Origin: Kofleriaceae bacterium
GTDB lineage: Bacteria > Myxococcota_A > Polyangia > Haliangiales > Haliangiaceae
Reading direction: 5' to 3'
Assembly: GCA_022842285.1 (NCBI GenBank)
Contig: JALHPV010000032.1
Span: forward strand, 1 to 37,998
DNA length: 37,998 nt
Under the pieces are notes generated by a model. That model was not told the origin of the DNA. It ran no database searches and was given only the letters and a program-made list of their open reading frames with translations. Of this stretch, positions 1 to 37,998 are shown piece by piece (position 1 is the stretch's first letter; the number at the start of each line of letters is the position of its first letter). Both the position numbers and the translations under genes were made by a program.

Positions 1-628
1 CCGGCCGCGCCTGCATCGCCCCGGCCGCGCCACCGGGCGTCGTTCCACCATCACTGTCGCCCGCCCCGCCGGGCCCACCCGCGTCCCCGAATCCGCCGCC
101 GCCGCCCGCACTCGCCCCGCCGTCATCCGCCATGCCCACGCCGGGATCCGAGCACGTCCGCGCGCCGGCTCCGCCGGCCGAGGCATCGATCGCGGCGTCA
201 TCGCGAAGCTCGATCGTCTGCTGCGCGGCGATGGCGAACGGCAGCGAGCCGATGACGCGAAGCACGGCGCCGGGCTCGAGCCGCACGCTCTCGGCGAGGA
301 TCAGCGCCACCGGACCACCAGCGACGCTCTGCTGAACCGCGGTGACGATGATGGGGTTGCCGTCATGCACGAGCTCGCGCGAGTCCGTGTCGAACGTGTT
401 CTCTCCCGTGAGCACCAGCGGGGCGCCATGGGTGAGCGAGCACGTGTCGAAGATCGACGAATACGAGGTGCAGGGTGGCGAATCGATCGGCGGAGTGTCG
501 CCATCCAGGTCATCGTCGGTGGCATCGACCGCGTCGTCGCCGTCGGGATCGAGGTCACCGTCGGTCGCTGCCGAACCCGAGAATCCACAGCCCGCAAGGG
601 TGACAAACAACATCACCGTGAAGCGCAC
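1..628 (-). CDS. Glycine-rich lipoprotein, 3' end beyond the window
   Basis: The frame stays open from a GTG at 628 down to base 1 (209 codons), so the protein is incomplete at its C-terminus. It begins with a short signal peptide whose lipobox LAGC puts the lipidated cysteine near residue 14. An acidic Asp-rich linker follows (about residues 20-50), then a domain rich in Val, Leu and Ala, and then a long Gly/Ala tract (GGGGGFGDAGGPGGAG type) from about residue 170. Such architecture is common among cell-surface lipoproteins of Myxococcota. I do not recognise an enzymatic domain. The start lies 12 bp after the pheA stop, so it may be read from the same message. An ATG at 613 is an alternative start but would leave a very short signal peptide with no basic residue. 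Confidence 0.7.
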   Translation of the reverse strand, partial: MRFTVMLFVTLAGCGFSGSAATDGDLDPDGDDAVDATDDDLDGDTPPIDSPPCTSYSSIFDTCSLTHGAPLVLTGENTFDTDSRELVHDGNPIIVTAVQQSVAGGPVALILAESVRLEPGAVLRVIGSLPFAIAAQQTIELRDDAAIDASAGGAGARTCSDPGVGMADDGGASAGGGGGFGDAGGPGGAGDSDGGTTPGGAAGAMQARP

Positions 629-640
629 GGGACCAGCCTA

Positions 641-1873
641 CTACGTGGCTGCGGGGTACGTCCCCAGGACTCGAAGGTCGGTCGTGAGTAGGCGGATGTC
701 GTCGAAGGCGGCCTGCGCTGCCGCGCTCGCCGCGTGGCCCAGCACGTCCATGTAGAAGCGATACGTGAACGGCGCGTCCGGGATGGGCCGTGACTCGAGC
801 TTCGTCAGCGAGAGGCCCCGGGCCGCGATGCGTACCAGCACGTCGCCGAGCGCGCCGGGACGGTCCGCGAGCGAGAGCAGCAACGAGGTCTTGGCTGGCA
901 CTCCCTCAGGGACGGGCGTCGGTCGCGGTGAGATTTCCACGAAGCGCGTGGCGTTGCCGCGGGCGGACTGGATGCCGCGCAGGACGATCGCGAGCCCGTA
1001 CGTCGTGGCGGCGGCGGAGCTCGCGATTGCCGCGAGCGCGCGATCTCCCGTCTGCGCCACCCGCCGCGCCGCACCGGCCGTATCGGTATCGACTCGCTGG
1101 GTCAGGTGCGGATGCTGCGCGAAGAGATCCTGGCACTGCGCGAGCGCCTGCGGATGCGAGAGCACGACGCGCAGCTCGGCGAGGGGCACGCCTGGCAACG
1201 CGAGCAGGCAGTGCTCGATCGCCGACACGACCTCACCGGTGATGTGCAGCGTGCCGTCGGCGAGGAGGTCGTAGGTCTCGTTGATGCTGCCAGCAGTGGT
1301 GTTCTCGATCGGCAACAGTGCGAGGTCGGCGGCCCCCGTCGCGACGGCGTGCGCCGCGCCACGAAACGTCTCGTGACCTGACAGCAGCGCCCCGCCCGCG
1401 CGCCCGCCATACCGACGCTGCGCGGCGAGGTGGCTGTAGCTGCCTTCGACGCCCTGGTACGTGATCCGCAGCGGCGCTTCGCTGCGGTCGCGCACGAGCT
1501 GCTCCTGCCGAGCGACCGACATGTCCATGACCACGCGGTAGAGCCGCTCCACCTGGTGCGGATCGACGCCCTGTTCGACAGCGAGCGCCCGCAGCCGCAC
1601 GAGCAAGCTCTCCTCGCGCTCGCGGTCGCGAAACGGGCTCGCCGCCGCGAGCTTGGCCTCGACGACGCCCTCGACGATCGCGAGGCGCTCGGCGAGCAAC
1701 GCGATGATGCGCCGGTCGACGGCTTCGATCTGATCGCGAAGGCTCGCCAGGTCGATCGAACCGCGGCGCCCTTCGGCGCCGCTGCTGCCCAGCGTTCGCT
1801 GGTCATCGATCGAACCGCGGCGCCCTTCGGCGCCGCTGCTGCCCAGCAGTTCCGGGTCATCGTTCGCAGGCAC
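641..1873 (-). CDS. pheA: Bifunctional chorismate mutase / prephenate dehydratase (P-protein)
   Basis: This enzyme converts chorismate to prephenate and then to phenylpyruvate in phenylalanine synthesis, in the cytoplasm. Residues 45-130 are an AroQ-type chorismate mutase helix bundle starting LRDQIEAVDRRI. Residues about 135-315 are prephenate dehydratase, with the IENTTAGS and GNATRF motifs. The C-terminal ACT domain carries GAL and ESRP, the known phenylalanine-binding motifs, so feedback inhibition is expected. The total of 410 residues is slightly longer than usual because residues 10-41 contain a duplicated 18-residue unit (LGSSGAEGRRGSID twice) encoded by a tandem DNA repeat. The GTG start at 1873 lies 5 bp after the tamB stop, and no ATG occurs before the catalytic core. 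Function is near certain; the exact start is less so. Confidence 0.93.
   Translation of the reverse strand: MPANDDPELLGSSGAEGRRGSIDDQRTLGSSGAEGRRGSIDLASLRDQIEAVDRRIIALLAERLAIVEGVVEAKLAAASPFRDREREESLLVRLRALAVEQGVDPHQVERLYRVVMDMSVARQEQLVRDRSEAPLRITYQGVEGSYSHLAAQRRYGGRAGGALLSGHETFRGAAHAVATGAADLALLPIENTTAGSINETYDLLADGTLHITGEVVSAIEHCLLALPGVPLAELRVVLSHPQALAQCQDLFAQHPHLTQRVDTDTAGAARRVAQTGDRALAAIASSAAATTYGLAIVLRGIQSARGNATRFVEISPRPTPVPEGVPAKTSLLLSLADRPGALGDVLVRIAARGLSLTKLESRPIPDAPFTYRFYMDVLGHAASAAAQAAFDDIRLLTTDLRVLGTYPAAT
1752..1847. repeat. Two 42-bp direct copies, period 54, each with a perfect hairpin
   Basis: Bases 1752-1793 and 1806-1847 are identical over 42 bp. Each copy contains a perfect 8-bp inverted repeat, GCGGCGCC / GGCGCCGC around a CTTC loop (1763-1782 and 1817-1836). 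The period of 54 bp equals 18 codons, so the reading frame of pheA is preserved. The repeat encodes a Gly/Ser/Arg-rich segment ahead of the chorismate mutase domain. Whether it is a dispersed genomic repeat or a local duplication cannot be told from this window; I saw no third copy here. Confidence 0.9.
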
Positions 1874-1878
1874 GCCGC

Positions 1879-4800
1879 CTAGTATCGCTTGCGCCAGAGC
1901 AGATCGATACCATTACGGTTCTTGTCGCCGACGATGCCTTCGACCACGAGCCGGCGCGTCAGGTAGTACTCGACCTCGGCCTCGCCGTTGTTCTCGTCGA
2001 CCCGGGCCCCGACGCGCTGGCGGTACGCGATGAACAGCTTCTGCGTGATCCACGAGCCAACGGTGACCGACTGGCTGTTGGTCGAGGTCGCGGCCTCGTA
2101 CTTCAGCACGTCGATATCGACGGGCAGCTTGTCCTTCACGTAGCCACCGAGCTGATTGCCAACGAGGGAAGCGCCGGCCGAGGTGACCTTGTCACGCGGG
2201 TTGCCGCTCGACGGCTCACCCGATGGCTCGCCCCCGAGGAGGAAGCCGAGCAGCTGGCCCTGCGAGTACGTGCCGGGGTTCGACGCCAGGATGACCTCCG
2301 GCTTGCTCACGCGACCGCGCACCTGCGTCGTCGTGGTGACGTCGGGGAAATCGTGCGAGATCACGACATCGAGGAGCGGGTCGACGGTGCCATCGAAGCG
2401 CACCTGCGCCCGGTCGACCTGGTAGCGCCGGCCGAACAGGTCAAGGTCACCGCGCTCGGCCTCGATGGCGCCAAACATTCCTAGATGCGCGCCACCGTCG
2501 ATGTCGACGCGCAGCTTGCCCGTCACGAGGCCGCGCAGCTCGGTGCTCTTCACGTACGTGGAGTGCAGCGTGATGTTCGCCTGGAAGGCGGGAATGATCG
2601 GCTCGTCGGCCTCGGCCTCGAGCGCCGCGAGCTCCTGCTTGCGCTCCGCGATCTCCTGCCCGGCCTCGACGAAGTACATGTCCTCGGGAGCACCGATCTC
2701 CTTGAGCGGCTCACCGCGATCATCGGGGACATCGACCGTGGCGTTCTTGATGTCGACGTCGGCCACCCACTTGGTGGGCTCGATGTGGAGCTTCGCGAAC
2801 ACGTCGGCGTCGATGTCGGGCTCGATCTCGCCGATCGGAGACACCTGGCGCAGCTCGATCTTCACGTCGCCGTTCGTCGGGCGCGTCCCGTTCATGCCGA
2901 AGGTGCCAGTCAGCTTCACCGTGCCCCCCCCCAGTCGGCCGTCGACGGCCACCTGGAGGTCTCGCTCGCTGACGGTGATGTCGACCGAGGCGCGCCGCAG
3001 GGTGCCGACCTCGGGCGAGATGGGCATGCGGGCATTCGATAGATGCAGGTCACCGGCGATGCGCGCGGTGCGGGCGTCGAGGCCGACGATCTTGAGATCC
3101 GCCGTCAGCGTGCCCTGTCCACCGGCGGCCGGCCCGGGCGCGAACGCGAACAGCGGCGCGAGGTCGAAGTTCTTCGCCTGCACGCGCACGCTGCCGGCCG
3201 AGAGGTTCGACGTGTCGGCGATGGCCTGGAGCTGGAGCATCCCGTCGGTCTGCTCGCCGTTGATGTTCACGAGGGCGGCGCCCTCCTGCCACGTGGCGTC
3301 GATCTGCATGCGCTTGATCGAGCGGGGCTTGCCGCGCCGCGAGACCCGGTTGCTCGCGAGGTCCGTCACGGCGATGTTCGCGCGGACCGTCGGATCGGCC
3401 ACCGTGCCGGAGACCTCGACGGTGCCGCTCAGGCGACCACTTCTGATCTCGCTGCGGCCGAACGTGGCCATGATCTGTGCGGCCGACAGGTCGGGGATCG
3501 TGGCAACGACGTCAAGCTCCGCCTCCAGCACCGCCGCTGGATTCCTCACGAGATCCGTCGTCGTGACCGGGATCGTGGTCGTGATCTCGACGAGGGGCAT
3601 CGGGCGCCGGAGGACGACCGCGCTGGCCCGGTCCGGGACCGGCAGGGTCACGAGGGTCACCTTCGCGTTCGTGCCCCGCTCGTCGATCGTCGCGAGGGCA
3701 TCGAGCGTGAGCGGTTGCGCGATCGGCGAGCCCCTCACGTCGGCCGCGCGTGCCGTCAACGTGATGGACTTCATCCCGGCCGTCACCGCGACGTCGCCGG
3801 TCACCTTGCCCCGGATGTTGGTGACGATGCCGAATCGCTCCAACATCGCCGGGTCGACCTGCACCTCGTACAGCTTCACGGCGGCGCCCTGCAGCGATGC
3901 GCGGCCGAGGCTGCTCCAGGCACCGGGAGAGAACAGCTTCTCGGGGAGCTCGATGGTGGCGCTGGCCTCGAGCTTGCCGAGGTTGTCGATCGTCGTGACG
4001 ATGCGCGGCGTCAGGATGCGCGGGCCATCGGTCCCGATGTCGATCGTCGCATCGAGCTCGCCGATGCCGCGCAACGGCGGGGCCTGGAAGTCGACGAGCT
4101 TGATCTGGCCGCCCAGCTGCGTCGCAGAGAGGTCGAGCTCGCCGCTGACCTCGCCCTGATACTCGTCGGGCGGGAGGTCGAGCAGCTGGGCGAGCTCGTT
4201 GACCTTCAGGCTGTCGAGGTTGATCCGCGCCGTGCGAATCTGCGGACGCTCGAGCTTCTGCCAGGAGGCCACGTCGGTGATGTCGCGCGGGGCCTGGACG
4301 TCGGCGACGATGCGGACATCGCCCATGGTCATGCTGCCAAGCTCCCCGTCGATGAGGAGCTGGTTCGGCCCCGCCTTGATCTCGAGGTCGAGGTCGACCG
4401 GGATCAGCTGTGTCGGGAGGAACGAGACGGCGAGCGCGCTGACGGCGAGGTCGCCGGCAAACAGGCCATCGCGGCGCGTGATGGTGGCCTCGACGTCGAG
4501 CTTGCCCGCGTAGCCCTGGTGGAGGGTGGCGAGATCGAAGCTCGAGCCCTCGACGCGCGCCGTCAGATCGCCCGCGTTGCGTCCGGTACGGAGCATCTCC
4601 ATCGACGCCGCGACCTTCGAGCCACCATTGCTCGACGCGAAGTCGCGGAGCGTGATCTTGCTGGCCGAGATCACGATCTCGCCGCGGTCGCCCTTCCACG
4701 TGCCGTCGCCCTTCACCTTGACCAGGTGGCGGGTGAGATCGATGGTGATCGGATCGCCGACGGCGGAGGGGAGCTCACCGATGCGCTGATCGGTGCCGAG

Positions 4801-6444
4801 ATCGACGAGCGCATCCAGTTCGACGGCCCACGGGTCCTGCTTCGGCTTGCTGCGCAGCGCGATCGCGATCTTGCCATCGGCACGGCTCCCGGCCGTCAGC
4901 GCGAGCTCGCGCAGGAGGACGTCGCCCTGTCGGAGGTTCGTGGCAAAGAGCTCGACGCGACCGGCTGGCGTGCCCGGGAGGTGCTTCGCGTCGATGCCCA
5001 CCTTCAGCGTGCTCGCGGAGACTCCGGCCGCGGCGATGCGCGAACCGTCGATGCGGCCGCGTACGGCCAGGTCGGTGGCCGGCAGCAAGGCCCCGCTCGC
5101 GACGAGCTCCGCCTCGATCCGGCCGGTCACCGGCGCACAACCATCGCTGGCACGCTCCGGGTTGCTCGTCTTCGCGACGAGCGTGGCGTGATCGAGGACG
5201 AGGGCATCGCCGCGCCTGGTGAGCATCGCGGCGATGCGCGCATCCGCGGCTTCGCCGCTCGCGGAGACGTTGGCGACGATCGAGTCGCCGTGCGTGCTGG
5301 CAACGATGACGGCCTCGGCGTACGGCGCCTCGGCGATCTCGCCGCGCACCGTGGCGATCGCGATGGCGCTCGGGAGCTCGGCGCCCTCGACCTGCTTCAC
5401 GTGGAAGACGGCGGTCGCAGCGCCCCGCCCCGCGACCCGTCCCATCGAGAGCATGCCGATGTCGAGGGTGCCGGTATCCACCCAGCCCGCCGCTTCCAGC
5501 GTGGCGAGGTCGATACCGACGTTGGCCGTCGCTCGCTGCCCGCCGACGAATGCCGAGACGTCGAGGTTCGTCCAGGGGCGATTCGTCGTGACGGTCGTGC
5601 GTACCTGCATGTCGCCCGGCAGCTCCACCGCGAACAGGTCGAGGACGGCGTGCTTCGGCGCCGAGACCGCGAGCTCTCCGGCGAGCGCGGGCGGGAGGTC
5701 CGGCCGGGTCTGGTGCATGATGCCGGGGAAGATCTCGATCGTCGGAGGAGTGGTGATGGTGATCTCGTCGCCGACCGCGGTCAGGTCGCCGACGCGCGCG
5801 AACAGCGTGGGGAACGCCGTCACGTCGCCATCCAGCACGACGCGCGTCATCGCGACGATTGGCGCACGCGGCTCGCGCCACCGTCCCCGCACGATGGCAT
5901 CGATGACGATCCGGCCCGCGGGTGACATGGCCAGCACGCCTCCGAGCTCGAGCTCGTCGAAGTTGTTGTCGTCGAGGACCAGGTGACCGTCGCGGACCGA
6001 GATGGTCTGGATGTCGACGGCCCAGCCCCCGCTCGGGCCCGGCTTCGTCAGCCGCGAGAACTGGAGCTCCCCGTCGGGGTCGCGCTTCATGAGGATCTCG
6101 ACGCCCTCGGCGGCGACGTAGTCGATGTTCGCGTGCTTGTCGATGAGGTCGGTGAGCGTGATCTGGAGGCGCGCTTCCTTCACCGTGATCGCGGGCTTCC
6201 CGTCGGGGCCGTTGATCACGACGTCGTACGCGCGGAGCTCGCCGAACGGACTGCCTTCCAAGCGACCGATCGTGCCGCCGCCCGTGAACGTGTCGGCGAG
6301 AGCCGACTCGACCTGCGCCTTGATCTTGCCGCGCCCCCAGTCGGTGTGGATGACGACGAGCAAGAGGCCCACCGCGATGACCAGGAATGCGAGGAGCCCG
6401 AGCAGGATGCGCTTGGACCAGCGGAAGAACTTCGCGCGGGACAT
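1879..6444 (-). CDS. tamB: TamB-like AsmA-family envelope protein (DUF490)
   Basis: TamB proteins span the periplasm as a long hydrophobic groove. With TamA they take part in outer-membrane protein assembly and, in several bacteria, lipid transfer between the membranes. The 1521-residue product has one N-terminal membrane anchor (about residues 10-32, ILLGLLAFLVIAVGLLLVVI) followed by the usual TDWGRGKI entry. A very long repetitive beta-rich region comes next, then the conserved C-terminal TamB domain, visible as SQGQLLGFLLGG near the end and the terminal segment finishing RNGIDLLWRKRY. Its ATG follows the tamA stop codon with no gap, so the two are almost certainly translated from one message in the order tamA-tamB. 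Length and architecture match the family. Confidence 0.92.
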   Translation of the reverse strand: MSRAKFFRWSKRILLGLLAFLVIAVGLLLVVIHTDWGRGKIKAQVESALADTFTGGGTIGRLEGSPFGELRAYDVVINGPDGKPAITVKEARLQITLTDLIDKHANIDYVAAEGVEILMKRDPDGELQFSRLTKPGPSGGWAVDIQTISVRDGHLVLDDNNFDELELGGVLAMSPAGRIVIDAIVRGRWREPRAPIVAMTRVVLDGDVTAFPTLFARVGDLTAVGDEITITTPPTIEIFPGIMHQTRPDLPPALAGELAVSAPKHAVLDLFAVELPGDMQVRTTVTTNRPWTNLDVSAFVGGQRATANVGIDLATLEAAGWVDTGTLDIGMLSMGRVAGRGAATAVFHVKQVEGAELPSAIAIATVRGEIAEAPYAEAVIVASTHGDSIVANVSASGEAADARIAAMLTRRGDALVLDHATLVAKTSNPERASDGCAPVTGRIEAELVASGALLPATDLAVRGRIDGSRIAAAGVSASTLKVGIDAKHLPGTPAGRVELFATNLRQGDVLLRELALTAGSRADGKIAIALRSKPKQDPWAVELDALVDLGTDQRIGELPSAVGDPITIDLTRHLVKVKGDGTWKGDRGEIVISASKITLRDFASSNGGSKVAASMEMLRTGRNAGDLTARVEGSSFDLATLHQGYAGKLDVEATITRRDGLFAGDLAVSALAVSFLPTQLIPVDLDLEIKAGPNQLLIDGELGSMTMGDVRIVADVQAPRDITDVASWQKLERPQIRTARINLDSLKVNELAQLLDLPPDEYQGEVSGELDLSATQLGGQIKLVDFQAPPLRGIGELDATIDIGTDGPRILTPRIVTTIDNLGKLEASATIELPEKLFSPGAWSSLGRASLQGAAVKLYEVQVDPAMLERFGIVTNIRGKVTGDVAVTAGMKSITLTARAADVRGSPIAQPLTLDALATIDERGTNAKVTLVTLPVPDRASAVVLRRPMPLVEITTTIPVTTTDLVRNPAAVLEAELDVVATIPDLSAAQIMATFGRSEIRSGRLSGTVEVSGTVADPTVRANIAVTDLASNRVSRRGKPRSIKRMQIDATWQEGAALVNINGEQTDGMLQLQAIADTSNLSAGSVRVQAKNFDLAPLFAFAPGPAAGGQGTLTADLKIVGLDARTARIAGDLHLSNARMPISPEVGTLRRASVDITVSERDLQVAVDGRLGGGTVKLTGTFGMNGTRPTNGDVKIELRQVSPIGEIEPDIDADVFAKLHIEPTKWVADVDIKNATVDVPDDRGEPLKEIGAPEDMYFVEAGQEIAERKQELAALEAEADEPIIPAFQANITLHSTYVKSTELRGLVTGKLRVDIDGGAHLGMFGAIEAERGDLDLFGRRYQVDRAQVRFDGTVDPLLDVVISHDFPDVTTTTQVRGRVSKPEVILASNPGTYSQGQLLGFLLGGEPSGEPSSGNPRDKVTSAGASLVGNQLGGYVKDKLPVDIDVLKYEAATSTNSQSVTVGSWITQKLFIAYRQRVGARVDENNGEAEVEYYLTRRLVVEGIVGDKNRNGIDLLWRKRY

Positions 6445-8328
6445 CTAGAACGCCTCGCCGAGGCTGAGGTGGAAGGCGAAGCGCGAGCCGGGCGACGGAT
6501 CCATGTCCGTCGTGCGATTGAGCCGATAACCGACGTCGGCCCGAACCGGGCCGATGAGGGTCTTGAGCCGCACGCCCAGCCCCGCCGCCCAGTGCAGATT
6601 GCCGAGCTGGAGATCCGACCGGCGCTCCGTGACATCGCCGCCATCGAGGAAGACCACCGTCCCGAGGCCCATGCCCTTGATCGTCGTGATCGGAATTCGC
6701 GCCTCGATCCCCGTCTCGACCATGGCGGTCCCGCCGTACGGGATGGTGCGGGTCGTACCGTCGCCGATGTCACCGCGCCGGAAGGGCGAAAGGGCGCGCT
6801 CGCCGAAACCACGCATGCGGTTCGCGCCGCCGGAGAAGAAGCGCTCTGTCGGGGGCGCATCGCCGAAGAATTCCCCCGCGCGCGCCTTCGCCGCGATGAC
6901 GATGCCGAAGACAGGCAGGAAGCCACGCACCTCGGGGACGACCTGGATGTACTCGAAGTCGCCGCCCGCGAACCTGCTGCCCTCGACCAGGCCGAGCTCC
7001 GCGTAGAAGCCCTGCGTGGTCTCGATGGGATGGTCGCGCAGATCGAGCGAGATGCTCTGCGCGTACTGCCCCACGAGCTGCGGGTTCATGCCGAGGCCGA
7101 TCGACTCCTGCAGCTCGGGCTCGAGGAGCGGCGAGATCTCGAGGAAGGACACACGCTCGAGGGACCAGCCGATGCGGGCATTCAGCCGCTGCGTGAACAC
7201 GGGCGTGGTGAAGCCCACGCGCGCGCGGGGCCCCGTCGTCGTGTACGCCTCGTAGGCGAGGTAGTTGTACGAGGGCTCGATCTCGCCCTTCGCGTACGTC
7301 CAGAACAGATCCTGGCGCTCGAGACGAGCGAGGGCCCGGATCCGCGGCTGCCAGCCGTTCCCGTTGCGGAGGTACGCGTACGCGGGGCGCAGGTCGACGG
7401 TGACCGTGGTGAGCGGTCTCGGCCAACCGACGATCTGATAGCCACCACGGCCGCGGATCTCGTACGCGGTGGGGTCGATACCGAAGCCTCCCCCGAACTT
7501 GATCTCGCGCTTTGCGGCCTCCGATACGGCGACCTTCACGCGGATGATCTCGGTGACGCCGTCGTCCTCCGCGGGCTGCACCTGCACGGTGGAGAAGCGC
7601 TGCATCGCGTAGAGCTGGCGCTGCGTCGCGGAGATGGCGGCGCTCGAGTACGTGTCGCCGGCGGTGAACTGGAGGCGGCCACGGACCGCATCGGCGAGGT
7701 CGCCCTCGGCGCCCGCGATCTCGACCGTGCCGAACTGGCACTTGGGTCCCGTCGCGTAGTCGAGATGTACGACGGCGACGTGATTCGCGCGGTCGGCGAA
7801 CACGGTCGCATCGAGCTTCGCGTGCGCGTAGCCTGCGTCCTTCACGACCCCGAGCAGCAGGTCCTTCGCGAGCTCGTAGGTCGCGTAGTCGAACGGTTGT
7901 CCATCGCGGAGCGGGAGCACCTGGCGCACCTTCTCGAGGGGCAGGTCGGCATCCTCCGGAAGGCCCGTGATGACGACGCGCGTCGCCGCGCGCTTGCCCT
8001 CATCCACCGTGTACACGACGGTGGCGGCATCGCCCTGGCGATCCACGCGCGAGCGAACGTCGACGCCGAGGTAGCCACGCCGGAGGTACTCGCCCTTGAT
8101 GCGATCACCGTCCACCTGGACCAGGTAGGGATCGGGGGCGCGGCCGAGCGTGCGGTTCAGGGCGAGGCCGGAAGTCAGGTGCTTGCCCTTCACCTCCGCG
8201 TTGCCCTCGACCTTGATGTCGCTCAGGAACTCCTCTCCAGGCCGGCGAAGCCGCTTGTCCCGACCGCCGCACGCAGTCACGACCGTGAGGGCAGCTAGCG
8301 CTGCGACGAGGACGAGACGAGCACACAT
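6445..8328 (-). CDS. tamA: TamA-like Omp85 outer-membrane assembly factor with a lipobox
   Basis: This is the outer-membrane partner of TamB. Residues about 30-275 form POTRA-type domains (GNAEVKGKHL, GEYLRRGYLGVDV, LPLRDGQPFDYA and similar). The remainder is a 16-strand-type beta barrel ending SRFAFHLSLGEAF with a terminal aromatic residue. The Omp85 signature FFSGGANRMRGFGE is present, with the conserved RGF at residues 506-508. I place the start at the ATG at 8328, which has AGGGG about 8 nt upstream; a TTG at 8352 would add eight residues but lacks such a site. The N-terminus MCARLVLVAALAALTVVTAC is a signal peptide ending in a lipobox-like VTAC, unusual for a barrel protein. The 627-residue length fits the family. 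Confidence 0.9.
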   Translation of the reverse strand: MCARLVLVAALAALTVVTACGGRDKRLRRPGEEFLSDIKVEGNAEVKGKHLTSGLALNRTLGRAPDPYLVQVDGDRIKGEYLRRGYLGVDVRSRVDRQGDAATVVYTVDEGKRAATRVVITGLPEDADLPLEKVRQVLPLRDGQPFDYATYELAKDLLLGVVKDAGYAHAKLDATVFADRANHVAVVHLDYATGPKCQFGTVEIAGAEGDLADAVRGRLQFTAGDTYSSAAISATQRQLYAMQRFSTVQVQPAEDDGVTEIIRVKVAVSEAAKREIKFGGGFGIDPTAYEIRGRGGYQIVGWPRPLTTVTVDLRPAYAYLRNGNGWQPRIRALARLERQDLFWTYAKGEIEPSYNYLAYEAYTTTGPRARVGFTTPVFTQRLNARIGWSLERVSFLEISPLLEPELQESIGLGMNPQLVGQYAQSISLDLRDHPIETTQGFYAELGLVEGSRFAGGDFEYIQVVPEVRGFLPVFGIVIAAKARAGEFFGDAPPTERFFSGGANRMRGFGERALSPFRRGDIGDGTTRTIPYGGTAMVETGIEARIPITTIKGMGLGTVVFLDGGDVTERRSDLQLGNLHWAAGLGVRLKTLIGPVRADVGYRLNRTTDMDPSPGSRFAFHLSLGEAF

Positions 8329-8420
8329 GGAACGTTCCCCTGCTACTGGCAAGAACGGGACCGCCCCCTGGGTCGTATCGAACCGACGTCCGCCTGCCTC
8401 GAGCCGCCTCGAAACGTGCG

Positions 8421-8457
8421 CGGGCGCGACACCCCCTGTGCGGAGATGCCGCGCCCG
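8421..8457 (-). terminator. GC-rich hairpin downstream of the small membrane gene
   Basis: Bases 8421-8428 (CGGGCGCG) and 8450-8457 (CGCGCCCG) are perfectly complementary. The stem can be extended by four pairs if a two-base bulge is allowed. It starts about 25 bp after the stop of the 8482-8784 gene and lies before tamA in the same direction. Only a TTT follows, so it is not a classical intrinsic terminator. It could slow polymerase or stabilise the 3' end. The 153-bp gap 8329-8481 shows nothing else recognisable. Confidence 0.3.
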
Positions 8458-8481
8458 TGCGCGGTAGAGACAATCTGGCGG

Positions 8482-8784
8482 TCAGCGCGAGGGATGCAGG
8501 TGATCCCGGTCGTTCGCCGCCTTCTTCCGGAGGGTCCCGACGAGCACGGGAATCGCGACCAGGGCCAGCACCACCGCCGCCACCTTCACCGCACCGGACC
8601 CAGCGATGAACATGAAGGCGACGAGCATCGCCAGCATCACCGAGAACAGAGCGGTCATCCCGACCACGCTATGCGGAACACCGTCGGGCTCGCGTTCGAG
8701 ATCCTCGGTGGGAGCAAGCTTGCCGTCGTCACGCACGGGGTTATGCGGCTCGTGCCCGACGTCGGGGTGGACCAGCTTCGCCAT
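8482..8784 (-). CDS. Small two-helix membrane protein, unknown function
   Basis: The 100-residue product starts with a polar, Pro/Asp/Glu-rich segment of about 40 residues. Two hydrophobic helices follow (about residues 43-61 and 65-82), then a short basic tail RKKAANDRDHLHPSR. I recognise no family. The ATG at 8784 lies 3 bp after the stop of the upstream GlsB-like gene, so the two are probably co-transcribed and share a stress or envelope context. It may sit in the inner membrane with both ends in the cytoplasm, but the topology is only a guess. Confidence 0.6.
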   Translation of the reverse strand: MAKLVHPDVGHEPHNPVRDDGKLAPTEDLEREPDGVPHSVVGMTALFSVMLAMLVAFMFIAGSGAVKVAAVVLALVAIPVLVGTLRKKAANDRDHLHPSR

Positions 8785-8787
8785 GAG

Positions 8788-9039
8788 CTAGGCCTTGCGT
8801 CCCACTACCGCGCGGTAGATCGCGAGCAGAATGACCGAGCCGAGGATGGAGGCGATGATGCCCGGGCCCTCGCCCGCCGCGTACCAGCCCAGCGCCTGGC
8901 CGAGCATTCCGGCCACGAACGAACCGGCGATGCCGATGAGGATGGTCACGATCACGCCGCCCGGGTCCTTACCCGGCATGACGAACTTCGCGAGGGCGCC
9001 GACAACGAGACCGATGATGATGGTGAGCAGGATGGACAT
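8788..9039 (-). CDS. GlsB/YeaQ/YmgE family stress-response membrane protein
   Basis: An 83-residue protein with three hydrophobic helices, matching the transglycosylase-associated / GlsB/YeaQ/YmgE family in length and pattern. The N-terminus is SILLTIIIGLVVGALAKFVMPG, the central GGVIVTILIGIAGSFVAGMLG is the family's glycine-rich core, and the third helix ends AIYRAVVGRKA. Members are small inner-membrane proteins often induced by acid, osmotic or stationary-phase stress; their biochemical role is not established. The ATG at 9039 has GGAG about 10 nt upstream. The gene is followed closely by another small membrane gene, suggesting a two-gene unit. Confidence 0.88.
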   Translation of the reverse strand: MSILLTIIIGLVVGALAKFVMPGKDPGGVIVTILIGIAGSFVAGMLGQALGWYAAGEGPGIIASILGSVILLAIYRAVVGRKA

Positions 9040-9110
9040 GACTGGTTAGCTCCGTGGGTCGGGAAAGGTCGAGAGGGGATTAAGCGAACTGAGTAGTCAG
9101 CAGCGAGCAG

Positions 9111-9404
9111 CTATTGCTTGAACCCCGCGCGAACCTTGTCGGCCGCGCGTTCGATCATGGGGCGGACGCGATCGACGACATTGCGGCCCTTGGCCACGAG
9201 GTCATCGAGCAGACCCTTGGAGGGCCCGTGCTTGGCAGCACGCTCGGCGGCCATCGCCTCCGCGGGCGCCGCCTCGACGAACTCGCGCGCGTCGGCGGCC
9301 GCCTTGTTCACGCGGCCGTCGGCGACGAACTCCTCGGCGTGCTGGTTGTAACGGCGAGCGGACGCCTTGTCGCCCTCGCCCTGGTTTCCGTTGTTCGTCT
9401 TCAT
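9111..9404 (-). CDS. Small hydrophilic alpha-helical protein, unknown function
   Basis: The protein is 97 residues if it starts at the ATG at 9404 (MKTNNGNQGEGDKAS). A GTG at 9422 would add six residues. The N-terminal half has the pattern GEGDKASARRYNQHAEEFV, which I associate with small uncharacterised, possibly stress-linked proteins of Gram-negative bacteria. The rest is Ala/Glu/Arg-rich predicted helix, with no signal peptide or membrane segment. Its position upstream of the GlsB-like gene, 71 bp away and in the same direction, supports a shared stress regulon. The function is unknown, and the family link is from pattern memory only. Confidence 0.6.
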   Translation of the reverse strand: MKTNNGNQGEGDKASARRYNQHAEEFVADGRVNKAAADAREFVEAAPAEAMAAERAAKHGPSKGLLDDLVAKGRNVVDRVRPMIERAADKVRAGFKQ

Positions 9405-9501
9405 GCGAGGAGCTACGAGCACCTCGCGTGCCAGACACGATATTGCCCAGTTGGGCGATCGGAGGCGTGGCGTCGTCGCGCGCTGTGCGCGGCGCGTCAG
9501 C

Positions 9502-10191
9502 TCAGATGGACATCTCGAAGCCCTGCTTCGTCAGGCGATCGTACTTGCGGCGGTCGAAGCGGTAGAGGCGCGCGGCGCGATGGCGCACACCCTGTTCGAC
9601 CTCGTCGGTCTCGACGAGAAGATCGAGGGACAGGATCTTCTTCCGGAAGTTCCGCTTGTCGAGCTCGGTCCCGAGGATGATCTCGTAGAGGCGCTGGAGC
9701 TGCGTGAGCGAGAAGCGCGGCGGCAACAGCTCGAAACCGATGGGCGCGTATCGGACTTTGCCGCGTAGGCGATCGCGCGCCATGTCCAGGATGTGCTGGT
9801 GGTCGAAGGCGAGCTTCGGGAGATCGTCGAGGGAGTACCAGCCCACGCCCATCGCGTCCGTGGCCGCCTGGATGCGGTGGTCGGAGAGCTTGGCGAGCGC
9901 GTAGTACGCAACCGTGACCACGCGCTCGCGCGGATCGCGATTGAGATCGCCAAACGTGTAGAGCTGCTCGAGGTAGACGTCCGTCACGCCCGCCTCCTCG
10001 GCGAGCTCGCGACGGGCCGCGGCATCGAGGGTCTCCTCCAGGCGCACGAACCCTCCCGGGAGGGCCCACGCGAGCTGGAACGGCGCGATCTTGCGCTGGA
10101 TCAGCAAGACCTTCAGGTCGGACTCGGAGAGCCCGAACACGACGCAGTCCACGGCGAGCGCGGCGCGCGGGTATTGATACGAGTAGCTCAT
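9502..10191 (-). CDS. nrtR: NrtR-type Nudix transcriptional regulator of NAD metabolism
   Basis: A 229-residue protein with an N-terminal Nudix domain followed by a C-terminal winged helix-turn-helix (about residues 150-229, containing [19 protein letters not shown] and RPARLYRFD-like text). This is the architecture of NrtR, a repressor that senses ADP-ribose or NAD-derived metabolites and controls NAD biosynthesis genes. The Nudix box at residues 47-69 is fully canonical (G-x5-E-x7-RE-L-x-EE-x-G-V), so hydrolase activity may be retained, whereas several characterised NrtR proteins have degenerate boxes. The ATG at 10191 overlaps the nadE stop by 4 bp. An upstream in-frame extension to 10329 lies inside nadE and is rejected. 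Placement as the last gene of pncB-prs-nadE supports autoregulation. A plain ADP-ribose pyrophosphatase is the alternative. Confidence 0.85.
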
Positions 10192-12208
10192 AGACTTGCG
10201 ACGTAGGCGCGCATGACCGCGAGCTCGCGCTCGAAGCCACCAGAGAGGATCGGGAAGCGACACCACGACCGCGGATCCACGTTGCGATCGTCGAGGTGAA
10301 AGCTCGGCGCGAGTCGCTCGCGCTTCCACTGGTTACGGCACCACATCTTGAAGAAGCGCTCGATCCAGGTCGCGAGCGTCAGCGCGGAGTGCTGGGGGTA
10401 GCGCGGCCCGAGCTCCTGCAGCACTTCGAGCGGCGTGTGCTTGTCGCGGATCGAGGCATCCTCGACGGCCTCGAGGAAGTCATACGGCATGAGGTCCGCC
10501 TCGTCGGTCTGCGCGGCCGCGCCGGCCACCGTGGGCCGGAGCTCGGCCGTCGGCTGCTGCGCATTGATGTACGAGAGCACGGGCATGGGACCAATCCCGG
10601 CCGGGCCCGTCGACTCCATCCATCGCAGCCACGCGCGCAGGTACGACTTGTCGATGCCCCCGAGGGGCGCGAGCCCGCCCGAGGTATCGCCGTCCATCGT
10701 CGCGTACCCCACGGCGGCCTCGGAGCGATTCGACGTGGTGAGGAGGATCGCGTTCATGACGTTCGCGAGCATCCAGATCGACGGAGACCGGACGCGCGCC
10801 TGGATGTTCTGCAGCGTGACGTCATCCCGCTCCCAGTCGAGCTTGCGACCGATCGCCTGCTCGGCGACCTTCACATAGCCCTCGAACAGGGCATCGACAT
10901 CGAAGATGTGGAACTGTGCGCCGACCGCCTTGGCCACCTCCGTCGCCGCGGTCCGGGTGACCGGCCCCGAGTTCTTCGTCGGCTGATAGGCGGTGGCGAG
11001 GATCGCGCCGATGGCGGCCTTCGCATCGCCGCCCGCCTCGATCACCTTGGACAGCGCGCTGATGTGCGAGAGCCGGTCGCGCACGCCGCCGGCGCTGAGC
11101 TGATCGAAGGCGAACAGCATCGCCAGACCGACGAGGACCGTACATGCAGCCGAGTCCGCACCGCCGGAGATCGAGACGACGTAACCCTGCGCGCGGCTCT
11201 TGCGGAGGTAGTCCCAGAGACCGAGCGCGACCGCGCGGCAGAACTCCTCCTCGGTGACGTCGGGGCCATCCTCCCAGCTCACCGGAACGCCGGCCGAGGT
11301 CTCGGGTTTGTGCACGGGCCAGACGAACGGGAACGCGACGATCAGCCCCTCGGCGTCGTGCCGGGGGCGGTGACTGCCGCGTCGTGCCTGCTCGCGTCGG
11401 CTCTGGTCGATATCGACGAGGGCGGTGGAGAGCTCGACCTCGCGAAACGAGAAGCGCGGGCCGCGCGCCACCAGCTCGTTGTTGGTCGCGATGAGGCCCC
11501 CGCCGTCGTAGACGATGCGGCCGGCCTCGTTGCCCATGAGGTTCGCGTAGAGGTATGTGACTCCGAACGCCCGCGAGGCCTCGATCACGAAGCGCTGGCG
11601 CACGGCGAACTTCCGGAACGCGAAGTGGCTCGCCGACGGATTGCACATGATGTCGACGCCGCGCAGCGCCAGATCGACCCCCGGACGGTTCGCGACCCAG
11701 GCGTCCTCGCAGATCTCGAAGCCGATGCGCACGTCACCGAGATCGAAGGCAAGGTCACCGATCGGATAGGTCCGGATCGTGCCATCCGGTTGCACGCGCT
11801 CCAGCAGGTCCCGCTCGCCGGCGGGCCACGCCTTGAACCAGCGGGGCTCGTAGTGAATGCCGTCCCCGGCGAGAAACTGCTTCGCCGCGAAGCCGACGAT
11901 GGTCCCGTTCGCGAGCAGCGCGGCCGTGTTGTAGAGCGCGCGCTCGTGGTAGACGGGCACGCCGACGGCGACCACCATGCCGGCGGTGAGCTCGGCGAGC
12001 TTCTCGAGCTGCGTGAAGGCGACGTCGAGCAGGCCGCCGATGAAGAACGTGTCCTCGCAGCCGTAGCCAGAGATGGCGAGCTCCGGCAGACACAACACGG
12101 TGACGCCCTGCGCGCGCGCCTCCTCGATCGCCATGCGCATGTGGACGAAGTTGTCGTCCCACGCAAGCGGGGTTTGGTTGAGGCAGGCGACTCCGACGTT
12201 GACGTGCT

Positions 12209-12212
<4 letters not shown>
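10188..12212 (-). CDS. nadE: Glutamine-dependent NAD+ synthetase
   Basis: This enzyme performs the last step of NAD synthesis, amidating nicotinate adenine dinucleotide with ATP and ammonia from glutamine. Residues 1-290 are a nitrilase-type glutaminase: the catalytic Glu is E44 in [10 protein letters not shown], a candidate Lys lies in [10 protein letters not shown], and the nucleophilic Cys lies in GFEICEDAW. The C-terminal synthetase domain has the PP-loop ATP-binding motif SGGADSA at residues 349-355. The length of 674 residues suits the two-domain form. The ATG at 12212 overlaps the prs stop as ATGA; longer in-frame readings upstream run inside prs and are shadows. The nrtR start overlaps its own stop in the same way, so the operon is translationally coupled. 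Confidence 0.95.
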
Positions 12213-13122
<910 letters not shown>

Positions 13123-13126
<4 letters not shown>

Positions 13127-14607
13127 TGAACACCGCCCTTCGCCGCCCCGCGCGGCCCGTCGGCAGCGCTTCGGCCGCCCGCCCGGCCGTCCTCGATCAA
13201 CTTCAGCTTGCGTGCGTGGACGACGTCGTCGAGGCCGACGGGGTACGGCTGCGGATTCAGGAAGCGCTTCGTGCGCGGCGAGAGCTGCGCCAGTTCCGTC
13301 CGAGCCCGGTCGCGGCAGGTGACGAGGGCGTCGGGCTCGCGGACGCGACGACCGTGCGCGAGGTGCGGCATCAAGAGATCCTCGGCTCGATCGTGAACGG
13401 GCCGCGTCGAGGCGCGCAGCGGGTGATCGATGTCGTGCAGCGCCGTGGAAGTGAGCCCCGCATCGGTGTCGTAGATGATGTCACCAGCCAGCTCGTCACC
13501 GCGCCGCAAGCGCCTGACGCCGAGGCGGCCGGGGTTGCTGATCTTGATGGGCTGCTCCGACAGCTTGATCGAGTAGGCCCACTGGCCGTCGCGGCCACGC
13601 ACCGCCCCGAGCTTGTACACCCCACCCAGCGCCGGCTGATCGAACGCCGTGACGAGGCGCGTGCCCACCCCCCACGTGTCGATGCGTGCGCCCTGCTCCT
13701 GCAGCGAGGAGATGAGGTACTCGTCGAGATCGTTCGACGCCACGATGCGCGCGTCGGGGAAGCCTCCCTCGTCGAGCAGCCGGCGCGCTTCGATCGAGAG
13801 ATGCGCGAGGTCGCCGGAGTCGAGGCGGATGCCGCCGAGCTCGTAGCCCTTCGCCCGCAGCTCCCTGCCGACGGTGATCGCGTGCCTCACCCCCTCGAGC
13901 GTGTCGTAGGTGTCGACCAGGAACGTGCAGTTGCCCGGCATCGCGTCGGCGTAGGCCCGGAACGCCGCGAGCTCGTCGCCGTGGAACATCACCCAGCTGT
14001 GGGCATGCGTGCCGCGCACGGGGATGCCGAACTGCTTGCCCGCGAGCACGTTCGACGTCGCCGCGACACCACCGATGTAGGCCGCGCGCGAGGCCGCGAG
14101 CCCCCCGTCGATCCCCTGGGCCCGCCGGAGCCCGAACTCGAGTACGGGGGCGCCACGCGCGGCCTGACACACGCGTGCGGCCTTGGTGGCGATGAGGGTC
14201 TGGAAGTTCACGATCGTGAGCAGCGCGGTCTCGAGGAGCTGCGCCTGAAGGATCGGGCCGGTCACGCGGAGGATCGGCTCGTGCGGAAAGACCAGGCTAC
14301 CCTCGGGTACGGCGTCGATCGTCACCGCCGGCACGATGCGCCCCAGGTAGGCGAGAAAGTCGGGCGCGAACAGCGGCTGGTCGCGGGCGTCCCGCAGGGT
14401 CGCGAGGTAGGCGAGGTCGTCCGGCTCGAAGCGCAGCTGCTCGGCGAGAGCGATCGCGGGCGCGATGCCAGCCGCGATGGCATAGCCTCCCCCGAACGGC
14501 GGACGACGGTAGGTCAGATGGAAGACCGCCTCTCGCTCCGCCACACCGGCCTGCCAGTAGCCGGCAGCCATCGTGAGCTGATACAAGTCCGTGAGCAGAG
14601 CGAGCAT
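13123..14607 (-). CDS. pncB: Nicotinate phosphoribosyltransferase
   Basis: It joins nicotinate to PRPP, with ATP hydrolysis, to give nicotinate mononucleotide, the entry step of NAD salvage. The 494-residue protein begins [17 protein letters not shown], the standard N-terminus of the family. Further motifs are EFGLRRAQG, the active-site histidine region GTHAHSWVM (H201/H203), [13 protein letters not shown] and [10 protein letters not shown], all typical of this family. It is the first gene of the operon pncB-prs-nadE-nrtR and is preceded by a palindromic AT-rich sequence. No clear Shine-Dalgarno sequence precedes the ATG at 14607. The last about 20 residues (Gly/Arg/Ala-rich) lie beyond the usual domain and may be dispensable. 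Confidence 0.96.
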
Positions 14608-14613
14608 CGGCGT

Positions 14614-14634
14614 TAAGTGTACTATTTACACTAA
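14614..14634. promoter_or_regulatory. 21-bp palindrome, candidate NrtR operator and divergent promoter region
   Basis: The site reads TAAGTGTA-CTATT-TACACTAA, an inverted repeat with a single mismatched pair. It ends 7 bp before the pncB start codon (minus strand) and lies 8 bp before the sugar kinase start (plus strand). It is part of a strikingly AT-rich island (14611-14640) in otherwise GC-rich DNA. The position fits a repressor blocking both divergent promoters, and the nearest encoded candidate is the NrtR-like protein at the end of the pncB operon. Binding is inferred, not shown. Confidence 0.65.
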
Positions 14635-14642
14635 GTAACAGG

Positions 14643-15515
14643 ATGTCAAGCGAAGCCGTCATTGTCTGGGGAGAGGTGCTGTGGGACCGGTTCCCCGACG
14701 GCGACCAGCTCGGCGGCGCACCGGCGAACGTCGCCTGGCACCTCGGTCAGGCTGGTGGCTGGTGTCAGCTCGTCACGCGCGTCGGGGCCGATGATGACGG
14801 TCGCCGGGCCATCGAACGGCTCGGCGAGGTCGTGGACACGACCCTCGTCCAGGTCGACGATGACCGCCTCACGGGTGAGGTCCTGGTGACGCTCGAGGGG
14901 CCCGAGCCGAAGTACACGCTCGTGCCGGGGCGCGCCTGGGAGCGCATCGGGTGTCCGCCGGCGACCAAGCTCGCGCTCTCCGAGGCGGGGATCATGGTCT
15001 ACGGCACGCTCGCGCAGCGCCGCCCGGAGGGGCTGCTCGGCTGGCGGGAGGCGATCAGCCACACGGAGGCGCTGACGGTCTGCGACCTCAATCTCCGCCC
15101 GACGGATCAGCCGGCTCAGGCGATCGAGGAAGCGCTCGCGGCCGCCAGCATCGTGAAGGTGAACGACCGCGAGCTCGCCACGCTGCGCGAGTGGTTCGGC
15201 TGGGTGGATCCGATCGCGGCGCTCCGCACCACGCAGCGGAGGCTGGTGGTCGTGACGCACGGCGCCGATGGCTCCACGCTGCATGGCGAGCACGGCGCGA
15301 TCGAGGTCGCGGGCGAGCCCGCCGAGCCCGGCGGCGACAACGTCGGGTGTGGCGACGCGTACCTCGCCATCCTGGTCCACGGACTCTCGCTCGGCCATGA
15401 CCTCGCGCGCTCGGCGCGGGCCGCCTCGCGCTGGGCGGCGGCGGTGGCCTCGGTGCGCGGCGCGACCCCTCGCTTCGACGACGAGCGCATCGCGGACCTG
15501 CTGGAGCTCGCGTGA
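14643..15515 (+). CDS. PfkB-family carbohydrate kinase (fructokinase-like)
   Basis: A 290-residue ribokinase/PfkB-fold sugar kinase, likely phosphorylating a hexose or similar sugar with ATP. The N-terminal signature GDQLGGAPANVAWHL is that of fructokinase-like members, and the active site near the C-terminus is GDNVGCGDAY, with catalytic Asp at 238. A cysteine replaces the usual alanine in the G-A-G-D anion hole. The substrate cannot be deduced. The gene is divergent from pncB across a 35-bp regulatory gap and overlaps the following membrane-protein gene by 4 bp (GTGA), so its job may be linked to envelope glycan supply, to pentose/NAD metabolism, or to both. Confidence 0.85.
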   Translation: MSSEAVIVWGEVLWDRFPDGDQLGGAPANVAWHLGQAGGWCQLVTRVGADDDGRRAIERLGEVVDTTLVQVDDDRLTGEVLVTLEGPEPKYTLVPGRAWERIGCPPATKLALSEAGIMVYGTLAQRRPEGLLGWREAISHTEALTVCDLNLRPTDQPAQAIEEALAAASIVKVNDRELATLREWFGWVDPIAALRTTQRRLVVVTHGADGSTLHGEHGAIEVAGEPAEPGGDNVGCGDAYLAILVHGLSLGHDLARSARAASRWAAAVASVRGATPRFDDERIADLLELA

Positions 15516-17665
15516 GCGACGGCGACGGCGACGCTCCCGATGCCTGGGACCGGGCGGCGAGCTGGATCGCCACGCGGGGCGCGCCCTTCGCGCTCGCGAT
15601 CCTCATCATCTGGATGATCGGCATCTATGGCCACATCTTCACCGGTGAGGTCACGGGCGACGACAACACCTTCCACTTCGCCGAGAGTGTCCGGATCGCG
15701 GACTGCCTGCGCGCGGGCGATTGGGACTTCTGGAATCCGAGCGCGAACGCGGGCTATGCCAGCGCCTACTACTACCAGGTGCTGCCGCAGCTGGCGTCGG
15801 CGATCCCGTCGGCGCTCTTCGGCCACAACCTGTTCTGGTTCCAGCTGAGCGTGTTCCTCCCGCACGTGCTCGCGCCCCTCGCCGCGTACCGTGGCATGCG
15901 GCTCCTCGGCGCGACCCCGTGGCAGAGTGTATGTGCGGCGGCGGTGGCGTCATTCACCGCCGGAGAGTCGCGGTGGGGAGGCGGCGCCTCGGGCACGTTC
16001 GCCGTTGGTCTCTACACGCAGACCTGGGCCCTCACCGCGTTCCCGCTCGCGCTCGGTCACGCCGCGCGCTGGATCTCGCACGAGACCGAGCTCCGCGATC
16101 AGCCCCGACACTTCGCGCTGGCCATCGCGTGGGGCACGTTCGTCGGGTTGTGCCACCCGTTCTTCTTCATCGTGCTCGGCGCCGCGCTCGTCGCAGCCTT
16201 CATCGGGCTCGTCGTTCGCGGAGCCGTCCTCGGCATCTCCACGCGCGACTTCGTGGGCGAGCTGATCCGATCGTTCCTCCTCGGCGTCGTCCTGCTGATC
16301 GCGATGGCCCCGATCTGGCTGCCCCTCGTCTTCGACTACGCGGGCTTCGGGGGCTTCGTGCGCGTGGGCGACGAGCCGGGTCCGGGCTTCGGCCTCCTCG
16401 CGAAGTGGTACTGGCACGGCAAGCTCTTCGACTGGGACCGCGCCGGCAAGCTCGCAAACCCGCGCGTCATCACCGCCCTCGTGCCGGTCGCGCTCGTCTT
16501 CGGCCGGGGCCGGTGGTTCCGCTGGGTCTGGGGCCCTGCCCTCCTGTTCGCCCTCGGCCTCGGACTCGGCCCCCATCTCGGCAAGACCGAGGACGACCTC
16601 ATTCCGATGGTGCGGTTCCTCGGTGCGATGCAGCTCCTCGCCGCGCTCGGCGTCGGCGCCGGCATGTTCGCGATCGGGCGCTGGGTCTGGGACCGCCCGT
16701 GGCGCGGCCGCTGGCAATACGTCGCACGCACCGGCTTCTCGGCTCTCGTGGCGGCCCTCGCGATCACGATCGCCCATCCCGCGACGATCGCGCTGTCGAA
16801 GCAGGTGGTCACGCTGCCCGATCAGACCAAGTGGCGGCATCCACCCGAGCTCGCGACGATGATCGCGACGCTGTCCGTCCAGCCGCCCGGACGCAAGCAA
16901 GCCCTGCAGGGGGCCGAGAGCAGCTTCTGGAACCTGCTCCCGTATGTCCGGGCGCGCCGGCCGGCGCTGATCCAGATGGGTGGCGGTGGCCTGCAGGCGA
17001 GCCCGAACTACGGCATCGCCATCTACGCCCACGACGTGGCGAAGAATGCGTGGCTCTACGATGCGCCGTACATCGTGTTCGGGAACGAGCACGAGGACAA
17101 GATGCCGGTCGGCGACGACCTCGTCGTGCTCGAGCACTACACGCTGCGACGCTTGCCCGCGCCCGGCCTCGTGTCGCCCGTGCAGGTCACCGGCGACTTG
17201 CCCGCCGGCCGCCAGCCCGCTCGCAAGGCGGCGATCGCGTGGCTGAAGACGCGGCTCCCGCTCGAGGATCAGTTCCTCGAGTACCAGGGCTCGTCGGGGC
17301 TGCGCACGCCGCCGCAGGCCACGGTACGGCGCTCGGGGCGCACGGACTCGAGCGGAGACGAAGCCGACATCTTCGCGGAGCTCGAGGTCACGGCGCCGTC
17401 GACGATCGTGGTGCGCGAGAGCTGGCACCCGCGGTGGCGCGCGTACGTCGACGGGCAGCCCGCGGTCATTCGCCGCGTCTCGCCCGACTTCCCCGCCGTC
17501 GATGTGCCGGCCGGCGCGAAGCTCCTGCAGCTCCGGTTCGAGCGCCCGTGGTGGGCGACGCTCTCGTTCTTGCTCTGGCCGCTCCTGGCCGCGCTGGGCT
17601 ACGTCACCGCGCGCCGCGTGCTGCGCGCCCCCGTCGAGGCAGCCGTACCGACTCTCCCCCGGTGA
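15512..17665 (+). CDS. Large multi-pass GT-C/YfhO-like membrane protein, putative glycosyltransferase
   Basis: The 717-residue protein has about 12 membrane helices in its first two thirds, starting with ALAILIIWMIGIYGHIF at about residue 28. The first outside loop begins GDDNTFHFAE, with D50 and D51 placed where GT-C glycosyltransferases keep catalytic acids. The text resembles the PTPS-related/YfhO group of membrane proteins. The last 150 residues form a periplasmic beta domain (ESWHPRWRAYVDGQPAV) seen in YfhO-like proteins, followed by a final helix. It probably transfers a sugar from a polyprenyl-linked donor outside the inner membrane; donor and acceptor are unknown. The GTG start overlaps the kinase stop. 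Its last 62 bp overlap a convergent lipoprotein gene. Confidence 0.75.
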   Translation: MSDGDGDAPDAWDRAASWIATRGAPFALAILIIWMIGIYGHIFTGEVTGDDNTFHFAESVRIADCLRAGDWDFWNPSANAGYASAYYYQVLPQLASAIPSALFGHNLFWFQLSVFLPHVLAPLAAYRGMRLLGATPWQSVCAAAVASFTAGESRWGGGASGTFAVGLYTQTWALTAFPLALGHAARWISHETELRDQPRHFALAIAWGTFVGLCHPFFFIVLGAALVAAFIGLVVRGAVLGISTRDFVGELIRSFLLGVVLLIAMAPIWLPLVFDYAGFGGFVRVGDEPGPGFGLLAKWYWHGKLFDWDRAGKLANPRVITALVPVALVFGRGRWFRWVWGPALLFALGLGLGPHLGKTEDDLIPMVRFLGAMQLLAALGVGAGMFAIGRWVWDRPWRGRWQYVARTGFSALVAALAITIAHPATIALSKQVVTLPDQTKWRHPPELATMIATLSVQPPGRKQALQGAESSFWNLLPYVRARRPALIQMGGGGLQASPNYGIAIYAHDVAKNAWLYDAPYIVFGNEHEDKMPVGDDLVVLEHYTLRRLPAPGLVSPVQVTGDLPAGRQPARKAAIAWLKTRLPLEDQFLEYQGSSGLRTPPQATVRRSGRTDSSGDEADIFAELEVTAPSTIVVRESWHPRWRAYVDGQPAVIRRVSPDFPAVDVPAGAKLLQLRFERPWWATLSFLLWPLLAALGYVTARRVLRAPVEAAVPTLPR

Positions 17666-18938
17666 CTGCGAGCCCGGCGGCCAGGTCCCCCGCGACGCCA
17701 CGCGGATCTTCGCCGAACAAGCGTATGAACGGATGTTCGCGGTCGAACCGCTGGCGCGCGTCGTCCCAGCCATCGATCGCGGTGTCATTCGCGGTCATGA
17801 CCTGCGCGCCCTGCAGCGGGAACACCATCGGCACCTCGGGCGGCTGCGCTGGTAACGTGACCTTCGTCGTATCGGGCGGCACCAGGATCGTCCAACCGAG
17901 GTCGGCGACACCGCTGAAGAGGAGGAGCTGGATGTGCTCGGTCTCCCCGTCCTGCGGGAACTGCCAGCCGACGGTCCGGTCCGCGTCGTCGACCACCACG
18001 TTGGCAGGGATCGCCGGGAGCTCGGGGATCGCCTTCCGGCCGATGGGGGCATCCGCGATGGCGACGAGACAGGTGGAGTCGTTCAGGGTGCCGCTGAGGT
18101 CGAGCTGCGCGTACAGACTCATGCGCGTCGCGCCGACATCGGCGATCGCGACCGAGCCTTCGAGGACCTGATTCGAGATCGGGCCCGCGACCTCGGCTTC
18201 GCCCGCGTTGCGCCACGCGATATCGCCCGTGCTGAACGAGGCGGCGATCGAGCCGCTGGTCGCGTAGGTCGGTAAGCCGTCGAGACCCACCGTCGCCGTG
18301 ACGGGGGCGCGCCAGGTCGAGCCGCCGAAGTCGGTGCTCCCGCCGTCGACGATCATGACCCCGTCGAGCACGAGCGAGCCGAGGAGTGTCGGCGAGGAGT
18401 CGTAGGCGTGGACGGTCAGGTCGTAGCTGCCGACAGGCTCGAGAGGGACCGGGATGTCGGAGGTCACCTGCTGGGTGACCAATCCGATGATCTGGCCGAA
18501 AGTCTCGCAACCGTTGCCGATGTCGTACCTCGACGCGCCTGGATAGGTCGGGTACGTCACGTCGTAGCGCCCCGCGTCGCCGCATGGAGGGCGGGTATCC
18601 TCGCCAAACCGTAGCGTGTCGCCGGGGAGAACGCCGAGCCGGCTCGCGACGGTGTCGACCTCCGAAAAGTAGGCCGAGACCCAGCCCCCCGCATCGACCC
18701 GCACGTCGACGGTGCCGTCTTCGCCCGTCATCGTGATCTCGTCGATCGTGCCGTCGACATGATTCGACCAGACGATCAGGCCAGGGGCGGGGACGAACGC
18801 GAGCGTCGGCTGGCCGGCGATGACGCGAGCCGTCCCCACCGCCGGCGGCGCATCGATACCGCCCTCGGCATCCACGCCTACACCGTCGAAGCCGACCCGG
18901 CCGCAGCCAACCAGGACGAACACCACCAGCCACCTCAT
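17604..18938 (-). CDS. Predicted lipoprotein, unknown function
   Basis: A 444-residue protein with a short signal peptide and lipobox LVGC (cysteine 12, MRWLVVFVLVGCGRVGFDG), followed by an Asp/Gly linker. The body is a beta-rich region with several Ig-like or carboxypeptidase-regulatory-like stretches (for example GTVDVRVDAGGWVSAYFSEVD and PVGSYDLTVHAYDSS). I recognise no enzyme family. The start is the ATG at 18938, 34 bp from the divergent rmlA start. The C-terminal about 20 residues (Arg/Gly-rich) are encoded within the 62-bp overlap with the convergent GT-C gene and do not look like folded protein. The reading frame up to that point is well supported by its regular codon pattern. Confidence 0.7.
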   Translation of the reverse strand: MRWLVVFVLVGCGRVGFDGVGVDAEGGIDAPPAVGTARVIAGQPTLAFVPAPGLIVWSNHVDGTIDEITMTGEDGTVDVRVDAGGWVSAYFSEVDTVASRLGVLPGDTLRFGEDTRPPCGDAGRYDVTYPTYPGASRYDIGNGCETFGQIIGLVTQQVTSDIPVPLEPVGSYDLTVHAYDSSPTLLGSLVLDGVMIVDGGSTDFGGSTWRAPVTATVGLDGLPTYATSGSIAASFSTGDIAWRNAGEAEVAGPISNQVLEGSVAIADVGATRMSLYAQLDLSGTLNDSTCLVAIADAPIGRKAIPELPAIPANVVVDDADRTVGWQFPQDGETEHIQLLLFSGVADLGWTILVPPDTTKVTLPAQPPEVPMVFPLQGAQVMTANDTAIDGWDDARQRFDREHPFIRLFGEDPRGVAGDLAAGLAVTGGESVRLPRRGRAARGAR

Positions 18939-18972
18939 CCACGCCAGGATACCGTGTTACGAACGCGCCGTA

Positions 18973-19845
18973 ATGCGCGGCATTGTCTTGGCCGGTGGCA
19001 CGGCAACTCGCTTGTACCCGGCCACGCTGGGCGTCTCGAAGCAGCTCCTGCCCATCTACAACAAGCCGATGGTCTACTACCCGATCTCGCTGCTGATGCT
19101 GGCGGGGATCCGGGAGATCCTCATCATCTCGACGCCGCACGACCTCCCGGGGTTCGAGCGACTCCTCGGCACGGGCGAACAGCTCGGCGTGCGGTTCTCG
19201 TACGCCGCGCAGCCGAAGCCGGGCGGGCTCGCCGAGGCGTTCATCGTCGGCAAGGACTTCATCGGCAGCGACAGCGTGTGCCTCGTGCTCGGTGACAACA
19301 TCGTCCACGGCGCGAATCTCGCGAAGCTGCTCCAGGACGCGGCACACCAGCGCGAAGGCTGCACGCTGTTCGGGTACCGCGTGACGGATCCGCAGCGCTA
19401 CGGCGTGGCGGAGCTCGACGCGAACAACACGATCCTCTCCATCGAGGAGAAGCCGAAGGCGCCCAAGTCGAACCTCGCCGTCATCGGGCTCTACTTCTAT
19501 GACAACTCCGTCGTCGAGATCGCGAGTACGATCCCGCGCTCGGCGCGCGGCGAGCTCGAGATCACGGACGTGAACAACGTCTACGTGCAGCGCGGCACGG
19601 CGCGCATGCAGGTGTTCAGCCGTGGTTACGCGTGGCTCGACACCGGCACGCACGACAGCTTCCTCGACGCCGCCAACTTCGTGCAAGTGATCGAGCGCCG
19701 CACGGGCGAGCTGATCGCCTCGCTCGAGGAGATCGCGTTCCGCATGAAGTACATCACCGCCGCGCAGCTCGCGGAGCGCGGCGAGGCGATGAAGCAGACC
19801 GACTACGGGCAGTACCTCCTGGCCGTGGCCCGCGGGGACGCGTGA
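18973..19845 (+). CDS. rmlA: Glucose-1-phosphate thymidylyltransferase
   Basis: RmlA makes dTDP-glucose from glucose 1-phosphate and dTTP, the first step toward dTDP-L-rhamnose. The 290-residue length and motifs fit well: LAGGTATRLYPATLGVSKQL, KPMVYYPISLLMLAGI, LVLGDNI, EEKPKAPKSNLAVIGLYFYD and WLDTGTHDSFLDA. The nucleotide-binding loop has Ala where Gly is more common (GGTATRL instead of GGSGTRL). The start is the ATG at 18973; the longer upstream reading runs antisense through the lipoprotein gene. It is followed by rmlC, rmlD and rmlB with 4-bp overlaps, forming one operon. Confidence 0.96.
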   Translation: MRGIVLAGGTATRLYPATLGVSKQLLPIYNKPMVYYPISLLMLAGIREILIISTPHDLPGFERLLGTGEQLGVRFSYAAQPKPGGLAEAFIVGKDFIGSDSVCLVLGDNIVHGANLAKLLQDAAHQREGCTLFGYRVTDPQRYGVAELDANNTILSIEEKPKAPKSNLAVIGLYFYDNSVVEIASTIPRSARGELEITDVNNVYVQRGTARMQVFSRGYAWLDTGTHDSFLDAANFVQVIERRTGELIASLEEIAFRMKYITAAQLAERGEAMKQTDYGQYLLAVARGDA

Positions 19846-20375
19846 AGGTCGAGACCACCCCGCTCGCCGGTCTGCTCCTCGTGAAGCCGACGGTGAATCG
19901 CGACGACCGCGGCTTCTTCATCGAGACCTATCGCGAGGCGGCGTATCGGGCCGCCGGCATCGACGTCACGTTCGTGCAGGACAACCACTCGCGCTCGGTA
20001 CGCGGGACGCTGCGGGGCATGCACTTCCAGACCTCGCCCGGACAGGCCAAGCTCGTGCGCGCGGCGAGCGGCGTGATCTTCGATGTCGCGGTCGACATCC
20101 GCCCGGGCTCGCCCACGTACGGCCGGTGGCACGGCGTGATGCTGGATGCCGAGGAGCATCACCAGCTCTTCGTGCCGGTGGGCTTCGCGCACGGCTTCTG
20201 CGTCGTGTCGGAGATCGCGGACGTGACCTACAAGGTGTCGAGCGTGTACGACGCCGCGACGGAGAGTGGCTTTCACTACGCCGACCCGGATGTCGGAATC
20301 CAGTGGCCCGTCGACGCGCCCCGGATCTCGGCGCGGGATGCGAAGGCGCCGCGGCTCGCGGAGCTCGCTCGATGA
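19842..20375 (+). CDS. rmlC: dTDP-4-dehydrorhamnose 3,5-epimerase
   Basis: It epimerises C3 and C5 of dTDP-4-keto-6-deoxyglucose. The 177-residue cupin protein has the family pattern: PTVNRDDRGFFIETY, FVQDNHSRS, LRGMHFQ with the catalytic histidine, VDIRPGSPTYG and VPVGFAHGFCV. It begins with a GTG at 19842 inside the rmlA stop region (GTGA); in-frame codons upstream lie inside rmlA and are not part of it. The end overlaps the rmlD ATG by 4 bp. Its length is typical of RmlC. Confidence 0.95.
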   Translation: MKVETTPLAGLLLVKPTVNRDDRGFFIETYREAAYRAAGIDVTFVQDNHSRSVRGTLRGMHFQTSPGQAKLVRAASGVIFDVAVDIRPGSPTYGRWHGVMLDAEEHHQLFVPVGFAHGFCVVSEIADVTYKVSSVYDAATESGFHYADPDVGIQWPVDAPRISARDAKAPRLAELAR

Positions 20376-21217
20376 GGTTCTGGGTCCCGGGCGGCCGCGG
20401 CATGCTCGGCAAGGCCGTACGCCAGGAGCTGACGGCCCGCGGCCTCGACCACGTCGAGACTGACACGAACGTCGACCTCACCGATGCAGCGGCGGTCGAT
20501 GCGTTCGCGGAGCCCTTCACGCACGTCATCAATTGCGCGGCCTTCACGGGCGTGGATGCCTGCGAATCGCGCGAGGCCGAGGCGCGCGCGGTGAACGCCG
20601 AGGGCGCGTACCAGGTCGCACGTGCGGCGCGAGCGCGTGGTGCGGTGGCCGTGCATGTCTCGACGGACTACGTGTTCCCCGGTGATGCCAAGGAGCCGTA
20701 TGCGACGGATGCCGCGACGGGGCCCCTCAGCGCCTATGGGCGCACGAAGCTCGAGGGCGAACAGCGTTTCCTCGCCGAGCTCCCGGCGGGCTACGTGGTG
20801 CGTACGTCGTGGCTGTTCGGTGACGGTCCCTGCTTCCCCGCCACCGTGCGGCGCCTGCTCGCCGAGAGGTCCGAGGTGCGCATCGTCGACGATCAGACGG
20901 GTCGGCCGACGTGGGCCGGTGATCTCGCGAGCGCGCTCGTGTCCCTCGCGCTGTCCTCCGCCGCGCCCGGCATCTACCACTGCGCGAACGCCGAGCCCGT
21001 GACCTGGTACGGCTTCGCGCAGGCGATCCGGGAGGCCGATGCGGCACGCGGCCGCCACTACGACGCAACCCTGCGGCCGATCACCACCGACCAATACCCG
21101 ACGCCCGCGCGCCGGCCCGCGTGGTCGGTGCTGGACACCACCAAGCTCGAGCACGCGCTCGGCATCACCCTCCGGCCCTGGCGCGAGACGCTGGCCGACT
21201 ACATGGCGCTGAAATGA
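20372..21217 (+). CDS. rmlD: dTDP-4-dehydrorhamnose reductase
   Basis: It reduces the epimerised keto-sugar with NAD(P)H, giving dTDP-L-rhamnose. This is a short-chain dehydrogenase-type protein of 281 residues. Its nucleotide-binding start is MRFWVPGGRGMLGKAV, followed by NCAAFTGVDACE, VSTDYVFPGD and the YGRTK catalytic Tyr-Lys pair. Near the C-terminus RRPAWSVLDTTKLEHALGI is diagnostic of RmlD. The start overlaps the rmlC stop (ATGA) and the stop overlaps the rmlB start (ATGA). Confidence 0.95.
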   Translation: MRFWVPGGRGMLGKAVRQELTARGLDHVETDTNVDLTDAAAVDAFAEPFTHVINCAAFTGVDACESREAEARAVNAEGAYQVARAARARGAVAVHVSTDYVFPGDAKEPYATDAATGPLSAYGRTKLEGEQRFLAELPAGYVVRTSWLFGDGPCFPATVRRLLAERSEVRIVDDQTGRPTWAGDLASALVSLALSSAAPGIYHCANAEPVTWYGFAQAIREADAARGRHYDATLRPITTDQYPTPARRPAWSVLDTTKLEHALGITLRPWRETLADYMALK

Positions 21218-22263
21218 GAACGCTCGGAAATCTCCTCGTCACCGGCGGCGCCGGCTTCATCGGCTCCGCGTTCATCCGCCGCGTCCTCGCGAATCCCGCG
21301 TTCACGGGCACGATCATCGACCTCGATGCGATGACCTACGCCGGCAACCTCGACAACCTCGCGGGCGTGGATCCGGCGCGCCACGTGTTCGTCCACGGCG
21401 ACATCCTCGACGGTCAGCTCGTGGAGAAGCTCGTCGACGAGCACCGGATCACGACCATCGTGCACTTCGCCGCGGAGAGCCACGTGGATCGTTCGATCCA
21501 CGGCCCCGGTACGTTCATCCAGACGAACATCGTCGGCACGATGCGCCTGCTCGACGCGGTGCGCGCGCGGCCGCACGTGCACTTCCATCACATCTCGACG
21601 GACGAGGTGTACGGCTCGCTCGGTAAGGACGGCATCTTCACCGAGACGTCGCCCTATCTCCCCAACTCGCCGTACGCGGCGTCGAAGGCGGGCAGCGATC
21701 ACCTCGTGCGCGCGTGGGGGCGCACGTATCACCTGTCGACGACGATGTCCCACGCGAGCAACAACTACGGGCCCTACCAGTTCCCGGAGAAGCTCATCCC
21801 GCTGATGATCCTGAACTGCCTCGAGGGCAAGCCCCTGCCCGTCTACGGCGATGGGCAGAACATCCGCGACTGGCTACACGTCGACGACCACGCCGATGCG
21901 GTCTGGCGCATCCTCGAGCGGGGCGAGGCGGGACAGGTCTACGACATCGGCGGCGGCAACGAGTGGAAGAACCTCGACCTCGTTCACGAGCTCGTGCGCC
22001 TCGTCGCCGAGCTGAAGGGCGAGCCCGTCGATACGTACCGGCAGCTCATCACCTTCGTGAAGGACCGCCCCGGACACGACCTGCGCTACGCGATCGAGGG
22101 CGAGAAGATCGCCCGCGAGCTCGATTGGCGCCCGACGTACGACTTCGTGGCCGGCCTCCGCGCCACCATCCAGTGGTACCTCGCGAACCCCGCGTGGATC
22201 GAGCGCGTGAAGACCGGCGCCTACCGGCAATGGCTCGATACCAATTACGCGACTCGCTCGTGA
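21214..22263 (+). CDS. rmlB: dTDP-glucose 4,6-dehydratase
   Basis: It converts dTDP-glucose to dTDP-4-keto-6-deoxyglucose using bound NAD+. The 349-residue extended SDR protein has VTGGAGFIGSAFIRRVL, HFAAESHVDRSI, STDEVYGSL, the catalytic Tyr-Lys pair in SPYAASKAGSD, NNYGPYQFPEKLIPLMI and VKDRPGHDLRYAI, all classic RmlB signatures. It is the last gene of the rhamnose operon (order A-C-D-B). Its TGA stop is part of the palindrome in front of the TetR gene, which starts 13 bp later. Confidence 0.96.
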   Translation: MRTLGNLLVTGGAGFIGSAFIRRVLANPAFTGTIIDLDAMTYAGNLDNLAGVDPARHVFVHGDILDGQLVEKLVDEHRITTIVHFAAESHVDRSIHGPGTFIQTNIVGTMRLLDAVRARPHVHFHHISTDEVYGSLGKDGIFTETSPYLPNSPYAASKAGSDHLVRAWGRTYHLSTTMSHASNNYGPYQFPEKLIPLMILNCLEGKPLPVYGDGQNIRDWLHVDDHADAVWRILERGEAGQVYDIGGGNEWKNLDLVHELVRLVAELKGEPVDTYRQLITFVKDRPGHDLRYAIEGEKIARELDWRPTYDFVAGLRATIQWYLANPAWIERVKTGAYRQWLDTNYATRS

Positions 22264-22276
22264 TACGATCCGTATC
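22262..22276. promoter_or_regulatory. 15-bp perfect palindrome, candidate TetR operator
   Basis: GATACG-ATC-CGTATC is a perfect inverted repeat with 6-bp arms. It begins in the rmlB stop codon and ends directly before the GTG start of the TetR gene. Many TetR-family dimers bind palindromes of this size in their own promoters, so autorepression is the likely role. A single GATACG half-site recurs at 23839-23844 inside the 5' end of the cytochrome gene. Confidence 0.6.
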
Positions 22277-22906
22277 GTGACAAAGCAGTCCGGTACCGAG
22301 CGCTACGCGGCCCGCCGCGCCGAGATGGCGGCCGAGACGAGGACGCGCATCCTCGACGCGTGCATCGTGATCCTCTCGAAGGGCGTGGCCGAGCTATCGA
22401 TCCCCGCCGTCGCCGAGGAAGCGGGCGTATCGGTGCCGACCGTCTACCGCAACTTCCCCGACAAGAAGACCCTCGTCACCGAGACCGCGATGTACCTGCG
22501 TGACCTGCGCCGGCCGCGCGCGGAGGGCACGACCACACTCGCGACGCTGCACGCCGCGCTGACCGAGGAGTACACCCGGACCGCCTCGTTGAACGAGACG
22601 GTGAAGGCCGCCCTCATGTCCGAGCCGGTGCTCGCGGCGCGGAAGGACTCGGGCATGCGCGAGTCCCGTATCAAGCAGTCGGCCGAGCTGCTCGCGCCCG
22701 CGACGACCGGCATGTCGGCGGCCGACAAGGAGCGCCTCGCGAAGATCGTGGCCGTGTGGTGCTCGTCGTGGGCCCAGCGTGGCTTCGCGGATGTGGTCGG
22801 GGCCTCTCCGGAGGAGGCGGCCGACATCGTCGCGTGGGGTGTCGCGCGCCTCCTCGGCCGCGAGTCCCTCTCCGACGAGCCGGTTACCTCGAAGAAGAAA
22901 CGGTGA
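22277..22906 (+). CDS. TetR-family transcriptional regulator
   Basis: A 209-residue DNA-binding protein. The N-terminal helix-turn-helix is clear: AAETRTRILDACIVILSKG, then SIPAVAEEAGVSVPTVYRNF with DKKTLV closing the domain (residues about 20-68). The C-terminal ligand-binding and dimerisation half is alpha helical and not assignable to a known ligand. The start is a GTG at 22277 immediately after the palindrome, so the message may be nearly leaderless. It lies 13 bp after rmlB and overlaps the convergent cytochrome gene by 23 bp. Probable targets are itself and perhaps the cytochrome gene; that is inference. Confidence 0.88.
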   Translation: MTKQSGTERYAARRAEMAAETRTRILDACIVILSKGVAELSIPAVAEEAGVSVPTVYRNFPDKKTLVTETAMYLRDLRRPRAEGTTTLATLHAALTEEYTRTASLNETVKAALMSEPVLAARKDSGMRESRIKQSAELLAPATTGMSAADKERLAKIVAVWCSSWAQRGFADVVGASPEEAADIVAWGVARLLGRESLSDEPVTSKKKR

Positions 22907-23849
22907 CGGGCTTGCTCGTCGGGACCACGTTCTCGATGGGCGTCAGCTCGCGCAATGCGGCGATGACCGCGCGCAGATCGTCGTCGGTCGCGCCCGCATA
23001 GGCCGTCCACGGCATCGCGAACAGGAGGCGCCCGTCGCGGCCCTTCCCTTCACGCATCACCGCCATCAGCTCGGCGTCGCTGTAGGTGCCGATGCCGGCC
23101 GGCGTGAGGTTCGCGGCGTAGACCTTGAGGTACGGCGTCTGGAACTCCATCCCGCCGGCGAACGCCATCGACTCGACGGGCCGACCAGCTTTCATGGGCG
23201 TATGGCAGCCGACACACCCCATCACGTTCAGCAGGTGCTTGCCGCGCTCCGCCGGTGCACTCCCCCACGCTGGTACCGGGCCCTCGATCGGTGCCGGCGC
23301 GAGCCGCACGAACATCGACACGGGGAAGCTGATGCTCGTCGGCGGTAGGCGCTGCGCGATCGGCGGCACCGTGCGCAGGTACGCGATGATCGCGAGCGCG
23401 TCGTCATCCGGCAGCGTCCGCAGATGCTGGTACGGCATGATCGGAAACAGCGCGCGCCCGTCGCGGCCCACGCCCTCGCGCATCGCGCGCAGGAGCTCGC
23501 CATCGGTCCACGCGCCGATCCCGTGCTCTGGGTCGCTGGTGAGATTGGACGCCGTCAGCTGCCCGGGCAGGCCCGCCCCCGGCCACACCCGCCCCGCAAA
23601 CATCCGCGCCACATCGTAGGGCGCACCCGGCACCGCCTCGTCCACCGGGCTGTGGCAGCTCGCGCACCCCGCGACGTGCTCCGCCAGGTACTTCCCGCGC
23701 GCGATCGCCTCGGGCGTCGACGGCGCCTTCACCGTGGGCGCATCACGCAGCTTCGGATGCAGCCCGTAGAAGAAGACGAGGAGCGCGCCCACGCCGGTCA
23801 CGAGGAGGACACCCACCGCCATCAGGAGTCGCTTCGCGATACGTTTCAT
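22884..23849 (-). CDS. Membrane-anchored diheme cytochrome c
   Basis: A 321-residue electron-transfer protein with an N-terminal membrane anchor (about residues 8-28, uncleaved or signal-anchor type). Two c-type domains follow, each with a CxxCH heme site: CASCH at 62-66 and CVGCH at 212-216. Each domain repeats the pattern N-L-T ... G-x-G-x-[WY]-[ST]-D-x-E-L-x-x-[AV]-M-R-E-G with a later Met (PIMPYQ and FAMPW) as probable sixth ligand. This resembles the cytochrome subunits of alcohol/aldehyde-type dehydrogenases, but no dehydrogenase is adjacent. The 3' end overlaps the TetR gene. A short AT-rich promoter-like region with a palindrome precedes its ATG at 23849. Confidence 0.9.
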   Translation of the reverse strand: MKRIAKRLLMAVGVLLVTGVGALLVFFYGLHPKLRDAPTVKAPSTPEAIARGKYLAEHVAGCASCHSPVDEAVPGAPYDVARMFAGRVWPGAGLPGQLTASNLTSDPEHGIGAWTDGELLRAMREGVGRDGRALFPIMPYQHLRTLPDDDALAIIAYLRTVPPIAQRLPPTSISFPVSMFVRLAPAPIEGPVPAWGSAPAERGKHLLNVMGCVGCHTPMKAGRPVESMAFAGGMEFQTPYLKVYAANLTPAGIGTYSDAELMAVMREGKGRDGRLLFAMPWTAYAGATDDDLRAVIAALRELTPIENVVPTSKPVTVSSSR

Positions 23850-23856
23850 ATTGTCA

Positions 23857-23873
23857 TGAGATAAATCATCTCA
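23857..23873. promoter_or_regulatory. 17-bp palindrome in the AT-rich cytochrome promoter region
   Basis: TGAGAT-AAATC-ATCTCA is a perfect inverted repeat with 6-bp arms, 8 bp upstream of the cytochrome c ATG. The surrounding 23850-23890 is the second marked AT-rich island in the window. On the minus strand TTGTAT followed 17 bases later by TATCTC could serve as -35 and -10 elements, with the palindrome covering the -10. It differs in sequence from the TetR palindrome, so a different regulator may act here. Confidence 0.5.
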
Positions 23874-23918
23874 ACTTTGAATACAAGGATCCTCTCGCGA
23901 ATCACCGCAAGCCCTTGA

Positions 23919-25058
23919 TTAGAGGCCGGCTTCGGCGATGAGGGTGTCGTACAGCGCGACGGTCTCGGACTGGATGCGCTCGGGGTTGAAGCGTGCGGCG
24001 ACGTGCGTGCGACCGCGGCGGCCCATCGCGCGGCGCTCGGCATCGGGGAGCGCGATCATCTTGCCGAGCGCATCGGCGAGCGCGGTGTGGTCGAGGGTCG
24101 GGACCTCGAAGCCGGTGGAGCCGTCGACGACGATGTCATCGCGGTTGGCCGCGTGCGAGACGACGGCGGGCAAGGCGCACGCGTGCGCTTCGAGGACGGC
24201 GTTGGAGAGGCCTTCGTAGAGCGAGGGCATCACGAGCGCATCGGCGGCGTGGTAGAGCGCGTCGACGTCGGAGACGGGATCGAGGTACGTGACGTGCTCG
24301 GCGATGCCGATCGTCTTGAACCACGCGGGGACGAGCCGGCTGTACGTCAGGTCGCGCTTGCGACCGGCGAGGAGGAGCTTCACGTTCGGCGGGAGGCCGC
24401 CCCGGCGCTTGAGCATCGCGAGCGCGAGGCCGAGGCCGAGCTGGTGCTTCTGCACCGCGAGCCGACCGGGGAGGACCAGGCCGACGTCGGTCGGCGCGAG
24501 CTCGAAGCGTGCGCGGGCCGCGGCGCGCTGGGCATCCGTCGGCGGCTGGAACTTCTCGAGGTCGATGAAGTTGTTGATGACCTGGACCTTGGTCTCGGGG
24601 ACGCCCGACCAGCTCACGAGCTCGTCGCGGATGCCGACGGAGTTGACGAGGACGCGGGCACTCTTGCGCTGGAGGACACGCTCGGCGGTGCCATAGAACG
24701 GCCCCTGGTAGCGATTGCGCACGCTCGTGAGGACGATCGGCACCGGGGCGGCCATCGCCGCGAGGCGCGCCCAGAAGTTCGCCTTGTCGCGGTACGAGTG
24801 GAGGATCGCCGGCCGCTCGGCGCGCAGGAGCTCAACGAGGCGCGCGAGGCCGCGCGGTCCCATCTCGTCGACCCCGAGGACATGGCGCGGCTCGCCGGGC
24901 GGCAGGTAGTCCCGGTAGTGATGATCGCCAGCGCCGGCGTTGTAGAGGCAGAGCGTCGGGGCGTAGCGCGCCGGGAGACGCGTCATGAGCTCGAGGATCT
25001 GGCGCTCGGCGCCACCCTGCTGCAGGTGCGGGATGAAGAGGAGGACCTTGTGCGGCAC
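23919..25058 (-). CDS. GT4-family glycosyltransferase
   Basis: A 379-residue GT-B-fold retaining glycosyltransferase. The N-terminal domain begins KVLLFIPHLQQGGAERQILE, the common start of GT4 enzymes that make lipopolysaccharide or capsule. The donor-binding half holds PGRLAVQKHQ, LLLAGRKRD, YLDPVSDVDALYHAADALV and the E-x7-E motif in SLYEGLSNAVLEAHACALP. The start is taken as the GTG at 25058, which shares one base with the stop of the upstream lipoprotein gene; readings further upstream are inside that gene. It is close in sequence to the glycosyltransferase at 33570-34682. The sugar and acceptor are unknown. Confidence 0.9.
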   Translation of the reverse strand: MPHKVLLFIPHLQQGGAERQILELMTRLPARYAPTLCLYNAGAGDHHYRDYLPPGEPRHVLGVDEMGPRGLARLVELLRAERPAILHSYRDKANFWARLAAMAAPVPIVLTSVRNRYQGPFYGTAERVLQRKSARVLVNSVGIRDELVSWSGVPETKVQVINNFIDLEKFQPPTDAQRAAARARFELAPTDVGLVLPGRLAVQKHQLGLGLALAMLKRRGGLPPNVKLLLAGRKRDLTYSRLVPAWFKTIGIAEHVTYLDPVSDVDALYHAADALVMPSLYEGLSNAVLEAHACALPAVVSHAANRDDIVVDGSTGFEVPTLDHTALADALGKMIALPDAERRAMGRRGRTHVAARFNPERIQSETVALYDTLIAEAGL

Positions 25059-26593
25059 TAGGCACCCGTGACGCGCGCCCAGACCTGGGTCTCGATCTTC
25101 CCCTCGTCGGTCTTCACCTCGTAGGCGACGCCATTGCCGATGACCTTCGTGACCTTGCCCGGGACCCACGAGAGCGAGCCCATCCCCGACGACTGCTTGA
25201 CGAGGACCTTGGCCCCGACCTTGTGGCGCTTGCTGCCATCGATGAGCTTCACGTTCGCCGTCGGCTGCGGGGCCACGACGAGCTTCCCGCCGGTCTCCGC
25301 GAGCACGTAGGTCTGGTCACCCTCCGCGCGGACCGCGATGCCCTCCTTGCCGTCGACGATGACGGGCGAGCCGAAGCCGATCTTGCCCGTGGGGAGCACG
25401 AGCACCTCGTCGGCCTTCGACGTGCGCGTCGTCGGCGCGGGGCCGCTCAGGAAGCGCACCGTGACCTGATCGCCCTCGACCTTGTCGATCAAGCCCCAGA
25501 GCTCCATGCCCGTGAACACCACTGCCGGCGCGCCGACGACGGGGGCGATGACGGACGCCCCCTGCAACACGAACGCGGGGGGCGCGAACACGTCCTTCAT
25601 CCCGGTGAGCCATACCGCCTTCTCGGCGATCTCCTTGATGCGGTACGACCGCAGCGACCACGCACCGTCACGGTCGACGCCGGCCGCGAACACGCGTGCA
25701 TTCGCTTCGCCCGCCACGGTCTCCGCGGGCAAGCCCCAGGCGTAGAACGGGAGGTCGGCGGGCAGCTTCGTCAGCGCGTCGGCGGCCGCAATGGCCTCTC
25801 GCTGCGTGGCAAGCGCGACGTCGAGCGAGGCGACCTTCTCCGCCTTGTTGCCCGTCATCTGTCGCGTCATGAGCACGGAGCCGACCTTCTGATCGAGCAC
25901 CTGCTTGCCGTAGAGCGGGCGCTTCGCCGTCGCGTCGTCGGCCGTGAACACGCCGTCGACCATCGAGCAGGTCCCGGCCTCGGTCGTCCAGCGCTTCGCG
26001 CGGTCCGCGAACGTATCCATCGCCCAGCCCGTGCAGGTCTCGCCCTTCAGCACGTAGATGCCCGAGGACACGCAGCCGATGGTCGTATCGCCGGTGGTGA
26101 CCCCCGCGTTCCCGAGGCCCGCGTAGAGCGTGTCGCCATCGAACACGAAGTTCCAGTACGTCGCGGAGGATGCACCCTTGTCAGCCACGCGCGCGTAGCA
26201 AGGAGCGAGGAGCTCGATGGTGTGCTCCGTCTTCTTGCCCGTCGTGTCGTACTGCACGAGGTCGTCACCTTGCACGTGCCACACCGACGGCGGCGTCCCC
26301 GGGCCGAGGAGCCACGTGCCCTGGAGCTTCGTCCGGATCGCGGCGAGGTCGACGCCCGCATGCGGGCCATCGCCCGGCGGTGGATAGGTGATTCCCGGTG
26401 CCGGCGGTGGGGTCGCGGCCGTGGCCGAACCCGCCGCGGGGCTCGTCCCGGAGCCAGTCCCTGCCCCCGACGCCGACCCCGTCGCCGCCGCGCTGCCCTT
26501 GTCAGTGGAACCGACAGTCGGTTTGCCCTGCTCATCGCCCTTACCCTTGCAACTCGCGACCGCCACCAAGACGCAGAGGAACTGGACCTTCAT
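25058..26593 (-). CDS. Lipoprotein with C-terminal SH3/Tudor-like repeats, unknown function
   Basis: A 511-residue protein. The signal peptide and lipobox VASC place the lipidated cysteine at residue 15 (MKVQFLCVLVAVASCKGKG). A low-complexity Gly/Ser/Ala/Thr/Pro linker follows to about residue 75. The middle contains several cysteines and a WHVQGDDLVQYDTTGKKTE stretch resembling a lipocalin-like or stress-response repeat. The last 170 residues contain at least three short barrels of the form G-x-x-V-x-G-x-V-x-x-V-x-x-[GD]-x-V-x-V (ELWGLIDKVEGDQVTVRF, WVPGKVTKVIGNGVAYEV), as in SH3/Tudor/Agenet folds. The fold assignment is inference. It overlaps the glycosyltransferase start by one base and diverges from the MMPL gene across only 30 bp. 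Confidence 0.75.
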   Translation of the reverse strand: MKVQFLCVLVAVASCKGKGDEQGKPTVGSTDKGSAAATGSASGAGTGSGTSPAAGSATAATPPPAPGITYPPPGDGPHAGVDLAAIRTKLQGTWLLGPGTPPSVWHVQGDDLVQYDTTGKKTEHTIELLAPCYARVADKGASSATYWNFVFDGDTLYAGLGNAGVTTGDTTIGCVSSGIYVLKGETCTGWAMDTFADRAKRWTTEAGTCSMVDGVFTADDATAKRPLYGKQVLDQKVGSVLMTRQMTGNKAEKVASLDVALATQREAIAAADALTKLPADLPFYAWGLPAETVAGEANARVFAAGVDRDGAWSLRSYRIKEIAEKAVWLTGMKDVFAPPAFVLQGASVIAPVVGAPAVVFTGMELWGLIDKVEGDQVTVRFLSGPAPTTRTSKADEVLVLPTGKIGFGSPVIVDGKEGIAVRAEGDQTYVLAETGGKLVVAPQPTANVKLIDGSKRHKVGAKVLVKQSSGMGSLSWVPGKVTKVIGNGVAYEVKTDEGKIETQVWARVTGA

Positions 26594-26623
26594 GGCGGGC
26601 GACACTACTCCGCCAGCTGCTAT

Positions 26624-29071
26624 ATGTCGCGAGCCTTGCGTACCTGGGTGCAGCGCTACGTGGACGCGGTGGATCGCTTCCGCCTGCTGATCCTGGCTGC
26701 GTCTGCGCTGGTCGTGGTCGGCGGCGTCCTGCTCGCCTTGGGACTCCCCCTGAAGTCTGATCTCTCCAGCTTGCTGCCGCCGTCGCAGCAGTCGGTGAAG
26801 GACCTCCACGTCCTGTCGGGCCGCGCGCGCACGTTCGGGAACGTCATCATCATGATCGAGGCGCCAACCGCCGCCGTGCGCGAGCAGGCCGGCGCCGAGC
26901 TCGTCGCGCGGCTTCGGGCGATGGACAAGGACCTCATCGGCTCCATCTCCGTCGACGAGGCCGCGGTGCCGCGCTACGTGTGGGAGCATCGCTACTTGTT
27001 CGCGGACCTCGCGGACCTCGAGGTGGCGCGCGACGCGCTGAAGGCGAAGCTCACCCAGGCTCGTCTCGATGCGAACCCCTTGTTCATCGATATCGACGAC
27101 GAACCGCCACCCGCGGACGACGGACGCCTCGCCGCGCTGATGAAGAAGATCGACGAGGCCGAGGCCAGCGCGACCAGGTCGCAGCTGCGCATCTCGCCGG
27201 ACGGCCGCGCGCAGATGGTGACCCTGCAGACGACGTTTCCCTCGTCGAACATCCCCGCTGGTCGCACGGTGATGACGCAGCTGCGGCAGCTGGCGGCCGA
27301 GCTCGGCGCGAAGTACCCGGGCCTCACCACCGACTTCGCCGGCGCAGTGAACATCTCGATCTACGAGCACGACTCGGTCATCGACGGGATGGCGACGGCC
27401 GCGCTCATCACCGTGATCCTCGTCTTCGGCGCGTTGTTTCTCTACTACAAGGCGTTCTTCGCCGTCGGCGCCGTGTTGTGGTCGCTGCTCGTCGGCGTCG
27501 CGGCCACCATCGCGTTCACCCGCGTGAGCGTGGGCCATCTCAACATCATGAGCGCGTTCCTCGCCGCCATCGTCGTCGGCAATGGCATCAACACCGGGCT
27601 CCTCGTCCTCTCGCGCTACTTCGAGGAGGTCCGCCGCGGGACCACCCCCTTCGAGGCCATCGGCCCCACGCTCGTCGGCGCCTTCCCCGGCACGCTCGGG
27701 GCCGCCGCCACCGCGGCCGTCGCCTACGGTTCGCTCATCGTCACCGACTTTCGCGGCTTCCGGCACTTCGGCGTCATCGGTGCCGCCGGCATGATCCTGT
27801 GCTGGCTCGCGGCGTTCACCGTGTTGCCGGCCGCTCTCGCGGTCCTCGCCCGCGCGAAGCTCGTCGTCGCTCGCAAGCCGCCCCGGATCGGGGCCGCCAT
27901 CGCCGCCGTGTTTCCGCGCAAGGTGGGCGGCATCATCGTCGCCGGCGCGCTCGTCACGAGCTCGGCGATCCTCATCGCGGGTGCGTACATCATCAACGAC
28001 CCGTTCGCGAAGGACTGGCGCGAGCTGCAGTCCGATGGCCCGAAGATCCGGGCCCAGCGCGAGGTCGACGCGCGCATGCGGGCTCGCTTCGATCAGAAGA
28101 AGTTCCAGGGCTCGTCGTTCCAGCTCGCCATCGCGGTCACGGACCGGGCGCAGGTGAAGCCCGTCGTCGATCTCATCCGCAAGCTCGAGGCGGCGCGCCC
28201 ACCGGGGCAGGAGCTGTTCAAGGAGGTGAACAGCATCGATGACCTCGTACCCGTCGATCAGGAGCAGAAGCTCCGCGTCCTGCAGGAGCTCCGCCGCTGG
28301 CTCGACGATCCGGGCCTCGCCCAGCTCCCTGCCGAGGAGCGCGCGAAGTACGAGCGCATGAAGCCGCCCGAAGGCCTGACCACCATCGACGAGTCCGACA
28401 TCCCGATGGAGATCAAGTGGCCGTTCGTCGAACAGGACGGCTCCGTCGGCAAGCTCATCTTCGCGAAGGGCTCCCCACGCTTCCAGACCTGGAACGTCGA
28501 CCACCGGGTCGAGTTCGCCGGCCTCGTGCGCGCGATCGAGATGCCGCCCGGGGCCATCATCGGAGGCGAGCCGCTCGTGATCGCAGACATCGTCGCTGCG
28601 ATGAAGCACGACGCGCCGAAGATGGTGCTGTTCGCGCTGTTCGGCTCGGTCCTCGGCGTGTGGCTCGTCGTGGGTCGCAAGCGCCACGGCCTGGTCACGA
28701 TCGTGTGCGGCCTGTCGGGCGTGGTCGTGATGATCGCCCTGTGCGCCATCGTCGGGCTCCCGGTGCACTTCCTCGATCTCATCGCGCTGCCGATCACGAT
28801 CGGCATCGGCATCGACTACGCGGTGAACCTTGCCGCGCGCGATCGCGAGGATGGCGAGCGCGGCCCCCGGTACTTGCTGGCAACCACCGGCGGGGCTGTC
28901 TTGCTCTGCTCGTTCACCACCACCGTCGGGTACGGTTCCCTCATCGTCTCCTCCAATGGTGGCATTCGAGCGTTCGGGATCGCGGCTATTCTCGGCGAGA
29001 TCGCGTGCGTCGTCATGGCGCTGATTCTCGCGCCGGCGATCCTCGCGTGGCTGCGAGCGCGGGACTCGTGA
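26624..29071 (+). CDS. MMPL/RND-superfamily exporter
   Basis: An 815-residue inner-membrane transporter. It has the two-fold RND plan: helix 1 (RFRLLILAASALVVVGGVLLAL), a large periplasmic loop (residues about 45-240), five to six helices (ATAALITVILVFGALFLYY and others), then the repeat with its own periplasmic loop and a final helix bundle. In the last bundle PITIGIGIDYAVNLAARDRE is the hallmark of MMPL proteins, with charged residues for proton relay. The family exports lipids, hopanoids or polyketide-lipids. The following gene is a flippase that overlaps by 4 bp, so the pair may move an envelope lipid or glycolipid. The start is the ATG at 26624, 30 bp from the divergent lipoprotein gene. 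Confidence 0.9.
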   Translation: MSRALRTWVQRYVDAVDRFRLLILAASALVVVGGVLLALGLPLKSDLSSLLPPSQQSVKDLHVLSGRARTFGNVIIMIEAPTAAVREQAGAELVARLRAMDKDLIGSISVDEAAVPRYVWEHRYLFADLADLEVARDALKAKLTQARLDANPLFIDIDDEPPPADDGRLAALMKKIDEAEASATRSQLRISPDGRAQMVTLQTTFPSSNIPAGRTVMTQLRQLAAELGAKYPGLTTDFAGAVNISIYEHDSVIDGMATAALITVILVFGALFLYYKAFFAVGAVLWSLLVGVAATIAFTRVSVGHLNIMSAFLAAIVVGNGINTGLLVLSRYFEEVRRGTTPFEAIGPTLVGAFPGTLGAAATAAVAYGSLIVTDFRGFRHFGVIGAAGMILCWLAAFTVLPAALAVLARAKLVVARKPPRIGAAIAAVFPRKVGGIIVAGALVTSSAILIAGAYIINDPFAKDWRELQSDGPKIRAQREVDARMRARFDQKKFQGSSFQLAIAVTDRAQVKPVVDLIRKLEAARPPGQELFKEVNSIDDLVPVDQEQKLRVLQELRRWLDDPGLAQLPAEERAKYERMKPPEGLTTIDESDIPMEIKWPFVEQDGSVGKLIFAKGSPRFQTWNVDHRVEFAGLVRAIEMPPGAIIGGEPLVIADIVAAMKHDAPKMVLFALFGSVLGVWLVVGRKRHGLVTIVCGLSGVVVMIALCAIVGLPVHFLDLIALPITIGIGIDYAVNLAARDREDGERGPRYLLATTGGAVLLCSFTTTVGYGSLIVSSNGGIRAFGIAAILGEIACVVMALILAPAILAWLRARDS

Positions 29072-30522
29072 CCGAGGACATCCGCCAGCGCGCCAGCCGC
29101 GCCGTCGCGTGGGTCGGTGCGGCGAGTGCGATCGTGGCCGCCGTCGATGCGGTGGCCCTCGTCATCCTCCTGAAGTTCTGGGTCACGACCGAGGAGCTCG
29201 GGACGGCGACGCTCGCGGTGACGCTGTTCTACTACCTCGATCTCGTCACCGAGCAGGGCCTCGGCACGGTGCTCATCCAGCGCGACACGCTCGACGAGGA
29301 GACGGCCTCGAGCATCTTCTGGCTGAACGCGATCGTCTCCGGCGTGGCGTTCGTCGCGACGCTGGGTCTCGGCCCGCTCATCGGCTGGATCCAGGGCCGT
29401 CCCGTCGTCGGCTGGATGCTGATCGCCTACGGCACGAAGCTGCTGTACCAGAACGTCTACTTCATCCCGATGGCGCAGCTACGTCGCGAGCTGCGCTTCA
29501 AGGAGCTCTCCGTGATCCGGACGCTCGCGAACTTCGGCGACGTCGCCGGGCGGCTCGGCTTTGCCGCCGCGGGCGAGCCGGTCTGGTGCTTCGTCGCGGG
29601 CCCCTTGCTGCGGGTGCTCATCACCGGCATCGGGGTCCAGGTCTGCCAACCCTGGCGCCCGCGGTGGGTGTTGCGGCTCGACGAGGCTCGCGCGTGGTTC
29701 TCGTTTGGCGGGAAGACGCTCGCGACGTGGTGCCTGACGCACTTCTACACGAACATCGTCTACCAGGTCGTCGGCGTCTTCTTCCCCGAACGTGTCGTCG
29801 GTGTCTTCCGCGTCGCGTACGAGCTCGTCCTGTGGCCGGTCATGTGGGTCACGAACGTCGTCCAGCAGGTCGCGTTCCCGACGTTCGCTCGGCTGCGCAA
29901 CGACAAGGCCGCCCTCGCCGCCCAGTTCATTCGCTTCAGCCGGCAGAACCTCGCGACCGTCCTGCCCATCTGCGTCGTGATCGTCGCGGGCGCGCCGGAC
30001 ATCCTCGCCCTCGCCTTTCCTGACGCCGTCGAGGGCGCGACCGTGGCCCGCGTGCTGTGCATCGTGGGCCTGTTGCGCGCGTTCGACAGCCTGTATGTCC
30101 CCCTGCTCGACGGACTGGGCTGGGCGGGGCGCAACATGCTCGTGGCCGCGATCGGCTGCGTCGTCCTGTTCGGTCTCGATCTCGCGATGGCGGCCGCCTT
30201 CCCCGGTCTCGGCTCGCTCGCCGTCGCGCTCGCGCGCGTGGTGGGCTATCCGCTCGTGATCGGGCTCCACGCCTACATCGTGTTGACGACGCTCGAGCTC
30301 CCCGCGCGGCGCTATCTGCGCGAGCTCGGCGGCCTCGTCGCCTGCGGAGTGGTCGCGGCGCTCCCCGGTGTTGCGCTCTGGTACGGGCTGCCATCCACCA
30401 TGCACCCGGGGCTCCGCCTCGCGATCGAAGCCAGCGTCGCCGTCGGAACGATGTTCGGCTTGCTCGCGAAGTTCGAGGGCCTCAGCCCGCGCAGCATCGT
30501 GGCCGAGCTGCGTCGCAAGTGA
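29068..30522 (+). CDS. Wzx-like polysaccharide flippase (MOP superfamily)
   Basis: A 484-residue protein with about 12-14 membrane helices and the N-terminal pattern of polysaccharide exporters: ASRAVAWVGAASAIVAAVD, then LGTATLAVTLFYYLDLVTEQGLGTVLIQR. The segment QGLGTVLIQRDTLDEETASSIFWLN is typical of Wzx/RfbX/TuaB-type flippases, which turn lipid-linked oligosaccharides across the inner membrane. The GTG start at 29068 overlaps the exporter stop; a longer upstream reading lies inside the exporter. With the rhamnose genes and two glycosyltransferases nearby it fits a surface-glycan pathway. I see no Wzy polymerase in the window. Confidence 0.88.
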   Translation: MTEDIRQRASRAVAWVGAASAIVAAVDAVALVILLKFWVTTEELGTATLAVTLFYYLDLVTEQGLGTVLIQRDTLDEETASSIFWLNAIVSGVAFVATLGLGPLIGWIQGRPVVGWMLIAYGTKLLYQNVYFIPMAQLRRELRFKELSVIRTLANFGDVAGRLGFAAAGEPVWCFVAGPLLRVLITGIGVQVCQPWRPRWVLRLDEARAWFSFGGKTLATWCLTHFYTNIVYQVVGVFFPERVVGVFRVAYELVLWPVMWVTNVVQQVAFPTFARLRNDKAALAAQFIRFSRQNLATVLPICVVIVAGAPDILALAFPDAVEGATVARVLCIVGLLRAFDSLYVPLLDGLGWAGRNMLVAAIGCVVLFGLDLAMAAAFPGLGSLAVALARVVGYPLVIGLHAYIVLTTLELPARRYLRELGGLVACGVVAALPGVALWYGLPSTMHPGLRLAIEASVAVGTMFGLLAKFEGLSPRSIVAELRRK

Positions 30523-30597
30523 GCGTCACGTCGACGCTGTCCGCCCCACGTCATCGACCATCGACTTCAGGGTCAGGCCCTAGTGTAAGCTCAATCG

Positions 30598-31485
30598 ATG
30601 CGCCGCCTCGCCGTTGCCTACCTAGCGGTCTCGAGCCTGATGGGCTGCGGGGAGCAAGACCCGATTCCCGAGGATCCCGAGTACATCGATCCCGAGCACA
30701 TCGACCTCGCGCCACCCGAGGTGACGATCATGCCCGGCGAGGAAAAGATGCACTGCCTGCACGTGACCAACGATCGCGGCGACGTCGCGATCGACGACTT
30801 CAGCATCAGCGACGGGCCGAGTAGCCACCACATCGCGCTGTTCATGACGAACGATCCCAAGCCCGACGGCACGTTCGAGGACTGCACGACCGTCGAGACG
30901 AACCGGGCGCTGCAGTGGTGGGTCCCGGTCAACCGGCTGGCGCCCGGTCGGGCGGTGTTCATGCCCGCCGGGCTTCAATACGTGATCCAGTTCCACAACA
31001 TCAACGCGAGTGACGAGCCGATCGTCGTTCGCGATGTCGGCCGCCTCCATTTGACCGATCCAGCGAACGTGACGATGTGGGTCGCCCCAGTGGTCGCGCA
31101 GGTCTTCGATCTAGACATCCCACCCAGTTCCGAGCACACGGTGGTTTGGGACTGCCAGATCCCGACCGACCGCGACATGTTGTACCTGTTGGGCCACATG
31201 CATGAGTGGGGGAAGCGCTACACCATCGAGATCAAGCCCCCGAATGGCTCGTGGACCACGTACTGGGACACGCCATGGAAGTCGGAATGGCGCGACGACG
31301 GACCTTCAACCCACTACGCCGAACCGCTGCGGATCCCTGCCGGCTCGGTCATCCGCAGCACATGCACGCACTTGAACACGACTGACAGCCCGCTGCGCTA
31401 CCCCGACGAGATGTGCATGACGTTCGCCTTCATGGGAGGCAGCCGCGAACCGTTGCAGTGTCTGCCCACGTCACCGCCCTCGTGA
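30598..31485 (+). CDS. Lipoprotein of the copper type II, ascorbate-dependent monooxygenase (PHM/DBH-like) family
   Basis: A 295-residue exported lipoprotein (lipobox LMGC, cysteine 17). The protein carries the full set of six copper ligands known from peptidylglycine hydroxylating and dopamine beta-monooxygenases. H77 and H78 lie in SSHHIALF and H133 in IQFHN (CuH site). H200 and H202 lie in GHMHEWGKRY and M272 in DEMC (CuM site). The spacing from the second His of the CuM pair to the Met is 70 residues, exactly as in PHM (H244 to M314). It should therefore bind two coppers at the cell surface or in the periplasm and may hydroxylate an unknown substrate. It stands alone: 75 bp separates it from the flippase and 116 bp from the DUF389 gene. 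Confidence 0.85.
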   Translation: MRRLAVAYLAVSSLMGCGEQDPIPEDPEYIDPEHIDLAPPEVTIMPGEEKMHCLHVTNDRGDVAIDDFSISDGPSSHHIALFMTNDPKPDGTFEDCTTVETNRALQWWVPVNRLAPGRAVFMPAGLQYVIQFHNINASDEPIVVRDVGRLHLTDPANVTMWVAPVVAQVFDLDIPPSSEHTVVWDCQIPTDRDMLYLLGHMHEWGKRYTIEIKPPNGSWTTYWDTPWKSEWRDDGPSTHYAEPLRIPAGSVIRSTCTHLNTTDSPLRYPDEMCMTFAFMGGSREPLQCLPTSPPS

Positions 31486-31587
31486 GAGGCGTGGTGGCGG
31501 AGGCCGGACCACGCGAAGCAGATCAGCGCGATTCTCAGCCTGGCCATCGAACGTTGCGAGGCGATCCAGCGGAGGGCTACCGGCGGA

Positions 31588-31593
31588 TATAGT
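31588..31593 (+). promoter_or_regulatory. Possible -10 element (TATAGT) of the DUF389 gene
   Basis: TATAGT lies 8 bp before the GTG start at 31602, in the 116-bp gap after the copper lipoprotein. If used, transcription would begin at about the start codon and the message would be leaderless. No convincing -35 is visible. The same gap holds an inverted repeat CGTGGT...ACCACG just after the lipoprotein stop, without a T run. Confidence 0.25.
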
Positions 31594-31601
31594 CTCGTGG
31601 C

Positions 31602-32570
31602 GTGATCCTGCTTCGAGTCGTGGCCCCGGCGGACCAGGCAGCGGTCGCCCTGGCGTACCTCGAGACCCTCGACGTCGAGGAGCTCGTTCACCTGCCCGGT
31701 GCGAGCCGACGGCCGCGGGGAGACCTCGTCCAGTGTGTGGTCGGCTCCGATCTCGCGAGCGTCATCCTCGCCGCCCTGCGCGAGCTCGGCGTGACCGAGC
31801 AGGGCTCGATCACCCTCGACCGCCTCGAGGCCCGGGTCTCGCGGATCGACGCTTGCTCGGTCCCCGATCCGGGGGTCGTGGTGTGGGAGGAGGTCGAAGC
31901 CAAGACGGCGGCGATGTCGGAGCTGTCGCTCGCGTTCCTCGTGTACCTGATGGCGGCGACCATCATCGCCGCCGTCGGCATCCTCACCGATTCGGTCGTC
32001 CTCATCATCGGCGCGATGGTGGTCGGACCCGAGTTCGGTCCGCTGGCCGGACTGTCGGTCGGTATCATCCGGCGCCGCCGCGAGTTGATCCGACAGTCGT
32101 CGATCACCCTCGGCGTCGGCTTCCCGCTCGCCATCGCCGCCGCGTTCGTGGCGACCTGGGTCTTCCGGGCGGCCGGCATCACCCCGGAGGCCCTGGCCCC
32201 CTCGAGCCATCCGGCGACGCTCTTCATCTCGCGCCCGGACGCGTTCACCGTCGTGATCGCGGCGCTCTGTGGGGTGGTCGGGATGCTCTCGCTGACGACC
32301 GCGAGTGCGGGGACGCTGATCGGTGTCCTGATCTCGGTCACGACGATCCCGGCGGCCGGCAACATCGGGGTCGCGGCCGCCTACGGAAATCCCACCGAAG
32401 CCTGGGGCGCGCTCGTGCAGCTCGTGGTCAACGTGGCCGTGATCCAGGTCGCGGGCCTCATCACGCTCCGGATCCAGCGAGCCCGCTTTGCGGCGCGCGC
32501 GGCCCGCTTCGTCGACCGGATCCGTCAGCTTCGCCTGAGTCAGGTGCTGCGGGGGCGGCTGCGCCGGTAG
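31602..32570 (+). CDS. DUF389-family membrane protein
   Basis: A 322-residue protein with a soluble N-terminal domain of about 105 residues followed by at least six membrane helices. The helical part contains the pattern characteristic of DUF389 (TIGR00341-like) proteins: TDSVVLIIGAMVVGPEFGPLAGLSVGI and later SLTTASAGTLIGVLISVTTIPAAGNIGVA. The length and order fit the family. Its function is not established. The C-terminal tail is strongly basic (RIQRARFAARAARFVDRIRQLR), suggesting it faces the cytoplasm. It is not visibly coupled to the neighbouring glycan genes. Confidence 0.88.
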   Translation: MILLRVVAPADQAAVALAYLETLDVEELVHLPGASRRPRGDLVQCVVGSDLASVILAALRELGVTEQGSITLDRLEARVSRIDACSVPDPGVVVWEEVEAKTAAMSELSLAFLVYLMAATIIAAVGILTDSVVLIIGAMVVGPEFGPLAGLSVGIIRRRRELIRQSSITLGVGFPLAIAAAFVATWVFRAAGITPEALAPSSHPATLFISRPDAFTVVIAALCGVVGMLSLTTASAGTLIGVLISVTTIPAAGNIGVAAAYGNPTEAWGALVQLVVNVAVIQVAGLITLRIQRARFAARAARFVDRIRQLRLSQVLRGRLRR

Positions 32571-32634
32571 GACCTGGCCGGTGATTCCGCGGCGGCGCCG
32601 CCGACCGGGGCTGTGGTAATTCTTGCTCGCGAGC

Positions 32635-33573
32635 ATGTACCCGGGCGGAGCCAAGAAGCGGCAGATCCTCTACGGCATCGCGACGTACATCCCGGGCGTC
32701 AACACGATCTTCGGACGCGGTGGAGGCGACTCGAAGTCGGCGCTCTACTGCTACTCGGTGTGGATGCGCCATCTCGTCATGGCGCACGCGGCCGGCCTGA
32801 AGCAGCATCCACGCGTCGTCGCGGAGCTCGGTCCCGGCGACACGCTCGGCGTCGGCATCGCCGCGCTGATCTCCGGCGCCGAGAAGTACTACGCGTTCGA
32901 CGTGGTCCGGCACGCGGACGTCGCCCACAACCAGCGCATCTTCGACGAGCTCGTGTCGCTGTTCGCGCAGCGCACGGCGATTCCCCACGGTGGCGACCTG
33001 CACGAGGTGCGGCCCCATCTCGACCGCTATGACTTCCCGCACGCGGTGCTCGGCGAGGCGCAGCTAAGGGCGGCCCTGGATCCGGACCGCCTCGCGAAGC
33101 TACGCGCAGGCCTCACGAGCGATGCCGTCGTGCAGTACCGCACGCGCTGGTTCGATGAAGCCGCGATCGAGCGCGACTCCGTCGACCTCGTGTGCTCGCA
33201 GGCCGTGCTGGAGCACGTCGACGAGCTCGACGGCGCCTACCGCGCGATGCGCCTGTGGCTGCGCCCCGGCGGCATGACCTCGCACCAGATCGACTTCCGG
33301 TGCCACAACACCTCGCGACCGTGGAACGGACACTGGACCATCTCGGACCGCGCCTGGAAGATCCTGCGCGGCAAGCGGCACTACCTCCTGAACCGCGAAC
33401 CGTATTCGGCCCACGTGCGGCTCCTCGCCGAGCACGGCTTCGACCTCGCGCAATCGATTCTCGTCACCGACCGCTCCACGCTGAAGCGGAGCAGCCTCGC
33501 GCCCCGGTTTGCCGATCTTTCCGACGAGGACTTGCAGACCTGCGGCGCTTTGATGCAATCAATCAAGCGGTGA
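32635..33573 (+). CDS. Class I SAM-dependent methyltransferase
   Basis: A 312-residue protein if it starts at the ATG at 32635; a TTG at 32623 would add four residues. The SAM-binding motif I is VVAELGPGDTLGVGIAALI followed by AEKYYAFDV. Motif II/III text is DLVCSQAVLEHVDELDGAYRAMRLWLRPGG, as in glycan and small-molecule methyltransferases. The C-terminal part DFRCHNTSRPWNGHWTI is characteristic of methyltransferases I associate with polysaccharide clusters. It overlaps the next glycosyltransferase by 4 bp (GTGA), so the two are translationally coupled and probably act on the same glycan. Confidence 0.85.
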   Translation: MYPGGAKKRQILYGIATYIPGVNTIFGRGGGDSKSALYCYSVWMRHLVMAHAAGLKQHPRVVAELGPGDTLGVGIAALISGAEKYYAFDVVRHADVAHNQRIFDELVSLFAQRTAIPHGGDLHEVRPHLDRYDFPHAVLGEAQLRAALDPDRLAKLRAGLTSDAVVQYRTRWFDEAAIERDSVDLVCSQAVLEHVDELDGAYRAMRLWLRPGGMTSHQIDFRCHNTSRPWNGHWTISDRAWKILRGKRHYLLNREPYSAHVRLLAEHGFDLAQSILVTDRSTLKRSSLAPRFADLSDEDLQTCGALMQSIKR

Positions 33574-34682
33574 CCAAGATCGTCTTCTGCATCCCGAGCC
33601 TCATCCAGGGCGGCGCGGAGCGGCAGATGCTGCAACTGATCGGGAGCCTGCCCGCCCGCTTCGAGCCGGTGCTCGTGCTCTTCGAGGACAAGGTCTACTA
33701 CCGGGACCTCCTGCCGCCGGGTCAGCCGAAGTACGTGCTTGGCACCGATCAGAAGATGACGGTCGCGAAGTTCCAGAAGCTCGTGGAGATCCTGCGGACG
33801 GAGCGGCCCGCGATCTTCCACTCGTACCTGAACAACGCGAACTTCTGGGGCCGCCTCGCGGCGCTGCGCGCGAAGGTCCCCGTCGTCATCTCGTCGGTGC
33901 GCGCCCGCATGATGGAGCCGCAGTACCTCGCCGTGGAGCGCCAGCTGGCCGCGCGGTCGACGCTCGTGATCGCGAACTCCGTCGGGATCAAGGACGAGCT
34001 CGTGACGATCGGTCGCGTCGATCCGGAGCGTGTGCGCGTGGTGCACAACTTCCTCGACGTGGAGAAGTGGCGCATGCCGTCCGATGACGAGCGCGCCCTC
34101 GCCCGCGCCAAGCTGGGGCTCTCGCCGACCGCCACCGTGATCGCCATCCCCGCGCGCATCTCGCTGCAAAAGCATCAGGCCGGCGTGCTGCTCGCTCTCG
34201 ATCGGATGGCCGCGCGGGGCGAGCTGCCTCCCGAGACCGTGGTCGTGATGCCGGGCCGCAAGGGCACGAGCTGGATCGACAAGATCGTCGAGCGCCTCGC
34301 CCAGCGGCCGCGCGTGAAGTCGCTGGTCGTGATGAACGGCGCCGAGTCCGACATGCGCTCGCTCTACTGGGCGGCCGATCTGATGGTGCTGTTCTCGTTG
34401 TGGGAGGGCCTACCGAACGTCGCGCTCGAAGCGGCGGCGTGTGGGACCCCGTCCCTGCTCTCTCACGCGGCGAACCTCGACGGGATCGTCGAGCCGGGCG
34501 TGACGGGCTGGGAGGTAAAGACTGGCATCCCGAGCGCCCTCGCCAGCGGCCTGGCGACGGCCCTGGCCACCCCGCGCAGCGAGCGCCAGGCGATGGGACG
34601 ACGCGGCCGTGACCGGGTCGTGACGATGTTCTCGCCCGACCGCGTCCTCGCCGAGACCTTGTCGGTGTACGACTCGCTGTAG
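33570..34682 (+). CDS. GT4-family glycosyltransferase, paralogue of the 23919-25058 enzyme
   Basis: A 370-residue GT-B protein beginning with a GTG at 33570 inside the stop of the methyltransferase gene. The acceptor domain starts KIVFCIPSLIQGGAERQMLQ. The donor half has IPARISLQKHQ, VVMPGRKG, LYWAADLMVLFSLWEGLPNVALEAAACGTP (E-x7-E) and a final YDSL. Matches to the other glycosyltransferase in the window include QGGAERQ, LPAR, YRDxLPPG, ERPAI.HSY, NFW.RLAA and ANSVGI/VNSVGI. Its TAG stop is formed by the left edge of the inverted-repeat element at 34680. It probably adds a sugar to a cell-surface glycan precursor. Confidence 0.9.
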   Translation: MTKIVFCIPSLIQGGAERQMLQLIGSLPARFEPVLVLFEDKVYYRDLLPPGQPKYVLGTDQKMTVAKFQKLVEILRTERPAIFHSYLNNANFWGRLAALRAKVPVVISSVRARMMEPQYLAVERQLAARSTLVIANSVGIKDELVTIGRVDPERVRVVHNFLDVEKWRMPSDDERALARAKLGLSPTATVIAIPARISLQKHQAGVLLALDRMAARGELPPETVVVMPGRKGTSWIDKIVERLAQRPRVKSLVVMNGAESDMRSLYWAADLMVLFSLWEGLPNVALEAAACGTPSLLSHAANLDGIVEPGVTGWEVKTGIPSALASGLATALATPRSERQAMGRRGRDRVVTMFSPDRVLAETLSVYDSL

Positions 34683-34842
34683 TGCCCCGACCGCCCGAAA
34701 CCGCTCCGTCTTTCGCGTGGCGCATCGCCGATCGCTTCGTTGCCGCTCCTAGAAGTACGCCCGGTAATCCGTCGTCGCGCCGCCTCGCGCTCGGCGCGCG
34801 CCGCACGAAATCCGTTCGCAGTTTCGGGCGGTCGGGGCACTA
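34680..34842. mobile_element. 163-bp MITE-like element with 22-bp perfect terminal inverted repeats
   Basis: Bases 34680-34701 (TAGTGCCCCGACCGC...) are the exact reverse complement of 34821-34842. Inside, complementarity continues imperfectly (TTTCGCGTGGCGC on the left against TTTCGTGCGGCGC read from the right), so the whole unit could fold into a long hairpin. It has no coding capacity. Each end is a TA dinucleotide, as expected for Tc1/mariner- or IS630-type target duplications. Collapsing the element to one TA leaves CTG-TAG for the glycosyltransferase and asnB 8 bp later, a normal operon junction. Classification as a MITE needs further copies; a structural RNA hairpin or regulatory palindrome is the alternative. 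Confidence 0.7.
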
Positions 34843-34851
34843 GACCACGTC

Positions 34852-36744
34852 ATGTGCGGCATAGCGGGCTACCTCTCGCGCGGACGCTCTCCCGACGACG
34901 CGCGCACCCTGGTCAAGGCGATGACCGACGCCGAGGCGCATCGCGGCCCGGACGCGGACGGCTTGTGGCAAGCCGGGCCGATCACGCTCGGTCACCGCCG
35001 CCTCTCGATCATCGATCTCTCACCCGATGCGAACCAGCCCATGATCTCGGGCGATATCGCGATCACGTTCAACGGCGAGGTCTACAACTACCTCGAGCTC
35101 GCCGCGGACCTGCGCGCCTCCGGCGTGACGCTGCGAACGAAGTGCGACACGGAGGTGTTGCTCGAGCTCTACAAGCGCGATGGCGTGGCCGCGTTCGCGA
35201 AGCTCACGTACATGGGCGCCTTCGCGATCTGGGACGGCACGCAGAAGCGGCTCATCCTCGTCCGCGATCGCCTCGGCAAGAAGCCGCTGTTCTTCCACGT
35301 CGGCCCGCGCGGCGTCGGCTTCGCGAGCGAGCTGCGTGCGCTGCTCCAGGATCGCGACATCCCCCGCAAGGTGGAGCCGAAAGCGCTGCACGCGTACCTC
35401 GCGCTCGGCTACGTCCCGACCGATCACTGCATCGTCGAGGGCGTCCGCAAGGTGCCGCCCGGGCACTTCGTCACGATCGACGGCGGAGGCGTGCGCGAGG
35501 AGCGCTACTGGAAGCTCGTCTTCGCGCCGCGCGAGCGCCCGATGGCCGAGATGGTCGAGGAGACGCGGACGCTGCTCTACAAGGCGGTGAAGCGACGCCT
35601 CGTGGCCGACGTGCCGCTGGGCGCGTTCCTGTCGGGCGGCATCGATTCGTCGGCCGTCGTCGGCATCATGAGCAAGATCGGCGCGAAGCCGGTCAAGACG
35701 TTCTCCATCGGCTTCGAGGAGAAGGACTACTCGGAGCTCGACTACGCCCGCGAGATCGCGCAGCTGTTCCACACCGAGCACCACGAGGAGGTCGTGCGGC
35801 CCAATGCCGTCGAGCTCCTCCCGCAGCTCGTGCGCGCCTACGGCGAGCCGTTCTCGGACCCGTCGATGGTGCCGACGTTCCTGCTCTCGCAGATGACCCG
35901 CAAGCACGTCACGGTCGCGCTCTCTGGCGATGGCGGCGACGAGGCGTTCGGCGGCTACAACCGCTACGTCCACGAGAAGATCGCGATGCTCGTCCAGCGC
36001 CTCCCGCGCCCGGTCATGGAGCCGCTCGCGCGCCTCGTCGAGGACAAGCTGCCCGGTCGCAAGGCCGGGCCTCTCGGCGAGCTGGCGGCGGCGATCCGCA
36101 CGCATGCCCGTCGCGTCCAGATGGACGACGTGGAGCGCTACGCCGCCCAGTTCGGCAACTTCACCCGCGACCAGCTCGCGGAGCTGTGCACGCCCGCGCT
36201 CACCGCCGCCGGGAACAACGAGGCCGAGCGCATCTTCAGCCAGATCCTCGCCGGCAGCAGCGCGCCCGATGACGACTGGCTGAACCGCCTCCTCGACATC
36301 GACACGCACACGTACCTCGTCGACGACATCTTCACGAAGGTCGACATCGCGTCGATGCAGAATTCGATCGAGGTGCGCTGCCCCCTCATCGATCACGAGC
36401 TGATCGAGTTTGCCGCCACCCTGCCCGCCGACGCGAAGCTGCACGGCTGGCGCGGCAAGCACGTCCTGCGCAAGGCGCTCGAGGACCTCCTCCCGCACAA
36501 GACGCTGTACCGGACCAAGAAGGGCTTCGGCATCCCGCAGGCCCGCTGGCTCCGCAACGAGCTGCGCCCCATGCTGCGCGACCTGTTGCTCGCGCCTCGC
36601 GTCTACGAGCGCGGCCAGCTCGAGCGCAAGACCGTGGAGCGCCTCCTCGACGAGCACGATAGCGGCAAGGTCAATCACGGCCTGCGCCTGTGGAACCTCC
36701 TGGTGCTCGAGCTCTGGCACCAGCACTACATCGACGGAGCCTGA
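34852..36744 (+). CDS. asnB: AsnB-type glutamine-hydrolysing amidotransferase
   Basis: A 630-residue class II glutamine amidotransferase plus synthetase. Mature Cys2 (MCGIAGYLSRG) is the glutaminase nucleophile; AHRGPDADG, LGHRRLSIIDLS and FNGEVYNY line the glutamine site. The synthetase domain has the PP-loop SGGIDSS at residues 261-267, then ALSGDGGDEAFGGYNRY and the C-terminal RTKKGFGIPQARWLR. The family makes asparagine from aspartate, but members in polysaccharide clusters can amidate sugar acids or other glycan carboxylates. Flanking glycosyltransferase and methyltransferase genes favour that second role here. The ATG at 34852 lies 9 bp after the inverted-repeat element. Confidence 0.92.
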   Translation: MCGIAGYLSRGRSPDDARTLVKAMTDAEAHRGPDADGLWQAGPITLGHRRLSIIDLSPDANQPMISGDIAITFNGEVYNYLELAADLRASGVTLRTKCDTEVLLELYKRDGVAAFAKLTYMGAFAIWDGTQKRLILVRDRLGKKPLFFHVGPRGVGFASELRALLQDRDIPRKVEPKALHAYLALGYVPTDHCIVEGVRKVPPGHFVTIDGGGVREERYWKLVFAPRERPMAEMVEETRTLLYKAVKRRLVADVPLGAFLSGGIDSSAVVGIMSKIGAKPVKTFSIGFEEKDYSELDYAREIAQLFHTEHHEEVVRPNAVELLPQLVRAYGEPFSDPSMVPTFLLSQMTRKHVTVALSGDGGDEAFGGYNRYVHEKIAMLVQRLPRPVMEPLARLVEDKLPGRKAGPLGELAAAIRTHARRVQMDDVERYAAQFGNFTRDQLAELCTPALTAAGNNEAERIFSQILAGSSAPDDDWLNRLLDIDTHTYLVDDIFTKVDIASMQNSIEVRCPLIDHELIEFAATLPADAKLHGWRGKHVLRKALEDLLPHKTLYRTKKGFGIPQARWLRNELRPMLRDLLLAPRVYERGQLERKTVERLLDEHDSGKVNHGLRLWNLLVLELWHQHYIDGA

Positions 36745-36745
36745 C

Positions 36746-37543
36746 GTGGAGGAGGGTCGGTTCGAGTTCGGGAAGAACTGGTCGAGGTTCCTGTCGGTCC
36801 TCGACGACACGCGCATCGAGGAGTCCACGAAGGCGCTCCGCACGCTGCTCGGCGTCGACACGCTCGCCGGCAAGACCTTCCTCGATGTCGGCAGCGGCAG
36901 CGGGCTGCACTCGCTCGCCGCGAAGCGGCTCGGCGCCGCCCGCATCCATTCGTTCGACTACGACCCGAACAGCGTCGCCTGCACCGCGGAGCTGAAGCGC
37001 CGCTACGGCGCGGGTACCGAGTGGACCGTCGAACAGGGTAGTGCGCTCGAAGCGGCGTACCTCGAGAAGCTCGGCACCTTCGACGTGGTCTATTCGTGGG
37101 GCGTCCTCCACCACACCGGCGATCAGTGGAAGGCGCTGGGCCTCGTCGCCCCCCGCGTCGCCGAGGCCGGGACCCTGGCGATCGCGCTCTATCGGGACCA
37201 GGGCTGGAAGTCCAAGGCCTGGCTCGGCATCAAGCGCTTCTACAACTGGAACGCCGTGAGCAAGGCGGCCGCCGGGGGCCTCTACGTCGGCGCGAACATT
37301 GCCGGCTTCGCGATCGAGGACCTCGTCCGGCTTCGCGATCCGCGCCGGCGCTACGAGGAGTACAAGCGCAGCCGCGGCATGTCCTACACGCACGACTGGA
37401 TCGACTGGGTGGGCGGCCTCCCCTTCGAGGTGTCCTCACCCGACGAGGTCCTCGCCTTCTACGAGGAGCGCGGGTTCAAGCTCACGCGCATGACGACCGT
37501 CGATGGCCACGGCTGCAACGAGTACGTCTTCGCCCGCGCGTGA
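36746..37543 (+). CDS. Class I SAM-dependent methyltransferase
   Basis: A 265-residue protein starting with a GTG at 36746, one base after the asnB stop codon. The opening FEFGKNWSRFLSVLDDTRI is typical of methyltransferases found in sugar and polysaccharide clusters. Motif I is FLDVGSGSGLHSLAAKRLGA with the acidic end of beta 2 in SFDYDPNSV, and motif III lies near DVVYSWGVLHHTGDQWKAL. The C-terminal part (YTHDWIDWVGGLPFEVSSPDEV) matches the same group. The in-frame codons upstream of the GTG are within asnB. It probably methylates a sugar or other precursor handled by the adjacent enzymes. Confidence 0.88.
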   Translation: MEEGRFEFGKNWSRFLSVLDDTRIEESTKALRTLLGVDTLAGKTFLDVGSGSGLHSLAAKRLGAARIHSFDYDPNSVACTAELKRRYGAGTEWTVEQGSALEAAYLEKLGTFDVVYSWGVLHHTGDQWKALGLVAPRVAEAGTLAIALYRDQGWKSKAWLGIKRFYNWNAVSKAAAGGLYVGANIAGFAIEDLVRLRDPRRRYEEYKRSRGMSYTHDWIDWVGGLPFEVSSPDEVLAFYEERGFKLTRMTTVDGHGCNEYVFARA

Positions 37544-37578
37544 CTCCTACCTCGCCCTACGTCCAGCTGGAGAATCGA

Positions 37579-37998
37579 ATGACCGGCCGGCGCGTTAGCA
37601 CCTGGATGCGCGCCGTCGTGGTCTCTGTCCTGCTCGCCTCGGCCCCGACCGCGGACGCGGCCGTGAACCTGTATCCGCGCGTGGTGATGGAGGGTGGCCA
37701 GCCGTCGATCGTCATCACGGCCTACAACAGCGATGCGCAGCCCGTGCTCGTCTGTGCGAGCGAGCGCCACTGCCTGACCGTCGACGTGAAGAGTGCGAAG
37801 GGCCGGTGGGTGACTCGGGCCGCCCTTGCCTCGCCGCCGGCCGATCCGGGCGTCGACTTCCTCGTCGTGGATCCCAGGGGCACGCGCGATGTCATGACCA
37901 TCCCCGTGCGCCCGGGGGCAACGCCCCGCGACTTTCTCGTCGGAGCGGCGCACCACATCGCGGATCTACCGCCGTCGACCGAGTACCGCTTCACGTAT
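37579..37998 (+). CDS. Secreted protein, 3' end beyond the window
   Basis: The frame is open from the ATG at 37579 to the last base (140 codons). The start has GGAG seven bases upstream. The N-terminus has a signal peptide (MTGRRVSTWMRAVVVSVLLASAPTADA, probable cleavage after ADA at about residue 27). The mature part seen so far looks like an extracytoplasmic beta-rich domain (YPRVVMEGGQPSIVITAYNS). I cannot name a family from this fragment. It follows the methyltransferase by 35 bp in the same direction and may belong to the same unit. Confidence 0.65.
   Translation, partial: MTGRRVSTWMRAVVVSVLLASAPTADAAVNLYPRVVMEGGQPSIVITAYNSDAQPVLVCASERHCLTVDVKSAKGRWVTRAALASPPADPGVDFLVVDPRGTRDVMTIPVRPGATPRDFLVGAAHHIADLPPSTEYRFTY

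Follow-up and report, generated by a model that had tools for sequence, protein, structure and literature searches.

A probable IS630-mobilized MITE at a glycosyltransferase stop codon in a Kofleriaceae bacterium, with a core shared by Myxococcota elements that differ in their ends

Introduction

The usual view of a bacterial MITE is that it arose from a single parent insertion sequence by internal deletion, in which case its middle should fare as the parent does. Among the closest described systems, the RUP element of Streptococcus pneumoniae is 107 bp long, with IS630-Spn1 as its proposed mover (PMC2229807, PMC3049150), and the Correia or NEMIS elements of Neisseria occur in forms of 107 and 155 bp (PMC2229807), the longer of which has an internal motif, an IHF site. 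MITEPsy1 of Pseudomonas syringae is a 100-bp element (PMC3189936) that has itself been seen to move and is attributed to the IS5-type ISPsy2, with a 4-bp duplication.

Here, we describe a 163-bp palindrome in a 37,998-nt stretch of DNA (the window; contig JALHPV010000032.1 of assembly GCA_022842285.1, positions 1 to 37,998) from a Kofleriaceae bacterium, a soil myxobacterium whose family lies within Myxococcota. We read it as a MITE of the RUP and Correia kind (PMC2229807, PMC3049150). Like RUP, it is a small, non-coding palindrome with a TA-containing target and terminal repeats similar to those of IS630, and RUP is likewise over-represented between convergent genes; RUP, however, is AT-rich, belongs to one species group, and has no reported core in common with elements of other transposase types. 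Correia and NEMIS elements resemble it in length (~155 bp), TA ends, 24-bp terminal repeats, and long hairpin transcripts but differ in sequence and taxon, and in the superfamily to which the window element belongs, the terminal repeats change around a kept core. MITEPsy1 shares the CTAG site but not the transposase type or the duplication length. The terminal repeats of the insertion sequences IS630 and IS1182 match those of superfamily members; these sequences encode transposases and the core has not been seen in them, whereas the window element is the reverse on both counts.

Results

The element occupies positions 34,680 to 34,842 of the forward strand (TAGTGCCCCGACCGCCCGAAAC ... GTTTCGGGCGGTCGGGGCACTA), an imperfect palindrome running from TA to TA, less than 200 bp long and without a transposase gene. 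Upstream is an ORF with a group-1 glycosyltransferase (33,192 to 34,682, forward strand), whose true start is probably nearer residue 129, and downstream is a gene for an AsnB-type asparagine synthase (34,852 to 36,744, forward strand); both neighbours are sugar-coat genes. The first and last 22 bases, which form a left terminal inverted repeat at 34,680 to 34,701 (forward) and a right one at 34,821 to 34,842 (reverse), are perfect complements with TA at both outer limits, the left TA (34,680 to 34,681) in the outer context GTAG and the right TA (34,841 to 34,842) in the outer context CTAG; we take the two TAs as the halves of a target duplication. The 22-bp arm has no look-alike elsewhere in the window, where 0 chance matches are expected (100 shuffles). 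The glycosyltransferase ORF has its stop codon in the TAG that opens the left repeat (34,680 to 34,682); when the flanks are joined at a single TA, giving ...CTG TAG ACCACGTC ATG, this stop is kept and asnB starts 8 bp later. Both the complementary, TA-bounded ends and this tidy excision had been claimed in the initial annotation, and both are confirmed.

In a computed fold, the whole 163 nt forms a single hairpin of -96.6 kcal/mol (z = -8.06 against shuffles), which may influence asnB. Positions 34,717 to 34,813 (forward) hold a core that is kept across Myxococcota elements with differing ends and matches model R1 at E 9.2e-20, the window copy itself belonging to the set from which R1 was built. 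Within the core lie a box of conserved alignment columns, CTTCGTTGC (34,735 to 34,743), an apex region, GTACGCCCGGTA (34,755 to 34,766), and a second box, GCCGCCTCGC (34,779 to 34,788; GCGCCTTGCC in other genomes), all on the forward strand. A second CTAG is found inside the element at 34,749 to 34,752.

The search for sister copies that the initial annotation had proposed turned up further copies bounded by TA or CTAG in the source genome (7.9 Mb, 550 contigs), in which the core model finds 9 core copies. One other full-length copy is 78% identical to the window element, and seven more share mainly the middle; most of the other copies end in CTAGTCCTCCGACCGGGGCTTG and its complement. The genome also holds fragments, as well as a ~24-bp remnant in which two ends are joined. 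Palindromes of 22-24 bp made up of two joined ends alone (L125:2670, L126:2401, and L024:1501) are apparently remnants after hairpin deletion. A pattern for the TAGTGCYCCGACCG subfamily, searched against 84,980 species genomes, was found in seven stretches from six MAGs, several of these stretches being the same contigs as in relatives G011, G015, G020, and G026. One is labelled Kofleriaceae, one Myxococcales, and the others Deltaproteobacteria or Proteobacteria. A group II intron domain (Rfam) lies near a G015 copy, at L079:471-531.

Alignment of relatives, also proposed at the outset, revealed empty sites for two sister copies. The convergent gene pair at C17 is continuous, with no element, in six genomes (G002, G004, G005, G008, G012, and G014), as is the C3 pair in G003, G011, G013, and others, and a lone CTAG is kept at some of the empty sister sites (G014, G013, and G011). 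At the glycosyltransferase-asnB junction itself, G014 and G013 have no insert and the two genes overlap as TGATG; with ~44-47% protein identity and a longer reading frame in these relatives, the comparison gives absence of the element and not a base-exact empty site. Among 20 full-length, TA-bounded copies from the source and related genomes, the element's own terminal TAG or TAA is the stop of at least one flanking ORF in 12 and of both in 5; the ORFs in this count come from a simple rule on codon position. The window holds 11 CTAGs where about 34 would be expected, and several of them serve as gene stops. Because CTAG is rare and several CTAGs are stop codons, surviving copies lie at gene ends, where they restore TAG, and a CTAG preference goes far to explain the stop-codon position.

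A Pfam search found no DDE_3 (IS630) transposase in the source genome or in most copy-holding relatives, and we met no autonomous partner near single ends in the source genome. Evidence on the mover comes instead from within the genus. Two loci in G001 and G013 are 79% identical from TA-bounded TAGTCCTTCGACCG / TAGTCCTTCGACCGACGCTTGGTGATCACGT inward to a decayed IS630 transposase and unrelated before that point; since the identity begins exactly at the TA, this is a true IS630 end. It is a left end, and it matches the commonest MITE end of the source genome (G000) at 30 of 37 positions. Both of these best-matching IS630 genes are decayed, and no right end was found for either, nor was the second end of a type II (TAACCCCAG) IS630 in G013. 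In G005, an IS630 gene (NCBIfam NF033545, 264 bits) lies between the ends C TA GTCCCCCG..CGGGGGAC TA G. In G001, TAGTGCTCCGACCGCGGGG, which is near the window's end type, directly follows a C-terminus resembling the IS630 transposase of G018. Three G001 contigs (L138, L139, and L140) break ~138 bp inside the same TAGTGCTCCGACCGCGGGG element, which is a multi-copy repeat that did not assemble and has an IS630-like C-terminus; the search for a full-length version in G001 gave contig-end fragments only.

Two other candidate partners were set aside. The IS630 of G018 adjoins a MITE-type end but has its own 22-bp ends; this IS630-family element (contig C323, L163:120-1600) has inserted immediately next to a MITE remnant. 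In G087, two inverted ends lie 2.6 kb apart, but none of the ORFs between them was recognized as a transposase.

The ends of the window copy (TAGTGCCCCGACCGCCCG) differ from the best IS630-matched end and match an IS630-like end over only about their first 14 bases. These end comparisons point to IS630 as the likely mover in the window's lineage, with a weaker match for the window copy itself. The attribution is to that lineage and not to the whole superfamily, because elsewhere in the phylum this core is found between ends of the IS1182 type. The proposal of a non-autonomous IS630/mariner-type insertion is supported by sister copies, empty sites, and IS630 genes with matching ends in the same genus, and it is qualified by the short match of the window copy and by a source genome in which no such transposase was found.

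The core extends well beyond this lineage. It is ~97 bp long, with boxes CTTCGTTGC and GCGCCTTGC flanking an apex hairpin, and 24 full-length elements of ~160 bp align over their length, with CTTCGTTGC, the apex hairpin, and GCGCCTYGC kept in the middle but ends that belong to several types without relation to one another. Of the 38 pairs in the RNAalifold prediction, 29 show changes on both sides, interior pairs included. Since any terminal repeat would have paired ends, hairpin formation has to be judged from the interior pairs alone, and two-sided changes there could equally stem from hairpin-templated correction. With a covariance model, core matches were found in 39 of 141 sampled Myxococcota genomes, with at least 29 in the richest (29 candidates scored there). 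In an independent check, terminal inverted repeats scoring at least 12 surround 38 of 53 fetched core hits, a score reached by 4 of 176 random positions in a control, and 41 of the 53 are 150-172 bp long. In two IMG/VR contigs (L249 at ~3800-3970, forward, and L275 at ~3280-3480, reverse), the core lies within ~160-bp palindromes whose outer ends differ; we read the host of these contigs from the ORFs as gammaproteobacteria-like, and the core probably also occurs outside Myxococcota. A search of plasmids for the core found none, and phages gave single weak matches only. The literature searched held no mention of the two core boxes together. This is a previously unnamed, phylum-wide superfamily in which the middle is constant and the ends match different transposases.

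The clearest case of a different transposase is an intact 1407-bp element in G065, C TAGGAGCCTGACCCAAGAC..GTCTTGGGTCAGGCTCCTA G (L420:1501-2907, contig C3), which codes for a transposase of the IS1182 family (NF033551, 305 bits; cut-off 270) and has TAG ends in a CTAG context. Over 19-21 bp, these ends are the same as those of a 164-bp core-carrying MITE in the same genome, so the core occurs with the ends of at least two transposase families. The two elements of G065 could serve directly as partners in a test of transposition. Elsewhere, the ends of core-carrying elements vary widely (for example, TAGGAGCCTGACCCA, TAGTGTCCTGTCTCA, and TAGCAGCCNGTGG), and families in G019 (L327-L334) and G161 (L346-L349) have GGGCYC ends with 3-bp TTA/TAA flanks, which suggests a third, IS5-like transposase.

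Discussion

We consider it very probable that the window holds a MITE from the core-carrying superfamily, inserted at the TA of the glycosyltransferase TAG stop and most likely moved by IS630. An IS630-family transposase acting in trans would recognize the terminal inverted repeats and prefer CTAG-like targets; insertion would then take place at the TA overlapping the TAG stop, duplicating it, with the repeats enclosing the ~97-bp palindromic core common to the phylum-wide ~160-bp superfamily. The choice of CTAG as a target may be an example of sparing host genes by landing on stop codons.

Mobilization by an IS1182-family transposase instead of IS630 is the most serious alternative, although we think it unlikely. 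Elements of this family in the phylum have TAG ends and CTAG sites, and the G065 pair ties such ends to a MITE with the same core. The matching ends in the window's own genus, however, lie on IS630 genes, and an unsystematic look met no IS1182 end resembling TAGTGCCCCGACCG.

Far less probable is a fixed operon hairpin with a role in regulation or in stopping transcription, kept for its effect on asnB or, at other sites, between convergent genes. The very stable fold, the 29 of 38 predicted pairs with compensatory changes, interior ones included, and the frequent position of copies at gene ends would all fit such a structure, but orthologous sites are empty and the copies are dispersed with different ends. 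The hairpin lacks the T run that follows the GC-rich stem of an intrinsic terminator, and no Rfam family matched at gathering score over the element at 12 loci. The initial annotation had held that a lone copy, with the same hairpin in all relatives, would indicate a fixed structure; sister copies are present, and two relatives have element-free junctions. We give slightly less credence still to a REP/BIME-like element moved by a hairpin-recognizing RAYT tyrosine transposase. Such elements are likewise palindromic, intergenic, and multi-copy, with a conserved apex, but the TA duplication and the long, perfect terminal repeats, which match the ends of DDE-type insertion sequences, speak against it.

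While insertion of a MITE accounts for the window locus, the history of the core is a separate matter. A middle that is kept across parents of different families is not predicted by the view of MITEs as internal deletions, and an exchange of ends onto a kept core fits better than internal deletion of a parent. Another possible account is that all these elements descend from a single very old one whose ends evolve fast. The same core seems to be carried between ends on which different transposases act, and it may be the persistent unit of a phylum-wide, probably wider, set of ~160-bp mobile hairpins, a unit that takes on new terminal repeats again and again and so hitchhikes on any DDE transposase that happens to be resident, with the core itself under selection; our confidence in this proposal is evenly divided. 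In Kofleriaceae the partner would be IS630 and elsewhere IS1182, with an IS5-type transposase that makes 3-bp TNA duplications as a further possibility. If this is true, the core may be selected, for example, for binding a host or transposition factor or for cruciform formation. The core model can be used for searching many genomes, and the superfamily makes testable the question of what, besides terminal repeats, lets a miniature element succeed. A conserved middle combined with transposase-dependent ends points to a core that matters in its own right.
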